Below are positions 1 through 61,742 of a stretch of 61,742 nucleotides of DNA, in pieces; position 1 is the first letter of the stretch, and each line of letters starts with the position of its first letter. A program made the position numbers and the translations under genes. Source of the DNA: Bernardetiaceae bacterium (lineage in GTDB: Bacteria; Bacteroidota; Bacteroidia; Cytophagales; Thermoflexibacteraceae); assembly GCA_025057115.1 (NCBI GenBank), contig JANWWZ010000016.1, positions 1 through 61,742 of the forward strand. The letters run 5' to 3'. The notes beneath the pieces were generated by a model, which saw nothing but the letters and a program-made list of their open reading frames with translations, was not told the DNA's origin and did no database searches.

Positions 1-52
1 TGTATGGGTAGAGAAGTTGGTGAAAGAGTAAGATTGATTTGAAGGAAAGCAG

Positions 53-88
53 TCCGCCGAGCAAACCGCCCGGCGGATTTTTGTTTTT
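53..88 (+). terminator. Rho-independent terminator at window edge
   Basis: A 7 bp perfect stem (TCCGCCG with CGGCGGA) with an 11-base loop is followed by TTTTTGTTTTT. It reads on the plus strand, so it ends a rightward gene whose coding part lies almost entirely outside the window. Two frames could hold the last few codons of that gene (stops at 29-31 and 40-42), and the sequence alone does not choose between them. Confidence 0.8.
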
Positions 89-129
89 CATAAACCTGTA
101 TTTTCGCATATTATTTACAAACATTCCTC

Positions 130-1692
130 ATGCATTTCACTACCCGTGTTCAAGCAGTATGTGTTGGCTCGCTTGCTATACTGCTTTATGCCAATACATG
201 GAACCATAGTTACGCTTTAGATGATGTGGCTACTATTTCGGCAAACCGATTTGTCCAGATGGGTTGGAAAGGCATACCAGAGATGTTTCGCCATACACTT
301 TGGTTTGGTTATGACGGCTATGAAAGTGTCAATAGCTATCGCCCGTTAGCACATGCTACTTTTGCTGTAGAATATGCCCTTGCTGGCGAACTACGCCCAG
401 ATGTAAGCCATATTGTCAATACTTTAATTTATGCTCTGGTATGCGTATTACTATGGCATGTATTGCGCAGGTTATTTCCTGCACAGGGCTTGATGGTCTT
501 TTGCGCTGCTTTGCTGTTTACTGCTCATCCTGTACACACTGAAAGCATAGTGAATTTGAAAAACCGCGATGAATTGATGGCTTTGCTTTTAGGGCTTCTA
601 TCTCTTTTAATGCTCTTTCGTTGGTTAAGTAGCTCGCGCTGGCAATGGCTTTCTATGGCTCTGGTATATTATGGGCTGGCTTTACTTTGCAAAGAAAGTT
701 TGATTGCATGGATTTTTATTTTTCCACTGGCTGGTTATTACTTCCTTGCAGAGTCTTCACTGCAACAGCAGGGGAAGAAGTTGTTACTTTTAAGTCTGTC
801 ATTTATAGCAGTTTTTACTCTTGTATGGAGTTGGCGAGCTCAAATTGTGGCAGCAGTGCCTCCTCCACCCAAACCCGACTATTGGAATAATCCTATTCTA
901 TTAGCCAATTCTTGGACAACTGCTCTAGGTACCAAACTTTACGTGCTGGGCAAATATTTGCAGTTATCGATAGTTCCTCACACGCTTACTTGTAGCTATT
1001 TCTACAATGATTTGCCCTTGTTGCCCTTTTGGCACTGGAAAAGTCTGTTATCTCTTTTGACTTATGCAGTGTTGCTTTATGGCTTGTATCGTTACTTGCC
1101 CCCACGGCATCCTCTTGGGTTTGCCATTGCTTTCTATCTGATTACTTTGGCAATGTTTAGCAATTTTTTCATGTTCTACTACTACACTGCAGCTTTGAGC
1201 GAACGTTTTTTACTCATTCCCACTATTGGCGTTTGTCTGGCAGGTGGATATGGATTGCATCAACTTGCAATGCAAGGCTACAAATTAGTGCGCGGTTTAA
1301 TTACTTTTTTGATAATTATTTTATCGTTGAAAACCATAATGCGCAACCGTGCTTGGAAGGATAACTTGACAATAGCACAAACTGATTTGCAAAATTCTCC
1401 TCAGAGTTACTTACTTCACAGCACCATGGCATTGGAGTTGTTCAAAAAAGCTCAGCGCGAAGCTAATCCTTTTCTTTTACAACAGGCATTGCCTTACTTT
1501 CAAAAGGCTGTTGAGCTGGATGGAGAAGACCCCATTACTTGGGAACACTACGGAAGAACACTTGCTTTATTGGGGGATTACCACCAAGCCGCTGAATGTT
1601 TTCGACGAGCCCTGCAAATTAATCCCGCAGCCGGTCATGTGCGCTTGTTGTTAGAAAGAGCCCAACAGAGTTCCAGCAAAACCAAGCAATGA
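130..1692 (+). CDS. Polytopic membrane GT-C-type glycosyltransferase-like protein with C-terminal TPRs
   Basis: 520 residues with about ten hydrophobic helices in the first 400 residues and tetratricopeptide repeats in the last 100. The first extracytoplasmic loop carries the YALDD acidic pair (about D31-D32), followed by NSYRPL near residue 70 and AHPVHTESI near 132. This layout is typical of GT-C glycosyltransferases of the TMTC/DUF1736 kind, which use a lipid-linked sugar on the outer face of the membrane. The role is inferred from the architecture; donor and acceptor are unknown. The ATG at 130 follows the upstream terminator by about 40 bases, so the gene has its own promoter. It converges on the next gene with a 14-base gap. 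Confidence is high that this is a GT-C-like membrane protein and low for any specific reaction. Confidence 0.8.
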   Translation: MHFTTRVQAVCVGSLAILLYANTWNHSYALDDVATISANRFVQMGWKGIPEMFRHTLWFGYDGYESVNSYRPLAHATFAVEYALAGELRPDVSHIVNTLIYALVCVLLWHVLRRLFPAQGLMVFCAALLFTAHPVHTESIVNLKNRDELMALLLGLLSLLMLFRWLSSSRWQWLSMALVYYGLALLCKESLIAWIFIFPLAGYYFLAESSLQQQGKKLLLLSLSFIAVFTLVWSWRAQIVAAVPPPPKPDYWNNPILLANSWTTALGTKLYVLGKYLQLSIVPHTLTCSYFYNDLPLLPFWHWKSLLSLLTYAVLLYGLYRYLPPRHPLGFAIAFYLITLAMFSNFFMFYYYTAALSERFLLIPTIGVCLAGGYGLHQLAMQGYKLVRGLITFLIIILSLKTIMRNRAWKDNLTIAQTDLQNSPQSYLLHSTMALELFKKAQREANPFLLQQALPYFQKAVELDGEDPITWEHYGRTLALLGDYHQAAECFRRALQINPAAGHVRLLLERAQQSSSKTKQ

Positions 1693-1706
1693 AAGACACC
1701 TCAAGA

Positions 1707-2915
1707 CTATTTTTCCATAAAACCAATAGTTCCCCCTACCCAACTCTGACCTTTGTTGAAATCCACTCCCATCATTTTGCCTTTGCTAAGTCGGATGAGG
1801 TTAGTAAGTAGCTCCATCTTTTGACCGTTGTTCACGTACAACAATCTCACTTCGGCTTTAGCAGGAATATCCAATGTTTCTACTACTGGCTGGTAATTTA
1901 CCTTGCGCATTAAAATGTATCGATGGCGCTCATGTTCGGGGATGGAATCTATGTCAGCACGGGTAAGGTCAAATTTTACTCCTGTTCCAGCAAAGGAGAA
2001 GAGCGGCTTGAGGACGTAGTTTTCCAAGTCGTCTGGAATGGGGTCTATTTGATGAAGAAAGAAAGTGGGAGGAACGAAACGACCTTTCAAAAACGGCAGG
2101 GTAAACTTGCTAATTTTAAAAAACCAATTCGGATGTCCTGCCCAACTGACTTCAAGGTCCTCAGTAAGGCTGAAGCGCAAAGGTAAGTCGGGATAGCGAT
2201 GCAGTTCATCGAAAATGATTCGGTTGTAAATTCGTTCTACCCAAATGCGCTCTCCTTGATGATAGTAATAAAGTTTGCGTCCTTGCTTGCCGAGTGCTGT
2301 TATGCATACGGGACGCACTCCCAGAAAGTGCTCTGTGCAAGCAAAATCAATTCGGGTTTTTTGTTCTTCTGGCTTAATTTCCAACAAAATGACATTTTTA
2401 GGATCAAAATCGGCTACAATAGCGCGGCGCAGCTTCTCTATGTAAATATTTTCGTCGTTTTGAAGCTCTGTCGGGAAAAAATGTGTGAGTTGTTCAGGTA
2501 AGCCATAATGTTTGCGGTACATGCCTGCAATGAAGTGCTGAAAGGCAAACAGAGAAGGAAACCCCTGTAGTTCAATCAATTGTGGCATAAGCTCACCGTT
2601 TTCAGCTCGGCAGATAGCAAAGTCAAGGACTGCAAACAAGGGCTGTGCTGTTTCGTTGGGCACAAATAATTCGGCTGGCACAGCGCCATTGATTTCCTTT
2701 TGATAGCTTTCACTGTTAATTTGTCTCCAAATTTCTTCGCCTGCCTCTACTAAGCGTTCTTTTAACGTTGGTGGAATAAAAACAGGGGTTTCACAAATTT
2801 TAAACGTTACTTCAAAACCAAATGCTGAATTTACTTCAGCAAGCAAGGCTTGATATTGCTCTTGGCTAAATTGCCGGTTAAAGATTTGGCGGTAAGGGGA
2901 GTACATAAATAGCAA
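1707..2915 (-). CDS. ATP-grasp-like protein, function unknown
   Basis: 402 residues, soluble, no signal peptide. The C-terminal half has ATP-grasp character: a lysine-glycine segment YVLKPLFSFAGTGVKF near residue 300, the hydrophobic-acidic strand EVRLLYV, and a late NLIRLSKG segment with asparagine and arginine that could bind metal and phosphate. The order of motifs resembles circularly permuted ATP-grasp proteins of the glutathionylspermidine-synthase-like group, which make amide bonds through acyl-phosphates. This assignment is by motif reading only. The gene lies 35 bases downstream of a DegT-type aminotransferase that is also 402 residues long, so both are probably co-transcribed and may act on the same metabolite. 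The substrate is unknown. Confidence 0.7.
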   Translation of the reverse strand: MLFMYSPYRQIFNRQFSQEQYQALLAEVNSAFGFEVTFKICETPVFIPPTLKERLVEAGEEIWRQINSESYQKEINGAVPAELFVPNETAQPLFAVLDFAICRAENGELMPQLIELQGFPSLFAFQHFIAGMYRKHYGLPEQLTHFFPTELQNDENIYIEKLRRAIVADFDPKNVILLEIKPEEQKTRIDFACTEHFLGVRPVCITALGKQGRKLYYYHQGERIWVERIYNRIIFDELHRYPDLPLRFSLTEDLEVSWAGHPNWFFKISKFTLPFLKGRFVPPTFFLHQIDPIPDDLENYVLKPLFSFAGTGVKFDLTRADIDSIPEHERHRYILMRKVNYQPVVETLDIPAKAEVRLLYVNNGQKMELLTNLIRLSKGKMMGVDFNKGQSWVGGTIGFMEK

Positions 2916-2950
2916 GCACGCTTGGGCTCAATAACTTCTTTACACTGCTG

Positions 2951-4159
2951 CTAAACAAATTGTTTTGCCAGTACTTTGCTAAGGGCTTTAGTGATTTTTT
3001 GGCAAAGGGCTTCAAGTTCCTCTTCTGTCCAAGTAACGCGTATTAAAAGGGAAGTAAGCCTTTGCATGATTGCATCGCTGGCAGGAAACGCTACAGTGGC
3101 ATAATCTTGTGGACAGGGAAGCACTTGAGCAGGAATTTTAAACAAAGTTTTCATGCCTCGCAGGTGCTCCCAATTTCGGATGTAGTGAAAATGGTTATCG
3201 TACCAGTACTGCACACCACTAACCCCATTTTCAGCGAGTGCTTTCACTGTACGGCGAGCAATTTCTTCGTTAGGTAAAAAGAAAGAAAGAAAAGTTGCCG
3301 AATCGCCTTCGGGGTCTGGCAAGTAGCGGAAAGTGATTTCAGGAAATTGGGCAAGAGTTTCCTTGAGTTTCTTTTTGTGCTTTCGCTGTTGAGTGAGAAT
3401 GTAGTCAATCTTGCGCAACTGGGCTAGACCTACTGCAGCATGCAGCTCGCTGATGCGGAAATTAGTTCCTAGCACGGGGTGCCCTTCCATGCCGCGATTA
3501 TCGCCAATATGGTCATGCCCATGGTCGCTAAACATTTCGGCGTTTAAATACAATTGTTGATCGTCGGTAATGATAGCTCCTCCCTCCCCTGCTGTAATGA
3601 TTTTGAAAAAGTCGAAAGAGAAAGCGCCCATTTTGCCAAATGTACCTAGCATTTTTCCTTTAAAGGAAGCGCCTAAGGCTTGGGCAGTGTCTTCAATTAA
3701 AATCAGGTTATGCCGCTGACAAATCTGTGCAATTTTATCTACTTGTGCCATTGCACCACACATGTGCACCAAGACCACTGCTTTTGTGCGGGGAGTAATG
3801 GCTGCCTGCAACGCTTCAGGATTAAGGCACAGAGTTTCGTCTATATCCACAAATTTGGGCAGGGCTCCTGCCAGAAGCACGCCTTCTATAGTGGCAATGT
3901 AAGTAAAGGGAGGCACTATTACTTCATCACCATAGCCGATGCCACAAGCTGCCATGCAAAGGGCTACCGCTGTAGTGCCACTGGAGCACATAAGAGCATA
4001 ACGAGCCCCTGTGAACTTTGCAAGTTCTTCTTCGAAAGTTTTTGCTTTCCAATGTCCCTTGCGTTGCTGCTCGTGGTTATAGCGGAATAAGATACCTGTT
4101 TCTAGTACGTCGTTAATTTCTTTGCGCTCTTCAGCGCCGATGAGTTCTGCACCTGGCAT
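2951..4159 (-). CDS. DegT/DnrJ/EryC1/StrS family PLP aminotransferase
   Basis: 402 residues, fold-type I PLP enzyme. The sugar-aminotransferase family landmarks are visible: CSSGTTAVALCMAACGIG (residues 58-75) for cofactor phosphate binding, PPFTYIAT (83-90), EDTAQALGASF (156-166) with the aspartate that contacts the pyridine nitrogen, and DFFKIITAGEGGAI (183-196) with K186 as the likely Schiff-base lysine. Members transaminate keto-sugars or make amino-hydroxybenzoate-type compounds. No sugar-nucleotide dehydratase or polysaccharide genes adjoin it; its only partner is the ATP-grasp-like gene directly downstream, so its substrate may not be a nucleotide sugar. It is the first gene of a two-gene leftward unit. 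Confidence 0.9.
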   Translation of the reverse strand: MPGAELIGAEERKEINDVLETGILFRYNHEQQRKGHWKAKTFEEELAKFTGARYALMCSSGTTAVALCMAACGIGYGDEVIVPPFTYIATIEGVLLAGALPKFVDIDETLCLNPEALQAAITPRTKAVVLVHMCGAMAQVDKIAQICQRHNLILIEDTAQALGASFKGKMLGTFGKMGAFSFDFFKIITAGEGGAIITDDQQLYLNAEMFSDHGHDHIGDNRGMEGHPVLGTNFRISELHAAVGLAQLRKIDYILTQQRKHKKKLKETLAQFPEITFRYLPDPEGDSATFLSFFLPNEEIARRTVKALAENGVSGVQYWYDNHFHYIRNWEHLRGMKTLFKIPAQVLPCPQDYATVAFPASDAIMQRLTSLLIRVTWTEEELEALCQKITKALSKVLAKQFV

Positions 4160-4200
4160 ATGTAACTAGTTTTTTTGATGCGTAAAATTACAGCTTTATG

Positions 4201-4530
4201 CTATTTTCTGCCCATTGGCAGCGGGAAAGTCGGACTTCAGTAAATTACACCGCCTATTCCATCCACCAGTCCCAATTCTAAGCACTCGGACATAAAATCG
4301 GCAATTTACTCAGGCGGAAAATTTACCACAGCAATAATTTGCCTGCCGATGAGTTCCTCTTTTGTATAGCAGCGAGTAATTTGTGCTGAACTTTTGCAAG
4401 TGCCCAGCTTGCCAAAATCAATTTGTAGTTTGTAAGCTGGCTTGCGCGCTTTGGAAAAATCCTCTGCAGCAATAATTGTTCCTACGCGCAGGTCTACTTT
4501 GGCAACATCTTCTCAAGTAATTTTCTCCAC
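4201..4530 (-). pseudogene. csaA: csaA-like tRNA-binding-domain protein, broken by three in-frame stops
   Basis: Reading the minus strand from 4530 gives 110 codons that match the CsaA/Trbp111-type tRNA-binding (OB-fold) family over the whole length: [20 protein letters not shown], then [35 protein letters not shown] and DFMSECLELGL. The frame is interrupted by TGA at 4513-4515, TAA at 4306-4308 and TGA at 4237-4239, and ends at TAG 4201-4203. No frameshift or deletion is seen. The first TGA falls where the family usually has tryptophan (the ITW-ED region), so TGG to TGA is the likely change. The start would be GTG at 4528 or lie a few codons upstream. CsaA is a small homodimeric chaperone-like protein that binds tRNA. 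Here it is almost certainly inactive. Confidence 0.88.
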
Positions 4531-4623
4531 AACTTTTCTCAATTGGCGAAAAATAATTCACGGCGCTAATTTTTCGCTTATTAGTTGAGAGAACAAGCAA
4601 AATTTGCAATACTTAGCAACGCA

Positions 4624-5055
4624 ATGGAAATCAAAATTATCAATCGCTCTGGCAATCCGCTGCCGACTTATCAAACTCCTCTTTCGGCAGGCATGGACAT
4701 TTGTGCGCATTTACAAGCCCCAGTAACGCTTGCTCCCTTTGAAAGGGCGCTCATTCCTACAGGCTTGCTTATCGAACTGCCGCCGGGTTATGAAGCACAA
4801 ATTCGCCCTCGTAGCGGATTAGCGCTCAAGTACGGCATTAGCATAGTCAATGCTCCTGGTACTATTGACGCCGATTTTCGCGGAGAAATTCAAGTCCTGC
4901 TGATCAATTTGGGCAACCAGCCTTTTACAGTGCAAAACGGCGACAGAATCGCTCAAATGGTCGTTGCTCGGCATGAGCGCATTACTTGGCGCGTAGTAGA
5001 AGAACTTTCCTCCACTGAACGCGGAGCTGGAGGCTATGGCAGTACTGGTATCTAA
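4624..5055 (+). CDS. dut: Deoxyuridine 5'-triphosphate nucleotidohydrolase (dUTPase)
   Basis: 143 residues, the usual size of a trimeric dUTPase. All five motifs are present in order: AGMDI (22-26), RPRSGLA (61-67), [17 protein letters not shown] (79-95), GDRIAQMV (107-113) and the glycine-rich C-terminal [10 protein letters not shown] that closes over the active site. The enzyme hydrolyses dUTP to dUMP and pyrophosphate, keeping uracil out of DNA and feeding dTMP synthesis. The start at 4624 ([10 protein letters not shown]) is chosen over an upstream TTG because it fits family length and leaves no unexplained extension. Its stop codon overlaps the stop codon of the convergent hydrolase gene by 4 bases. 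Confidence 0.96.
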
Positions 5056-5903
5056 TTCACTGATTGCACTTGCTGCTCAAGCCAAGAAGTTATTGCCTTT
5101 AAAGGTTTTTCTTTTTCAATTTCGTTATGCAACTCGTGCCGCATGTTTTCCCAGTAGTAAGTAGTGAGTTTGGAGCTACTTAAGCGCTTTGCAAACTCTT
5201 CAGTAGCCTGCACACTGGTAATTTGATCGTCATTTCCGTGCATTAGCAGCAGCGGAAGGTTAATTTTTTCAGCATGAGCAATGGCAAATTGACCTGCTCG
5301 ATTTACCTCCGTGAACATGCTTACCGACATGCGCCGCACCACAAGGGGATCGGTGGCATATAACCGCTGGATGGCAATATCCTTGCTCAGGTGTTGAGGG
5401 TTAATTTGCGCAGCAAAACTTGCCTGAGGAAATAGCCAGTAAACCAGCTGAACGGCTGCTTGCAAGAAAAACGAAGGAGCTCGAGTCAGCCTCAGCCAAG
5501 GACTGGTAATAATTGCACCTTTTAAATAAGCGGGTTGATATCTAATTAGGTAATTAGCTACCAAATTTCCGCCCATGCTATGCCCGTAAAGGAAGAGGGG
5601 AAGGTTGTCAAATTTATCGATTGCAAGGGCTAACATTTCTCGTATATTTTCCAACAAATCATCATAGGAAACGATATGTCCTCGCCGCCCTTGCGAACGT
5701 CCATGGCCGCGCTGGTCAAAGCCGATGAGCCCGTAGTAGTGCTGGTTTAAAAAATTAGCCACGTGTTCATATCGCCCTAGATGTTCTCCAAAGCCATGCA
5801 CCAAAGCCACCAGCGCCTTGGCTTGTGGAGGAATCCAACAATGCCCTTGCAGAGTAATCCCGTCTTCTGTACACCATTCAAAAGCAAAGGATTGCACTGC
5901 CAT
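5052..5903 (-). CDS. Alpha/beta hydrolase of the monoacylglycerol lipase / lysophospholipase type
   Basis: 283 residues. The nucleophile elbow is GHSMGG with S109; the acid is in [11 protein letters not shown] (about 235) and the histidine in NMRHELHNE (about 265). The segments [15 protein letters not shown] and [15 protein letters not shown] are typical of the Hydrolase_4 (serine aminopeptidase S33-like) family, whose members cleave monoacylglycerols or lysophospholipids. No signal peptide, so it is probably cytoplasmic. The ATG at 5903 lies 4 bases downstream of the DUF3467 stop codon, which argues for translational coupling and against a longer start at 5933. The substrate is inferred from family only. 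Confidence 0.88.
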
Positions 5904-5907
5904 ATAC

Positions 5908-6228
5908 CTATGCCTCGCCCATGGTGCCACCAAAGTTCATTGGAAAGCGGATAGGTTCCTCCCCTACTTTGATTTTGCCAAAATTGGCTTCGTATTTTTC
6001 AATGTTATCTTTCAAGGCTAAAAGTAGGCGCTTGGCGTGTTCAGGGGAGGTAACAATTCGGGAGCGCACTTTTGCTTTAGGCATGCCAGGCAGCACACTA
6101 ATAAAATCTATCACAAATTCCGTTGGCGAGTGAGCAATCATGGCTAAATTGACGTAAATGCCTTCAGCAAGGTGTTCGGGAAGTTCTATGTTAATTTGTT
6201 GATCGTTTTCTAATTCTTCGTTTTTCAT
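5908..6228 (-). CDS. DUF3467 family protein
   Basis: 106 residues, acidic, no membrane segment. The central part (YVNLAMIAHSPTEFVIDFIS, then LPGMPKAKVRSRIVTSPEHAKRLL) is the DUF3467 signature, a small domain widespread in bacteria with no settled function. The C-terminus ends in a proline/glycine-rich tail. The start at 6228 (MKNEELEND) is preferred to an upstream start at 6297 because the extra 23 residues are not protein-like for this family. It is the first gene of a two-gene leftward unit with the hydrolase. Confidence 0.85.
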   Translation of the reverse strand: MKNEELENDQQINIELPEHLAEGIYVNLAMIAHSPTEFVIDFISVLPGMPKAKVRSRIVTSPEHAKRLLLALKDNIEKYEANFGKIKVGEEPIRFPMNFGGTMGEA

Positions 6229-6377
6229 TGGATGTGAAAAGTTTACAAAGCGCAAAATAGTCTTTTTCCACAAGAATGCAGTGCAGTTGACAGCCATTGT
6301 ATAGAATTAATGCACACCTGAACAGTTCAAAGAACCTTCAGGTGTTGAAGGTTTACATTAGCCAAGCCAATGCGTGA

Positions 6378-7241
6378 TTATCCCAGGTAAGTTTTCAAAG
6401 TTTTGCAGCGATAAGTATGGCGCAGGCGTCGGATTGCTTTTTCTTTGATTTGGCGAACGCGCTCACGGGTCAGGTCAAATTTTTCGCCGATTTCTTCTAA
6501 AGTCAGAGCGTTTTCGCCATTGAGACCAAAGTAAAGCGTAATGATATCTGCCTCGCGAGGAGTGAGGGTGGAAAGAGCTCGTTGCACTTCTTTGCGCAAA
6601 GAATCATTCATCAACGATACATCGGGTCGTTGAGATTCGCCGCTGTCTATCACGTCAAGCAAAGTATTTTCTTCATCTTGTTTCAATGGAGCATCTACCG
6701 AAACGTGCCGCCCAGAAACTTTAATGGTTTCTGTGATTTCTTCCAGTGGCATATCCATTACTTCGGCAATTTCTTCTGGAGAAGGCTCGCGTTCAAATTT
6801 TTGCTCCAGCTCCGAAAAAGTTTTAGCAATTTTGTTGAGCGAACCTACGCGGTTCAGCGGCAAGCGAACAATGCGGGCATGTTCTGCTAAAGCCTGCAGA
6901 ATAGATTGGCGAATCCACCACACAGCGTAAGAAATGAACTTGAAACCGCGAGTTTCATCAAATCGTTGAGCCGCTTTGATTAGACCAAGATTGCCTTCGT
7001 TAATTAAATCTCCCAAAGAAAGCCCTTGATTTTGGTACTGTTTAGCTACGGAAACTACGAACCTCAAGTTAGCCTTAGTGAGTCGCTCCAGTGCTTGAGC
7101 ATCGTTTTGTTTAATTCGCCTGGCAAGCTCTACCTCCTCTTCGGGATCCAGTAGTTCCACTTTGCCAATTTCTTGCAAGTACTTATCAAGCGACTGACTT
7201 TCACGATTAGTAATCTGTTTGCTAATCTTGAGCTGTCTCAT
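6378..7241 (-). CDS. rpoD: Primary RNA polymerase sigma factor (RpoD/SigA family, Bacteroidota type)
   Basis: 287 residues, the compact Bacteroidota housekeeping sigma factor that lacks the long region 1.1. Region 1.2 ([20 protein letters not shown], 17-36) is followed by region 2 ([20 protein letters not shown], 58-77), the core-binding and melting segment [16 protein letters not shown] (99-114), region 3, and the region 4.2 helix-turn-helix [18 protein letters not shown] near the C-terminus. It directs transcription from TTTG / TAnnTTTG promoters such as those proposed here for gdh and for this gene. The start at 7241 ([15 protein letters not shown]) is the conserved family start; a 29-codon upstream extension is rejected. 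The leader of about 108 bases is unusually long for this window. Confidence 0.97.
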
Positions 7242-7355
7242 GGTTGATAGTGTTAGTTGTTTGTTAGAGTTCTGTTGGATGGTTGAGAACTGTTGAACAA
7301 ATACAGCTAAAAGGCTCAACACAAACAACGATTCTTACATCTCAACTATCTAAGC

Positions 7356-7386
7356 CGAAAGTAATAATTTGAATTGAATTTTCAAA
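7356..7386 (-). promoter_or_regulatory. Bacteroidota-type promoter for rpoD
   Basis: On the minus strand TTTG (7386-7383) is separated by 19 bases from TACTTTCG (7363-7356), a 7-of-8 match to TAnnTTTG. Transcription would start near 7350 and give a leader of about 108 bases. Apart from this promoter and leader, the 516 bases between rpoD and the next gene hold only a 63-codon minus-strand open frame (7573-7382) with no recognisable features. Confidence 0.5.
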
Positions 7387-7757
7387 CAGCAAGCCAGCGA
7401 AAAAGTTTTAGAGCGTGTTGTTTTTTATCAAAGAGGCTGGCAAAAAAGTAAAAAATGGACCACCTAGCAAGCGGTAGTACATCGACTAATGCAAAATTGT
7501 GCAGCAATAAGGCTTGAGCATTTTTTTGTAAGACTTTGTTGTGTTTTTGTATTGATAAGTACCTATAAGCCATATGCCCTTCGCTCCCAACTGATGGCTA
7601 AAAGCAGCTTAGCACACTGATTTAAAGAATTAACAAACAATTAACTTTTGCCAAGCTCCATGTGAACAAATCGACAAACTCTTAAGGCTGCCTTTGACAA
7701 TCTTGCTGATTTGCCTTCTTTTACCCCAAAATAGCTATTGTTATTTTTGCTATTATT

Positions 7758-8858
7758 ATGGCAAATGACCTGAATTTAGATGCATTGACCTGCCAGGCAA
7801 TTGCCTTGCTCAAACAACTCATTGCCATTCCTTCTTTTAGCAAAGAAGAAGACCAAACCGCTACTTTAATTGCCGAGTTTCTCAACAAGTATGGTTTACA
7901 AGTGCACCGTTTGGCTAATAATGTTTGGTGCAAGTCGGAAAGTTGGAAGGAGGGCTTGCCTGTGATCCTGCTCAATTCCCATCACGACACTGTAAGACCT
8001 AATGCAGGTTATACCCTCAATCCCTTCGAACCCATAGAAAAAGATGGCAAGCTATACGGCTTGGGAAGCAACGATGCAGGAGGCGCTTTAGTAGCTCTCA
8101 TCGCTACTTTTGTATACTTTAACCGATTTTTTTTACTACACCCTGAAAAACAAACTTTTAACTTACTACTAGCCGCCACCGCTGAGGAAGAAATTAGCGG
8201 CAGTGGAGGAATCGAAATGCTTCTGCCGCATTTAGGAAAAATTGACTTAGGCATTGTAGGCGAACCTACGCGCACCCAGCTTGCCATTGCAGAAAAAGGA
8301 CTTATGGTACTGGATTGCATTGCCAGAGGTAAAGCAGGACACGCAGCTCGCAACGAAGGGGAAAATGCCATCTACAAAGCCATGGAAGACATTCAATGGT
8401 TTAGGACTTATCAGTTTCCCAAAATCTCACCTTTGCTTGGACCAGTAAAAATGACGGTTACTATCATCAATGCAGGCAGCCAACACAACGTAATACCCGA
8501 TATTTGTACTTTTACGGTAGATGTCCGCACTACAGACGTATATCGCAATGAGGAAATATTAGAAATTATCCGCCAGCACGTAACATGCCAAGTGCAACCG
8601 CGTTCTTTTCGTCTTAATGCGTCGGGTATTTCTCCTCATCACCCGATAGTGCAAAGAGGCATTCAATTAGGCAGGAGTACCTTTGCTTCTCCTACTACTT
8701 CCGACCAAGCTCTCATGCCGTTTACTACCCTTAAAGTAGGTCCAGGAGACTCAGCGCGTTCCCACACAGCCGATGAATACATCTACCTAGACGAAATAGC
8801 CGAAGGCATTAGATTTTACATTCAACTTCTGGAGGGTTTAGATATTACTGGCTGGTAA
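7758..8858 (+). CDS. M20 family metallo-deacylase (ArgE/DapE group; probable acyl-ornithine deacetylase)
   Basis: 366 residues. The M20 metal ligands are visible: H and D in NSHHDTV (73-79), the bridging D in LGSNDAGGA, the catalytic glutamate pair in TAEEEISG, the D/E ligand in VGEPT, and the late histidine in SHTADEY. A dimerisation domain sits between (GKAGHAAR to about residue 300). The length and the HTADEYI ending fit bacterial ArgE-type enzymes; Bacteroidota often use N-succinyl rather than N-acetyl ornithine, so the exact acyl group is open. It stands 13 bases before the Dph6-like gene, suggesting co-transcription. No other arginine-biosynthesis gene is adjacent. Confidence 0.85.
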   Translation: MANDLNLDALTCQAIALLKQLIAIPSFSKEEDQTATLIAEFLNKYGLQVHRLANNVWCKSESWKEGLPVILLNSHHDTVRPNAGYTLNPFEPIEKDGKLYGLGSNDAGGALVALIATFVYFNRFFLLHPEKQTFNLLLAATAEEEISGSGGIEMLLPHLGKIDLGIVGEPTRTQLAIAEKGLMVLDCIARGKAGHAARNEGENAIYKAMEDIQWFRTYQFPKISPLLGPVKMTVTIINAGSQHNVIPDICTFTVDVRTTDVYRNEEILEIIRQHVTCQVQPRSFRLNASGISPHHPIVQRGIQLGRSTFASPTTSDQALMPFTTLKVGPGDSARSHTADEYIYLDEIAEGIRFYIQLLEGLDITGW

Positions 8859-8871
8859 TCCAATCGCTTTT

Positions 8872-9558
8872 ATGGAAAAAATTTTGCTCAGTTGGAGCGG
8901 CGGCAAGGATTCAGCGCTTGCTTTATACTTGCTCAAGAAACAACAGCTAGAAGTAGAAGGCTTGCTCACTTGCATCAATGCTCATTGCCATCGAATTACT
9001 ATGCACGGGGTCAGGCAGGAACTCTTGTACCAGCAGGCGCTATCCCTCGGCATTCCTCTGCATCTGATAAACTTGCCAGAAAACCCCACCAACCTCCAGT
9101 ATGAGCAAGCTTTCAGAGAACAACTCACTTACTTGAAAACGCTGGGATTCTCTCGCCTTGCCTTTGGCGATATTTTTTTACAAGACCTGCGGCAATACAG
9201 AGAACAACTCTTGCAACCGTTGAGCATAGAAGCCATCTTTCCTTTGTGGGGAAAAAATACTTTTCAGTTAATTGAGCATTTTCTCAATCTTGGTTTTAAA
9301 GCCATCGTCGTTTGTGCTAACGCTTCCTTGTTGGATAAATCTTTCGTGGGTAGAGTAATTGACAAAAATTTTGTCAAAGAATTGCCGAAAAATGTAGATG
9401 TTTGTGGCGAAAATGGAGAGTTTCACACTTTTTGCTACGATGGACCACTGTTTTGCAATCCCGTCAAATTTGTTGTCGGTCAAACAGTGCTTAGGCAATA
9501 CCAACAAGGGAACCTTTGCAGCAGCTTTTGGTTTTGCGATTTATTACCTTATGAGTAA
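8872..9558 (+). CDS. Dph6-like PP-loop ATP pyrophosphatase
   Basis: 228 residues. It begins with a PP-loop SWSGGKDSA (7-15) for ATP binding and ends with the family signature CGENGEFHTFCYDGPLF (about 178-194). In archaea and eukaryotes Dph6 amidates diphthine on elongation factor 2. Bacteria have no diphthamide, so bacterial members of this family act on another, unidentified substrate. It follows the M20 deacylase with a 13-base gap. The catalytic motifs look intact. Confidence 0.88.
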   Translation: MEKILLSWSGGKDSALALYLLKKQQLEVEGLLTCINAHCHRITMHGVRQELLYQQALSLGIPLHLINLPENPTNLQYEQAFREQLTYLKTLGFSRLAFGDIFLQDLRQYREQLLQPLSIEAIFPLWGKNTFQLIEHFLNLGFKAIVVCANASLLDKSFVGRVIDKNFVKELPKNVDVCGENGEFHTFCYDGPLFCNPVKFVVGQTVLRQYQQGNLCSSFWFCDLLPYE

Positions 9559-9769
9559 TACCCGCATTGGCAGGCACGCGCAAAACTAATTTTCTCTACT
9601 CATTTAAAACATGCCCGTGTTTAGAAAAGTTGCCACCGGGGCAAGCGCAAAAAACTGCTTCTCATCTTTTGGCACTTGCCCGCTACGGCTGGAATGACTT
9701 TGTCCCTAAATGCCCTGCGCTTCTAAGTTATTTTTAAAATGCTTTTCTCGGTAAACAATGACTGCCTTG

Positions 9770-9934
9770 CTAGCTTTGCCTGTTGAACAAAAAACTACTG
9801 ACCAGAGCAACCACTGCAAGAACGAGGTAAATCATGCCTGTTGAACCCTCATTATTAAGGCTGTAAAGAGCACTGGTAAGGAATAATAACCCTGCAAGCA
9901 GTGCTATCATGGCGAGAAACTTTTTGTTTTTCAT
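9770..9934 (-). CDS. Small two-helix membrane protein downstream of pgk
   Basis: A 54-residue reading frame starting MKNKKFLAMIALLAG. It has a lysine-rich N-terminus, a first hydrophobic helix (about residues 6-24), a short polar turn SLNNEGST, and a second helix YLVLAVVALVSSFLF, ending NRQS. Its ATG lies 9 bases after the pgk stop codon on the same strand, so it is probably translated from the pgk transcript. No family is recognised. The positive-inside pattern at the N-terminus and the codon-tight spacing support a real gene, but there is no homology evidence here. Confidence 0.6.
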   Translation of the reverse strand: MKNKKFLAMIALLAGLLFLTSALYSLNNEGSTGMIYLVLAVVALVSSFLFNRQS

Positions 9935-9943
9935 TGCGAAAAA

Positions 9944-11128
9944 CTACTCCAGTGCTTTTACTCCAGGCAATACTTTTCCTTCCATTAACTCAAGCAAAGC
10001 ACCACCGCCAGTAGAGACATAAGATACTTGGTCAGCATAGCCGAGTTGGTTAATAGCTGCAGCAGAGTCGCCACCGCCAATGAGGGAATAAGCGCCGTTT
10101 TTAGTAGCTTCTACCACTGCTTCAGCGATTTCTATAGTTCCACGTGCAAAATTGCTAAACTCAAAAACGCCCATGGGTCCATTCCAAAGAATAGTTTTGG
10201 ACTGTTTTATCACTTGTGCATATTCGTGGCGGGCTTGCGGTCCGATGTCCAATCCCATCCATCCTGGAGCAATCTCCATGCTGTTTACAATATGCTCAGA
10301 GGCATCATTGCTAAAGGCGTCTGCTACTACGCTATCTACGGGTAACATCAACCTTACTCCTTTTTCTTTTGCTTTTTTAACCAGCTCTACAGCCAGATGC
10401 AATTTATCTTCTTCGCAAAGAGAATTTCCAATTTCACCGCCCGCTGCTTTGAAAAAAGTATAAGCCATACCACCACCGATGAGCAAATTATCCACCTTGT
10501 CAAGCAGATGCTCAATGATTAGGATTTTGTCGGAAATTTTTGCTCCTCCCATAATGGCTGTAAAAGGCTTTTGGGGATTTTCCATTACCTTTTGAGCGTT
10601 TTTGAGTTCTGCTTCCATTAAATAACCGCAAATTCTGTCGTCAAAAAATCGGGCTACGATAGTAGTGGAAGCATGGGCGCGGTGAGCCGTTCCAAAAGCA
10701 TCGTTGACATATACATCAGCCAGTTTAGAAAGTTTCTCTGCAAAATCTACATCGCCTTTTTCTTCTTCCTTGTAAAATCTAAGATTTTCTAACAAAAGCA
10801 CTTCACCAGCGCGCAAATTAGCTGCTTTCTGAAAAGCCTCTTGCCCGATGCAGTCATTGGCAAAGTGCACAGGCACACCCAGCAATTGGCTCAAACTGCC
10901 TACTAGGTGTTTCAGGGAGTACTTTTCCTCATATCCGCCCTTAGGTCTGCCAAGGTGCGACATTAAAATCGCACTTCCCCAGTCGTTGAGAATTTTTTTG
11001 ATAGTAGGGATGGCTGCTCTAATGCGCGTATCGTCAGTTATTTGATAGTTCTCATCCAAAGGAACGTTAAAATCTACACGCACAAGGGCTTTTTTGCCCG
11101 CAAAAGAATATTCGTTGAGATATCGCAT
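9944..11128 (-). CDS. pgk: Phosphoglycerate kinase
   Basis: 394 residues, standard length. N-terminal RVDFNVPLD (substrate-binding signature), SHLGRPKGG with the 3-phosphoglycerate-binding residues, [25 protein letters not shown] in the hinge, and the C-terminal nucleotide-binding GGGDSAAAI with [14 protein letters not shown] are all present. It catalyses the ATP-yielding transfer from 1,3-bisphosphoglycerate in glycolysis, and the reverse in gluconeogenesis. No other glycolytic gene is adjacent. A small membrane-protein gene follows after 9 bases. Confidence 0.98.
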
Positions 11129-11167
11129 ATCTTTTAGGTTAGTTTGAACCGTTCGCTTTTTGGCTTG

Positions 11168-11202
11168 TAAACTTAGCCAATTTATTGCTTTTTGCGACCA
11201 AA
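11168..11202 (-). promoter_or_regulatory. Possible pgk promoter
   Basis: On the minus strand TTTG (11202-11199) and TAAGTTTA (11175-11168, 7 of 8 to TAnnTTTG) are 23 bases apart, slightly longer than the usual spacing. The start of transcription would be near 11162, giving a leader of about 35 bases before the pgk ATG at 11128. The region is shared with the divergent DUF819 gene. Confidence 0.4.
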
Positions 11203-11211
11203 TTTGTCAAT

Positions 11212-12477
11212 ATGAAAACACCTCTTATTGCCGATGACGCCATCGTTTTGGGCTTACTGGTAGTAGTACTTGCTTGTATTACTTACACCTCAAGTTTACA
11301 AAGCCGTTTTTGGAAAAGATTTTACGGCATAGTGCCCAGTTTACTATTGTGCTATTTCATTCCTTCTTTGTTGAATACGTTTGGGTTGATTTCTGGTCAG
11401 GCTTCAGGTTTATACAAAGTGGCTTCGCGCTATTTGCTTCCTGCCTCGCTGGTTTTGCTGACCATTAGCATGGATTTTCCTGCCATTGCCAAACTGGGTC
11501 CTAAGGTGCTGCTCGTTTTCTTGGCTGGAACGATAGGTGTAGTGCTCGGCGGACCTGTAGCACTGGCAGTAGTGCTCTCAATCGACGACCATCTCCTAAC
11601 AATCACTGGAGCAGAGGAAGTCTGGCGCGGCATGGCTACTATTGCAGGCAGTTGGATAGGCGGCGGAGCCAATCAAGCCGCTATGAAAGAAGTCTTTGGA
11701 GCAAGCGATAAGCTATTTTCCAACATGATTGCCGTAGATGTACTGGTAGCCAATCTGTGGACTGGGGTACTGCTTTACGGAGCAGCCCGCTCTCAGAAAA
11801 TAGATGCATGGCTACAGGCTGATACCAGCGCTATCCAACAGGTTCAAAAGCGCATTGAGGCTTATCAAGCAAGGGTGCAAAGAAAACCTACTCTGCCCGA
11901 AACGATGCTGGTACTAGCTACAGGCTTCGGCAGCGCAGCCATTGCCCATTTATTGGCAGGCGTGATGGTACCTGCTCTACAAACGCATGAAGACTGGCTC
12001 AAAGCCATTTATCTGGACTCTATCATTTCTAGCTTTTTTTGGGTAGTGCTAATTGCTACCACTATTGGGTTAGGGCTTTCTTTTTGGCAACCTGCTCGCC
12101 AATTGGAAGGAGTAGGCGCCTCTCAAATGGGAAGCATTTTTGTTTACTTTCTAGTGGCTGCCATCGGTATGCAAATGGACATTGCTGCGATTGTTGCCTA
12201 TCCTGTGCTTTTTTTAGGTGGAGTCGTATGGATGCTATTTCATGCGGGGTTTACCTTGCTGGTAGCATGGCTTATTAAAGCGCCGTTTTTCTTTGTAGCG
12301 GTAGGCAGTCAGGCGAACATAGGTGGAGCGGCATCGGCTCCTATTGTAGCTTCGGCTTTTCATCCCGCTTTGGCTTCTGTAGGAGTACTGCTAGCGGTAA
12401 TAGGTTACGGTCTGGGCACTTATGGCGGCTGGATATGCGGCGTGATAATGCAAATAATCTTTGAAGCAATGAGGTAA
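11212..12477 (+). CDS. DUF819 family integral membrane protein
   Basis: 421 residues with about eleven hydrophobic helices. The DUF819 signatures are clear: RYLLPASLVLLTISMDFPAI (about 85-105), a glycine-rich re-entrant-looking stretch SWIGGGANQAAMKEVFG, and a C-terminal GSQANIGGAASAPIVASAFH. The repeated small-residue segments in the two halves suggest an inverted-repeat transporter fold, and the family is thought to contain transporters, but no substrate is known. Start chosen at 11212 (MKTPLIADDA); an upstream in-frame start would add nine residues. It is divergent from pgk and converges on tilS with a 20-base gap. Confidence 0.85.
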   Translation: MKTPLIADDAIVLGLLVVVLACITYTSSLQSRFWKRFYGIVPSLLLCYFIPSLLNTFGLISGQASGLYKVASRYLLPASLVLLTISMDFPAIAKLGPKVLLVFLAGTIGVVLGGPVALAVVLSIDDHLLTITGAEEVWRGMATIAGSWIGGGANQAAMKEVFGASDKLFSNMIAVDVLVANLWTGVLLYGAARSQKIDAWLQADTSAIQQVQKRIEAYQARVQRKPTLPETMLVLATGFGSAAIAHLLAGVMVPALQTHEDWLKAIYLDSIISSFFWVVLIATTIGLGLSFWQPARQLEGVGASQMGSIFVYFLVAAIGMQMDIAAIVAYPVLFLGGVVWMLFHAGFTLLVAWLIKAPFFFVAVGSQANIGGAASAPIVASAFHPALASVGVLLAVIGYGLGTYGGWICGVIMQIIFEAMR

Positions 12478-12497
12478 GCAACTCCTTCGCTTTTAAT

Positions 12498-13862
12498 TTA
12501 TTTTGCTTCCTGCTGTTGCACAAGGGTTATTCTTGCCCTTGGAAAATCGCTCTCATGGCAGCGGCAAAGTTCTGAGAGGCGGTAGCCAATCAGCCACAAA
12601 ACTTGTCCTTCAGCGTTGCAAAGCAGGCGAACGCGCTTTTTTACTGGCACGGGAACTTTTAAATCAATCAGTAAATCGCTGATTTTTTTGCTGCCTTTCA
12701 TGCCTAAAGGCTGCATGCGGTCGCCAGGCTGCCAAGGGCGCACTTTCAAAGGAAAGCGCAAGGCTTGTAAATTTACTTGGACAGAAAAAGAGGACTCATT
12801 CCCAAAACCTTTTCCCGCATCTATTTTTTCCACTACTATCGCCTGCTGCTTGTCAATTTGATGCGTTCCGAAATCAGGCAATAGCACTTCTGTTGTCGGT
12901 TCCTCTTGCAGCCGACTGATAATCAATGCTTTCCTGTCAAAAGTAAGGCAGTGAGTAGCAGAAAAGAACTGCTTTCCGCTGCAAGGGGTGGATATATGTG
13001 CAGCTATAGAGACAATAGTTTTGTAATTAAAACCGAATTTCTTCAAGTAGGCGTCTAGAAATAGCCGCGCAGAGGGCAAGGATTTCAACTGAGCCAAGGG
13101 TAAGTAAATCAATCCATTGCGAGGTTGAACGCATCGGCGCGCCGCCTCCTTTAGCGAACTTTCCAACCATGCTGCCGCATCGTGCAAGCGCTGATATGTA
13201 TAGGCGAAATTTTCGACCAATGAAGGATTAACTCGTTTCAGAGCAGGTATTACGCGATGGCGTATAAAATTGCGAGCATATTTGTCGGAGGCATTAGAGC
13301 TATCTTCTCGCCATTGCAAACCGATTGCTTGGGCGTAGTTTAGCAACTCCTTGCGCGTAAAGGCTAACATGGGGCGCACTACCCGCCCCTGCTTGACGGC
13401 GATGCCTCTTAAGCCAAGGCTGCTACTTCCTTTAGCAAGTCGGTATAGGACTGTTTCCAAAGCGTCATCCAAATGGTGAGCCGTGAGCAAGTGAGAAAAT
13501 TGATGTTGATTGACTATTTCATCAAACCACTGGTAGCGCAACTTTCGGGCAGTTTCTTGGATTCCTTTTTTCCATCTTGCGGCTATTGGTTGAGTTTCAA
13601 ACCGTTGCACAAAACACTTGACAGCATGTTTTTCTGCCCATTGACGCACAAAGCGCTCATCTGCTTCAGATTCTCGACCTCTTAGTTGGTAATTGACGTG
13701 TGCCAAGGCAATGGAATAGCCCAGCCGATGCAGCATAGTTGCCATGGCCATGGAGTCCAACCCGCCACTGACGGCAAGCAATAGGCGACTTTCTGTTGTA
13801 AAAAGTTCATTTTGAGAGATAAACGCTAGTAGTTTCCCTTCCCAAAAAGCAGGATCTGCCAT
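12498..13862 (-). CDS. tilS: tRNA(Ile)-lysidine synthase
   Basis: 454 residues. The N-terminal PP-loop AVSGGLDSM (30-38) binds ATP, and LAHVNYQLRGRESEADERFV plus TAHHLDDALETVLYRLAKG are the TilS N-domain signature. The C-terminal domain (LKVRPWQPGDRMQPLGMKG, then KISDLLIDLKVP) is the tRNA-recognition TilS_C domain. The enzyme attaches lysine to C34 of tRNA-Ile(CAU) so it reads AUA. The ATG is the base directly after the rhomboid stop codon (stop 13863, start 13862), so the gene is translationally coupled as the last member of the queG-batD-rhomboid-tilS operon. Confidence 0.96.
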   Translation of the reverse strand: MADPAFWEGKLLAFISQNELFTTESRLLLAVSGGLDSMAMATMLHRLGYSIALAHVNYQLRGRESEADERFVRQWAEKHAVKCFVQRFETQPIAARWKKGIQETARKLRYQWFDEIVNQHQFSHLLTAHHLDDALETVLYRLAKGSSSLGLRGIAVKQGRVVRPMLAFTRKELLNYAQAIGLQWREDSSNASDKYARNFIRHRVIPALKRVNPSLVENFAYTYQRLHDAAAWLESSLKEAARRCVQPRNGLIYLPLAQLKSLPSARLFLDAYLKKFGFNYKTIVSIAAHISTPCSGKQFFSATHCLTFDRKALIISRLQEEPTTEVLLPDFGTHQIDKQQAIVVEKIDAGKGFGNESSFSVQVNLQALRFPLKVRPWQPGDRMQPLGMKGSKKISDLLIDLKVPVPVKKRVRLLCNAEGQVLWLIGYRLSELCRCHESDFPRARITLVQQQEAK

Positions 13863-14426
13863 TTAATAAGCCGTTTTACGGCGAAAGTTAAAACCAAATA
13901 CCGCTCCACAGATACCGCCAATGATGTGAGCAAATTCAGAAATGTTGTTTTGTTCAAACATGTTCACCAGTTCTCGACCTAAAAACAATACCACTACCAG
14001 TAAAAAGGTCATCGGGATGCGTCCTCGTTGGAGGTTGACAATAGAGCTAAGCAAAATCATCATAAAAACGATGCCGCTGGCTCCCAGCAGTCCTGTGGAA
14101 AAGAAAAATACATTCAGCACCCCTGTTACTAAAGCAGTAATAAACATCATTAGCAACAAACTTGAAGAGCCGTATTTTTCCTCCAATATGGGACCTAGCA
14201 GTAAAATGAAGGTTAAGTTATTTAGCAAGTGATCCCACCCTGCATGTCCTAGCACATGAGAAAAAAGCCGAAAGAAATCCAGGGGGTTGGTCAGGTCCAT
14301 ACTTCCACTTACGCTAAAAAGTGGCATGAAATCCACACCCATATTTTGCAGCACTACCAGAAAAGTGCATATAAATGCAAAAGTGAGCACTACTGGTGCA
14401 TTGTACTGAATTCTCATGGCTCTCAA
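13863..14426 (-). CDS. Rhomboid family intramembrane serine protease
   Basis: 187 residues with about six transmembrane helices. Rhomboid landmarks: a histidine-asparagine motif HAGWDHLLNN (61-70) on helix 2, the catalytic serine in GASGI (S117) on helix 4, and the catalytic histidine in FAHIIGG (H167) on helix 6. Rhomboids cut substrates within the membrane. The substrate is unknown. It sits between batD and tilS, 30 bases after batD and directly abutting tilS. It is one of two rhomboid genes in the window (the other at 41.7 kb). Confidence 0.9.
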   Translation of the reverse strand: MRAMRIQYNAPVVLTFAFICTFLVVLQNMGVDFMPLFSVSGSMDLTNPLDFFRLFSHVLGHAGWDHLLNNLTFILLLGPILEEKYGSSSLLLMMFITALVTGVLNVFFFSTGLLGASGIVFMMILLSSIVNLQRGRIPMTFLLVVVLFLGRELVNMFEQNNISEFAHIIGGICGAVFGFNFRRKTAY

Positions 14427-14456
14427 GGCACGTTTAGGTACTACAAGCCCACGCTG

Positions 14457-15884
14457 TTAGCGGCGTTTTAAATTGACAACAGCCAACACCATTGTTACTA
14501 AAGCCGAAATGCCTAGCAAAAAGGTCAGGGCTGTTTTCCACCAATCGGCACTATCTAGTCGATATAGCTGGTTGTCCATTGTATAAAGGTAGTCGTAAAA
14601 GGCGCTGCCACTGATATTGTCAATAGCCTTGTCCGCAAGGCTTTCTCCTTCTGCCTGAAGAATAGTTTTAGGCTTGAGGGTATCGTAATTTGATTTGTCC
14701 AAGTTAAAAAAAATCCATTGAAAGAAATTGGCAAGGGGGTAAGTGCCTGGTTCTTTAGGAATGATTAGGTAAGTAAATTTTTTACTGCCTGTAACGCGGT
14801 CATAAGCATGTTGAATTTGTTGTTGTACGTTGGGTGGATAAATTTCCAAGTGCGGGGTATGGCGTATGTCGGGCTCGCGCAAAAAAGCAACGTTGCCTTC
14901 TCCCGTAATTTGAAATTCAAAACTGGTGCTTTGCCCTGTTTGGAGATGTGGTTTGCTAATTTTTTCTTCCAGCTTAAAACGTCCCACTGCTATTTTTTCC
15001 ACCAAAGGATGGGGAGGCAATGGTTTTACTTTTATTTTCAAGGGCTTAGAAGCATAGTTGCGCACCTCTTCCCTTCCATAGTTTCCAGGGCGAATTCTCA
15101 CAAGGGGCAACGTAATGGCGGGCAACTCAACTTCTCCCGCGGTGGGAATGTAATAGGTAGCTTGATAAATTTTGTACCTTTGGTATTCCTTACCGTTAAT
15201 TTTGACAAATTCAGGCATTATTTGCCCACCTATGTTGAAATTTTCTTCCCAGCTATTTTCTGGCTTGAGTTTTTTGACAGCAGCTGCTAATTTTTGTGCC
15301 AAATCGTCGGGAAAGCGCAATAAAAAAGGGCTGTTTTGCAAGGCGTAAAAAGAAATTGCAACGTTCACTCCTTCTCCTACATAGACTTCTTTCCCAGAGG
15401 CAGAAACATGGAGAAATACATCCTCGCGGGGGACTGTTACATCGGGTTCTAGATCGGGAGCAGTCCAAAAGTTGCGCGCTGCAGCTACTTTGGTCACTTG
15501 AATAGTCATTCCTTCAAATTGCACCTGTTTGCCGTTGATAGTCATCGAAAAAGGAGGAATGTTGTGAGTTCCTTCTCTTTGGGGACGATAACTTTGAGCC
15601 AAGTGCGTTACCTGTACTAGCTTGCCGTTGAGTATTACTTGCTGCTCTCCAGAGGAAATTTCAGCTTTGGCAAAGCCCCTAATGCTAGGAAAAGCGCTGT
15701 GGCTACTAATTTTTTCACCCACTACTGAAACTTTAATTTGCAAAAATTCATCTATGGCAATTTCAGTGCGCGGTACTTCTATTCGAATGTCCTGCCCATA
15801 ACCATGCCGATGCAAATAAGCCAAACCCAAGGCAAGGAAAAGCATCTGTAAATTTTTTTGGGAAATGGCAAAGAAAGGTTTCAT
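14457..15884 (-). CDS. batD: BatD-like protein (oxygen-tolerance family)
   Basis: 475 residues. N-terminal signal-like hydrophobic segment (about 12-28), a long periplasmic beta-rich part with RIEVPRTEIAIDEFLQIKVS, SYRPQREGTHNIPPFSMTING and YVGEGVNVAISFYALQN, and a single C-terminal membrane helix (WWKTALTFLLGISALVTMVL) followed by KRR. These are the BatD features; BatD normally occurs with BatA, B, C and E, which carry VWA and TPR domains. None of those is nearby, so this is an isolated copy inside a translation-related operon. It is somewhat shorter than many BatD proteins. The name is by family resemblance. Confidence 0.75.
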   Translation of the reverse strand: MKPFFAISQKNLQMLFLALGLAYLHRHGYGQDIRIEVPRTEIAIDEFLQIKVSVVGEKISSHSAFPSIRGFAKAEISSGEQQVILNGKLVQVTHLAQSYRPQREGTHNIPPFSMTINGKQVQFEGMTIQVTKVAAARNFWTAPDLEPDVTVPREDVFLHVSASGKEVYVGEGVNVAISFYALQNSPFLLRFPDDLAQKLAAAVKKLKPENSWEENFNIGGQIMPEFVKINGKEYQRYKIYQATYYIPTAGEVELPAITLPLVRIRPGNYGREEVRNYASKPLKIKVKPLPPHPLVEKIAVGRFKLEEKISKPHLQTGQSTSFEFQITGEGNVAFLREPDIRHTPHLEIYPPNVQQQIQHAYDRVTGSKKFTYLIIPKEPGTYPLANFFQWIFFNLDKSNYDTLKPKTILQAEGESLADKAIDNISGSAFYDYLYTMDNQLYRLDSADWWKTALTFLLGISALVTMVLAVVNLKRR

Positions 15885-15899
15885 CGCTATGGGTGAGAT

Positions 15900-16883
15900 T
15901 TAATAGCTTTCAGCGTTTATCTGGGAAATGGATTCTTGTACCGATGCAGGCGTCAAGGTCGCAAAGGCTATGTTGCGCTTTAATCCTGCAAATTTAGCAC
16001 GCTTGACAGCAGATTTTTTAAACAACTGCCCAAAAACTTCCTCAGTCAGTTCTATCCAATCGGATTTTTTCATATTTTCCAGTTGAGGATCAGGGGCAAA
16101 GGCTGGCTCTTTGTGAGGTTTGGCAAAGCGATTCCAAGGGCAAACATCTTGGCAAATGTCGCAACCAAATATCCAGTTCTCCATTTTGCCAGCAAATTCC
16201 TCGGGTATATTCTCCTTCAGCTCGATGGTAAGATAAGAAATGCACCGACTGGCATCTACTACATAAGGCTCTACAATAGCCTCGGTAGGACAAGCCTCTA
16301 TGCAACGGGTGCAAGTACCGCAATAATCCTTGATAGGACCATCGGGCTCAAGGTCTAGGTCGGAAATAATTTCAGCAAGGAAAAAAAAACTGCCCATTTG
16401 GCGATTAATTACATTGGTATGCTTGCCTAGCCATCCCAACCCGCTGCGCACCGCCCAGGCCTTTTCCATCACTGGAGCAGAATCGACAAAAACCCTTGCC
16501 TCAATAGCACCGATTTCTTCCTGGAGTTGGTGGAGGAGGAGCTTGAGCTTCTCTTTGATGACAAAATGGTAGTCCTGACCGTAGGCGTACTTGGATATTT
16601 TCAGATCTTCATCGCGGTAGAGAATTGTTTTAGAAGGATAATAATTGTAAAGCAGGGAGATGACGGATTTGGCTCCAGGAACGAGCAAACGGGGATCCAA
16701 TCGCTTGTCGAAGTGGTTTTCCATGTAACTCATCTTGCCATGCATGCCTTGGTGGAGCCACCTTTCCAGACGCGGGGCTTCTTCTTCCAAAAACTCAGCT
16801 TGTGAAATGCCACAAAAATCAAAACCTAGCTCGGCAGCTTTTTGCTTTACTATTTGCGTGTGCTTAGCGCGGCGTAGGTCCAT
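15900..16883 (-). CDS. queG: Epoxyqueuosine reductase
   Basis: 327 residues. It has the two 4Fe-4S clusters of Que[17 protein letters not shown] (about 189-204) and [11 protein letters not shown] (about 240-250). The upstream cobalamin-binding part includes [20 protein letters not shown] and LGKHTNVI. QueG reduces epoxyqueuosine to queuosine in the wobble position of GUN-reading tRNAs, the last step of the pathway. It is the first gene of the leftward operon queG-batD-rhomboid-tilS, 15 bases ahead of batD. A possible -10-like TAATTTTG box lies at 16908-16901 on the minus strand. Confidence 0.97.
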
Positions 16884-16969
16884 CTGCTAATTGCTTTAGA
16901 CAAAATTACAAAAAATTTTTTCCTTTGAGGGTTACTTTGCCTGACTTATCCGTATTAATGATAGCAGCC

Positions 16970-17524
16970 ATGAAAAAGACTGCCTTGCTCAACGAAGAGG
17001 CGTATATTAAAGCACTTCGCCAGCAGGACGAGGCAGTGATGGGGCGCTTATATAGGCTTTATTTCCCTATGGCGCTTCACTTGGTAGTGATGAACAACGG
17101 CACCGAACAGGAAGCCAAAGACGTTTACCAAGAAGCTTTCATCATCCTTTACGAAAGCCTACAACGCCCTGATTTTCAACTGCGCTGTAGCATCAAAACT
17201 TTTCTTTACTCCGTTTGCCGCAACCACTGGCTTAAGCGTTTGCAGGCAAAAAAAGCAAATGTAAGCATCAAAGATGTAGAAGAATTTATCCCTTTTGTTG
17301 AAGATAGTGCAAGCATTGAAAACGAAATCCGAATTAAAATGCTAGAAGCAGCCTTGCAAAAGCTGGGGGAGCCTTGCCGCACTATCCTTGAAGATTACTA
17401 CCTTCACAACATGTCTATGGCGGAAATTGCAGAAAAAATGGGCTATACCAACGCCGACAACGCCAAAAACCAAAAGTACAAGTGTTTGACTCGTTTAAAG
17501 CGAATTATGGGGGAAAGAAAATGA
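16970..17524 (+). CDS. ECF-type RNA polymerase sigma factor
   Basis: 184 residues with sigma-70 region 2 (about 20-95: EQEAKDVYQEAFIILYESL and TFLYSVCRNHWLKRLQAKK) and region 4 (about 125-180: ALQKLGEPCRTILEDYYLHN and MSMAEIAEKMGY as helix-turn-helix). There is no region 1 or 3, so it is an extracytoplasmic-function factor. The start at 16970 (MKKTALLNEEAY) is chosen because the 15 upstream codons do not fit the family. The next gene starts 14 bases later and encodes a membrane-anchored protein whose N-terminus looks like an anti-sigma domain, which suggests a sigma/anti-sigma pair. Confidence 0.93.
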   Translation: MKKTALLNEEAYIKALRQQDEAVMGRLYRLYFPMALHLVVMNNGTEQEAKDVYQEAFIILYESLQRPDFQLRCSIKTFLYSVCRNHWLKRLQAKKANVSIKDVEEFIPFVEDSASIENEIRIKMLEAALQKLGEPCRTILEDYYLHNMSMAEIAEKMGYTNADNAKNQKYKCLTRLKRIMGERK

Positions 17525-17537
17525 AGACAGAGTGCCT

Positions 17538-18632
17538 ATGGAATGGTGGGAAAAAATAGAGCGTTATACAGAGGGCAACATGGAGCCAGCAGAATGTCTT
17601 GTTTTTCAAAACCAATTAGAGAATGACCCCGTTCTAGCTGAGCAAGTAAAAGAGTACCAGCACATACGCCACAGTTTTGAGTTGCTCAAAAAACGTCGGC
17701 AACTCAAAGAGCAACTTGAACTTTTCCATGCAGAAATTGACCCGCTACAGCAGCAAGAAGCCCTCCGAGTGTATAAAAACCGACAAAAGTGGCGCAAGTA
17801 CTTTGGCAAGTATTTACCTACAGTGGCGGTAGCTGCCAGTGTAGCCATCGTGACAGCACTAAGCACCCTGTTTACTTTAGGGTATTTGAAGAACATAGAG
17901 CGCAGCCAACGAAACAGCCTTCAACTGCTCCACCGAGAGCTTGACCAAATCAAGCGCGATATCAAAAGTGCAAAAGACACTCTCAAGCGCGCTTTTCCAC
18001 GTGCAGGACGCCAACGCTTCGAAGGAACGGGCTTTGCTACCTCTACCAAAGGATATTTGATTACTAGCTATCACTTGGTAGCCCAGGCTGATTCTATCTT
18101 CATTGAGTCAGCTACTCGATCTGGCATGCGGTACAAAGCCGAGGTCGTTTTCACCAATCCCACTACTGACCTTGCCATTCTGAAAGTTACTGATGGTACT
18201 TTTAAAGATTTTGGCAAGATTCCATACACTTTCAAAAAAGAATCTATGGATTTAGGTGAAGAAATTTTCACGCTTGCCTATCCCAAAAACGACTTAGTAT
18301 ACGGCGAAGGCAACATTAGCTCACCCACGGGCTTTGAAGGGGATTCTACTGCATACCAAATTTCTATTCCAGTGAATCCAGGCAACAGCGGAAGCCCTGT
18401 TTTTGATGAAAATGGCAATATTATTGGCCTTGTGTCTGGAAAATTAACTGGCGCAGAGGGGGTTGCATTTGCCCTCAAATCTTCAGTCATTTGGAAACTG
18501 CTCAAAGATAGCCTTCCTGACAAGGTAAATACTATCATAGAGCTACCCAAACAAAGCCGCCTTGCTGGTAAAAAGCGCACTGTGCAGTTAAAAACACTTC
18601 AAGACTTTATTTTTCAAGTAAAAGTGTATTGA
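17538..18632 (+). CDS. Membrane-anchored trypsin-like serine protease with anti-sigma-like N-terminus
   Basis: 364 residues. Residues 1-60 (MEWWEKIERYTEGNMEPAEC, then FQNQLENDPVLAEQVKEYQH) resemble the cytoplasmic N-terminus of Bacteroidota anti-sigma proteins. A single membrane helix (92-116) is followed by a charged, probably coiled-coil stretch (117-150) and a trypsin-like S1C domain: H179 in ITSYHLV, D211 in NPTTDLAIL, S284 in NPGNSGSPV. No PDZ domain is present, unlike DegP/DegS. The topology places the protease in the periplasm and the N-terminus in the cytoplasm. With an ECF sigma gene 14 bases upstream, the protein may both bind the sigma factor and sense envelope stress. That role is inferred. 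Confidence 0.85.
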   Translation: MEWWEKIERYTEGNMEPAECLVFQNQLENDPVLAEQVKEYQHIRHSFELLKKRRQLKEQLELFHAEIDPLQQQEALRVYKNRQKWRKYFGKYLPTVAVAASVAIVTALSTLFTLGYLKNIERSQRNSLQLLHRELDQIKRDIKSAKDTLKRAFPRAGRQRFEGTGFATSTKGYLITSYHLVAQADSIFIESATRSGMRYKAEVVFTNPTTDLAILKVTDGTFKDFGKIPYTFKKESMDLGEEIFTLAYPKNDLVYGEGNISSPTGFEGDSTAYQISIPVNPGNSGSPVFDENGNIIGLVSGKLTGAEGVAFALKSSVIWKLLKDSLPDKVNTIIELPKQSRLAGKKRTVQLKTLQDFIFQVKVY

Positions 18633-18667
18633 GGAGGTTACGCGCTTGTTTTGTTCAACTTGCTTTC

Positions 18668-21157
18668 TCAGACGGGGTCTACATTGATAATAACTCGCCC
18701 TTTGCCAAAGGTTTTGCCTTGCGCAATCTGCTCAGTAGCTGCAAGCAGTTGTTCTTTAGCTGCTTTAAGTAAGGCACTTTCGCGCTCAAGCTTAATGAGG
18801 ATATTTCTTATGTGCAAATCGCGGACTTTTTCTACAAGGGGAGCTTGCGGTCCTAGAATCTTCTCACTGCCTAACCTAACGCGAAGTTGGTCCGCTAGCT
18901 GGATTGCCATAGTTTCTACATAATCCTCTTTTTCGCCTTTGAGGGATATCTCTACCAACCTCGTAAAAGGAGGATAGCGAAATTGTTGCCGATGAGGAAG
19001 CTCATTTTTGTAAAAATCTTCAAATCGGTGAGTGGCTACGTACTCTAGTACGGGATGGTGCGGGTCTGCAGTTTGAATGATAACTCTACCAGGCACGTTT
19101 CTCCTACCAGCCCGCCCTGCCACTTGAGTAAGTGCCTGAAAAACTCGCTCATGAGCTCGAAAATCAGGATAGTGCAATGCGCGGTCAATATCAAACACTA
19201 CTACCAAAGAAACGTGGTCAAAATCCAAGCCTTTGGTTACCATTTGTGTACCTACGAGAATATCAATTTTTCGGGCACTAAAATCCTCTATTATTTGCCG
19301 CAACGCGTGCTTTCTTCTGGTAGTATCTAAGTCCAAGCGCTGTACTACGGCTTCTGGAAAAAGCGACTTAACAGTATCTTCTATTTTTTCCGTTCCGTAT
19401 CCCACCTTGGCAAGGTCTTTAGAATGGCATTGAGTGCAAGCCAGAGGCAGATTTTCTTCATAACCACAATAATGACAACGCAACTGGTAATCGTACAAGT
19501 GGAAAGTAAGGCTAACATCGCAATGTTGGCAACGAGGCACCCAATTACACCTCTGACAAACAAGGCGAGGGGCATACCCTCGGCGATTTTGGAATAAGAT
19601 CACTTGCTGGCGAGCTTGCAAAGCTTCTTTAATGGCTTGAATCGTCTTAGGTGCCAATTCGCCTAGCATGCGTTTTGCTCGTGACTCATGGCGAATATTG
19701 ACAAACTCCACCGATGGCAATGGCACCTGTTGATAGCGCTGCCGAAGACTGACATAACCATATCGCTTGATAGCAGCATGGTAGAAACTTTCCATAGAAG
19801 GGGTAGCAGTTCCCAAGAGCACTTTTGCCCCATGCCTTTGCGCCAATATCAAAGCTGCATCGCGAGCATGATAACGCGGCGCAGGCTCTTCTTGCTTGTA
19901 AGAAGCATCGTGTTCTTCATCGACAATGATGACGCCCAAGTGGCTAAAAGGCAAAAAAATAGCAGAACGAACTCCTACCACCACGTCCAACTTGCCGTAG
20001 AGCACCCCTAGCCAAGTTTCTACTCGTTCATGATCAGAAAAGCGGGAGTGATACACGCCCAATCTATCGCCGAAAACCTTTTGCAACCGCATTACGATTT
20101 GCGTCGTCAGGGCTATCTCTGGCAAAAGCAGCAGGGCTTGAGCGCCTGACTGCAATATTTGTTCTATTAAGTGAATGTAAATCTCAGTTTTTCCCGATCC
20201 CGTAACCCCGTGGAGCAACACAGTTTGTTTTTCTTGCCATTGAGCAAGAATTTTCTGGAGCGCCTCTTGTTGGCTTGAAGTCAGGCAAGGCAGCTCGGCA
20301 TTGAAATTAGTTTCGGCAGTCTCCAATCGCGAGATGATTACTTCAAATTCTTCTAAAATGCCTCCTTTGAGCAAGTTTTTGTAGGCAAGAAGAGAGAGCT
20401 CGGGTGTAATTAGCTGGCTTTTGAAGATGCCTTCGGCGTGTTGTTGAGAGTTGGCATTCGGTGGAATAAAGGAAAGATATTTCAACAAGATTTGCTCTTG
20501 TTTAGGCTTTTTTTTCAAAGTTTCCAGGAGAGCAATTATTTTTTGCCCATCTTGGCTTACATAATCAGCATTTAAGCGAACTTTTTTAACTTTTTTGGGC
20601 TGATACTTTTCTTGAACTTCCTCTGAAATCAAAATTAGTTGCTTGTGCAAAAGCGATTTGATCACCTTGTAAGCGCTAGGGCTTCCAATGGCTTTGACTG
20701 CTTCTTGATAGCTCAGAGAGCGTTTTTGCTTGAGAGCTTGCAATAGCACTTGTTCTTTTTCGCTTAAGTTCACCTTGTAAGCGGCTTCTTGAGCAAAGGG
20801 ATTGACTTGAATCCGAGATTCGCTACTGAGTTTAAGTCCTGAGGGCAAGGCGGCTTGTAACACCTCTCCCAATGAACATAAGTAGTACTCGGCTATCCAC
20901 TTCCAAAATTCCAACTGAATGGGTAAGACAACAGGCTGAAGGTCTATTAACTCTAATATCGACTTAGTGGTATACTTGGTAGGAGCATGCCCATGCAAGG
21001 CAGTAACAATACCTGTCAAGAGGCGTTTTTGACCAAAAGGCACTAACACTCTCATGCCTTCAGCGATGCTGGAATGCCATTGCGCAGGCACGTCATAGGT
21101 AAAAGTTCCCTTCAGCGGCACAGGAAGAAGTACCTCGGCAAACAGTGACTGATTCAT
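18668..21157 (-). CDS. priA: Primosomal replication restart helicase PriA
   Basis: 829 residues. Helicase motifs: Walker A GVTGSGKTEIY (about 313-323), Walker B IVDEEHD, TATPSMES, QVAGRAGRR and QTADP. The zinc-binding insert has paired cysteines CQRCNWVPRCQHCDVS and CHYCGYEENLPLACTQC. The N-terminal 3'-DNA-binding domain starts AEVLLPVPLKGTFTYDVP. PriA recognises abandoned replication forks and reloads the replicative helicase. The ATG at 21157 is preferred to the TTG one codon upstream. It converges on the protease gene with 35 bases between them and no clear terminator. Confidence 0.97.
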   Translation of the reverse strand: MNQSLFAEVLLPVPLKGTFTYDVPAQWHSSIAEGMRVLVPFGQKRLLTGIVTALHGHAPTKYTTKSILELIDLQPVVLPIQLEFWKWIAEYYLCSLGEVLQAALPSGLKLSSESRIQVNPFAQEAAYKVNLSEKEQVLLQALKQKRSLSYQEAVKAIGSPSAYKVIKSLLHKQLILISEEVQEKYQPKKVKKVRLNADYVSQDGQKIIALLETLKKKPKQEQILLKYLSFIPPNANSQQHAEGIFKSQLITPELSLLAYKNLLKGGILEEFEVIISRLETAETNFNAELPCLTSSQQEALQKILAQWQEKQTVLLHGVTGSGKTEIYIHLIEQILQSGAQALLLLPEIALTTQIVMRLQKVFGDRLGVYHSRFSDHERVETWLGVLYGKLDVVVGVRSAIFLPFSHLGVIIVDEEHDASYKQEEPAPRYHARDAALILAQRHGAKVLLGTATPSMESFYHAAIKRYGYVSLRQRYQQVPLPSVEFVNIRHESRAKRMLGELAPKTIQAIKEALQARQQVILFQNRRGYAPRLVCQRCNWVPRCQHCDVSLTFHLYDYQLRCHYCGYEENLPLACTQCHSKDLAKVGYGTEKIEDTVKSLFPEAVVQRLDLDTTRRKHALRQIIEDFSARKIDILVGTQMVTKGLDFDHVSLVVVFDIDRALHYPDFRAHERVFQALTQVAGRAGRRNVPGRVIIQTADPHHPVLEYVATHRFEDFYKNELPHRQQFRYPPFTRLVEISLKGEKEDYVETMAIQLADQLRVRLGSEKILGPQAPLVEKVRDLHIRNILIKLERESALLKAAKEQLLAATEQIAQGKTFGKGRVIINVDPV

Positions 21158-21304
21158 CAAAAAGTAAAATTAGGAGCTTAGACTGGGAAAGGCTGCACAG
21201 TAGCACTTCTTTTTGCGTTGCATTTTTAGGAGATGGTATTGATTTTTAGCAAGTTGTCTAAGATTTTTGAAAAGATGGTCGTTTTCACTTTCCTAGCTCA
21301 GCTA

Positions 21305-21345
21305 CCAAAACAAATAACCTAACAGAGAAAGAGCTCTGTTAGGTT
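21305..21345 (-). terminator. Rho-independent terminator after hpf
   Basis: Perfect 11 bp inverted repeat (21316-21326 with 21335-21345, AACCTAACAGA and its complement) with an 8-base loop. On the minus strand it is followed by ATTTGTTTTGG. It ends the lipoprotein-xerC-hpf transcript. The rest of the 230-base gap before priA holds nothing recognised. Confidence 0.8.
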
Positions 21346-21387
21346 GAGGAGAAAAGTTAGCGGCGGTTGAGTTGCAATAACGCTAAC

Positions 21388-21693
21388 TTATAGCTTACTG
21401 GTTAACTTTTCCTTATACTTTTTCACTTGTGCTTTCAAGGATTCGATGGCTTCGTCCACTGCGGCTTCGAAAGAAATGTTCTGTTCTTTGGCAAAGATAG
21501 TTCCTCCAGGCATGAACAGCTTTACTTCCACTACTTTGTTTTCTTTGCTGTGCTCGCCTTTTTCGAGGCGTAAGTAGACTTCTCCTCCTGTGATGCGCTC
21601 AAAAAAAGTGTCTAGCTTGTTGAGCTTCTTTTGGATAAATTCCAAAAGTTTGGCATCGGCATCAAAGTGGATGGAATGAATTTGCAGTTTCAT
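21388..21693 (-). CDS. hpf: Ribosome hibernation promoting factor, short form (HPF/YfiA family)
   Basis: 101 residues, the short HPF type without the C-terminal dimerisation extension. Signature elements: KLQIHSIHFDADAKLLEFIQ at the N-terminus, the second helix region LDTFFERITGGEVYLRLEKG, and AVDEAIESLKAQVKKYKEKL at the C-terminus. These proteins bind the 30S A and P sites and silence ribosomes in slow growth. The start at 21693 (MKLQIH) is the family start. It is the last gene before a terminator and lies 87 bases after xerC; the xerC-hpf arrangement is common in Bacteroidota. Confidence 0.94.
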   Translation of the reverse strand: MKLQIHSIHFDADAKLLEFIQKKLNKLDTFFERITGGEVYLRLEKGEHSKENKVVEVKLFMPGGTIFAKEQNISFEAAVDEAIESLKAQVKKYKEKLTSKL

Positions 21694-21780
21694 AAGACAC
21701 AAGCGTTTTAAGGGTGAAAGACATGAAATTGAATAGCGCCTTTTGACGGCATTTATCTTTTGCGCCCGTTTAAGTTAAGC

Positions 21781-22695
21781 TCACGAGCGTGGATGGGCTT
21801 CTTGAAATACCTTTCGCAGTTTCTCTACGGAAGCATGGGTATAAACTTGCGTAGCAGTCAAGCTAGAGTGACCTAGCAAGTCTTTTACTGCATTGAGGTC
21901 CGCTCCCCCATCTAAAAGATGGGTGGCATAACTATGTCGCAACACATGCGGACTGCGCCGCTCTATGGTGGTTACCATATCCAAACTCTTTCTTACAATC
22001 CTATAAATCAACATCGGGTAAGAAGCCTGACCTTTGTCGGTACAAATCAGAGGACCCTCTCCCGAATGCTTAAATAAGCGTTCCTTAATTTGCACATAAT
22101 TTTTCAATAAATCAAGTGTCGGTGCAAGAAGGGGAACAAGGCGCTGGCGGTAGGCTTTTCCTTGAATCTTGATTTGCTCATTGGCAAAGTCTATATCATT
22201 GTGGTTGAGGTGAATCAGCTCGGAAAGGCGAATGCCGCTAGTGTAGAGCAAAGCGATGACCACTTGCTGCCTTGCTTTTTTAAAATCCGTTGCAGGAGAG
22301 TGCGCCACAGACTGCCACAGTTTTTTAGCATCGGATTGAGACAAAAAAGGGGTGATTTTTTTTACTATTTTGAGAGGTTTACACTTGCTCACTGGCGAGT
22401 CGGCAACTATCTTTTCCCGTTGTGCAAATCGGAAAAAACTCCTCAAGGTTGAAATTTTGCGGTTAATGCTGCGAGCTGTTAGGGTTTGCTCCTCCAGTAA
22501 TGAAATAGTCCAGGCGCGTATATCGTAGTAATCTGCCTGGACAATGCTCTGCTTCTGCCCTTTGTGAAGACGAATTAGAAATTGTTCAAACTGTTGTAAG
22601 TCTGTGTGGTAAGCCTTTTGGGTATGATGGCTGCACCGCCTTTGCAAGCGCAAGTAAGCGATAAATCGGCTAATGGCGCCTAATTGAGTTTCCAT
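21781..22695 (-). CDS. xerC: Tyrosine recombinase XerC
   Basis: 304 residues. The N-terminal SAM-like core-binding domain (RFIAYLRLQRRCSHHTQKAY) is followed by the catalytic domain with the full set of active-site residues: R156 in TSGIRLSEL, K180 in QGKAYRQR, H250 and R253 in SPHVLRHSYATHLL, H276 in LLGHSS and nucleophile Y285 in QVYTHAS. XerC with XerD resolves chromosome dimers at dif. It could also be an XerD-like paralogue; only one copy is in the window. The start at 22695 overlaps the end of the upstream lipoprotein gene by 16 bases. A longer start at 22716 would add seven residues. Confidence 0.92.
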   Translation of the reverse strand: METQLGAISRFIAYLRLQRRCSHHTQKAYHTDLQQFEQFLIRLHKGQKQSIVQADYYDIRAWTISLLEEQTLTARSINRKISTLRSFFRFAQREKIVADSPVSKCKPLKIVKKITPFLSQSDAKKLWQSVAHSPATDFKKARQQVVIALLYTSGIRLSELIHLNHNDIDFANEQIKIQGKAYRQRLVPLLAPTLDLLKNYVQIKERLFKHSGEGPLICTDKGQASYPMLIYRIVRKSLDMVTTIERRSPHVLRHSYATHLLDGGADLNAVKDLLGHSSLTATQVYTHASVEKLRKVFQEAHPRS

Positions 22696-23324
22696 TGGAA
22701 ACCTGTTTGGTTCCAAGTTACGGAAAAACTTTTTTTATCGCCTTTGCGAGTTTGAAATTTTCCCGTGTAGAGGGTATCCGTGGCGGTGCGCTGCAAAACG
22801 AAAACGTCTATAGTATCCCTAAAACCGTATATATCGCGCTCTATTTGGCGTTTGGTTAGGTAGGCTAAGGTTGTTGAGTCATTAGCAGGACGCCACCCTA
22901 GCTGCTCATGGGCAAACACTTTGATTCGAGTACCACTGCGGAAAGTAGCCTCCCCTTCAAATTCGTTTTCTATTTTGCTAACAGTAGTATCGGCAGGGCG
23001 AAACTTTAATGAAATGCAAGTATCCCACAACTCTTTAGTAAGGCGGCGCAGGATGGAAGAATTGAGTGTCTCTTTGAGTTCTATCGTGTCATCCTTGATA
23101 AAAACCATTGCTTGGATAGGAAAGCCATTTTCCATGATGGCATCGGCAAAATAGAGATGCTTTTGCGGTTCTTTGGTAAGCTTAACCTCTTTGACAGGAC
23201 TGCCTCCTAACACAAACAATTTTTTGCGCACTTTTCGGTCTATTTCCTCTTCTGTAAGTTCTGATTTACAGCCAACAAACAGAAGAGCACTTGCCAAACT
23301 TGCCAACAAAAGCCAGTTTTTCAT
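22680..23324 (-). CDS. Hypothetical lipoprotein
   Basis: 214 residues. A lipoprotein signal peptide ends at the lipobox LLFVGC (cysteine at residue 19), followed by KSELTEEEID, so it is probably anchored to the cell envelope. The mature part is mixed alpha/beta with repeated threonine- and lysine-rich strands and ends SFSVTWNQTGFQWKLN. No family is recognised. It is the first gene after the rnpB terminator and overlaps xerC by 16 bases, so the two are probably translated together. Confidence 0.75.
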   Translation of the reverse strand: MKNWLLLASLASALLFVGCKSELTEEEIDRKVRKKLFVLGGSPVKEVKLTKEPQKHLYFADAIMENGFPIQAMVFIKDDTIELKETLNSSILRRLTKELWDTCISLKFRPADTTVSKIENEFEGEATFRSGTRIKVFAHEQLGWRPANDSTTLAYLTKRQIERDIYGFRDTIDVFVLQRTATDTLYTGKFQTRKGDKKSFSVTWNQTGFQWKLN

Positions 23325-23375
23325 TTTTTGATCTTAATTTGTTTGAGCGGGCAAAGTTACCATCTGGGCATAAAA

Positions 23376-23399
23376 GAAAAAAACCCGGCAAAAGCCGGG
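23376..23399 (-). terminator. Rho-independent terminator after rnpB
   Basis: Stem of 6 bp (GCCCGGC-type: 23384-23389 with 23394-23399) with a four-base AAAA/TTTT loop, followed on the minus strand by TTTTTTTCTTTT. It directly follows the 3' end of RNase P RNA. Confidence 0.88.
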
Positions 23400-23402
23400 G
23401 GT

Positions 23403-23802
23403 GGAAAACAAGCCTATAAGCCGGATTCTGTCGAGTCTTATCATTTATCTAGGACTGCCGTCACCGACAGCCTCTAACGACCCACCCACTGGAACAGCGC
23501 TTGCGCACTACGGACGAGCCACCCGCGTAGCTTTGGGCTACGTTCCAGCCTATTTGGTCTTTCAACCCGTAAGGCTTGCCATGCGACAAGCGTTACCGCT
23601 TGCCCGGTAGGCTCTTACCCTACCTTTTCACCCTTACCTAGCGGCTAACTCGTAGCTACCAGGCGGTATGTTTTCTGTGGCGCTTTCTGTGAGCAGCAAC
23701 TCGCGTCACTGCCCCCCACCCGTTAGGTGGTACGGTGCTCTGTGTTGTCCGGACTTTCCTCGTCTGCCGTAGAGACAGCCGCGATAAGACAGCTTGCCTT
23801 CC
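23403..23802 (-). ncRNA. rnpB: RNase P RNA (bacterial type A)
   Basis: About 400 nt. The minus strand contains the universal 5' core ACGAGGAAAGTCCGGAC, a central GGTAAGGGTGAAAAGGTAGG segment, and the 3' core GACAGAATCCGGCTTATAGG. The ends form a 12 bp P1 helix (GGAAGGCAAGCT, 23802-23791, with GGCTTGTTTTCC, 23414-23403, allowing G-U pairs), which fixes the boundaries to within a few bases. It is the catalytic subunit that trims the 5' leader of tRNA precursors. The 5' end lies only about 14 bases after the apbE stop codon, so its promoter must be inside apbE or further upstream. Confidence 0.97.
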
Positions 23803-23816
23803 GCTGTTATCTAACG

Positions 23817-24854
23817 CTATTCCACCAAAAACGGTTGCAACGCTGGGGAAATATACGTTTTCATTTGCTCACCTTCGGCATAGATGAGCAACACGGGCAT
23901 TTGATGGGCTTGCGCAAAGGCACGAGCCTTCTCCGTTCCCATGACCATGAACGCAGTAGCAAGGGCATCTGCTGTAATGCAATCTTTGGCAAGGACGGTA
24001 GCACTAAGCAAGTTGTGCTCTACAGGGCGACCCGTTTTTGGATCTATGGTATGGGCATAACGCTTCCCATCCTTCAGGTAAAATTTTCGGTAATTGCCGC
24101 TGGTAGCCAGCGCCATGTTTTCCACGCGAATTTTAGCTTGAATCGGGTTGCCGCCCTTTTCTTCATATACGGGATTATCTATGCCAATGAGCCAGGTTTC
24201 TCCGCGTTGATTTTTGCCTTGGCAGACTACCTCCCCACCAATTTCCACCATGTAGTTTTGAATGCCGCGCTGCCTGAGCAATTGCGCCACCAAATCCACT
24301 CCGTAGCCGGGAGCAATGGCATTAAAGTCCAACGAAACGCCTTTTTTGGTCTTCTTCACTGTGTTGCCTTCCACTACAATGCTTTCAAAATCAACAAATT
24401 GCATAAGAGAATCTACTTTAGGTTCCTCCTTGACAGGTCCTTGGTTGCTGCCAAAGCCCCATGCTTGTACCAGCGGAAACACAGTAGGATTGAAAGCTCC
24501 TTCTGTAAGGAGGTAAATTTGGCGGCTTTTTTCCAGCACGGGCAAAAAGAAAGGCAGTTGAACTACTACCGAGTCGCCTTTATTAAACCTACTAATTTCT
24601 GAATCAGGAAGGTAGGTGGAAAGCGACAAATTGAACAAATCCAATAGCGAATCTATAGCAGGTTGATAGTTATTTCTTTGCGGGTCCAAATAACTAATGT
24701 GGTAAGTAGTGCCCATGGCTCTGCCCGATAGTTTGACCAACCAAGCGGTTTGATCTTGTTGTTGAGAAGAGTTTTTCCGATAAAAGTACACTGCCGCCAT
24801 CAAAGCAAGCAGTAGTAGAGCATAGGCGAGGTTTTTCTTTTGCAATGGCGTCAT
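23817..24854 (-). CDS. apbE: FAD:protein FMN transferase ApbE
   Basis: 345 residues. An N-terminal signal anchor (about 8-24) is followed by the ApbE domain: GRAMGTTYHISY (about 44-55), DFNAIAPGYGVDLVAQLL, MVEIGGEVVCQGKN, ALATSGNYRKFY and the metal/flavin-binding AHTIDPKTGRPVEHNLLSA, then ADALATAFMVMG. ApbE attaches FMN by a phosphoester bond to threonine in proteins such as NqrB and NqrC or RnfG outside the cytoplasmic membrane. No target protein is encoded nearby. rnpB follows immediately. Confidence 0.94.
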   Translation of the reverse strand: MTPLQKKNLAYALLLLALMAAVYFYRKNSSQQQDQTAWLVKLSGRAMGTTYHISYLDPQRNNYQPAIDSLLDLFNLSLSTYLPDSEISRFNKGDSVVVQLPFFLPVLEKSRQIYLLTEGAFNPTVFPLVQAWGFGSNQGPVKEEPKVDSLMQFVDFESIVVEGNTVKKTKKGVSLDFNAIAPGYGVDLVAQLLRQRGIQNYMVEIGGEVVCQGKNQRGETWLIGIDNPVYEEKGGNPIQAKIRVENMALATSGNYRKFYLKDGKRYAHTIDPKTGRPVEHNLLSATVLAKDCITADALATAFMVMGTEKARAFAQAHQMPVLLIYAEGEQMKTYISPALQPFLVE

Positions 24855-24900
24855 AGTTAAAGCTAACTTGCTAAAGCGCTAGGCAGTGAACTTGGTAGAT

Positions 24901-24908
24901 TAACTTTG
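24901..24908 (+). promoter_or_regulatory. Possible -7 box for lptB
   Basis: TAACTTTG is an exact match to the Bacteroidota TAnnTTTG -7 element, 33 bases before the lptB ATG. No good -33 TTTG is found at the usual distance, so this is a weak call. Confidence 0.35.
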
Positions 24909-24940
24909 CAGCATTACAAAGGTAATAGATGTAGCGGGAT

Positions 24941-25678
24941 ATGTTGCTTCGCTCGGAAAGGTTATTTAAAAAATACAAGTCGCGCATGGTAGTCAATGAC
25001 GTATCCATTCAAGTGCGGCAAGGAGAGATTGTAGGTTTATTAGGTCCCAATGGAGCGGGCAAAACCACTACTTTTTACATGATTGTAGGGCTGATAAAAC
25101 CCAACAGCGGCAGAATTTTTCTCGATGAGCAAGATATTACCCCTTTGCCTATGTATCGTCGTGCTCGCTTAGGGGTGGGATACTTAGCCCAAGAAGCTTC
25201 TGTTTTTCGCGAATTAACGGTAGAGGAAAACATTTTAGCCCCTTTAGAGATGACTCATTTAACCAAAGCCGAGCAAAAGCAACGCGTTGAAGAGCTCATC
25301 GAAGAATTTAGCCTTACCAAAGTGCGCAAAAACTTGGGCAAAGTGCTCTCGGGAGGCGAGCGGCGCCGCACTGAAATTGCACGGGCTCTTGCTGTTAAAC
25401 CTAAGTTTATTCTGTTAGACGAACCTTTTGCTGGCGTGGACCCCTTGGCAGTGGAAGAAATTCAATACATTGTTTACAAACTCAAATCCAAAAACATTGG
25501 CATTTTGATCACAGACCACAACGTAGATGAAACTCTTTCCATCACTGACCGCGCTTACATTCTCTCCGAAGGCAAAATTTTAATATCCGATACCCCCGAA
25601 AACTTAGTGGTCAATCCCATGGTGCGAAAAGCCTACTTAGGGGAGCGCTTTGAGTTCAAACGCAAATTCTTTGACTGA
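24941..25678 (+). CDS. lptB: Lipopolysaccharide export ABC transporter ATP-binding protein LptB
   Basis: 245 residues. Walker [14 protein letters not shown] (35-47), Q-loop in [17 protein letters not shown] signature [15 protein letters not shown] (about 138-152), Walker [13 protein letters not shown] and the switch histidine in [11 protein letters not shown]. The Q-loop context and the C-terminal ending match LptB rather than branched-chain amino acid transporters. LptB powers LptFG to extract LPS and pass it to the outer membrane. The rest of the Lpt genes are not in the window. Confidence 0.95.
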
Positions 25679-25740
25679 CAGATTTTGTAGCTTTGCTAAA
25701 GTTGTTTCAACAAACTTCCCGACATTTTGCAATACTGACG

Positions 25741-27294
25741 ATGATGCAAAAATGGTTTAATCAAATAGCTACGTGGCTGATGCGTCGTCGCATGCCACGC
25801 ATAGAGCGCTTTATGCACCATCCGCACCAAGTGCAAGAGGAAGTATTTCGATACCTTATCCAAACAGCCGCCTCTACTGAATGGGGCAAAAAATACGACT
25901 ATGCACACATCACCAGCCGCGAAGAATTTGCTCAGCGCGTGCCCGTTTCTTCCTACGAAGACCTCTACCCTCAAATAGAACGCGTGTTGCGCGGTCAGGA
26001 AAATGTCCTTTGGCCTGGAAAATTCACATGGTTCGCTAAATCTTCGGGCACAACTAACGACCGCAGCAAATACATCCCCGTATCTGACCCGCATCTTTGG
26101 GGCTGCCATTACCGCGGCGGCAAGGACATGATCTGCCTTTATGTAAACAATTACCCTGATACAAAAGCATTTTTAGGAAAAAACCTCGGCATTGGAGGGA
26201 GCTATCACACCAACCCCTTTAACCCCAAAACCTATTGCGGTGATATTTCCGCTGTCATTATGAAAAATTTGCCTCTTTGGGCCGAATACTTGCGCGCTCC
26301 CAGTCTAGAGATTGCCCTTATGAGCAATTGGGAAGAAAAAGTAGAAAAAATTGCCCTTTCTACTAGGCACCAAAACATTACAGGGCTCTCTGGCGTGCCC
26401 ACCTGGACGGTATTGCTGCTGCAACGCATCTTAGAAATTACTGGAAAAGAGCACATTCGCAAAGTATGGCCCCACCTAGAAGTATTTTTTCACGGCGCTG
26501 TTTCTTTTACGCCCTATCGCGAACTTTTCAGGCAACTTATCCCAGCAGATGACATGCGCTACGTGGAAACTTATAATGCCTCTGAGGGATTTTTTGCCAT
26601 TCAAGACCAACGCGATAGCCAAGACCTACTCCTGATGTTAGACTATGGCATTTACTATGAGTTTATTCCTTTAGAACACGCCCAAAGCGATAACCCTCCT
26701 ACTTTGGATTTATCCCAAGTACAAATAGGCAAATCTTATGCGATGGTTATTTCTACCAACTCAGGCCTGTGGCGTTATAAAATTGGCGATGTGGTGCGTT
26801 TTACTTCTGTCAGTCCGTATCGCATTCGCATAGTAGGGCGCACCAAGCATTACATCAACGCTTTCGGAGAAGAATTAGTAGTAGAAAACGCCGATGTGGC
26901 TATCGCTTACGCGGCTCAGCAAATGGGCTTAATTGTCAACGACTACACAGCAGCACCTATTTATCTGAGCATCAGCAGCAAGGGAGGGCATGAGTGGGTA
27001 GTAGAATTTGACAACTTTGATGAAAATATTCATTCATTGACAACTTTTTCTAAACTTTTGGACGAAAGACTGCGCCAAATAAATTCTGATTACGATGCCA
27101 AACGCCAAGGCGATTTGGCTTTAGTTGCTCCTGTAGTACATGCAGTACCCAAGGGAACTTTTTACCACTGGATGGCTAAACGCGGAAAATTAGGCGGTCA
27201 GCACAAAGTACCGCGCCTTAGCAACACGCGCCAGTACTTAGAAGACCTTTTAGCAATGGCGAACACCAGCCAAATAAGCCGATTGATAACTTAA
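25741..27294 (+). CDS. GH3 auxin-responsive promoter family (ANL-type acyl-adenylating) protein
   Basis: 517 residues. Motifs: KSSGTTNDRSKYIPVS (P-loop-like AMP-binding motif, about 100-115), YNASEGFFAIQD (adenine-binding motif 2) and YKIGDVVRFTS (motif 3). These are the GH3 family landmarks; plant members conjugate amino acids to acyl hormones through an acyl-adenylate. Bacteroidota carry this family widely with no settled substrate. The start at 25741 (MMQKWFNQIATWL) follows the family better than an upstream TTG. It follows lptB by about 60 bases and is probably co-transcribed. Confidence 0.88.
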   Translation: MMQKWFNQIATWLMRRRMPRIERFMHHPHQVQEEVFRYLIQTAASTEWGKKYDYAHITSREEFAQRVPVSSYEDLYPQIERVLRGQENVLWPGKFTWFAKSSGTTNDRSKYIPVSDPHLWGCHYRGGKDMICLYVNNYPDTKAFLGKNLGIGGSYHTNPFNPKTYCGDISAVIMKNLPLWAEYLRAPSLEIALMSNWEEKVEKIALSTRHQNITGLSGVPTWTVLLLQRILEITGKEHIRKVWPHLEVFFHGAVSFTPYRELFRQLIPADDMRYVETYNASEGFFAIQDQRDSQDLLLMLDYGIYYEFIPLEHAQSDNPPTLDLSQVQIGKSYAMVISTNSGLWRYKIGDVVRFTSVSPYRIRIVGRTKHYINAFGEELVVENADVAIAYAAQQMGLIVNDYTAAPIYLSISSKGGHEWVVEFDNFDENIHSLTTFSKLLDERLRQINSDYDAKRQGDLALVAPVVHAVPKGTFYHWMAKRGKLGGQHKVPRLSNTRQYLEDLLAMANTSQISRLIT

Positions 27295-27437
27295 TTAAAT
27301 GCTTACATCACAATTTTTTTGCATAGGAAATCGGTTGACTATATTGGCGCCTGTAAGGAATAACGCCGAAATCCTTAAACAATCAGGCGGCCGATGCCGG
27401 AAAGCCAATCGAGTAGGCAAAATTCATTCACAACTTT

Positions 27438-27857
27438 ATGACCCCATTCAAACTTTTGACAGTTGCTATACTTGCCTGTACACTGCTTACTGCAGCTGCA
27501 CCTGTTTCTACTTATGAGCAAAACAATTTACTTTCTACCTGTGTTGTTGAACACTACCCAGACGCACTCACTGACTCTGAGGTCAATCACAGCAGCGCAG
27601 TTTTTTTTAAAAAAACTAAAAAGCACTTTGCCAAGCCAGAGAAACAACAAACAGCTAATGATAAAAGCTGGATAGTAACTGTGTTGCTGTGTTTCTTCTT
27701 AGGAGGGTTAGGAATTCATCGTTTCTATTTGGGCTACATTTGGCAAGGAGTAGTACAATTACTTACCTTAGGTGGGTTAGGCATCTGGTTATTAGTGGAC
27801 TTCATCCGCATTTTACTGCGCAAGTTAAAACCCAAAGACGGCGAATACAAGGATTAA
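27438..27857 (+). CDS. TM2 domain protein with signal peptide
   Basis: 139 residues. A signal peptide (about 1-20, ending AAAPVS) is followed by a polar linker with a cysteine, and then a TM2 domain: SWIVTVLLCFFLGGLGIHRF, then YLGYIWQGVVQLLTLGG, a two-helix hairpin with the conserved G-x-H-R-F-Y turn. TM2 proteins are small membrane proteins of unclear function; several belong to stress or signalling contexts. It stands 16 bases ahead of the Bor-like lipoprotein and the two end at a common terminator. Its leader can fold into a nested hairpin (see findings). Confidence 0.8.
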   Translation: MTPFKLLTVAILACTLLTAAAPVSTYEQNNLLSTCVVEHYPDALTDSEVNHSSAVFFKKTKKHFAKPEKQQTANDKSWIVTVLLCFFLGGLGIHRFYLGYIWQGVVQLLTLGGLGIWLLVDFIRILLRKLKPKDGEYKD

Positions 27858-27873
27858 CAAAATTGAAGACTAT

Positions 27874-28167
27874 ATGAAACAACTAGCAAAAACTTTCTTT
27901 CTCGTAATTGCTCTATCAACTTTGCTCACCTCATGTTATACCTATACCTTTAACGTAGGGAAAGGCGCTCAATCTAATGCAGAAGTTAGAGGTAAAAACC
28001 ACTACCTGTTATTTGGACTTGTGCCTCTAAGCACTTCTGACCCTGCTAAGCTTGCCGGTGGTGCACAAGATTATACAGTAACAGTAGTGCATACCTTTTT
28101 AGATGGTTTTCTTAACGCACTTACTGGAGGGTTATACACCCCAACTACTACTATTGTAAAGAAGTAA
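27874..28167 (+). CDS. Bor-like small lipoprotein
   Basis: 97 residues. Lipobox LLTSC (cysteine at residue 21). The mature part includes GKNHYLLFGLVPLSTSDPAK and ends TFLDGFLNALTGGLYTPTTT, which is the typical ending of the lambda Bor / bacterial Bor family of small outer-membrane lipoproteins. In lambda, Bor is linked to serum resistance; in Bacteroidota its role is unknown. It is the second gene of a two-gene unit with the TM2 protein and is followed by a strong terminator. Confidence 0.75.
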   Translation: MKQLAKTFFLVIALSTLLTSCYTYTFNVGKGAQSNAEVRGKNHYLLFGLVPLSTSDPAKLAGGAQDYTVTVVHTFLDGFLNALTGGLYTPTTTIVKK

Positions 28168-28192
28168 AGAACAAAATTCCACTGTTGGAGAG

Positions 28193-28229
28193 AAGCTGCA
28201 CTTCTAATGGAAGTGCGGCTTTTGTTTTT
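28193..28229 (+). terminator. Rho-independent terminator after the Bor-like gene
   Basis: A 12-base inverted repeat (AAGCTGCACTTC, 28193-28204, with GAAGTGCGGCTT, 28210-28221, one mismatch) is followed by TTGTTTTT on the plus strand. Confidence 0.82.
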
Positions 28230-28246
28230 CTATATTTGCTGTAGCT

Positions 28247-28447
28247 ATGTGGCGAATAATAATAGCCTTAACAGGTATATTTTTGTTGTCCTTAGGAGTA
28301 TCTCAAATATTTCCTCATGTGCTTCATTATAGCCAATTAAGCCAATACTATAAAGGCTACGTAATCGGCTCCGCCATTTTGTGCTCAATAGGTATTGGTT
28401 TACTAGCAATTGCCATTAAAAAACACCGACGTCCAAAATCGCAATAA
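28247..28447 (+). CDS. Small two-helix membrane protein, unknown
   Basis: 66 residues: MWRIIIALTGIFLLSLGVSQ opens a first hydrophobic helix, a polar loop HYSQLSQYYKG follows, then a second helix VIGSAILCSIGIGLLAIAI and a basic tail KKHRRPKSQ. The pattern is that of a genuine small inner-membrane protein rather than a random frame. It starts 18 bases after a terminator, so a promoter would have to overlap the terminator or read-through would be needed. No family recognised. Confidence 0.5.
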   Translation: MWRIIIALTGIFLLSLGVSQIFPHVLHYSQLSQYYKGYVIGSAILCSIGIGLLAIAIKKHRRPKSQ

Positions 28448-28537
28448 GGCTTGGTAGTGTGCAACATGTAAATGAATTTTTTTGTGTTATCGTCATTTTT
28501 ATCAATCTAAATGCGTTCCAGTTAATCTAACGCTTCT

Positions 28538-28561
28538 GCCCTTGTTCGTGTCCTTACGAAC
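28538..28561 (-). repeat. Inverted copy of the hairpin repeat
   Basis: Read on the minus strand this is GTTCGTAAGGACACGAACAA followed by GGGC, a partial copy of the hairpin repeat found at 28674-28930 but in the opposite orientation. Confidence 0.65.
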
Positions 28562-28580
28562 TATGCGCCGCCATGGTTCA

Positions 28581-28673
28581 CATCTTGAAGAACAATCTAG
28601 TGGCGTGGCAGCGTGCAAGTAAAATTGCGCTTTTCAGATTATCCTTACTTTTTGCGTTTTTAATTTACAAGTG
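28581..28673 (+). repeat. Companion sequence of the hairpin repeat, copy 1
   Basis: This stretch aligns with 52874-52966: shared blocks are TCTTGAA, CTAGTGGC, GCGCTTTT, ATCC, CTTTTTGC and TTTTAAT, in the same order and spacing. Both copies run straight into a hairpin repeat. It is not coding in any frame that I recognise. Confidence 0.6.
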
Positions 28674-28930
28674 GTTGTTTGCAAGACATGCACAACAGCA
28701 GACGAGTTGTTCGTGAAGACGCGAACAACGGCAGGAGAGCAGACGAGTTGTTCGTGAGGACACGAACAACGGCGGGAGAGATTTACCAAGTTGCAAGTTG
28801 TTTGCAAGGACGCGAACAACGGCGGGAGCAGCAGAAAAGTTGTTCGTAAGGACATGAACAACGGCGGGAGAGATTTACCAAGTTGTAAGTTGTTTGCAAG
28901 GACGCGAACAACGGCGGGGAGAACTTCTCG
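28674..28930 (+). repeat. Array of six palindromic hairpin repeats
   Basis: Six copies in one orientation begin at 28674 (degenerate), 28706, 28747, 28797, 28839 and 28889. Each is about 31 bases: a 10-base arm such as GTTGTTCGTG, a short loop AGGA, the complementary arm CACGAACAAC, and a tail GGCGGGA. The start-to-start distances of the last five are 41, 50, 42 and 50, so the array is a tandem of a roughly 92-base unit with two hairpins. The 19-base spacer GAGATTTACCAAGTTGCAA recurs nearly identically. Spacers are conserved, so it is not a CRISPR array. The following 240 bases before lutB show nothing recognised. Confidence 0.85.
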
Positions 28931-29169
28931 CTTCCATCAAATCAAAAAAATTCATGGGATGGAAAGGAAAAGTAGCACCAAGTCGGAATCTTCTCTACTC
29001 CTCAAAACAATACACTTTACCCACTTTTTGGGAAAGTATCGAGATTTTGCCAATTTGCTTGGGACAATCCTTACAAGTTTTATCCAACCAATTTTTTGTA
29101 CACTTTGTTTTGAAGTAACGCAAATCAGATAGTTGCAAAAATTTACTAACTTTCAAAAAACTTCCTGCT

Positions 29170-30552
29170 ATGGATCACGCACGCCAAGCCGCCAAATTTG
29201 TGCAAAACCAAGAACGCATGCACTGGCACGACAAAACCCTATGGTTCATCCGCCAAAAACGAGATGCTGCCGTTAAATCCATTCCAGAGTGGGAAACCTT
29301 GCGAGAGCTAGCTTCTCAAATCAAGGCTAATGTATTGGCAAATTTAGACCAGTATTTGGTCATGTTTGAAGAGAATGCCACGCGCAACGGCATTAAAGTG
29401 CACTGGGCTGCCAATGCTGCTGAACATAATCAGATTGTACTTAGCATTTTGCAAGCAAAGGGAGCCAAGCGCATGGCAAAAAGCAAGTCTATGCTTACTG
29501 AAGAATGCCATTTAAATGAATTTTTAGCTCAACATGGCATTGAAGTGATAGATACTGATTTAGGGGAACGGGTAGTGCAGCTAGCCCATCAACCGCCTAG
29601 CCACATCGTACTGCCTGCCATTCACATGAAAAAGGAGGAAATTGGAGAGTTATTTCACGAAAAACTAGGTACGGAAAAAGGCGCTAGCGATCCCAAATAT
29701 CTCACCGAAGCTGCCCGACAACACTTGCGGCAAGTATTTTTACAAAGCCGCGTAGCCCTTACAGGAGTAAATTTCGCCATTGCCGAAACAGGAGGTTTTG
29801 TAGTGTGCACCAACGAAGGAAATGCCGATATGGGCGCACACCTTGCCGAGGTGCACATTGCCAGCATGGGCATTGAAAAAATCATCCCCAAGCAAGAACA
29901 TTTAGGCATTTTCCTGCGCCTTTTAGCCCGGAGCGCTACTGGACAGCCCATCACTACCTACTCTTCTCACTTTTTCCGTCCGCGAAAAGGCACTGAAATG
30001 CACATCATTTTAGTGGACAACGGTCGCACAGAGCAGCTTGGACGACCCGACTTTCGCAAATCGCTCTACTGCATTCGCTGCGGAGCTTGTATGAATACCT
30101 GTCCCGTTTACCGGCGTAGCGGTGGGCATAGCTACGGTTATACAGTGCCCGGACCTATTGGCTCCATTCTTTCCCCTAATGTAGATATGCGCCAGCATGC
30201 CACTTTGCCTTTTGCTTCCACCCTATGCGGCTCTTGTTCCGATGTATGCCCTGTAAAAATTGACATCGACCAACAGCTTTACAAATGGCGACAAATTATC
30301 GCCAAAGAAGGACTGCTGCCCTTTTCCAAACATCAAGGAATGAAATGGTTAGGCAGAATATTCGGCAACCCAGCCTTTTACAAAGCTGCAGGCAAAGTGG
30401 GACGTACCGCATTGCGGTTGGCGCCAGAATTTTTAGTAAACAATCCCCTAAATACATGGGCTAAAAATCGGCAAATGCCTCAGGCACCGCGCCAATCGTT
30501 CCACGAATGGTACTTGCAACACAAAAACAAAAAAAATGCAACTCAAGAGTGA
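29170..30552 (+). CDS. lutB: LutB-like iron-sulfur lactate utilisation protein
   Basis: 460 residues. The N-terminal LUD/AlaR-like domain (HWHDKTLWFIRQKRDAAVKS, then GVNFAIAETGGFVVCTNEGN) is followed by two 4Fe-4S clusters, CIRCGACMNTCPVY (about 304-317) and CGSCSDVCPVK (about 357-367). LutB acts with LutA and LutC in L-lactate oxidation at the membrane. Neither partner is adjacent in this window, so it is an orphan copy or the operon is split. Start: the ATG at 29170 gives the family N-terminus. Confidence 0.9.
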   Translation: MDHARQAAKFVQNQERMHWHDKTLWFIRQKRDAAVKSIPEWETLRELASQIKANVLANLDQYLVMFEENATRNGIKVHWAANAAEHNQIVLSILQAKGAKRMAKSKSMLTEECHLNEFLAQHGIEVIDTDLGERVVQLAHQPPSHIVLPAIHMKKEEIGELFHEKLGTEKGASDPKYLTEAARQHLRQVFLQSRVALTGVNFAIAETGGFVVCTNEGNADMGAHLAEVHIASMGIEKIIPKQEHLGIFLRLLARSATGQPITTYSSHFFRPRKGTEMHIILVDNGRTEQLGRPDFRKSLYCIRCGACMNTCPVYRRSGGHSYGYTVPGPIGSILSPNVDMRQHATLPFASTLCGSCSDVCPVKIDIDQQLYKWRQIIAKEGLLPFSKHQGMKWLGRIFGNPAFYKAAGKVGRTALRLAPEFLVNNPLNTWAKNRQMPQAPRQSFHEWYLQHKNKKNATQE

Positions 30553-30582
30553 GTTTTTTAAAATACTTGCAATCAAACCTTG

Positions 30583-30590
30583 TAAATTTG
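30583..30590 (+). promoter_or_regulatory. Possible -7 box for the aspartate aminotransferase gene
   Basis: TAAATTTG is an exact match to TAnnTTTG, 30 bases before the ATG at 30621. A TTG at 30567-30569 is closer than the usual -33 distance, so only the -7 element is convincing. Confidence 0.35.
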
Positions 30591-30620
30591 CCGACTTGTT
30601 AAAGAAAGGAAGTAATTAAT

Positions 30621-31865
30621 ATGAGTTCATTAGCCACTTTTAGAGTGCAAGCAGGTCCACAAAGTCTCTCGGAACGCATCAATTCATTGGCTGAGTCCCA
30701 AACGCTGGAGATGGCAAAGAAAGCCCGTCAGCTAAGAGCCAAAGGCATCGATGTGATTAGCCTTAATCTGGGCGAACCTGATTTTCAAACTCCTCAGCAC
30801 ATTAAAGAAGCAGCCAAAAAAGCCATTGACGAAGGATTCACTTTTTACACTCCCGTGGCAGGCATTCCTGAACTTCGCAAAGGAATTGCAGAAAAACTCT
30901 GCCGCGAAAATCACATTCAAGTAACAGCGGAAAACATTGTCGTCTCCACAGGCGCTAAGCAGTCCCTTGCCAATGTGCTGCTCTGCCTTATCAACCCAGG
31001 AGATGAAGTAATCATTTTTGCGCCTTTTTGGGTTTCTTACTTGGAAATGGTCAAGCTGGCGGAAGGAAAACCCGTCATTGTAAGCGGTGCACTGGAAAAT
31101 GAATACAAAGTAACAGCCCAGCAATTGCAAGCGGCTATTACTCCTAAAACTAAAGCAATTATGTTTTCTTCGCCTTGCAATCCCACAGGAGCAGTGTTTT
31201 CACGCCAGGAACTTACCGCCATTGCCCGCGTTGTCAAGGAGCATGAGGAAAACGGAGGCAATCCCATTTACATCATTGCTGATGAAATTTACGAGTATAT
31301 CAATTTTACTGGCGAACACTTTAGCATTGGCTCGTTGGATTTTATTAAAGACAACGTTATTACAGTCAATGGTTTCTCCAAAGGCTTTGCCATGACAGGT
31401 TGGCGCGTCGGCTACATGGCAGGACCTAAGTGGCTTGCCGATGCATGTGACAAAATGCAAGGTCAAGTAACTTCAGGGACTTGTTCTATTGCACAAAAGG
31501 CTGCTCTGGCAGCTATTACTGGCGACTTAACACCTACTTTGCAAATGGCACAAGCCTATCGCCGTCGTCGCGACCTTGCCAAAGAACTACTCCAGCAGAT
31601 ACCTGGCATCAAAACTAATCACCCCGAAGGAGCTTTTTATATCTTCCCCGACGTAAGTGCTTACTTTGGCAAGTCATTCGGAAATTACTACATCGGAAAT
31701 TCTTACGATTTGTGCATGTATTTGCTCAACGAGGCACATGTTTCTATTGTGGACGGGGATAGCTTCGGCGCTCCCAACTGTGTGCGCATTTCCACCGCCG
31801 CTGCCGACGAACAAATTAAACAAGCCATTAGCCGTATCGGTGAAGCATTGGCAAAACTTGCATGA
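30621..31865 (+). CDS. aspC: Aspartate aminotransferase (class I PLP, subgroup Ib)
   Basis: 414 residues. Family signs: SLNLGEPDFQTP, FTFYTPVAGIPELRKGIAEK, VVSTGAKQSLANVLL (cofactor phosphate region), SSPCNPTGAVFS, IIADEIYEYINF and the Schiff-base lysine in NGFSKGFAMTGWRVGYMAGP, followed by the substrate-binding arginine in PNCVRISTA. Subgroup Ib enzymes exchange amino groups between aspartate and 2-oxoglutarate and may also accept prephenate. A 20-residue N-terminal extension precedes the usual start. It converges on gdh and may share ammonia/glutamate flow with it. Confidence 0.9.
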   Translation: MSSLATFRVQAGPQSLSERINSLAESQTLEMAKKARQLRAKGIDVISLNLGEPDFQTPQHIKEAAKKAIDEGFTFYTPVAGIPELRKGIAEKLCRENHIQVTAENIVVSTGAKQSLANVLLCLINPGDEVIIFAPFWVSYLEMVKLAEGKPVIVSGALENEYKVTAQQLQAAITPKTKAIMFSSPCNPTGAVFSRQELTAIARVVKEHEENGGNPIYIIADEIYEYINFTGEHFSIGSLDFIKDNVITVNGFSKGFAMTGWRVGYMAGPKWLADACDKMQGQVTSGTCSIAQKAALAAITGDLTPTLQMAQAYRRRRDLAKELLQQIPGIKTNHPEGAFYIFPDVSAYFGKSFGNYYIGNSYDLCMYLLNEAHVSIVDGDSFGAPNCVRISTAAADEQIKQAISRIGEALAKLA

Positions 31866-31904
31866 AATAAAGCCCTTGCTTACTACTGCAAAGAGGTTTA
31901 GGGT

Positions 31905-31960
31905 TAGTAAAAAACAAATGGCTGAAAGAGCCGAGCCCTTTCAGCCGAGCCCTTTCAGCC
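31905..31960 (-). terminator. Terminator after gdh, with duplicated stem arm
   Basis: On the minus strand GGCTGAAAG occurs twice (from 31960 and from 31946) and its complement CTTTCAGCC once (31928-31920), so the one right arm can pair with either left arm. It is followed by ATTTGTTTTTT. The duplication is a 14-base tandem repeat of GAGCCCTTTCAGCC on the plus strand. Confidence 0.75.
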
Positions 31961-31978
31961 AGGTTAATGAACTCGATT

Positions 31979-33265
31979 TCAATAACCACCGCGGTAGCGA
32001 TAAGTATCAGCTACTTTGGCAATGGCTACTACATAAGCTGCTAGGCGCAGGGAAATTTTGTATTGCATAGCCGTTTTATAAACGCGTTCAAAGGCGTCTT
32101 TCATTGCTCGGTCAGTGCGGCGATTGATGCGGTCCAATGGCCATTTATAGCCAATGCGGTTTTGTACCCACTCAAAGTAAGATACTGTTACTCCACCTGC
32201 ATTGGCTAAAATGTCAGGTACTACAGAAACTTCGTTGTTGTACAAAATGCTATCCGCTTTAGCAGAAGTAGGTCCATTGGCACCTTCTACGATGAGCCGG
32301 GCTCGGATTCGAGGCGCGTTTTCTTGAGTAATAACGTCTTCTTTAGCGGCAGGGATAAGTACATCTACTTTTGCTTCTAGTAACTCGGCATTAGTGATGG
32401 GCTCTCCTCCGTCAAAGCCTGCTAGGACTCCGTTATTTTTATTTTTGTAGGCAATGGCTTTTTCTACGTCGATTCCTTTATCGTTCCAGTAAGCTCCTGT
32501 GTGGTCGCTGATGCCGCAGATTTTCAAGCCGCGCTCCTCCATTAGCAAAGCCGCATGCGAACCTACGTTGCCAAATCCTTGCACGGCACAGGTAGCTTTA
32601 GCAGGATTGATTTTGAGTTTTTCCATAGCTGCTAGAGCAGTTACCATTACGCCGCGTCCTGTAGCTGCTGCCCTACCCAATGAGCCGCCTAACACTAAAG
32701 GTTTGCCTGTTACCACAGCAGGCTCTGTTCTGCCTTGTGCTTTGGAATACTCGTCCATTAACCAAGCCATTTCGCGCTCGCCAGTGCCCATGTCAGGGGC
32801 GGGGATGTCTTTGTCAGGACCGAATACATCCACCAACGCCGAAGTATAAGCTCGCGTAAGCCGTTCTAGTTCTCCCACCGACATGCTGCGCGGGTCGCAT
32901 ACAATGCCGCCTTTGGCTCCTCCATATGGAATATCTACCACTGCACACTTCCAGGTCATCCACGCTGCTAAGGCTTTTATTTCATCTAAATTAACCCCTA
33001 AATCGTATCGAATACCTCCTTTGGCAGGTCCTAAAATATTGGAATGAATTACCCGATAGCCTTCAAAGACTTTCTTTTTGCCATCGTCCATCGTAATAGG
33101 CAGAGATACAATCACCTGCCGATGAGGACGTTTGAGCACCTCATAAGTTTCATCATCCAGCCCCAAGATGTTTGCCGCATCATTAAAACGGGACATCATG
33201 GACTCAAAGGGATTTTCTTTGTCTTTAATGGGCGCAGGTTCTATATAGCGCACTTGAGTAGTCAT
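31979..33265 (-). CDS. gdhA: Glutamate dehydrogenase (Glu/Leu/Phe/Val dehydrogenase family)
   Basis: 428 residues. PYGGAKGGIVCDP (with the catalytic lysine) and GPDKDIPAPDMGTGEREMAW are the family signature, followed by a Rossmann domain with VQGFGNVGSHAALL and ANAGGVTVSYFEW near the C-terminus. The enzyme interconverts glutamate with 2-oxoglutarate and ammonia. The start at 33265 (MTTQVRYIEPAP) fits the family; 20 upstream codons are rejected. It has a near-consensus promoter and a terminator, so it is a single-gene unit. The arginine deiminase gene diverges from it. Confidence 0.96.
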   Translation of the reverse strand: MTTQVRYIEPAPIKDKENPFESMMSRFNDAANILGLDDETYEVLKRPHRQVIVSLPITMDDGKKKVFEGYRVIHSNILGPAKGGIRYDLGVNLDEIKALAAWMTWKCAVVDIPYGGAKGGIVCDPRSMSVGELERLTRAYTSALVDVFGPDKDIPAPDMGTGEREMAWLMDEYSKAQGRTEPAVVTGKPLVLGGSLGRAAATGRGVMVTALAAMEKLKINPAKATCAVQGFGNVGSHAALLMEERGLKICGISDHTGAYWNDKGIDVEKAIAYKNKNNGVLAGFDGGEPITNAELLEAKVDVLIPAAKEDVITQENAPRIRARLIVEGANGPTSAKADSILYNNEVSVVPDILANAGGVTVSYFEWVQNRIGYKWPLDRINRRTDRAMKDAFERVYKTAMQYKISLRLAAYVVAIAKVADTYRYRGGY

Positions 33266-33300
33266 AATCGAAAAATGTTGATTATTAGTGAGTAACAAAG

Positions 33301-33333
33301 CAAAAGTAGAAATATTCACCTGCATTTACCAAA
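33301..33333 (-). promoter_or_regulatory. Bacteroidota-type promoter for gdhA
   Basis: On the minus strand TTTG (33333-33330) is followed after 21 bases by TACTTTTG (33308-33301), an exact match to TAnnTTTG. The predicted start is near 33295, a leader of about 30 bases before the ATG at 33265. Confidence 0.65.
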
Positions 33334-33356
33334 TTGCTGCCCAAATCTGCTAAGCT

Positions 33357-34796
33357 ATGATACATGTTGATTCTGAAATTGCTACTTTAAAAAGGTTGAT
33401 TATCCACAGCCCTGATAGTGGTCTTGGCAAGGTAGTACCTTCCAAAGCACAAGACTGGCTTTTTGAAGATATTGTCCATCTCAAAACTATGCGCAAAGAG
33501 GAGTACGACTATTACATAAAGTTATTGCTCTACTTTTTAGACCCTGAAAAAGTGCGCGGCAAGCTAGCAGAAATAGACCACCCTAAAAATCAACGCAATT
33601 TTTACAAGCCCGAACATCCCCACTTTCACGCCTCTGACAAAGTAATGGATATTGAATATTTGTTAGGGGATATTTTAGAAGACATAGGCATACGTCGCGA
33701 AATTGTGGCCTCAATTGCTGCTTTAGAGCAGTGTTCTTTTGGGCTGCAGCAAACCTTGCTTAAGTTAAGTCCGCGATTGCTGGCAAAAACTATCATTTCA
33801 GGAGCTTTGCCCGATGAGCGCATGATTTTTGCCCCAGTGCCTAACTTTATTTTTACTCGCGATATTGGCGTAACTATCAACAATCACATTTTGCTCAACC
33901 GCCCTGCCAAAGAAGCCCGCCGCCGAGAATCGTTCATTGCGCGGTACGTATTTTACTACCATCCTGCCTTTGAAAGCATTCGAGAAAATATTATAGAAAT
34001 TGCTGATGATGAGCAATTTTTTCTCTTGGACGGCGCCGAACGCGAAAATAGGCACGTTACCCTTGAAGGAGGAGATATTATGATGGTCGCTCCTAATCAC
34101 TTGTTAATAGGGGTGAGCGAGCGAACAAGCCCTCACGCTGCCAATAAAATTATCCAAACCTTGTTTGAGAGAAAGGTAGTAGAAAAGATTTCTGTTATTC
34201 GCATTCCCCCCAAGCGCGACTTTATGCACATCGACACCGTATTTACCCAAGTGAAGCGAAATGTATGGGTACTGTATGGAAAATTTTCTAAGCGCAATTT
34301 AGAAGAAAGGGATTTGCTGGAAAAATTTTATAAAAAAGGCGATGAAAATAAGATCAGAATCAATCAATTCATCAAAGGAAAATCCGCTCCGCGCGAGTTT
34401 GAAACCATAGAAGATTTGCTTGACGAAATAAGCCAACAAGATCTGCATTCTGCCGAGCCTACCCAATTTATCTACTCGGGCAATTACGAATTCCCCTACA
34501 GCTTGCGCGAGCAATGGACCGACTCCTGCAATCTTCTTGCCCTTAAAGAAGGCGTAGTCATAGGATATGATAGAAACGACAAAACCGCAGAAGCTTTTGC
34601 CAGGCACGGCTTCCGACTCATTAAAGCCGCCGACTTGCTAGAACAGTTCGAAAAAGGTCTCCTCTCCCCTGACACGCTAACTGATACCCTCATTATGCTG
34701 CCTTCGGCAGAACTTTCTCGAGCACGCGGAGGCTCCCACTGCATGAGCATGCCCCTGCTTAGGGACAATGTATTTGCACATGGAAAATTTTTCTAA
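33357..34796 (+). CDS. arcA: Arginine deiminase family protein
   Basis: 479 residues, longer than the about 410 of classic arginine deiminases because of a loop region around 85-130. Active-site features: NFIFTRDIGVTINN, the acidic LEGGDIMMV, catalytic histidine in FMHIDTVFTQV and the nucleophilic cysteine in RGGSHCMSMP (C462). The family hydrolyses arginine to citrulline and ammonia. No ornithine carbamoyltransferase, carbamate kinase or arginine/ornithine antiporter gene is nearby, so this is not a standard arginine-fermentation operon. It is divergent from gdhA, and two small SpoIIAA-like genes follow it. Confidence 0.88.
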   Translation: MIHVDSEIATLKRLIIHSPDSGLGKVVPSKAQDWLFEDIVHLKTMRKEEYDYYIKLLLYFLDPEKVRGKLAEIDHPKNQRNFYKPEHPHFHASDKVMDIEYLLGDILEDIGIRREIVASIAALEQCSFGLQQTLLKLSPRLLAKTIISGALPDERMIFAPVPNFIFTRDIGVTINNHILLNRPAKEARRRESFIARYVFYYHPAFESIRENIIEIADDEQFFLLDGAERENRHVTLEGGDIMMVAPNHLLIGVSERTSPHAANKIIQTLFERKVVEKISVIRIPPKRDFMHIDTVFTQVKRNVWVLYGKFSKRNLEERDLLEKFYKKGDENKIRINQFIKGKSAPREFETIEDLLDEISQQDLHSAEPTQFIYSGNYEFPYSLREQWTDSCNLLALKEGVVIGYDRNDKTAEAFARHGFRLIKAADLLEQFEKGLLSPDTLTDTLIMLPSAELSRARGGSHCMSMPLLRDNVFAHGKFF

Positions 34797-34849
34797 CTAC
34801 TCCTTGATTATATATCAACCATATATGCTCTTAATAAAAAAAACTTATC

Positions 34850-35257
34850 ATGCAACGGCTTTATGAAACCCATAACTTTACCTTAGACTACGACCCGCAC
34901 CGCAGCCTTGCCATACAACACTGGTTTGGCAACATGACGGAAGAAGAATACAAAGCCAACATGCATATTCTAGTGGAGTGGATGCTTAAATTGCCAGGTG
35001 TTCGCTTTACGCTTGTGTATCCTAATCTGAATTTTCCCATTACCCCTGATCTACAAGAATGGACTAAGCTCAACGTATTTGAACCTACCGCTCATAAAGG
35101 ACTGGAGAAAGCAGCTTTTATCGTGCCGCCAGCAGTCTTTGAACAAATTATGATAGAATTTTTATCAGTAGAGCAAACTATGGAAGAAGCACATGGAATT
35201 TTTCAAGTGAAATATTTCACTTCTGAAGAAGAGGCTTTCAAATGGTTCAGTAAATAA
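34850..35257 (+). CDS. SpoIIAA/STAS-like small protein, paralogue 1
   Basis: 135 residues, soluble, alpha/beta. It aligns by eye with the next gene: shared TEEEYKANMHILVEW / TKEEYLQELKHYIAL, FPITPDLQEWTKLNVF / FTITPDIQDFINKNIL, SVEQTMEE / SIEQTMEEN and the ending KYFTSEEEAFKWF / RYFADEQEAFAWL. This pattern is of the SpoIIAA/STAS-SEC14-like small proteins abundant in Bacteroidota, whose function is mostly unknown. It lies 53 bases after arcA, so may be co-transcribed with it. Confidence 0.7.
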   Translation: MQRLYETHNFTLDYDPHRSLAIQHWFGNMTEEEYKANMHILVEWMLKLPGVRFTLVYPNLNFPITPDLQEWTKLNVFEPTAHKGLEKAAFIVPPAVFEQIMIEFLSVEQTMEEAHGIFQVKYFTSEEEAFKWFSK

Positions 35258-35266
35258 ACAACTGGT

Positions 35267-35671
35267 ATGGTTCAGGTGTATCAATCCCGCGTTTGGACAA
35301 TTTTCTGGCACGAAAATGCCAAGTGCTTGCATTTCGTTTTCCAACCTTATTCGCGACTTATGACTAAAGAAGAATATTTACAAGAGCTTAAACACTACAT
35401 TGCGCTGGTTCAGCAGTATTGCCCCAAAGCTATCCTTGCTGATACACGCGATTTTGGCTTTACGATCACTCCTGATATTCAGGACTTTATTAACAAAAAT
35501 ATCCTTCTGACCTACGAATCTATCGGCGTTACCAAGCATGCTATATTGACGAGCAAGGACCTGTTTGCTCAAATTTCTATAGAGCAAACTATGGAAGAGA
35601 ATCTTAAGCCATGCTATCAAAATCGATATTTTGCTGATGAACAGGAAGCATTTGCTTGGCTGGGCTTGTAA
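35267..35671 (+). CDS. SpoIIAA/STAS-like small protein, paralogue 2
   Basis: 134 residues, a diverged tandem duplicate of the preceding gene with a 9-base gap. The conserved features are the ITPDIQDFINKNIL helix, the SIEQTMEEN segment and the EEAFAWL-type C-terminus. It has two cysteines and one aromatic-rich N-terminal strand (VWTIFWHENAKCLHFVFQ). No enzymatic motif is seen. Function unknown. Confidence 0.7.
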   Translation: MVQVYQSRVWTIFWHENAKCLHFVFQPYSRLMTKEEYLQELKHYIALVQQYCPKAILADTRDFGFTITPDIQDFINKNILLTYESIGVTKHAILTSKDLFAQISIEQTMEENLKPCYQNRYFADEQEAFAWLGL

Positions 35672-35749
35672 ATTAGCTAATTGTGGTTGCAATAACAGTG
35701 TTGTTTGTTGAAGGAATATATATTTAGTCAATTTTAGCGACGCTCAGAA

Positions 35750-36751
35750 TTATTGCTCTGGGGGGCGATAACCAGAGGTTTCAAAAATTTTTTGAACGTC
35801 GCGCTCTGCCATGAGTTGTTGCAAGGTTATTTCAGGGTGGTTTTTCATGTAAGCACGTACAATTTGCCAACCCAGCCAAGTACCTACGCGCCCTGGACAT
35901 TCATCGCCTATTTCAAAGGTATGGGGACGCTGTTCAATATAGCGCTTGGCAGCTATCAAACTAGTTTCAAAAAACAGGTTATTTTTTACAAAGTGCGCCC
36001 AGATGATGTGCTGATTGTCGTAACAATCTTCTATTTCTTTGGCTGTGTAGCGAATAATAAGGGAATCGGGCACGTGGGGTAAAATGCGCGAAGTGAATTC
36101 ATAGGCTTTTCCGTAGGTAATCATTTGGTTGAGCATCGTTTGATTGCTCTGGTTAATCTGATTGTAATTAGCAGAAAGCATCAGAATGATAGCAGGCACT
36201 ACTAACTCTTTGCGATAATGTTTAAAGATGTAATGCGGGTCAGGGGAATGGTAACGCGAAGCCGTGCCCATGAAGTAATCCAATCCAATGAAAATAGCTG
36301 AGTCAGTGAGGGTCAAATCATTGCTATACCCTGTTACGATGGTGTAAATGACAGGCTCGCGGAATTCTGGGTAGTAATACTTAAGCATGCGAAATGCCTG
36401 CTCCAATTCTCGACGGATGTCAGCCATGTCGCCGAAATAGGCTTTGGCTTCCATTACTAGCGTGTCGATATACTGGCTTTGCCCTAGCCGCAGCATATCG
36501 CTAATTGGAACGGCATCATCGCCCCACCGATGGCGAAATAAAAATGTATTGGCAAATGCTGGGTATTTATCCAAAAATTGCTTGGCTTCTTCTTGGCTAC
36601 TAATGCGAGCAATTTCTTCTTCTAGCCGCACTAAGGTGAGCTTAACAGGAATATGTGAAACATCAGGCACCTCGCCTTCATCAGCACAGGCATTGAGAAG
36701 CCACAAAGCAACAATACTTGGCGCAATGATTCGCCAAATCTTTAGACTCAT
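35750..36751 (-). CDS. gldB: Gliding motility lipoprotein GldB
   Basis: 333 residues. Lipobox LLNAC (cysteine about residue 22). The body has the GldB-type DUF2268 features: QAFRMLKYYYPEFREPVIYT, TDSAIFIGLDYFMG, and the C-terminal DECPGRVGTWLGWQIVRAYM followed by NHPEITLQQLM and YRP. GldB is an envelope lipoprotein needed for gliding motility and for stability of the type IX secretion apparatus in Flavobacterium. It is 38 bases downstream of a SpoIIAA-like gene on the same strand. No other gld gene is in the window. Confidence 0.9.
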   Translation of the reverse strand: MSLKIWRIIAPSIVALWLLNACADEGEVPDVSHIPVKLTLVRLEEEIARISSQEEAKQFLDKYPAFANTFLFRHRWGDDAVPISDMLRLGQSQYIDTLVMEAKAYFGDMADIRRELEQAFRMLKYYYPEFREPVIYTIVTGYSNDLTLTDSAIFIGLDYFMGTASRYHSPDPHYIFKHYRKELVVPAIILMLSANYNQINQSNQTMLNQMITYGKAYEFTSRILPHVPDSLIIRYTAKEIEDCYDNQHIIWAHFVKNNLFFETSLIAAKRYIEQRPHTFEIGDECPGRVGTWLGWQIVRAYMKNHPEITLQQLMAERDVQKIFETSGYRPPEQ

Positions 36752-36789
36752 ACAAGATGTAATCGTTGCACTTGATCAATGCTGCAAAA

Positions 36790-37218
36790 TTAACGGTTTA
36801 GTTGCGGTTGCAGCATTTGCTGTTTGAGCCATATACCAGCTTCGCGGGCGCTAGAAAAACTAACAAGGTGCAATCGACTACCACCTAAAGCAATTTGCAC
36901 ATTGATTGGATTGGCTGCCACCCCTTCTGCCCTTTGGGGGTCAACGCAGAGAGCATAAGCAACGACACCCTTTTTGGCAAGCTGACGGGCTTTTTCATGG
37001 GTAAGGTAGGCAAAAACATTTTCTCGCAATCTCTTCAGGCGGCTTAAATCGCAAAGCACTAGCTGGGCTCCTGTTTGCTCAATTGCTTGTAAAATGATAG
37101 GAGTTGCTGTCACAAACCGCGCATAATCCACAAAACCGTACCAGGTTTCAAGTAAAACATTTTCTTGGGAAAGGTATTCCAAGTGCAAAAAGTCTTCGTT
37201 AAAAAGAATGGAGTTCAT
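36790..37218 (-). CDS. SpoIIAA/STAS-like small protein, third copy
   Basis: 142 residues, alpha/beta, no signal peptide. It shares the overall plan of the two small proteins at 34.8-35.7 kb (N-terminal strand pair, a helix, then LVLCDLSRLKRLRENVFAYL, and a C-terminal helix FSSAREAGIWLKQQ), but is more diverged. It precedes gldB on the same strand by 38 bases and may be co-transcribed with it. No catalytic residues are evident. Confidence 0.6.
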   Translation of the reverse strand: MNSILFNEDFLHLEYLSQENVLLETWYGFVDYARFVTATPIILQAIEQTGAQLVLCDLSRLKRLRENVFAYLTHEKARQLAKKGVVAYALCVDPQRAEGVAANPINVQIALGGSRLHLVSFSSAREAGIWLKQQMLQPQLNR

Positions 37219-37324
37219 ATAAAATTACTACCTGTTTTACAAGTCTCCATATCACCAAAAACAGGTTTGTTTGCTGGTTGAGTTTATTTTACAGAATAAA
37301 CGAAAAGTGGCGCAAAATATTACA

Positions 37325-37954
37325 TTACAAGAATTCTTCCAAATTTCCTAGTCCTTGTCGCACCACTTCCATATTTCCATCATCATAGCAAAGAACAACG
37401 GTAGAAGGAACGTTGCCGCCATAACCTGAGTCGATAATAATATCGACCAAGTGGTCGTATTTTTCCTTGATGGAATAAGGATCGGTCATGTATTGAATTA
37501 ATGCATCTTCATCTTTGATAGAGGTGGTCAAAATGGGGTTGCCCAGTTCTTTGACCATAGCGCGGGGTACGTTGTGATCAGGCACGCGGATGCCTACTTG
37601 GTTTTTCTTCTGTCCTACAATCTTGGGCACTTGGCTACTGGACTCTAAAATAAAAGTAAACGGACCAGGCAAGGCTTTTTTCATTACCCTAAACACGGAA
37701 TTGGGAATCTGCCGCGCGTATTGACTAATGTCAGAAAGGTCATAGCAAATAAAAGACAGATGCATTTTGTTAGGTTTAACCCCTTTGAGCCTGCATATGC
37801 GCTCAATTCCTTTGGGACTGTACAAATCACAACCTACTCCATAGACCGTATCAGTAGGATAAACAACAACGCCATCTTCCCGTAAACATTCCACTACGCG
37901 GCGAATTTTATGCGGCTCGGGATTTTTAGGATGAATAGGGATGATTTCTGCCAT
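37325..37954 (-). CDS. Sua5/YciO/YrdC family protein (threonylcarbamoyl-AMP synthase-like)
   Basis: 209 residues. The YrdC-domain signature is clear: GVVVYPTDTVYGVGCDLYSP (28-47), KGIERICRLKGVKPNKM, PGPFTFILESS and QVGIRVPDHNVPRAMV, then GNPILTTS. The wording of the N-terminal motif is closer to YciO than to TsaC, and there is no C-terminal Sua5 domain. The family makes threonylcarbamoyl-AMP for t6A37 in ANN-reading tRNAs; YciO itself may have a different role. Single gene, divergent from folD. Confidence 0.88.
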   Translation of the reverse strand: MAEIIPIHPKNPEPHKIRRVVECLREDGVVVYPTDTVYGVGCDLYSPKGIERICRLKGVKPNKMHLSFICYDLSDISQYARQIPNSVFRVMKKALPGPFTFILESSSQVPKIVGQKKNQVGIRVPDHNVPRAMVKELGNPILTTSIKDEDALIQYMTDPYSIKEKYDHLVDIIIDSGYGGNVPSTVVLCYDDGNMEVVRQGLGNLEEFL

Positions 37955-38001
37955 AACTGAAATGGATTGTATGTGCTAATTTCGCAAAAGTTTTTTAGCC
38001 T

Positions 38002-38877
38002 ATGAGATTGATAGATGGCAAAGCGGTAGCGGAAAAGATACAAGAACAAATCAAGGAGAAGGTAGCGGAAATGCGCCTACAAAGCCAGCGCGTTCCTCAC
38101 TTGGCGGCAGTGCTAGTAGGTAACGACGGAGCTAGCCTGACGTATGTTTCCAACAAAGTGCGCGCTTGCGAAAAGGTAGGTTTTCGCTCTACGCTTATCC
38201 ACCTGCCCGAATACATTACCGAAGCCGAACTATTAGCCCAAGTGCAGGCTCTTAATGAAAATCCCGACATAGATGGCTACATTGTACAACTTCCCTTGCC
38301 TTCTCATATTAATGCAAAAAAAATTACTTACGCCATTAGCCCTGATAAGGACGTAGATGGCTTTCACCCTACTAACGTGGGCAAGCTCGCCTTAGGACTG
38401 CCTACGTTTGTACCCGCTACTCCTTTGGGAATTATTCAATTAATAGAGCACTATCAAATTAGCACTGAAGGCAAACACTGCGTAGTAATAGGACGTAGCC
38501 ACATTGTAGGCTTGCCTATGAGCTTGCTTATGTCGCGGAACGCCTATCCAGGCAACTGTACCGTTACCCTTACCCATAGCCGCACAGCAAATTTGGCGGA
38601 AGAAACTCGGCGCGCCGATATTCTAATTGCTGCCTTGGGCAAGCCTGAATTTATTAAGGCAGAAATGGTAAAAGAAGGCGCTGTAGTAATAGACGTGGGC
38701 ATTACTCGCCTGCCCGACGCAAGTAAAAAATCTGGCTTTGTACTCAAGGGCGACGTAGCTTTTGAGGAAGTGGCTCCACGCTGCAGTTACATTACGCCCG
38801 TTCCAGGTGGTGTAGGTCCGATGACTATTGCTGCTTTGCTCAAAAATACCCTACTGGCTGCTGAAAAAGTCGTATAA
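38002..38877 (+). CDS. folD: Bifunctional methylenetetrahydrofolate dehydrogenase/cyclohydrolase FolD
   Basis: 291 residues. Signatures: GNDGASLTYVSNKVRACEKV with the catalytic lysine, DGYIVQLPLPSHI, PDKDVDGFHPTNVGKL, and the NADP-binding VIGRSHIVGLPMSLLM, then ITPVPGGVGPMTIAALLKNT. It converts methylene-THF to formyl-THF, supplying purine and formyl-methionine synthesis. The next gene (RIC protein) starts 30 bases later and may be co-transcribed. Confidence 0.97.
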   Translation: MRLIDGKAVAEKIQEQIKEKVAEMRLQSQRVPHLAAVLVGNDGASLTYVSNKVRACEKVGFRSTLIHLPEYITEAELLAQVQALNENPDIDGYIVQLPLPSHINAKKITYAISPDKDVDGFHPTNVGKLALGLPTFVPATPLGIIQLIEHYQISTEGKHCVVIGRSHIVGLPMSLLMSRNAYPGNCTVTLTHSRTANLAEETRRADILIAALGKPEFIKAEMVKEGAVVIDVGITRLPDASKKSGFVLKGDVAFEEVAPRCSYITPVPGGVGPMTIAALLKNTLLAAEKVV

Positions 38878-38907
38878 AATTTGTATCTTAGAAAAGAGAA
38901 AAAAGTT

Positions 38908-39666
38908 ATGCTGCCGCGCAACAAACGCCTTTTTGAGCTTGTGGCTGAAAACCATGCCCTTGGCGCAATTCTACACGTGTTTGGGATTGATTTTTGCCAG
39001 CATGGACATCAAACCCTAGAAGCCATTTGCCGACAAAAGCGCATCAGTACAATCCCCATTTTGAAAGAATGGGAGTCGATGCGGCAGCAGGAGCGCGTTT
39101 TTGCCCCTGACCTGCTTAAAAATTACGCAGTAGATGCAATTATCGACTATCTAAAAAATGCGCACCGCATTTTTATGCGCCGCCGCTTGCCTTACATGCA
39201 GCACCTGGTGGAAAATGCTCGGGCTGACTCCCTCTCACCCAAAATGCAAGAAATCCTCAATGACCTGAAAGTAGCATTTCCCTTGTTTGCCGAAGACTTC
39301 ATACGCCATATTTTAGAGGAAGAAAACAGCACTTTTAAGTATATCTTGCTTTTAGATGACGCACTCTACCACCGCGGTGGATTGGGCAAAGCATTTTTTG
39401 CTATGCAAAAACATACCATGCAAAGCATTGCTATCAAACACCACCACGATGACGATGAAATGCAAGGTATCCGCGAGCTAACTCACCACTACGCTACGGA
39501 TAGTCATACGCCTTTGGTAGTTCGCGTGCTATACTCCGAGCTACAGCGCTTCGAAAAAGAACTCCAAATTCACGCCGCCATTGAAAACCGCATTTTACTT
39601 CCCAAAGCTCTTGTTTTAGAAGACAAAGTAAAACGCCTCCTACAAGAAAAAGCCGCTCTTAATTAA
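38908..39666 (+). CDS. RIC/ScdA/YtfE-type di-iron iron-sulfur cluster repair protein
   Basis: 252 residues. An N-terminal ScdA-like domain (residues 10-45: FGIDFCQHGHQTLEAICRQ) is followed by a hemerythrin-like four-helix domain with histidine/glutamate ligands in RRRLPYMQHL, EDFIRHILEEENSTF, IKHHHDDDEMQ and ELQIHAAIENRILLPKAL. These proteins help restore Fe-S clusters after nitric oxide or oxidative damage. Where most homologues have a Cys-Cys pair in the N-terminal motif (DFCCGG), this protein has FCQHG, so only C30 and C41 remain. The start at 38908 (MLPRNKRLFE) fits the family. It follows folD. Confidence 0.85.
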   Translation: MLPRNKRLFELVAENHALGAILHVFGIDFCQHGHQTLEAICRQKRISTIPILKEWESMRQQERVFAPDLLKNYAVDAIIDYLKNAHRIFMRRRLPYMQHLVENARADSLSPKMQEILNDLKVAFPLFAEDFIRHILEEENSTFKYILLLDDALYHRGGLGKAFFAMQKHTMQSIAIKHHHDDDEMQGIRELTHHYATDSHTPLVVRVLYSELQRFEKELQIHAAIENRILLPKALVLEDKVKRLLQEKAALN

Positions 39667-39752
39667 GGAAGAGAGCAAGAGGTTGTCGAAATTTTCTGCA
39701 AGAACCCGTAGAAGAACAAATGACCGTGAGAGAATTGCCAGCCCAGGGTGAT

Positions 39753-40562
39753 TTATTCTTCTTCGTCGGGGTAGAGATAGCGCTGTATTTGCTGGCGCAG
39801 TTCTACTAAATTCAGGTCGGTGAGTATTTTGCCATTGCGCACAGCAGAAGCCTGCCCCCTTTCTTCTGAGACCACTAATACGAGTGTATCAGTAGCTTCG
39901 CTCATGCCGATGGCTGCTCGGTGGCGAAGCCCCATGTTAGGAGGCACATTGCGGCTATCTGTTACAGGTAAGATGCAACGCGCTGCTTTGATTCTTCCTC
40001 CCACGATCATTACTGCTCCATCGTGCAAAGGACTGTTTTTAGAAAAAATTGAAATAATGAGTCGTTTAGATACAATGGCGTCGATTAAATCACCCGTTTC
40101 GCAATAGCTATCAAGTTCATCTTCGCGTGAAAGGACAATCAAAGCACCCGTGTGAGTAGCACTCATGACCTTGATGGCTTCTAGCAAATCGTGAATGTCA
40201 AAATGGTTTTCGTGGCGATGGCGTCGTTTAAAAAAGTGGCTCAAATGGATGCCTTTGATATCGGCGGATTTGCCCAAAATGAGCAAAAACTTGCGAATTT
40301 CCTGCTGAAAAATGATCAAGGCTGCAATAATGCCCACGCTCATGAATTTATCCAGAATGAGGGTAAAAATTTCCATTTGGGTAGCCTGCACAATCAAAAA
40401 CACTAAGTACAAAATCAACAAGCCAATCAATACGCGCAGGGCTACTGTACCTTTTACTAGCTTATAAACGCTAAAAATTAGAATGCTAACAAGGGCAATG
40501 TCGGCAATATCTGCCCATTTTACCTCTAAGAATCCGATGTGAAAAGCCGTTATAGGTTTCAA
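39753..40562 (-). CDS. cdaA: Diadenylate cyclase CdaA
   Basis: 269 residues. Three N-terminal membrane helices (about 15-85), then the DAC domain with the DGAVMIVGG and GLRHRAAIGMSEATD active-site motifs. It makes c-di-AMP from two ATP. In Bacteroidota c-di-AMP is linked to cell-envelope and potassium homeostasis, by analogy with Firmicutes. The frame starts with TTG (40562) directly after an in-frame TAG, and the next methionine lies inside the third helix, so TTG is the only start that gives the whole membrane domain (IGFLEVKWADI). A TAACTTTG -7 box at 40633-40626 would give a leader of about 58 bases. Confidence 0.92.
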   Translation of the reverse strand: MKPITAFHIGFLEVKWADIADIALVSILIFSVYKLVKGTVALRVLIGLLILYLVFLIVQATQMEIFTLILDKFMSVGIIAALIIFQQEIRKFLLILGKSADIKGIHLSHFFKRRHRHENHFDIHDLLEAIKVMSATHTGALIVLSREDELDSYCETGDLIDAIVSKRLIISIFSKNSPLHDGAVMIVGGRIKAARCILPVTDSRNVPPNMGLRHRAAIGMSEATDTLVLVVSEERGQASAVRNGKILTDLNLVELRQQIQRYLYPDEEE

Positions 40563-40625
40563 CTAGTTAGGCAAGACAGTTAAATCTCAAGTAGAGTCAA
40601 GGTTTCATTACGCCTAAAAACGCGC

Positions 40626-40633
40626 CAAAGTTA
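40626..40633 (-). promoter_or_regulatory. Possible -7 box for cdaA
   Basis: TAACTTTG on the minus strand is an exact TAnnTTTG. It supports transcription of the TTG-initiated cdaA frame. No clear -33 TTTG is at the usual distance. Confidence 0.35.
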
Positions 40634-40691
40634 CAAACTTCATGCGTTTGTACATGTTTTCCTCTCAGTCGGATAAAAGCCGAGGGCAGCG

Positions 40692-40699
40692 TATATTTG
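40692..40699 (+). promoter_or_regulatory. Possible -7 box for the prenyl synthase gene
   Basis: TATATTTG is an exact TAnnTTTG match, 25 bases upstream of the ATG at 40724. No good -33 element. Confidence 0.35.
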
Positions 40700-40723
40700 C
40701 TATTAAACCATCGACAAAAAATT

Positions 40724-41704
40724 ATGAACTTTGACTTGCACGCTGCCCACGCTGCTTTGGAAGATGCAATCCATCACCTACCCCTTTACGGCACTCCCGC
40801 TGAACTGTACGACCCCATGCGCTACATTATGTCCTTAGGAGGCAAACGCATGCGACCCATGTTAGTATTGCTAGGCAAGTACGCAGTTACAGGTACATGG
40901 CAGGACGTAGTCCAACCCGCTATTGCGGTTGAAATGTTTCACAATTTTACCCTTATGCATGATGACATAATGGACAGAGCACCCTTGCGCAGAGGACGCG
41001 CTACGGTTCATAAAAAATGGGATGAAAACGTTGCTCTGCTTTCAGGTGATGCCATGTTAGTTAAAACTTATCAGCAATGGCTTGAGACCGTCCCGCCTGG
41101 TTTTTTGTTGGGCTTGCTCAAGCGATTTTGCCAAATAGCAGTGCAGGTATGTCAGGGTCAGCAAATGGATATGAATTTTGAAGCTCGCAAGCGGGTAACT
41201 ATGAAAGAATACTTGGAAATGATACGCATGAAAACAGCCGTATTAATCGGTTTTAGTCTGGAAGCAGGTGCTCGGCTGGGTCATGCAAGTGAAGAAACCC
41301 TAGACCAGCTTTACCATTTCGGCGAGCTATTAGGCATTGGTTTTCAACTCAAAGACGATTTATTAGACGTCTACGGGCAGCCAGATAAATTTGGCAAGCT
41401 CATGGGAGGAGATATCATTGCCAATAAAAAAACTTTTTTGCTGGTTCGTGCCTTAGAGCTAGCCAATGCAATGCAAATGCGTGAATTGGACTATTGGCTC
41501 ACTGTAGAAGAGTTCGACCCGCAAACTAAAGTGGATGCTGTAAAAGAAATTTACGACCAACTGGCAATTAAAGAACACACAGAAAACGCTATGAATGAAT
41601 ACTTCGAAAAAGCATTTGCTACCTTAGAACAAGTGGCGATTTTGCCAGAGCGCCGCCAAGTGCTTCGTGAGTTTGCCCGCGCCATTATTGAACGCGATCA
41701 ATGA
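40724..41704 (+). CDS. Polyprenyl (isoprenoid) diphosphate synthase
   Basis: 326 residues. Aspartate-rich motifs FARM as HDDIMDRAPLRRG (about 82-94) and SARM as KDDLLDVYG (about 215-223), with GGKRMRPMLVLL upstream. These enzymes condense allylic diphosphates with isopentenyl diphosphate. The chain length cannot be read reliably, although the residues before FARM (NFTLMHDD) suggest medium or long chains such as menaquinone side chains. The start at 40724 (MNFDLHAAHAALED) follows family length. A rhomboid gene follows after 18 bases. Confidence 0.93.
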   Translation: MNFDLHAAHAALEDAIHHLPLYGTPAELYDPMRYIMSLGGKRMRPMLVLLGKYAVTGTWQDVVQPAIAVEMFHNFTLMHDDIMDRAPLRRGRATVHKKWDENVALLSGDAMLVKTYQQWLETVPPGFLLGLLKRFCQIAVQVCQGQQMDMNFEARKRVTMKEYLEMIRMKTAVLIGFSLEAGARLGHASEETLDQLYHFGELLGIGFQLKDDLLDVYGQPDKFGKLMGGDIIANKKTFLLVRALELANAMQMRELDYWLTVEEFDPQTKVDAVKEIYDQLAIKEHTENAMNEYFEKAFATLEQVAILPERRQVLREFARAIIERDQ

Positions 41705-41722
41705 CTGTAAAGTCCAGGGCTT

Positions 41723-42352
41723 ATGGCTATTACCCTCACTAATCTACTACTGCTGATTACTACCTTAACTAGCATTTACACCTTTCGCCGCCCCGAGTTA
41801 CAAGAAAAGCTCATGTTTAATCCCTACCGCATTAAGCACAAAGGTCAATGGTATCGCTTCGTAACCTCAGGGCTTATTCACTTGGGATGGGTACACTTGC
41901 TGTTTAACATGTTTACTTTTTACTTCTTCGGCAATTGGGTGGAGCGCTATTGGGTGCTAATAGACGGAAAAGAGTGGGGTTATTTTTATTTTTTGTTACT
42001 TTACGTCGGAGGTATTGTGGTAGCAGACATCCCAACGTACTTGCGCTACAAAAATCAGCCCTACTATAACTCTTTAGGAGCATCGGGAGGTGTTTCTGCT
42101 GTCATATTTGCGACTATTTTTTACAATCCTGCCGAATTAGTTTGCATTTATGCATTTTTCTGCTTGCCAGGCTTTATCTGGGGAATTATTTACTTGGTTT
42201 ACTCCTACCTCTACGACAAACGCGGCACTGATAGCATCAATCATGCTGCACATTTTTACGGGGCATTGTATGGATTTTTACTTGCTTTTCTAATCCGTCC
42301 CGCAGCAGCAATAGACTTTTGGCATGCCATTACTAATTGGAATCCACTTTAA
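41723..42352 (+). CDS. Rhomboid family intramembrane serine protease
   Basis: 209 residues, about six helices. RFVTSGLIHLGWVHLLFNM (helix 2 with H and N), catalytic serine in LGASGGVSA (S121) and the catalytic histidine in NHAAHFYGALYG (H177). This copy is typical of the Bacteroidota rhomboids and is different from the one at 14 kb. It follows the prenyl synthase with an 18-base gap. Substrate unknown. Confidence 0.92.
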   Translation: MAITLTNLLLLITTLTSIYTFRRPELQEKLMFNPYRIKHKGQWYRFVTSGLIHLGWVHLLFNMFTFYFFGNWVERYWVLIDGKEWGYFYFLLLYVGGIVVADIPTYLRYKNQPYYNSLGASGGVSAVIFATIFYNPAELVCIYAFFCLPGFIWGIIYLVYSYLYDKRGTDSINHAAHFYGALYGFLLAFLIRPAAAIDFWHAITNWNPL

Positions 42353-42490
42353 GCAGGTGACTCGAGAGATACCAACGAGTGTGCTTGAACCTAATGCTTA
42401 GCAAGGAGCGCGCAATTTTCGCAGTGAGATGGCTTTACTAGCACTTTACTTGCCACCTAGCGCCGGCTCTAGTACTGTTATCTAAGTTAT

Positions 42491-43375
42491 CTAAACCTGA
42501 TTTGATAACATCATCCCCAAACAGCGCTGTAAACTTTGGCGCCAGTGGGAAATTTCCAACCCGAACTTTTCTTTAATTTTACTTTTGCTAAGCAAGCTAA
42601 AGCAAGGGCGCTTAGCTGCAGTAGGATAAGCACTTGTAGGAATAGGAATTACTTGCACTTTCATGGCTGCGTATTCAAAAATGGCATGGGCAAAATCGTA
42701 CCACGAAGCCACTCCTTCATTGCTGTAGTGGTAGATGCCATGCAAAGGTTGGCGGGAATGATCGTGTTGAATGATGTGGACAAGGGCACGGGCAAGGTCT
42801 TCGGCAAAGGTAGGAGTGCCAATTTGGTCATCTACTACACTGACTTTTCCACGTTCTTTGCCCAACCTCAACATAGTTTTAACAAAGTTATTTCCATAAG
42901 GAGAGTAGAGCCATGAAGTGCGCACAATCACGAAAGGAATGCCCATTCGTTGGAGTAACTCTTCTCCCTTGAGTTTGGTTAGCCCGTAGTAATTCAGCGG
43001 ATGGGCGGCATCTTCTTCTTTGAAAGGTACAGACTTTGACCCATCAAAAACAAAATCAGTAGAAATGTGCAGAAGAGTGGTTTGGTAACGCTGACAAGCC
43101 TGCGCCAGTAATCCCACTGCTTCGGTATTAACAGCCTGTGCTCGCTGCCTTTCTGTTTCAGCCTTATCCACTGCTGTATATGCCGCCGCGTTAATGCACC
43201 ACAAGGGGCGATGCCGTTCAAAATACAATTCTATTTGCTCAACCTTAGTGATATCTAAAGCCTGGTAAGAAGCAAATACCCATTCAAAGGCACCAGGACA
43301 TTGGGCGGCAATTTGCTGCAAGGTGCAACCTAATTGTCCATTGGCACCAGTTACCAAAATAATTGGTTTATTCAT
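42491..43375 (-). CDS. rfbD: dTDP-4-dehydrorhamnose reductase
   Basis: 294 residues. Rossmann motif VTGANGQLGCTL (8-19), NAAAYTAVDKAETE, HISTDFVFDG and the catalytic YGLTKLKGE (YxxxK). It reduces dTDP-4-keto-L-rhamnose to dTDP-L-rhamnose. No rfbA, rfbB or rfbC is nearby. The start codon overlaps the end of the upstream aminopeptidase gene by 8 bases, so the two are translationally coupled although functionally unrelated. Confidence 0.92.
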   Translation of the reverse strand: MNKPIILVTGANGQLGCTLQQIAAQCPGAFEWVFASYQALDITKVEQIELYFERHRPLWCINAAAYTAVDKAETERQRAQAVNTEAVGLLAQACQRYQTTLLHISTDFVFDGSKSVPFKEEDAAHPLNYYGLTKLKGEELLQRMGIPFVIVRTSWLYSPYGNNFVKTMLRLGKERGKVSVVDDQIGTPTFAEDLARALVHIIQHDHSRQPLHGIYHYSNEGVASWYDFAHAIFEYAAMKVQVIPIPTSAYPTAAKRPCFSLLSKSKIKEKFGLEISHWRQSLQRCLGMMLSNQV

Positions 43376-46004
43376 TGCTGCGCTGCATTGAGCGATAGTA
43401 ATTCAACACGCGCTGGTCCTTTTCTGTTCTGCGAATTTCTTCCATCAAAGATCTAACTTCGGGAAGGCTATCCATACTACTAAGGGCACTGTAAGCAGAA
43501 ATGCGGGTTTCAGTACTGCTATGGCGACGTGCGTAATCTGCTAGCACTTTAGCTCCTGCTAGTTGGACTTGGTCAGGTTGATGGTTCAAATAAATGCCAA
43601 AGTAATGAAGTAGTTGATTTAACTGGTAGCCATTCTGCCGCATCAGAGTATTTACAAACCAGTCATATTTGTCCATAGCCTCGAAATAAGTGTAAAACTC
43701 CGCCAGAGTTCTCACTACTAAAAAGTTGTTCAAGTGCTCAAACTTTTCTGCGTAGCGGATAACATCCTCCCCGCCTGAATTAGCATAGGCATATAGCGAA
43801 TTCACCAGTACGGTGTAAGAACTATCGTTCATCGTGTTAATAAAAAACGAAGGAGCAACTTTGCCTGAAAGAGCATTGACAGCAGAGGCGCGGGCTAGCG
43901 AACTTTCATCATTAAGCGCTATATTTTTGATTTTGTCAATCAAATCTTCATCTAACACCGCAAATTTTTCCAAAATTTGCAGCCCAGCTTGCCTAATTTG
44001 CCAACTGCGATCAGAAAGGGCGTGCTCAGCAATGGGAAGCAATTCTTCTTGAGGGGTTTGGTGGTCATAGGGGTAGTAAAGTTTTTGCAGAGCCTCTAAA
44101 GCGCGGTAGCGCGCCAGCATTCTTTCAGCATGCAGAAGTTGGTAAAGCCACTCTTCTGGTGTTTTCTCGTGTTTAATAATCCCCACCAGTTGCATATCTC
44201 CGTCCAAAATAACCGCTTGAGGCTGACTGGGCACTGGAAAACGAAATATTTGCTGGCGTTGATTAATTTCTATCCGCTGGCGAATTTTTTTTCCGCCTAC
44301 CCAATAATCTACTGCCAAAGGCAAGCGATAGACAGCAGGAGTGTAGGTAGTATCGTGAATTTGCTGGACTTCTAAGGTCAAAAAGCCGTTTTCGTAGCTA
44401 TGCTGTACCTGTAGTTCAGGATGACCTGGATGGAGAAACCATTGGTCGAAAAACCAGTTCATATCCATACCTGTAACTTCTTCGAAGGCAAGGCGCAAAT
44501 CGTGGATTTCCGCTTTGCCGTATTGGTGTTGCTTGAGGTAGTAGCGCAGAGAAGCAAAAAAAGCCTCATCTCCTAAAAGGTTGCGCAACATGTGGAGAAT
44601 GAGCCCGCCTTTGGCATAGGAATGGCTATCGAACATGTCTTCCTTGTCCCGATAGTAGTAGCGAATAAGAGGTTCTCGCTTGCCAAGCGACTCGGTGTAG
44701 TACTGTTCCCACTCTTGGAGCCAGAACTCATCGGCAGCGTCTTGACCGTATTTATATTCTTGCCACAGATATTCGCTATAAGTAGCGAATGATTCATTCA
44801 GGGGTAAATTTGCCCAACTTTCACAAGTTACAAGGTCGCCGAACCAATGGTGAAATAATTCATGGGCGATGATATTATCCCAGTTGTCGTCAATCAAATA
44901 GCGGTGGTCCACCTGAAGTTGCTCCATGAACACGGAAGCAGAAGTGTTTTCCATAGCTCCAGAAACAAAATCGCGCACTACCACTTGGGCGTACTTGTCC
45001 CAAGGATAGGGATAATCCAAAAGGTTAGAGAAAAACTCCATCATTTGGGGAGTGCGACCAAAAATAGCGCGCGCATAGGGGGCATATTCAGGTTCTACGT
45101 AATAGCTTACTTCTTTGCCGCGCCAATAGTCCTTGATAACAGCATATTTGCCAATTGCCATCATGAATAAGTAAGGAGCGTGGGGCTTGTCTTGCTTCCA
45201 GTGGTCGGTGCGAGTACCATCTTTGTTAAGCGTGGATTTGATCAAGCGTCCATTGCTAAGGGTGATAAAACTGCTATCTACAGTAATGAGCATTTCTTGC
45301 GTAGTCTTTACATTAGGAGCATCGAAGGTAGGAAACCAGCACGAAGCTGATTCAGTTTGTCCCTGAGTCCAGATTTGGCGAGGCTTATAGGGGTTTTCTC
45401 CTGTAGGGTTGATAAAAAACAATCCGCGTCGGTCAGTAATAGCACCGCTTGCATTATCACTCAAGGAAAGTTCATTGGGCTTGGCGGTATATCGAATGCG
45501 CAAGGTGAGTTCTTCATTGCGGGTAAAAGTTTTATCCAAATAGATAGTTATTTGCTGCCCGTTGTAAGTATAATGCAACGGTCGGCTAATTTTATCTACT
45601 AAAACTACTTCGTGAATGTCAAAACCTTTGGCATCCAATACTACGCTATCTTGGGGGAAAAAATAGGGTTGCATCATAAGGGTAGCAATGCCATAAAGGT
45701 GTTGCTTTTCCCAGTTGAAGGAAACTTCTAGCTTGGTGTGTTTAAGTTTAAACTCACGTGTGCGCTCTGGATTGTATTTCCAGCGCGTAGGTGCCCACAC
45801 TCCTACTTGGCTATCAGTCAGTTCATTTTCGTCGTCCTCTTTGGGGAGTTGGTCGGGGAAACTGATTGAACCATCCTTAGACTTTGCAGATTGCTTTTTA
45901 GCAGTAGTGCCACGCTGGATTGTAGTAGGCTGGCAACCAAGTGCTACCCCTATAATTGCCACTACTAAAAGCCATTTCAAACAGCTGTTATACGAAGTTA
46001 CCAT
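43368..46004 (-). CDS. M1 family zinc aminopeptidase, lipoprotein
   Basis: 878 residues. Lipoprotein signal with lipobox VALGC (cysteine about residue 24). The peptidase has the GAMENTSAS exopeptidase motif and the zinc site HELFHHWFGDLV with the distal glutamate in NESFATYSEYLW. A long C-terminal HEAT-like helical region (from about residue 590) completes the M1 layout. The start at 46004 (MVTSYNSCLKWL) is chosen because it gives a proper signal peptide; a TTG at 46046 would place the start within a terminator hairpin. The enzyme probably degrades peptides at the cell envelope. rfbD overlaps its end. Confidence 0.93.
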   Translation of the reverse strand: MVTSYNSCLKWLLVVAIIGVALGCQPTTIQRGTTAKKQSAKSKDGSISFPDQLPKEDDENELTDSQVGVWAPTRWKYNPERTREFKLKHTKLEVSFNWEKQHLYGIATLMMQPYFFPQDSVVLDAKGFDIHEVVLVDKISRPLHYTYNGQQITIYLDKTFTRNEELTLRIRYTAKPNELSLSDNASGAITDRRGLFFINPTGENPYKPRQIWTQGQTESASCWFPTFDAPNVKTTQEMLITVDSSFITLSNGRLIKSTLNKDGTRTDHWKQDKPHAPYLFMMAIGKYAVIKDYWRGKEVSYYVEPEYAPYARAIFGRTPQMMEFFSNLLDYPYPWDKYAQVVVRDFVSGAMENTSASVFMEQLQVDHRYLIDDNWDNIIAHELFHHWFGDLVTCESWANLPLNESFATYSEYLWQEYKYGQDAADEFWLQEWEQYYTESLGKREPLIRYYYRDKEDMFDSHSYAKGGLILHMLRNLLGDEAFFASLRYYLKQHQYGKAEIHDLRLAFEEVTGMDMNWFFDQWFLHPGHPELQVQHSYENGFLTLEVQQIHDTTYTPAVYRLPLAVDYWVGGKKIRQRIEINQRQQIFRFPVPSQPQAVILDGDMQLVGIIKHEKTPEEWLYQLLHAERMLARYRALEALQKLYYPYDHQTPQEELLPIAEHALSDRSWQIRQAGLQILEKFAVLDEDLIDKIKNIALNDESSLARASAVNALSGKVAPSFFINTMNDSSYTVLVNSLYAYANSGGEDVIRYAEKFEHLNNFLVVRTLAEFYTYFEAMDKYDWFVNTLMRQNGYQLNQLLHYFGIYLNHQPDQVQLAGAKVLADYARRHSSTETRISAYSALSSMDSLPEVRSLMEEIRRTEKDQRVLNYYRSMQRSNE

Positions 46005-46033
46005 TGAAGAGAAGTTTTTTAAGCATTGACAAC

Positions 46034-46056
46034 AAAAAAAGCCCAAAAATGGGCTT
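46034..46056 (-). terminator. Terminator upstream of the M1 gene, minus strand
   Basis: AAGCCC and GGGCTT (46039-46044 with 46051-46056) enclose a 6-base loop and are followed on the minus strand by TTTTTTTGTTG. It would stop a leftward transcript from the M14 gene region about 380 bases upstream. Confidence 0.7.
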
Positions 46057-46158
46057 ACTTACGTTAATTTTTTGTTAAAACAACTCAGTTGCACAACTTT
46101 TGATAAAGCCTATGCGTTTACTCTGTTGTTTTCATTTTCATATTTACTGGTGAGAAAG

Positions 46159-46185
46159 CCCTGATGGTTTCCGTCAGGGTTTTTT
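46159..46185 (+). terminator. Plus-strand terminator without an assigned gene
   Basis: CCCTGA and TCAGGG (46159-46164, 46174-46179) with a 9-base loop, followed by TTTTTT. No plus-strand coding frame lies before it within 1 kb. The 46005-46438 gap otherwise holds no gene; a transcript starting near 46060 and ending here would be a small RNA of about 125 nt. Confidence 0.6.
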
Positions 46186-46438
46186 ATTTACAATAGTGCT
46201 TAAGTTCTGAAAAGATTTCATTTTCACATCTACCGACGAGAACCGTTGCTAATATATGGCACTATTCACAAAGATGCAAAGATTTTGAAACGCAGCAATA
46301 GCGAAAGCACTCGAATTACTTGGCAATAAAACGCGCACTTAGTTAGGTTGTCTTCATCAAAACGGCGTCTTTGGTAAGAAGTTTTTAATAAAGCTCCATG
46401 TAATTTGCGAACCATCTAAATTTTTTTCATCTTCATAC

Positions 46439-47932
46439 CTACCGAACCAGACCATTTCCCAGTTGAGTGAGCTTTTCTGGTTGGTGCACAAATCCATTGA
46501 TGATTAAGTATTTCACCTTTCCCTCTTGGGATAATACCAAGTCAGGGTTTTTGTCGATGCTTACTACATCTTCGGTTCGGGTGTGATTGCCGCGCAATAA
46601 GTTGAAAGGAATATCCTTAGGCACATATTCTTCCTGCCAGTCTTGTCCTTTGTAGCGCAGGGCGGTATATCCTTGCGCCATCAGTTGGCTAAAGTCGAGT
46701 TTTCTTGCTTGAGCAAGGTGATAAACTTCTTGAGGATACACCTTGCCAAAGCTCACTTGAAATGAAGAGCAGTCTATTTCCTGATAACCGTAAAGAGTAC
46801 TCAGATCGCCTATATCATCCACTACTGCTTGGTAATAAACTGAACGCCCGTCAGAACAGGTGTGCTCGCGCAGTTCAAAGGCAATATCGGTGCGGTAAGA
46901 GATGCCCTCCTGCTCTAGCAACACCTTTCTTAGTATCAAATGGCGCATCTGAGTGCGGTTATCAGGGATGGCATAGTATTGCTCTACTGTGTATTTTTCG
47001 TATTCCTTTTGCGCAATAGCATACAGAGCCGACAGAATAGCAATAAAATTTAACTGACGGACAAACATTTTTTCAGGGTCGTTAGGGTAGCCTCCTGATT
47101 CTAGGAGGATGGTAGAAGTGCCCCATTTTTGCATATTGTCCCCAAAAGCTCGAGGCTCAAACTCATCGCTGTACTTAGCTACTTGATGGGGAATAAGGGT
47201 TTGCAAGTCCTCGTTAATAGCGGCAATCAAGCACATGGCGCGCTCCCGCACAGGATTAACCTCTTTGGAGGCATTGTATGCTGGCGCAAGAACGGAAATT
47301 GTGGCAGGAAAAGGAGTGTAATGCACTGAATAGCGCGTGCTTTGATCGTGTAGGTTAAAACCGAAGTCTGCCTTGAGCCTATCGCGCAAATTTTTTAGTA
47401 ACCTCGACTCAGGATTGACCAACTGCAAAGCATCGCGGTTCATGTCTATGTTTAAGGCAGTGCGCCGCTTAAATACCTCTGCTCCGTCAGGGTTGAGCAT
47501 GGGCACAAAATGCAAGCTAAGATTTTCTAAAATTACCTGCCGATAGGGGTCTAACTCATCAGAAGTACTAAAGAAGCGAAAGATATCAAACAAAGCCATA
47601 GTGGCGGTAGGTTCGTCGCCGTGCATTTGCGACCAAAGCAGTACTTGAGTTGCTCCCTTGCCCAATTGTAGGTGATAAATAGGGCGTTTTTCAGTGGAAG
47701 TGCCTAAAAGCTCTATTGTAAAACCTTTTTCGGCAGAAAGGGCGGTAATTAAAGGCAATATATCAGCCTGTTTGAAACGCCGATGGGTAAAATGCGGCTC
47801 CTTGTATCTCTGATAGTGTTGATACAAAGCGGCAACGAACTCTTTTCTGCTCATGGAACTTTTTTGGGCAAAAATGACAGGGTTTAGGCAAAACCACAAA
47901 CAAAGGGCATATATCACATACCAAGCCGACAT
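46439..47932 (-). CDS. M14 family zinc carboxypeptidase, secreted
   Basis: 497 residues. Signal peptide (about 1-22, ending PVIFAQ). The M14 zinc ligands are H and E in SQMHGDEPTATMALF, a third histidine in NLHDQSTRYSV, and the RTALNIDMNRD segment; the catalytic glutamate is in ILLESGGYPND. The C-terminal 150 residues form a separate beta-rich domain. It is expected to trim peptides outside the cytoplasm. The start at 47932 gives a signal peptide; the 16 upstream codons do not. Single-gene unit. Confidence 0.88.
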   Translation of the reverse strand: MSAWYVIYALCLWFCLNPVIFAQKSSMSRKEFVAALYQHYQRYKEPHFTHRRFKQADILPLITALSAEKGFTIELLGTSTEKRPIYHLQLGKGATQVLLWSQMHGDEPTATMALFDIFRFFSTSDELDPYRQVILENLSLHFVPMLNPDGAEVFKRRTALNIDMNRDALQLVNPESRLLKNLRDRLKADFGFNLHDQSTRYSVHYTPFPATISVLAPAYNASKEVNPVRERAMCLIAAINEDLQTLIPHQVAKYSDEFEPRAFGDNMQKWGTSTILLESGGYPNDPEKMFVRQLNFIAILSALYAIAQKEYEKYTVEQYYAIPDNRTQMRHLILRKVLLEQEGISYRTDIAFELREHTCSDGRSVYYQAVVDDIGDLSTLYGYQEIDCSSFQVSFGKVYPQEVYHLAQARKLDFSQLMAQGYTALRYKGQDWQEEYVPKDIPFNLLRGNHTRTEDVVSIDKNPDLVLSQEGKVKYLIINGFVHQPEKLTQLGNGLVR

Positions 47933-48031
47933 AAGCAATGTTGATGTTAATTGGAGAATTCTGTAAAAATTACACCACAAAACAAATTTTGCATCTGTCT
48001 TTTCTGCGCAAACTACTCCTTACAACTTTCT

Positions 48032-48297
48032 TCAAGCTAGGTCTTTTAGTGTTCTTTCAAAATCTTTAGCCCAATTAGCCTTAGCCGATAACCAAACCGA
48101 GCTTAGCTCTACCCTTTACTCAACCTGCTACTATCCTTTTGATGGAATCGAAAAACGCTCTTGCATGCCCCTTATGGAGTCGTTGTGAGGTTTTGTACTT
48201 TTCAAGTGGCTTCAACCCTGCTGGCATCCTTTACATGGGCTTCTGTAACCATGGCTGCAGGTAGCAACCCCTGTGCATTCATCACTATGTGCCGCTG
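48032..48297 (-). pseudogene. Decayed IS5-type transposase fragments
   Basis: Two minus-strand reading segments match IS5-group transposases. The first (48297-48202) reads QRHIVMNAQGLLPAAMVTEA, then HVKDASRVEAT and a stop, the region after the first catalytic aspartate (KRHIVVDTLG in intact copies). The second, in another frame (48100-48032), reads SVWLSAKANWAKDFERTLKD then LA and a stop, the (R)TFAWLxxxRRLxKDYE region near the C-terminus. Between them are stops and frameshifts, and the catalytic DDE set is gone. No inverted repeats were found. The remaining 47933-48367 interval holds nothing else. Confidence 0.65.
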
Positions 48298-48367
48298 TTA
48301 AGTTGGGTCACTAAGATTAGCCGATTCTCTGTATTCTTGTCCTTTTAGGGTCTTAGTGTTTTGTGCG

Positions 48368-50320
48368 CTATTGCTGTTTCTCTACGCCATGTTCAAAGCG
48401 CTTTACTGCAATTTCTCGTCCTTGGGCATCGTAGTAACGCCAAATTCCTTCTGGTTGATCGTTTTGGTATCGCCCGCGCACCTTGAGTCTGCCATTGGGA
48501 TGATATTCGCGATAGTATCCATGGCGAAAGCCGTCTCGGGTTTCTACTTCGCGTTTCTTGGTGCCATTAGGATAGTATTCTACTTGCAAAGTGGGGTTGA
48601 TATCCGCGATAATGATGCTTTCTTCTGGCAAATCGCTGGCGCTGTCTTGCCATGGATAAAGGGTCGAAAAAACGGGCATTTCTCTTGCCTGTGGATTAAA
48701 TAAAGCTATTAACTGGGTATCAAAGTTTTCCCCGTCGCTAATGAGTTGTAGCCCGATGTGCTCAAAACAAGTAATATAAGGTTTGTTATGGTTGATTTGT
48801 TGCCAAGTAGAGGGCGCGACCATGCTGCGCATGGAAGGAAGCAAAGCAGGCATTTGCACATACATAAACACGCTACTTGCTACAGAAAACTGTTCTAAAA
48901 GTTGCTCAAAACCTACTTGGTTAGCAAGGGTGCGACCTGCTACATAGTCGTCTATGATATTTTTCAGCGTTTGCGGGTGGTTGCTAAAAACGACATAGTC
49001 CTCAAGATAAGTAAAGTAAGGTCGGTCTATTTTGTAGAAGAGCTTTTCCAGAAACAGCCGAAAGAAAAATTTTATGGTTAGGTAGTAGATGGGATAGCCG
49101 TTGTACTGTATGTGGATGAACTTGAGCGGGGTGCGCCGACGTATTTGTTCTGCTACAAAAGAGAGTTTTTCTTGCCCTAAAGAAGCATTTTTTGCCTTAA
49201 TAAATACAGCATAGTCCTTTTCACTGCGGTTGCTTTCAGGAAGCAACTGGGCAATGGCTATTTCTTCTCCAATCCAGTCAATAAAACTTTCCCGAAAAGA
49301 GATTTTCAAAAATCGCTCTATTTGTTCAATAGTTTTTCGATAATTACTCCAAGTCAGGGGATCTTGCTTGTACTTCTCCTCAAAAGACTGGTAAAATGCT
49401 TGAAAGTCTTTGCAAGTCAGGGTCAGATAAGCGGCGGTGCGCTGTGGCAATACTTGGTGGACTGACATGCGCGCTTGCCCTGCTTGTAAAACAGCGCGGT
49501 AGTAAGAGTGTACCGAATCGGGCAAGTTAGTAAGTCCTTTGATTTGCAAATGCTGATTGTCCAGCAAGTAAAAATTTCCTCCTGTAAAGGCAAGTTCTTT
49601 GCTTAGGCTGCCAATCCACTCCCCAGCAGGCATGTAGCAATTGACTAGCTCGTCTAGGTAAGCATAATTAAAAAACAGTTGCAGCAATCCCTTGCTAGAA
49701 GTTCGGTCCACTATGCTTGCAAATTGCTTTTTTTCCAAAAGAGTGGGACCGCTGCGCTGCGCGAGGGCTTTCTCTACCAGCGTTTTTTGAAAAGAACACA
49801 ACCAAAGATTTTCCACAAAGGCAGTGTAAAGGGCTCTCCCTGAAGTGCGATCGTAAAACTGATAAATGGGCATCCCTTCAAACTCGTGCTTAGAAAGATT
49901 CAACCCCGAAAAGGGAAGCCCTACGAGATAGTCCTGCAAAAAAGCAATTCGCCCAGCGCTTTCCAAATCTACGATAAAGAGAAAATCCCACGCTAACGGT
50001 TGATATACGTGAGCCGAGATAAGTACTGTTCTTGAAGCTATGAGTTGAAAAATTCGGCGATTTTGCTCCATGAGCGAGTCTAGGGCTTGAGCTCCTTGTG
50101 CAAGGGCTGCAAAGTAAGGCTGTTTCCTAAGGTGCTGCCATAACGGGCTGCGCTTGATTTCCTGCCATGTTTCCAAAGGGTCATCCGCTTGCAGAATATA
50201 CACCGCATCGGCAGGTACTACGCTTAGGGCAGGTAAGTTGCCTATGTTTTGACCGATGTGATACCAACCCAAGTAAAGCAAACAACCAAGCAGAGCAAGC
50301 AGGAAAATAACCCTACGCAT
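48368..50320 (-). CDS. DUF3352-like protein with C-terminal MORN-type repeats
   Basis: 650 residues. N-terminal signal anchor (residues 1-20), then a long region starting PALSVVPADAVYILQADDP that resembles DUF3352 proteins (N-terminal PADA-x-Y motif followed by repeated beta-alpha units). The last 75 residues carry three MORN/YwqK-like repeats: VEYYPNGTKKREVE, GYYREYHPNGRLKVRGRY and GIWRYYDAQGREIAVKRF. The function of either part is unknown. The start codon overlaps the end of the upstream membrane-protein gene by 8 bases, so the two are coupled. Confidence 0.75.
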   Translation of the reverse strand: MRRVIFLLALLGCLLYLGWYHIGQNIGNLPALSVVPADAVYILQADDPLETWQEIKRSPLWQHLRKQPYFAALAQGAQALDSLMEQNRRIFQLIASRTVLISAHVYQPLAWDFLFIVDLESAGRIAFLQDYLVGLPFSGLNLSKHEFEGMPIYQFYDRTSGRALYTAFVENLWLCSFQKTLVEKALAQRSGPTLLEKKQFASIVDRTSSKGLLQLFFNYAYLDELVNCYMPAGEWIGSLSKELAFTGGNFYLLDNQHLQIKGLTNLPDSVHSYYRAVLQAGQARMSVHQVLPQRTAAYLTLTCKDFQAFYQSFEEKYKQDPLTWSNYRKTIEQIERFLKISFRESFIDWIGEEIAIAQLLPESNRSEKDYAVFIKAKNASLGQEKLSFVAEQIRRRTPLKFIHIQYNGYPIYYLTIKFFFRLFLEKLFYKIDRPYFTYLEDYVVFSNHPQTLKNIIDDYVAGRTLANQVGFEQLLEQFSVASSVFMYVQMPALLPSMRSMVAPSTWQQINHNKPYITCFEHIGLQLISDGENFDTQLIALFNPQAREMPVFSTLYPWQDSASDLPEESIIIADINPTLQVEYYPNGTKKREVETRDGFRHGYYREYHPNGRLKVRGRYQNDQPEGIWRYYDAQGREIAVKRFEHGVEKQQ

Positions 50321-51263
50321 GGTTGAACAAATCAGTTAAATGTTGGCAAGCGTTGCGGTAGGCACGCCAGGCAAGGTAAACGGCTACAGGAAAAAACGCT
50401 CCTGTAGCTAAGCTCATTACAAATATAAGATGGTGCAAAAGGAAAGGTTCTAGGGAGCGTTCTTGTTCGTACAAAGCGTATTTTAAGCAAATGGCATATG
50501 CTATACACGCCCCTGCCATCAATAGCAAGAAAGCCACAAGCCATATCTGCCGAAAATGCACCGTAGCAATACACACTACAAAAGGCAACTGGGTGAGCAC
50601 ACTTCCTTTACAACCCTCTTTTATTTTGCGCCATAAAAATTTTTTGGCAGCAAAGGCATCTTGTAACTCCAGCCATAGGCGAGGCTCGCAATCAAGATAA
50701 AAGCTACCCACTACTATCGTGCAAAGCAGCGATAAAATCAATTGTCCTTCTAAAACTGAATGCAATAGAATAGCCAGAATATACATACCACTCAGCAACC
50801 ATTGATTTCGTCGCAGTCCCGCTTTCCATTCATACATATTTGCAGGAAAAAATTTTGTCAGCAACTTATTGAAATAATTTCCTCCACCTGGAAAAAAAAA
50901 TTGAAGGCAAGGCAAGAGGAATATAAACATCAACAGTGCAGCAACGCCCTGAAGATATTTCGCTGCCAGCATCAAAGCTACTGGAGGAATTGCTAGCAAA
51001 ACATATTCAACGCGTACAAGCCAGCGCCAAGCAGGGGTAAGAGTTCGAAGGAAAAAAATATCGTTGCGAACCCAATGCAGGGCTAAAATAATTACTGCAG
51101 CAGTACTGAGCCATATTTGCAAACTTTGAAACGCTATTAGCCGCAACACTATCCAAGCACACAACGCCAGTAAAATTGCAAGCCGTTTGCTTCCCAGTTG
51201 AGACAAACTGCGTTTGAAAGCCATTGCCCGAAGGCGAACCAAAGCAATTATTAATTGCCACAT
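50313..51263 (-). CDS. Polytopic membrane protein, unknown
   Basis: 316 residues with about eight hydrophobic helices. It begins with a cytoplasmic lysine/arginine-rich stretch (VRLRAMAFKRSLSQLGSKR). The layout resembles a permease subunit, but no ABC transporter ATPase lies next to it and no family motif is recognised. It overlaps the DUF3352/MORN gene by 8 bases and is probably its partner. The 165-base gap to the M16 gene shows only a short CTCTTTTAAAGAG palindrome. Confidence 0.65.
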   Translation of the reverse strand: MWQLIIALVRLRAMAFKRSLSQLGSKRLAILLALCAWIVLRLIAFQSLQIWLSTAAVIILALHWVRNDIFFLRTLTPAWRWLVRVEYVLLAIPPVALMLAAKYLQGVAALLMFIFLLPCLQFFFPGGGNYFNKLLTKFFPANMYEWKAGLRRNQWLLSGMYILAILLHSVLEGQLILSLLCTIVVGSFYLDCEPRLWLELQDAFAAKKFLWRKIKEGCKGSVLTQLPFVVCIATVHFRQIWLVAFLLLMAGACIAYAICLKYALYEQERSLEPFLLHHLIFVMSLATGAFFPVAVYLAWRAYRNACQHLTDLFNHA

Positions 51264-51428
51264 ACAGCCTTTATTCTTGGCAAGCAGAAAGCATTAGGCT
51301 ACAAGGATTCTTAATATGGCAATGTATAGTAAAGTTGCTTTTTACTGGAGCTCTTTTAAAGAGCCGCCGTCGAATGTATTTTTTTCACACTCCCGCTGAC
51401 TTACTTCAACTTTTTTAAAGTTAGCGTT

Positions 51429-52715
51429 TTAACCTACTGAGACAGTGCCAAAACCGCCTTGAAGATACTTTTGAGCCATTGCAAGCAAATCTTCTGTAGT
51501 AATTTTTTCAAGGGAAGAAACGTAGCAATCGTAGTAGTTTTCTGGCAATTGGTAGTAGTAGATGCTTTTGTAGCAATTGCCTATTCCGAAGATAGTATTC
51601 AACGAACTGATGAAAGTTCCTTGCATGTGCCGACGAACCCTTTCTACTTCTTCTCTTGTGAGGGGAGTAGTTGTCAATTTTTCTATTTCTTTGAAAATTT
51701 CTTCAATGGCAACTTGTTGCAATTCCTTTTTTACATCGGCTCCGATTGCAAGATAAGTTGCTTGTTGAAGGGTGTTTAAATGAGCATAAATTCCGTAGGT
51801 AAGTCCTTTTTGCTCGCGTATGTTCTGCATGAGTCGCGAGCCGAAATAGCCTCCTAGCGCTTCCACTAGCATAGAAAGCGCCAAATAATCACTGTGATGT
51901 TTGCCCCCTTTCAAGGGAATGACTTTGCCTATTCGCACTGAACTTTGCACAGCGCCTTCTTTAGGTTGAGAGAGGGTAAACACCTGATTGGGAAGGGCTT
52001 CTCCACTTAGTGTTTCTGGCATCGAGGTAAGGATAGGCAAGGCGCCAAGCGTGCTTGCAAACAGCCCTACTTCTTCAGGCGACAATTGACCTACTGCTAT
52101 TACCTCAAAAGGCTTATCCGCGTAAAACTCCCGATAAAATTGCACTATCTCATCTACCTGACAGCTATTGACCTGCTCTTCGGTAATCACACTGCCATAG
52201 GGATGCTCTCTGCCGAACAAATTTTCTTTGAGTAAGTTAGTGGCAACAAAGGAAGTTTTTTCCAGATTGATTCGAATGTTTTGAGTTGTAATTTTCTTGA
52301 GCTTGTCCAGTTGCGAGGGAGGAAAAACGGAATCTTTGAGCATCTGGCACACTATTTCGAGCATAGCAGGCAAGTGTTTGCGCAAGCAGTAGAATTCTAT
52401 TTCGCTGTGGTCTGTGCTGCAGTGTAGCTCTATGGAAGCCCCTAGATAGTCGATAGCTTCCGTAAGGGCTGTTGCAGAATGTTGCGCGGTGCCTTCTAAA
52501 AGCATTTTGCTCGTCAAAAAAGCAATTGCTTTTTGCTTGCCAACATGCCTTCCAGTGGAAAAATTAATTTGCACATTGACCACTGGTTGCACACCTGAGC
52601 CGAGCAAATATAACTTTGCTCCATTGGGAAGGATGAACCTTTCTGGTCGTGGCAGCAAAAAGTCTTCAAGTGAATAAATGGTGGGAGCTTTTGTGCGATC
52701 TAAAGTTTCTTTCAT
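51429..52715 (-). CDS. M16-family peptidase homologue lacking the zinc site
   Basis: 428 residues, two-domain M16 (insulinase/processing peptidase) fold: FILPNGAKLYLLGSGVQPVV at the N-terminus and the C-terminal RLMQNIREQKGLTYGIYAHL with the conserved arginine and tyrosine. At the HxxEH position it has AIAFLTSKMLLEGT, so both histidines and the glutamate are missing. It is therefore a non-catalytic M16 subunit of the kind that pairs with an active HxxEH partner. That partner is usually adjacent in the genome but is not in this window. The first codons lie inside a 37-base direct repeat (see repeats). Confidence 0.85.
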   Translation of the reverse strand: MKETLDRTKAPTIYSLEDFLLPRPERFILPNGAKLYLLGSGVQPVVNVQINFSTGRHVGKQKAIAFLTSKMLLEGTAQHSATALTEAIDYLGASIELHCSTDHSEIEFYCLRKHLPAMLEIVCQMLKDSVFPPSQLDKLKKITTQNIRINLEKTSFVATNLLKENLFGREHPYGSVITEEQVNSCQVDEIVQFYREFYADKPFEVIAVGQLSPEEVGLFASTLGALPILTSMPETLSGEALPNQVFTLSQPKEGAVQSSVRIGKVIPLKGGKHHSDYLALSMLVEALGGYFGSRLMQNIREQKGLTYGIYAHLNTLQQATYLAIGADVKKELQQVAIEEIFKEIEKLTTTPLTREEVERVRRHMQGTFISSLNTIFGIGNCYKSIYYYQLPENYYDCYVSSLEKITTEDLLAMAQKYLQGGFGTVSVG

Positions 52716-52743
52716 GGAGCTTTTGCGAAATGTTTTGCAATTA
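52707..52743 (+). repeat. 37-base exact direct repeat, copy 1
   Basis: TTCTTTCATGGAGCTTTTGC followed by GAAATGTTTTGCAATTA occurs here and again at 53008-53044. Copy 1 contains the start codon of the M16 gene (minus strand). The two copies bracket the hairpin-repeat island of 52744-53007. Confidence 0.9.
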
Positions 52744-52797
52744 AGCGGTTGTCCAAGTTTTGATAAAAGCTATTTTTTGTCATTTTAATCACAAAAG

Positions 52798-52828
52798 GTT
52801 GTCCGTGAGGACACGGACAACGGCAGGA
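52798..52828 (+). repeat. Hairpin repeat copy A
   Basis: GTTGTCCGTG AGGA CACGGACAAC followed by GGCAGGA: a 10 bp perfect hairpin of the same family as the array at 28.7 kb (T-to-C change at one stem position, compensated in the other arm). It is preceded by TCATTTTAATCACAAAAG. Confidence 0.85.
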
Positions 52829-52873
52829 AAAAGCCACTTTTTGCCATCGTTTGCGTTTTCACGAACAAATTGT

Positions 52874-52966
52874 CATGTCTTGAAAAAAAAGACCTAGTGG
52901 CACGAAGGTATAAAAAACCGCGCTTTTTTGGCTCATCCATACTTTTTTGCCATTTTAATCACAAAG
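52874..52966 (+). repeat. Companion sequence of the hairpin repeat, copy 2
   Basis: Aligns with 28581-28673 through shared blocks TCTTGAA, CTAGTGGC, GCGCTTTT, ATCC, CTTTTTGC and TTTTAAT. As in the other copy, it ends at a hairpin repeat. Its last part (TTTTTGCCATTTTAATCACA) also matches the sequence before hairpin copy A. Confidence 0.6.
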
Positions 52967-52997
52967 GTTGTCCGTGAGGACACGGACAACGGCGGGA
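52967..52997 (+). repeat. Hairpin repeat copy B
   Basis: The same 10 bp hairpin as copy A, with tail GGCGGGA. Copies A and B are 169 bases apart, in the same orientation. Confidence 0.85.
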
Positions 52998-53007
52998 AGA
53001 CCTAAAG

Positions 53008-53044
53008 TTCTTTCATGGAGCTTTTGCGAAATGTTTTGCAATTA
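53008..53044 (+). repeat. 37-base exact direct repeat, copy 2
   Basis: Identical to 52707-52743. Its last three bases supply the TAA stop codon (minus strand) of the YdcF-like gene. Confidence 0.9.
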
Positions 53045-53815
53045 GATATATCCCATAAGCCAATAAGTGGCAATTCCTACCCATTCTTTAAACAAGATTC
53101 CCCAGCGGTCTAAAGCTGTGGTGCTAGGTAGTAGTATTCTTCCAATGTCGTAAAATCGGTCTTCGCTGTAAAAGTCGGCGGCAAAGGGAAGCACTTCAAT
53201 GCCCTGTTTGCGAAAACAGAGCACAGCCCGAGGCATGTGAAAAGCTGAAGTAACTAAGATGCACTTGTTGTGATCTAGACGATGCTCTTTGAGAAGTTTC
53301 GCAGTAAAGACAGCATTTTGATAGGTGTTCATGGAGCGTTCTTCTGTCAGGATATCTTCCTTTGGTATTCCTGCCATTTTGCAGATACTTCTAAGACTAT
53401 TTGCTTCAGTGGCTACAAAGGGCGAAAGTTTGTCAATATAAGCTCCGCTAATTACAATTTTTTTTATTTTGTTTTCTTTGTAAAGCCTAATAGCGTAGAG
53501 CAATCGGTCTGCACCGCGCATGAAATACACTCGATCTTTGGGCGATTTGCTATCCTGCGTAACGCCAGTAAGCACAATGGCTACTTGATAACCTTTTTGT
53601 ATCTCTGCAAAAGGCATAGGAGGCGTCTCCCACCATAGGAATACTTCGTTAGTGATCCAGGGATTGCCTAGCACCCACAGCCATAAGGCAACGGCAACAA
53701 GCAAGCGGTAGCGCACTTTGGAGCAGCGCGTTAGCAACGCTCCTACTACTCCGCTAAAAGCCCAAAACAGTGGATTGATTAGAAAAGCAAGTAACTTGGA
53801 AAAGTAGAAGAACAT
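53042..53815 (-). CDS. YdcF/ElyC-like DUF218 membrane protein
   Basis: 257 residues. Two N-terminal membrane helices (about 8-55) and a soluble DUF218 domain: VAIVLTGVTQDSKSPKDRVY with the early glycine, GADRLLYAIRLYKENKIKKI, then VISGAYI, ERSMNTYQNAVFTAKLLKEH and VTSAFHMPRAVLCFRKQGIE. The family includes ElyC and SanA, linked to peptidoglycan precursor or envelope integrity in E. coli; the function here is not certain. The stop codon is provided by direct-repeat copy 2. Confidence 0.85.
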   Translation of the reverse strand: MFFYFSKLLAFLINPLFWAFSGVVGALLTRCSKVRYRLLVAVALWLWVLGNPWITNEVFLWWETPPMPFAEIQKGYQVAIVLTGVTQDSKSPKDRVYFMRGADRLLYAIRLYKENKIKKIVISGAYIDKLSPFVATEANSLRSICKMAGIPKEDILTEERSMNTYQNAVFTAKLLKEHRLDHNKCILVTSAFHMPRAVLCFRKQGIEVLPFAADFYSEDRFYDIGRILLPSTTALDRWGILFKEWVGIATYWLMGYI

Positions 53816-53999
53816 GCCCCAAGTTTAAGCAATCACACTCAAAGGACAATCACCTACGTAATAGGCTCTTCAAATGCAGTTTGAATTTATCTGTAGATAA
53901 CGAACAAAATAAAGCTTTAGTGTTTTTTCCTTCCTTCAGTTTTGATTTTTTAATGAAGTTTTGCAAAATTCGCGCAATATTAACCTTAGCTTTCGGAGC

Positions 54000-56900
54000 A
54001 TGAAGCGACTTTTACTTTTAAGCGCAGTGTGGGCATTATGGATAGGTGCCAGCTTCGCGCAAGATCGCGTAATCTCGGGCAAAATTACCTCAGGAGAAGA
54101 TAACGCTCCTTTGCCTGGAGTAAACGTATTGGCAAAAGGAACTACTACAGGAGTGGTTTCTGATGGAGAAGGACGGTACAAGCTAAGCGTTCCAGAAGGA
54201 GTAACACGGCTTGTATTTTCCTTTGTGGGTTTTCAAACCCAAGAAGTAGAAATTGGCAATCGCACTAGTATCGACGTGGTCATGGTACCCGATACCAAGC
54301 AATTGAGCGAGGTGGTGGTAACAGCACAAGGTATTGTGCGCGAAAAGCGCGCATTGGGCTACGCAGTGGCTACGGTTAGTCAAAATGCCATTTCAGACCG
54401 CCCTTTGGCTGATGTAGGTCGGATATTGCAAGGAAAGATTGCTGGCGTAAATATCACGCAAACCTCAGGGGTATCAGGTACAGGTACTAACATTACCATT
54501 CGCGGCTACTCTTCTATTACGGGCTCGGTTCAGCCGCTGTTTGTAGTAGATGGCGTGCCTTTTAACTCAGCTACCAACTCAAGAGGTAGCTTTATTGAAG
54601 GCGGTCAAGCAGCGCCTAGCCGTTTCTTGGATATCGACCCCAACAACATCGAAAGTGTATCCGTGCTAAAAGGCTTGGCAGCGGCAGTGCTTTACGGAGA
54701 CCAAGGTCGCAACGGGGTAATTTTAATCACTACCAAAAACGCCAGTGCAAAAAATAAGCCCGCTGAAATTATCCTAACACAGTCAGTATTTGCTAACCGA
54801 GCTGTGTTGCCTGTGTATCAAAATACTTACATTGGAGGGTTCCAACAAAACCCTGGTTACTTCTTCAGCAACTGGGGACCTTCTCTGGATGAGTACCTCC
54901 GTCGGCAGGAATTGGGGCTTTCTATTGGTTCCTTCCCCGTTCACCCTTACGCCGTGCTACAAGATCCTGCCCTTCGAGCTGCCTTTGCTGACTACGTGGC
55001 ACAAAATCCCTACCCCATTGATGTATTCCCTAACAATGTGCGCGACTTCTTCCGCACTGGCATTGTGAGCAACACCTCCTTGAACTTGAATGGAGGCAAT
55101 GGGGTAACCAGTTATAACGTCTCTGTGGGATACAATCGCGAGCAAGGATATGTAGCCAACAATGATTTAGCGCGTTTGTCGCTGGGCTTAGGTGCTCGTA
55201 CCCAAGTTATTAAAGGGGTTACCATCAATACTTCCTTTAACTTTATCAACACCGATGTAAAAACACCTCCTTTGAATGCAGGATTGGGCAATAACACGCT
55301 AAATGGCTTCCCTTCGGCATTTGCAAATGTGATGTACACCCCACGCAATATCGACCTGATGGGATTGCCCTTCGAAAGCCCTGTGGACAATCGCAGCGTT
55401 TACTTCCGCAGCGCTAATGACATTCCCAATCCGCGCTGGATTTTAAAATACTACAGCACACCAAGTATTACTAACCGTTTCTTTACCTCTAACTCGGTTA
55501 TCTTAGACTTGGCTGAAAACTTTTCTGTAACCTATCGCGTTGGTTTGGACACCTACAACGAGCGCCAAGAAGCCAAGTTTAACAAAGGAGGAGTAGATTT
55601 CGTAAACGGTGCTTACTTTACTCGCGATATCGTCAATACCATCTGGAACCACGACGTAATCGCTTCCTACTCCAAGCCCGTAAACGACAAACTCACTTTA
55701 GCGGGTAAATTAGGAGCCAATATGCGCTATGACCGTTACGATGAGCAGTCTGTGCGCAGCGTCAATCAACTGGCATTTGGCTTGATGCGTCACAACAACT
55801 TTATCGACAACGCAGCCTCGAGCTTTACCCAAGAACAAACCCGCATAGGTGTCTATGGTGAAGTAACTGCTGACTACAAAAACTTCTTATACGCCAACTT
55901 TGCTGCGCGCAATGACTGGACTTCCACAGTAGAGATCGAAAATCGGCGCATTTTCTACCCCTCCGGTAGCATTTCATTCATTCCTACTACTGCATTCGAA
56001 GGATTGCAATCCAGCTACCTCAATGAGCTCAAGATAAGAACCGGCATAGGTACCTCAGCAGGTTTTCCTACTCCCTACAGCACTCGTAGTATTCTCAACC
56101 AAAACTCTAGGGCATTTATAGATGTCAGTGGAAACGTATTCCAAACCCATACAGTGGACAACTTCTTAGGCAACCCCAATCTAAAGCCTGAATTGCTCAC
56201 TGAGTACGAGCTGGGTGTAGAAAGCAAATTGTTTAGCAACAAAATAGGCATTGACTTTACCTGGTACCGTCGCGAAACTACTAATCTCATCACCAACACT
56301 CCTATCGACCCTGCTACGGGATATACAAGCACAGCCGTTAACATCGGCAAAATCCGCAATACTGGCGTAGAACTGGTGTTGAATGCCACTCCTATTCGCA
56401 AGGAAAATCTTTCTTGGGAAACCATATTTAACTTTACTCGCAACGTGCCCATTACAGTGGAGCTAGGAGGGCAGTTAGCTGAGGTAGTAGTGGCAGGCTT
56501 TTCCAACTTGGGCAATTTTGCCGTGCCAGGTCGTCCGTTTAACATTATCAAAGGTACTGCTTTCCGCCGCGATGCCAACGGCAACCGCATTGTGGACAAC
56601 AGTGGACTTTACCTAGCAGATCCCGTAATTCGCGAGCTGGGCAACCCGAACCCCGCTTTCAACACCTCATGGATTAACACTTTGAACTACAAAGGCTTCA
56701 GCTTTAACGTAATGCTTGAATACCGCCATGGAGGGGCTCTCTATTCAAGTACTGCAGGGGCACTACTGGGACGCGGTTTGACCAAAGACACCGAATTTGA
56801 CCGCTCTCAAACCTTCATTCTCCCCGGTGTAAAACAAGATGGTACGCCAAACGATATTCAAATTACTACAGCTGACTACCACTTCAACTCAGTATACTTC

Positions 56901-57182
56901 TTTGGCGATGAAGGACGCATTTTCGATGGCACTACAATTCGCATCCGCGAAGCCTCTCTATCCTACACATTGCCGAAGAATTTAGTATCTAAAACGCCCT
57001 TCAAAGGAGTTTCCGTCTCCTTGCAAGGCAATAATATCTGGTATCGCGCTGTTAACATACCGAAGTATCTGCGCTTAGATACTGATAACTTAGGCTTAGG
57101 CGTAGGCAATGGCTTAGGCTTTGAATTCTTAACCGGTCCTGCCTCTCGTCGTTTTGGTGGTACTTTACGTCTCAACTTCTAA
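54000..57182 (+). CDS. SusC/RagA family TonB-linked outer membrane protein
   Basis: 1060 residues. Signal peptide (about 1-21, ASFAQD), carboxypeptidase-regulatory-like domain (VISGKITSGEDNAPLPGVNV, then EVGVVSDGEGRYKL-type strands), then the plug with the SusC hallmark SGVSGTGTNITIRGYSSITG and PLFVVDGVPF, followed by a 22-strand beta-barrel to the C-terminal FGGTLRLNF. It is expected to import ligands with energy from TonB/ExbBD. The start at 54000 is chosen because it gives the signal peptide. The upstream 184 bases show no convincing promoter at the usual distance. First gene of a three-gene operon. Confidence 0.95.
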   Translation: MKRLLLLSAVWALWIGASFAQDRVISGKITSGEDNAPLPGVNVLAKGTTTGVVSDGEGRYKLSVPEGVTRLVFSFVGFQTQEVEIGNRTSIDVVMVPDTKQLSEVVVTAQGIVREKRALGYAVATVSQNAISDRPLADVGRILQGKIAGVNITQTSGVSGTGTNITIRGYSSITGSVQPLFVVDGVPFNSATNSRGSFIEGGQAAPSRFLDIDPNNIESVSVLKGLAAAVLYGDQGRNGVILITTKNASAKNKPAEIILTQSVFANRAVLPVYQNTYIGGFQQNPGYFFSNWGPSLDEYLRRQELGLSIGSFPVHPYAVLQDPALRAAFADYVAQNPYPIDVFPNNVRDFFRTGIVSNTSLNLNGGNGVTSYNVSVGYNREQGYVANNDLARLSLGLGARTQVIKGVTINTSFNFINTDVKTPPLNAGLGNNTLNGFPSAFANVMYTPRNIDLMGLPFESPVDNRSVYFRSANDIPNPRWILKYYSTPSITNRFFTSNSVILDLAENFSVTYRVGLDTYNERQEAKFNKGGVDFVNGAYFTRDIVNTIWNHDVIASYSKPVNDKLTLAGKLGANMRYDRYDEQSVRSVNQLAFGLMRHNNFIDNAASSFTQEQTRIGVYGEVTADYKNFLYANFAARNDWTSTVEIENRRIFYPSGSISFIPTTAFEGLQSSYLNELKIRTGIGTSAGFPTPYSTRSILNQNSRAFIDVSGNVFQTHTVDNFLGNPNLKPELLTEYELGVESKLFSNKIGIDFTWYRRETTNLITNTPIDPATGYTSTAVNIGKIRNTGVELVLNATPIRKENLSWETIFNFTRNVPITVELGGQLAEVVVAGFSNLGNFAVPGRPFNIIKGTAFRRDANGNRIVDNSGLYLADPVIRELGNPNPAFNTSWINTLNYKGFSFNVMLEYRHGGALYSSTAGALLGRGLTKDTEFDRSQTFILPGVKQDGTPNDIQITTADYHFNSVYFFGDEGRIFDGTTIRIREASLSYTLPKNLVSKTPFKGVSVSLQGNNIWYRAVNIPKYLRLDTDNLGLGVGNGLGFEFLTGPASRRFGGTLRLNF

Positions 57183-57208
57183 ACGAAACTCAAAAAAGGT
57201 CTATCACT

Positions 57209-58858
57209 ATGCTCAAACATATCAGAATCATTGCATTAGCTATTGTGCTGATGCTGTTGAATGCTTGCAAACTAGATTTGCTGGATAACCCCAATGCGGT
57301 AACCTTGAGCAATGCTAACCCCAACTTCTTGCTTAACCGCATTCAGTTAGATTTTGCTACATTTTTCAACCAAGCAAGCGATCCAGGCATGCGCCTCACG
57401 CGTATGCTTAACCAAGGTGCGGCTGTATATGCTAATGCTTATACCCCTCAAAACTTAGACGCGCTCTGGACGAATGCATATGCAAACATCCTCATCGATG
57501 CTAAAACACTTATTGAAATAGCAGAGCGCTCTAACCTGCCCGTGCATGCAGGTATTGCACGTGTTATTCGCGCATACGTACTGGCTACCTTGGTGGACTA
57601 TTTCGGAGAAGTACCTTTTTCTGAATCTCTTGACGCCAACAATTTTAACCCTAAAGTAGAATCTGGTGAAGCTATTTACCGAGCAGCGCTAGCAGATTTA
57701 GACCGCGCCATTGCTAATTTCGGTGCTAGCGCAGCTGCCGTTCCAACAGACTTTTTCTACCGCGGCAACCGCGACAACTGGATTCGGGCAGCTAATACCA
57801 TTAAACTAAAGTTATTGCTAAATACGCGTTTGGTTAATCCCGCAGCTGCTGCTTCTGCCATCAATGCATTGATTGCCGACGGGCGCTTAATCACTACTGG
57901 TGCCCAAAGCATGATGTTCCGCTTTAGCTCCAACTTAGCCAACCCCGATAGCCGACATCCGCGTTACGCAGGTCAATATTCGCCTACGGGTGGTGGTGAT
58001 TATCAGTCCAACTTTTACATGTGGACGCTGGTGGAATCGAAAGGATTTCCCGATCCACGGACGCGGTTCTATTTCTATCGCCAAGTTACGCGCAACACTC
58101 GCGATGTAAACGAACTGCGCTGCATCAACAACCAGCCTCCTGCTCACTATCCGCCTGGCATGCCTTATTGCTTTGGCTCTTTCGCCGATCTGGGATATTG
58201 GGGAAGAGACCACCTCAACAACGAAGGTATTCCACCTGATGGCTTGCGCCGCACAGCATGGGGTTTGTATCCCGCTGGCGGACGCTTCGACGACGACCGC
58301 GGACAGCCTGTAGCTTTGATTGCGGGTGCTCAAGGAGCAGGTATCCATCCCATTATGATGTCTTCTTTCACCGACTTTATGCTGGCAGAGGCTGCATTAA
58401 CGCTGCGCACAACGGGTAACCCGCGTGCCCTGCTAGAGTCTGCAGTGCGCAAGTCAATGGCAGATGTAAGAAACTATGCTTTGAGCACTATCGAAGGCAG
58501 CGTAGTAACTGCTTTTGAAGCCGCTCGTGGTATTAACTGGGACAATGAGGTCAATCGGTATGTCAACCGCGTACTACAGCTTTACGATGCAGCTACCAAT
58601 GACGATGAGCGCCTCGATGTTGTTTTGCGCGAGTACTGGATTGCTCTGTATGGAAACGGCATAGAATCTTACAATATGTATCGCCGCACAGGAAAGCCCA
58701 GCGGCATGCAGCCTGCTTTAGAGCCTAATCCAGGAGCGTTTATTCGCTCTTTCTTCTATCCTGCCGTACATGCCAACCGCAATTCCAATGCGAAGCAAAA
58801 AACTAATGTAGAAGTCCCCGTTTTCTGGGATAAGAACCCTCCTGGATTTGTACGTTAA
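57209..58858 (+). CDS. SusD/RagB family nutrient-binding lipoprotein
   Basis: 549 residues. Lipobox LLNAC (cysteine about residue 20). The body has the TPR-like SusD fold: LNQGAAVYANAYTPQNLDALW, TLVDYFGEVPFSESLDAN, SMMFRFSSNL and the late EYWIALYGNGIESYNMYRRTG, then the C-terminal FFYPAVHANRNSNAKQK with asparagine-rich binding loop. The protein caps the SusC barrel on the outer surface and captures the ligand. It starts 26 bases after susC. It resembles the SusD-like 2 subgroup; ligand unknown. No glycosidase, sulfatase or protease is in the operon. Confidence 0.93.
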   Translation: MLKHIRIIALAIVLMLLNACKLDLLDNPNAVTLSNANPNFLLNRIQLDFATFFNQASDPGMRLTRMLNQGAAVYANAYTPQNLDALWTNAYANILIDAKTLIEIAERSNLPVHAGIARVIRAYVLATLVDYFGEVPFSESLDANNFNPKVESGEAIYRAALADLDRAIANFGASAAAVPTDFFYRGNRDNWIRAANTIKLKLLLNTRLVNPAAAASAINALIADGRLITTGAQSMMFRFSSNLANPDSRHPRYAGQYSPTGGGDYQSNFYMWTLVESKGFPDPRTRFYFYRQVTRNTRDVNELRCINNQPPAHYPPGMPYCFGSFADLGYWGRDHLNNEGIPPDGLRRTAWGLYPAGGRFDDDRGQPVALIAGAQGAGIHPIMMSSFTDFMLAEAALTLRTTGNPRALLESAVRKSMADVRNYALSTIEGSVVTAFEAARGINWDNEVNRYVNRVLQLYDAATNDDERLDVVLREYWIALYGNGIESYNMYRRTGKPSGMQPALEPNPGAFIRSFFYPAVHANRNSNAKQKTNVEVPVFWDKNPPGFVR

Positions 58859-58885
58859 CCACTTTACTAAATTAATATTTCGACT

Positions 58886-59446
58886 ATGCGCAAGATACTG
58901 ACCATATTAACCGCAGTGGCACTGGGCGCTACTGCTTGCAAAACCGAAATGATAGACCGCGTTCCGCCAGCCACAGCGTTGGAAAATGGGGCTTACATGC
59001 GCACCATTTCCATTACTCCTTCCAATCAACAAATGTCTGTGGCAAATCCCAATGCTCAAATTACTTACGAAATAGAAGCGGTAGATAACCAAAAAGGAGG
59101 ACTGTTACAGTCCTACGACTTGCAAATTCGCTTTGTGGACCGCACTCCTGCTAACGGAACCAATAATGTTGCTTATCGGAATTTCCGTTCTATCCCAGCT
59201 TCAGCATTTAATCGCCATCCTGTAAGTGGCTTGCCACGTCATACAATGGTCATTCGCCTGTCAGAAGCATTGCAGGCACTGGGATTGCAGTCCAATCAAA
59301 TTGCCGCCACTGACCTGATTGAAATCGATGCCACGTTACGCCTTACTAACGGACGCGCTTTTAATGCACGCAATACGGGAGCTAACATCACAGGGGGCGT
59401 TTATTACAACTCGCCTTTCTTCTATCGAATTACTCTAGTGCCTTAG
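58886..59446 (+). CDS. Lipoprotein, third gene of the SusCD operon
   Basis: 186 residues. Lipobox GATAC (cysteine about residue 18), then a beta-rich body with ITPSNQQMSVANPNAQITYE, LQSYDLQIRFVDRTP and LIEIDATLRLTNGRAF. The alternating strand pattern suggests an Ig-like or surface binding domain, as seen for third lipoproteins in some SusCD loci. No family recognised. It starts 27 bases after susD and is followed by a strong terminator. It may bind the same ligand outside the cell. Confidence 0.7.
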   Translation: MRKILTILTAVALGATACKTEMIDRVPPATALENGAYMRTISITPSNQQMSVANPNAQITYEIEAVDNQKGGLLQSYDLQIRFVDRTPANGTNNVAYRNFRSIPASAFNRHPVSGLPRHTMVIRLSEALQALGLQSNQIAATDLIEIDATLRLTNGRAFNARNTGANITGGVYYNSPFFYRITLVP

Positions 59447-59469
59447 TTTAAGGTATAAAGTCTAAAGCA

Positions 59470-59499
59470 AAAGCCGCTCTTTCGGGAGCGGCTTTTTTT
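59470..59499 (+). terminator. Bidirectional terminator between the SusCD operon and the acetyltransferase-like gene
   Basis: AAGCCGCTC and GAGCGGCTT (6-base loop) flanked by A and T runs, so it can act on both strands: TTTTTTTA on the plus strand for the SusCD operon and TTTTGCTTT on the minus strand for the 59.5 kb gene. Confidence 0.88.
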
Positions 59500-59503
59500 A
59501 TTA

Positions 59504-60682
59504 CTACTGAATCACACTTGGCTTTCGGAAAGGCTGCTGAGGGTTGAATAAATAGCGGTAAGTAATGTGAGTTTTGCACACCTGACCTCCCATCATTTGC
59601 GCTAACTTGACCATTTTGGGATTGAAATCACCTATCCAGTTGAGTTCCATGTGTTTATACTGGAAATTGTCGACATTGGTAATTTGGCGCGCATACGCTA
59701 CAATCGCCGACTCCACCCCCCTACCCTGAAATTCTGGCACCACGCCGAAAACAATACTGACCATCTTGTCGAAATCCCGAGTGAGTTTGAACCAAAAGAA
59801 ACGCAACAGACCCAGCAAATTAAATTTACCCGTGTTCATTACTTTAAGAGCTTGGTTGAGGTCTGGAATGTTAATAAAAAAAGCGATGGGTTGGTTTTTA
59901 AAATAAGCAAAGTAAATAATGCGCGGATCCAAAATCGGCGAGAGTTCTTCTATCAATGCTTGGGCTTGCTGGCGAGTCATAGGAGGTATTCCTTCGTGCT
60001 TTACCCATGCTTTATTGTAAATAGTGCAAAAATCTTCTGCATATTTTGCTAATTTTTTCTTGTCGACGCATTCGAAATGATAATCGGGATTGCGGTAAAT
60101 TCTTTCTGCTCGTTGGTGGACCATCTGCTGCAAGGGTTGCTCTACATTGCGGTAGAAGGTAAATTGCCGAAAGTACTCGCGGAAACCGTAAGCCTCAAAA
60201 AACTCTCGATAATAGGGAAAGTGATACGGCATTCCGTAATTGGGCATTTTGTCATATCCTTCTACCAACAGTCCCCACCACGAATCCCGCTGACCAAAGT
60301 TAATAGGTCCATCCATGGCTTGCATGCCTTGCTGCTCTAGCCAGTGTTTGCAGGCGTCGAACAATGTAAAAGCTGCTGCGCGGTCGCGGACGCATTCAAA
60401 AAAACCCATGCCCCCTGTAGGCTGGTCGTTGTCTTGCCATGCTGTTTTGTGATTGACAAAAGCAGCTACTCTGCCAATGGTTTCCCCTTTAGGAGTTTTG
60501 AGCAGCCAGCGAATGCACGCACCCTGTTCAAAAGATTTATTTTTAGAAGGGTCGAAAATTTTTTCAATATCGCTGTCTAAGGGACGCACCCAGTAGGGAG
60601 TATCTTTGTAGAGCCTAACAGGCAGCAATAAAAACTCACGGCGGCTGCGGGCAGTGGTTACTTCTTCCAGGTGAAAAGCCAT
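59504..60682 (-). CDS. GNAT-like acyltransferase family protein, unknown substrate
   Basis: 392 residues. Conserved Bacteroidota/Actinobacteria family with an N-terminal ARSRREFLLLPVRLYKDTPY, WVRPLD, a central MDGPINFGQRDSWWGLLVEG, and a C-terminal GNAT-like fold with GVVPEFQGRGVESAIVAYAR (acetyl-CoA P-loop-type G-x-G-x-x-x-x). The substrate is unknown. Single gene, convergent with the SusCD operon through a shared terminator and upstream of tRNA-Glu on the same strand. Confidence 0.75.
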   Translation of the reverse strand: MAFHLEEVTTARSRREFLLLPVRLYKDTPYWVRPLDSDIEKIFDPSKNKSFEQGACIRWLLKTPKGETIGRVAAFVNHKTAWQDNDQPTGGMGFFECVRDRAAAFTLFDACKHWLEQQGMQAMDGPINFGQRDSWWGLLVEGYDKMPNYGMPYHFPYYREFFEAYGFREYFRQFTFYRNVEQPLQQMVHQRAERIYRNPDYHFECVDKKKLAKYAEDFCTIYNKAWVKHEGIPPMTRQQAQALIEELSPILDPRIIYFAYFKNQPIAFFINIPDLNQALKVMNTGKFNLLGLLRFFWFKLTRDFDKMVSIVFGVVPEFQGRGVESAIVAYARQITNVDNFQYKHMELNWIGDFNPKMVKLAQMMGGQVCKTHITYRYLFNPQQPFRKPSVIQ

Positions 60683-60742
60683 AGCATATAAAGTTGTATA
60701 ATAACAAAAGCGCTGAGTAAGTTACCCAGCGCTGCGCTTCGG

Positions 60743-60814
60743 TACACCGTACGGGAATCGAACCCGTGTTTTATCCGTGAAAGGGATACGTCCTAACCCC
60801 TAGACGAACGGTGC
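60743..60814 (-). tRNA. tRNA-Glu (anticodon UUC)
   Basis: 72 nt. Acceptor GCACCGT pairs with ACGGTGT (first pair G-U), D-loop GGGGTTAGGA, anticodon loop CTTTCAC with UUC at 34-36, T-loop GGTTCGATTCC. The 3' CCA is not encoded completely (A then CCG). Reads GAA and GAG. Confidence 0.95.
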
Positions 60815-60881
60815 TTGTTAAAAGGTAGCGCAAAGGTAGATTGCCTAAATGGATATTCCAATACCTTTGCGCAATTTTTAT

Positions 60882-61742
60882 TTATTCATCTATCAGAAGA
60901 ATTTTTTGCCGCGCTATGGGGACTTTCTTGTGAAGTACTTGAGCAACATATAGCCCTTTAGCCAATACGGGTAAATCAAGGGGCTGAACATAACTGCCCG
61001 CAGGAACTTCTATTGGCAAGCTGCTTACCTTCGCCCCTGACACATTGTAAAGTTCGAGCACTAAGCTAGCAGCATCCTCTAGCTGGCTTCGCAGGTATAA
61101 TGTCCCCTTATTTCCTTCTTGGTAAAGTTCAACGCTACCCGTAATGTCATCAGAAGGAACAATGGCAATAATTTTGGAATAAGTAAAACTTTGGTCGTAG
61201 TCTTCTTGGCGCAGGCGGTAGTAGTAGGTTTGTATTCGTTCTAACTCGTCCACATATTGGTAGTAGGTGAGTAGGTTGCCATTGCCTGCCGCTTGCACAA
61301 AACCTATTCGATGAAAATGAATCCCATCTTCGCTTCGTTCTATAAAAAAGCCTTTGTTATTCAACTCCCATGCAGTGCTCCATTTCAAAATATTGCTCCT
61401 GCCTTTGTTCACGCCGCTGAAAGAAACCAATTCCACTGGCATGAGCTGGCTGCAGAGGATATTTTTAGAATCACTCAACGTGCTACCACAGGAGTTAGTG
61501 GAAACCGAAAAACTATAGCCAATATCGTTGAGAGTGGTAGTAGTAGAGACGCGATACCGCAGTACAACCTTTCGCTTTACGGGAGTACCGCCTATTAATG
61601 TATTGCTCACCACCCCTGGTCCGTTAGATGCCCCCGCTAATGCATTAGGAACAACAGGAGTATAAGGAGCATTTGGATGCGTGAAGCTATACCCCGGCAA
61701 AGTAGGGTTGATGGTAAAATTTAAGTTGGAAAGAGAAAATTT
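60882..61742 (-). CDS. C-terminus of a type IX-secreted protein (partial)
   Basis: The frame runs off the right edge, so only the last 286 residues are visible. It contains a PVELVSFSGVNKGRSNILKW fibronectin-like stretch typical of Bacteroidota surface proteins, and ends with a type A sorting domain: ELYNVSGAKVSSLPIEVPAG, then KGLYVAQVLHKKVPIARQKI and LLIDE. The sorting domain sends the protein through the type IX secretion system, fitting the gldB gene in this window. An apparent start at 61700 is a TTG inside the frame and is not used. Confidence 0.88.
   Translation of the reverse strand, partial: KFSLSNLNFTINPTLPGYSFTHPNAPYTPVVPNALAGASNGPGVVSNTLIGGTPVKRKVVLRYRVSTTTTLNDIGYSFSVSTNSCGSTLSDSKNILCSQLMPVELVSFSGVNKGRSNILKWSTAWELNNKGFFIERSEDGIHFHRIGFVQAAGNGNLLTYYQYVDELERIQTYYYRLRQEDYDQSFTYSKIIAIVPSDDITGSVELYQEGNKGTLYLRSQLEDAASLVLELYNVSGAKVSSLPIEVPAGSYVQPLDLPVLAKGLYVAQVLHKKVPIARQKILLIDE

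Follow-up and report, generated by a model that had tools for sequence, protein, structure and literature searches.

How does an ECF sigma factor work together with a membrane protease whose gene lies directly behind its own? This question is raised by a gene pair in the window, by which we mean the whole stretch of 61,742 nucleotides analyzed here. In the E. coli sigmaE pathway, RseA is the anti-sigma factor, and DegS and RseP are the proteases. The second protein of the window's pair joins a putative sigma-partner domain to an S1C protease domain. We lean towards the reading that the locus is a two-gene, autoregulated ECF sigma/anti-sigma module, in which the anti-sigma factor anchors its own S1C protease in the membrane.

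The initial annotation had described an ECF sigma gene adjoining a gene for a fused membrane protease, and both open reading frames were confirmed. Their features are as follows.

16970..17524, + strand: ECF sigma factor, 184 aa, with regions 2 and 4 (ATG at 16970, stop at 17524).
17538..18632, + strand: fused membrane protein, 364 aa from the ATG, with N-domain, one transmembrane helix, stalk, and S1C protease.
17538..17771, + strand: helical N-domain, residues 1-78, a putative sigma-partner module predicted to be cytoplasmic.
17820..17885, + strand: transmembrane helix, about residues 95-116.
17829..17837, + strand: V98-A99-A100, an XAA-type site in the transmembrane helix and a candidate site-2 protease/ClpXP signal.
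17889..17987, + strand: predicted helical stalk (AF2 model), residues 118-150, with L131 nearly invariant in the alignment.
18012..18512, + strand: S1C (Trypsin_2) protease domain, about residues 159-325, with H179, D211, and S284.
18525..18629, + strand: conserved C-terminal helix and strand, residues 330-364, at the position of the PDZ domain in DegS.

The sigma protein matched TIGR02937 (1.9e-20) and Pfam Sigma70_r2 (5e-8), and its match to Sigma70_r4_2 (1.6e-5) scored 24.9 bits against a cut-off of 25.7. Regions 2 and 4 are both present, as in ECF sigma factors. The ATG of the partner gene at 17538 is located 13 bases past the sigma stop codon, and a GTG at 17532 could serve as an alternative start.

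The AF2 model of the fused protein (mean pLDDT 88.2) showed an all-helical N-domain, a long helix at residues 82-151 that spans the membrane and forms the stalk, and then a chymotrypsin-type domain. The N-domain block was modeled as helices only, with pLDDT of 91-97 over residues 1-60 in one computation and 85-95 in another. A single strongly hydrophobic helix was seen in both the model and the hydrophobicity profile; together with the Pfam match, this bore out the annotated architecture of one membrane helix and an S1C domain. The 15 residues preceding the most hydrophobic stretch contained five Lys/Arg and no Asp/Glu, and three Lys/Arg were found after it. Within the helix, A99 and A100 were conserved in 52/52 orthologues and position 98 was V, A, I, M, or F in every one, so that the hydrophobic-A-A pattern of the RsgI XAA site was present in all of them; no other column of the helix was invariant. 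The Ala-Ala pair could alternatively serve helix packing. PMC12203970 places such XAA sites in the membrane helices of RsgI anti-sigma factors and describes their recognition by ClpXP after RseP cleavage. The sole Cys of the translated fused protein is C20, inside the N-domain.

The protease domain matched Pfam Trypsin_2 at 2.8e-22 over residues 163-298. The H-D-S triad, annotated as intact, was indeed retained as H179, D211, and S284 in 52/52 orthologues. The best NCBIfam matches were the MarP, DegP/HtrA, and DegS models, all under their curated cut-offs, and in a Foldseek search of the PDB, DegS headed the matches listed, with HtrA1, MucD, and DegP close behind. The protein has the S1C domain and triad of DegS but lacks its C-terminal PDZ domain: no PDZ family in Pfam matched at E up to 1, in agreement with the initial annotation, and identity as a DegS orthologue was therefore rejected. 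Residues 326-364 consist of short helices and a strand only in the AF2 model, and R347, Q350, and V363 of this tail were nearly invariant in the orthologue alignment. The window's genome contains four further S1C matches and also encodes members of the M50 site-2 protease family.

We searched for the fused protein in other genomes. Full-length matches were found in 26 of 59 genomes, including the window's own. In a sample of the class, 59 of 395 genomes (own included; rows counted by hand) had a match at E 1e-49 or better. In a sample of the phylum, a match at E 1e-45 or better was obtained for 29 of 395 genomes, each of them listed under the same class, the share of other classes in that sample not being given. 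A whole-protein scan of the genome contigs returned five loci, two of which were close orthologues. The sigma gene was located directly upstream in 51 of the 52 orthologue loci, which is a feature of class I anti-sigma domains (ASDI), whose genes adjoin that of their ECF sigma factor; the remaining locus (L045) lies at a contig end. In these 51 loci the gap between the two genes was at most 173 bases, and nine showed a 4-base overlap. No conserved separate anti-sigma gene stood beside the sigma gene in the 51 fused loci with a visible sigma gene.

A tree of 83 protease domains was built from the 52 fused proteins, 26 relatives that have no N-domain, the protease of the split case described below, and four HtrA proteins. 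A branch supported at 100/100 set all 52 fused proteases apart from the rest, which is compatible with a single origin of the fusion. Among the 26 relatives, the triad His and Ser were each present in 25 and the Asp in all 26. One near-copy (L017) was omitted from the first alignment (A1), and three proteins with a truncated N-domain (L027, L030, and L064) were omitted from the second (A2) and from the N-domain HMM. In the latter three, fused proteins of family f10, about 35-50 residues are missing from the start of the N-domain, and the sigma gene and the promoter are retained.

We then asked what the N-domain is. Single-sequence scans of the window's own N-domain against Pfam and NCBIfam gave no anti-sigma family match, and the whole fused protein matched the 'anti-sigma factor' model NF052375 at E 0.097. 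Among 49 orthologous N-domains scanned at E up to 1, NF052375 was matched by 22 (best 2.6e-6), Pfam zf-HC2 by 14 (best 8.7e-4), and PRK13920 'putative anti-sigmaE' by 10; each remaining family was matched by at most four.

A stronger test, independent of annotation, used an HMM built from these 49 N-domains, which was run on 579 ORFs. Among them were the ORFs of 28 loci with a related ECF gene; one is a paralogue from the window's genome, and the other 27 belong to genomes in which no full-length match occurred. Four copies of training loci (L035, L036, L070, and L071) were excluded from this test. For 21 of the 28 loci, made up of 20 among the 27 and the own-genome paralogue, the HMM recognized the product of the gene immediately following the ECF gene, at E 5e-17 to 2e-3 and with gaps of -55 to 158; seven loci had no such neighbor by the HMM. 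Two of the 21 neighbors (L083 and L092) are ORFs of merely 78 and 89 residues. With E values of up to 1 allowed, S1C was matched by none of the 21, and of five compared with Pfam, four were without a match at E 0.01 and one had zf-HC2 in its N-domain. The only other matches among the 579 ORFs were the separate protein of the split locus and the window protein itself. Because the matches were confined to proteins adjoining ECF genes, the N-domain appears to be a portable sigma-partner module. In the paralogous locus of the window's genome (L099; G000:C3:81320-81877, - strand), the ECF gene is followed by that of a 225-residue, protease-free N-domain protein. Another sigma-partner protein (L094:2042-2911) carries two tandem copies of the N-domain ahead of its membrane helix.

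Structural comparison of the N-domain with anti-sigma folds was suggestive. Of the four Foldseek rows, three were RslA (3hug), with E values of 8.5-9.1 that are not significant. A VIA comparison, which covered Foldseek's four chains and left other anti-sigma folds outside it, gave a weak resemblance to RslA (Z 5.8, rmsd 5.5, 62 aligned). The initial reading of the protein as an anti-sigma-like part fused to a protease therefore stood as regards the fusion of a sigma-partner domain with S1C and the linkage to the sigma gene, but its structural match to anti-sigma factors did not go beyond suggestion. Gene context and domain modularity lead us to infer that the N-domain binds and holds the sigma factor.

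One contig, from a Paludibacteraceae MAG, carries the related ECF sigma factor, the anti-sigma factor, and the S1C protease as three separate genes. This apparent operon (L037:2683-5897) comprises ECF sigma, anti-sigma, S1C protease, and a caspase-family protein (Pfam C14, 2.1e-17). Its separate N-domain protein has 231 residues, and its S1C protease has an apparent signal peptide. This split arrangement supports a functional link among sigma factor, anti-sigma factor, and protease rather than breaking it. No second split locus was present among 30 loci fetched with the L037 protease in a class search: six were of the fused type, and 24 had neither a sigma gene nor an N-domain within flanks of about 1.5 kb. 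Since the same S1C subfamily occurs in these 24 loci without a sigma gene, the substrate of the protease need not be itself. The sigma-free branch (L100-L120, L122, L123, and L128) shows varied N-terminal parts and mostly apparent signal peptides; the latter were judged by eye and were not clear in L103 and L106.

We examined the region upstream of the sigma gene and identified the following feature.

16929..16958, + strand: candidate autoregulatory ECF-type promoter, with a -35 GGGTTAC, a 16-base spacer, and a -10 GTATTAA (0-mismatch).

The strict form of the motif was found upstream of 36 of 51 orthologous sigma genes and the relaxed form upstream of 43 (mononucleotide shuffle means 0.002 and 0.012, respectively), leaving eight sigma genes without the relaxed motif. 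GGTTAC alone was located at most 230 bases from the sigma gene in 50/51. The locus at the contig end, in which the sigma gene is not present, was left out of these counts. In 38 genomes bearing the pair, the strict pattern GGGTTAC-N15/16-GTATTAA occurred at 69 sites compared with 2 for the reversed control pattern, whereas 33 related genomes in which the fused protein had no full-length match gave 3 sites and 3 control sites in the same search, none of the former before a small lipoprotein gene. One of the 33 (G012) is 62% complete, and its missing pair may be a gap. This conserved upstream motif and its co-occurrence with the pair suggest that the sigma factor may transcribe its own operon.

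The 69 sites were divided among the sigma operon (27), small lipoproteins (31), longer lipoproteins (2), and other or unclear genes (9). Eleven of the 27 sigma sites were assigned by coordinates, and the two tandem sites of one locus (L191) were both counted as sigma. A small lipoprotein followed 31 of the 42 sites outside the sigma operon. At least one strict site of this kind was present in 22 of the 38 pair-bearing genomes, and 16 had none.

In the window's genus, each of four genomes contained exactly two 0-mismatch N16 sites, the second of which preceded a small lipoprotein gene in 4/4. The gene upstream of this lipoprotein gene is, we take it, metG-like. Loosening the pattern gave 12 sites versus 13 for the control, and allowing up to two mismatches gave 78 versus 150. 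As these counts do not exceed the controls, the case within the genus depends on where the second strict site is consistently located, and the case for the promoter on the strict sites, the 4/4 placement, and the comparison of the 38 with the 33 genomes. In the window's genome, the second perfect site (G000:C44:143590-143619) lies before a gene for a 63-residue Ala/Pro/Thr-rich lipoprotein (L148:1500-1749).

The 31 small lipoproteins linked to the promoter in the 38 genomes are low-complexity proteins of 58-84 residues. With the four of the genus added, the 35 proteins have 56-84 residues, with mature parts of 36-59, and are rich in Thr, Ala, Ser, Asp, and Lys; none contains any Arg, Trp, Tyr, or Phe. 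They were recognized by a simple lipobox pattern of our own making, not by a signal-peptide program. As a control, the same filter was applied at 20,000 random positions in other loci: 3.2% had a small lipobox ORF, and 0.4% had one free of Arg, Trp, Tyr, and Phe. Several genomes have two or three tandem lipoprotein genes; in L172-L177 such tandem genes diverge from the sigma gene, and a promoter copy precedes every one of them. The PG1828 family (NF050142) was the best NCBIfam match for four of five lipoproteins tested (E 1.1e-9 to 1.1e-4), although the five scored 17.8-38.8 bits, under the curated cut-off of 50 bits. From their consecutive locus numbers, the genes PG1827 and PG1828 presumably adjoin. 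PMC5607195 identifies PG1827 of P. gingivalis as SigH, an ECF factor. The lipoproteins may have a function in the envelope circuit.

These results are consistent with an envelope-stress module whose anti-sigma factor carries its own protease. The cytoplasmic N-domain would hold the sigma factor at the membrane, as gene context and modularity suggest, and an envelope signal would activate the extracytoplasmic protease domain. The protease might then start the cleavage in the juxtamembrane linker or stalk of the same or a neighboring molecule; this is the least certain step. By analogy with RseA and RsgI, an RseP-like protease would next cut the shed stub in the transmembrane helix near the invariant VAA, and ClpXP would degrade the released fragment, freeing the sigma factor. 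The freed factor would act at the GGGTTAC-N15/16-GTATTAA promoters, whose sites are seen in the sequence. Its predicted targets in the window's genome are its own operon and the gene of one small low-complexity lipoprotein, the two perfect N16 copies. The sigma binding and the order of cuts are likewise presumptive. For self-cleavage as the first cut, taken as a step by itself, we regard the case as nearly balanced, with doubt slightly ahead. The retained triad and the autocleavage reported for MarP make it plausible. Against the module as a whole count the missing anti-sigma match and the non-significant RslA fold match of the window's own N-domain, the truncated N-domains of L027, L030, and L064, and those loci or genomes that lack an N-domain neighbor, the relaxed motif, or a strict lipoprotein site.

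Chance pairing of an ordinary ECF sigma factor with an unrelated membrane protease would fit the weak single-sequence matches of the window's N-domain and nothing else; the 51/52 linkage, the modular N-domain, and the common promoter speak against chance neighbors, and we rejected this explanation as hardly credible. A closer competitor accepts the N-domain as an anti-sigma domain and takes the protease for an envelope quality-control enzyme or sensor that spares its own stalk, so that substrate engagement or another site-1 protease would trigger release. The sigma-free occurrence of the same S1C subfamily in 24 loci (flanks of about 1.5 kb) favors it, and one of the four further S1C matches in the genome could be the site-1 protease. 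It also draws on the S1C-like domain of the anti-sigma factor RsgI9, which, according to PMC12203970, can serve polysaccharide binding. A pure binding domain, however, would not need the triad that is kept in 52/52 orthologues, and we consider this arrangement rather unlikely, though it deserves to be weighed.

It is also conceivable that the N-domain is a FecR-like co-activator (pro-sigma) required for an active sigma factor after processing. FecR-type regulators are common beside Bacteroidota ECF genes, and the sign of regulation cannot be read from sequence data. Against this, the families matched most often by the N-domains are anti-sigma models (NF052375 in 22/49 and zf-HC2 in 14/49, at E up to 1), and no FecR family was among the 25 families listed per scan in Pfam and NCBIfam. 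We judge such a role improbable, and retain the module with a membrane-anchored anti-sigma/protease as our preferred reading.

Within that module, we tentatively envisage a closed homeostatic loop, itself a doubtful extension. The protease/anti-sigma protein would monitor the envelope, perhaps lipoprotein traffic, cut itself, and free the sigma factor, which would make little beyond the device and the tiny unstructured lipoproteins. The latter might repair the envelope, or they might turn the protease off by occupying it. The literature searched contained no description of such a loop. Likewise, neither this promoter nor, for Bacteroidota, an anti-sigma factor fused to an active S1C protease was described in the papers searched, which cover part of the literature; a numbered ECF group for the pair may exist in print.

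The sequence data directly display the fused protein and its linkage to the sigma gene; they also show that the triad is intact, that the N-domain is modular, and that the promoter motif is present, together with the genes after it. The shared promoter and its lipoprotein targets go beyond the account of the initial annotation. According to PMC7406223, class I anti-sigma domains are rare near Bacteroidetes ECFs: only 6% of these have one in their neighborhood, compared with an average of 32%. The N-domain, which adjoins related ECF genes in 21/28 loci, offers a handle for annotating such pairs. In the fused version, the anti-sigma factor and a potential site-1 protease are present in a single protein. 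With a predicted regulon as small as the own operon plus, in the window's genus, one small lipoprotein, the circuit lends itself to direct testing through a single promoter, lipoprotein, and catalytic serine.

We compared the module with known systems. Mycobacterial MarP is, like the window's protein, a membrane-tethered trypsin-like protease, and is its best NCBIfam match, although far under the cut-off. MarP has four transmembrane helices and a regulatory disulfide, whereas the protein described here has one transmembrane helix, confines its only Cys to the N-domain, and carries a sigma-partner domain. MarP is reported to autocleave under oxidative stress (PMC4992679). The dual membrane-spanning Dma anti-sigma factors of Bacteroides share an N-terminal sigma-related domain, a transmembrane helix, and an unusual extracytoplasmic part, as described in PMC13088901; there the outer part is a disordered tether and beta-barrel, not a protease.

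The sigmaE/RseA/DegS/RseP pathway resembles our locus in having a single-pass anti-sigma factor beside the ECF gene, an AA site in the transmembrane helix, an S1C protease (with DegS as the first fold match), and a site-2 protease family in the genome. It differs in that here a single protein would be both anti-sigma factor and S1C protease, in that the predicted regulon is small, and in that a conserved helix-strand tail stands in place of the PDZ domain of DegS.

In RsgI9 of Clostridium thermocellum (PDB 7sjy), the triad of the S1C-like domain is presumably not catalytic. RsgI9, an anti-sigma factor, resembles the window's protein in carrying, outside the membrane, an S1C-like domain (match at 6.3e-8; PMC12203970). 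The same paper describes its N-domain as beta-barrel-like, in contrast to the all-helical N-domain here, and membership in RsgI was rejected on this difference in fold. It further presents RsgI9 as an orphan without a known SigI, with an S1C-like domain described as polysaccharide-binding, and its sigma class is SigI, not ECF. RsgI9 is the nearest precedent, but it belongs to another sigma class and has another N-domain. The window's pair is made of known parts in an unusual and conserved arrangement.
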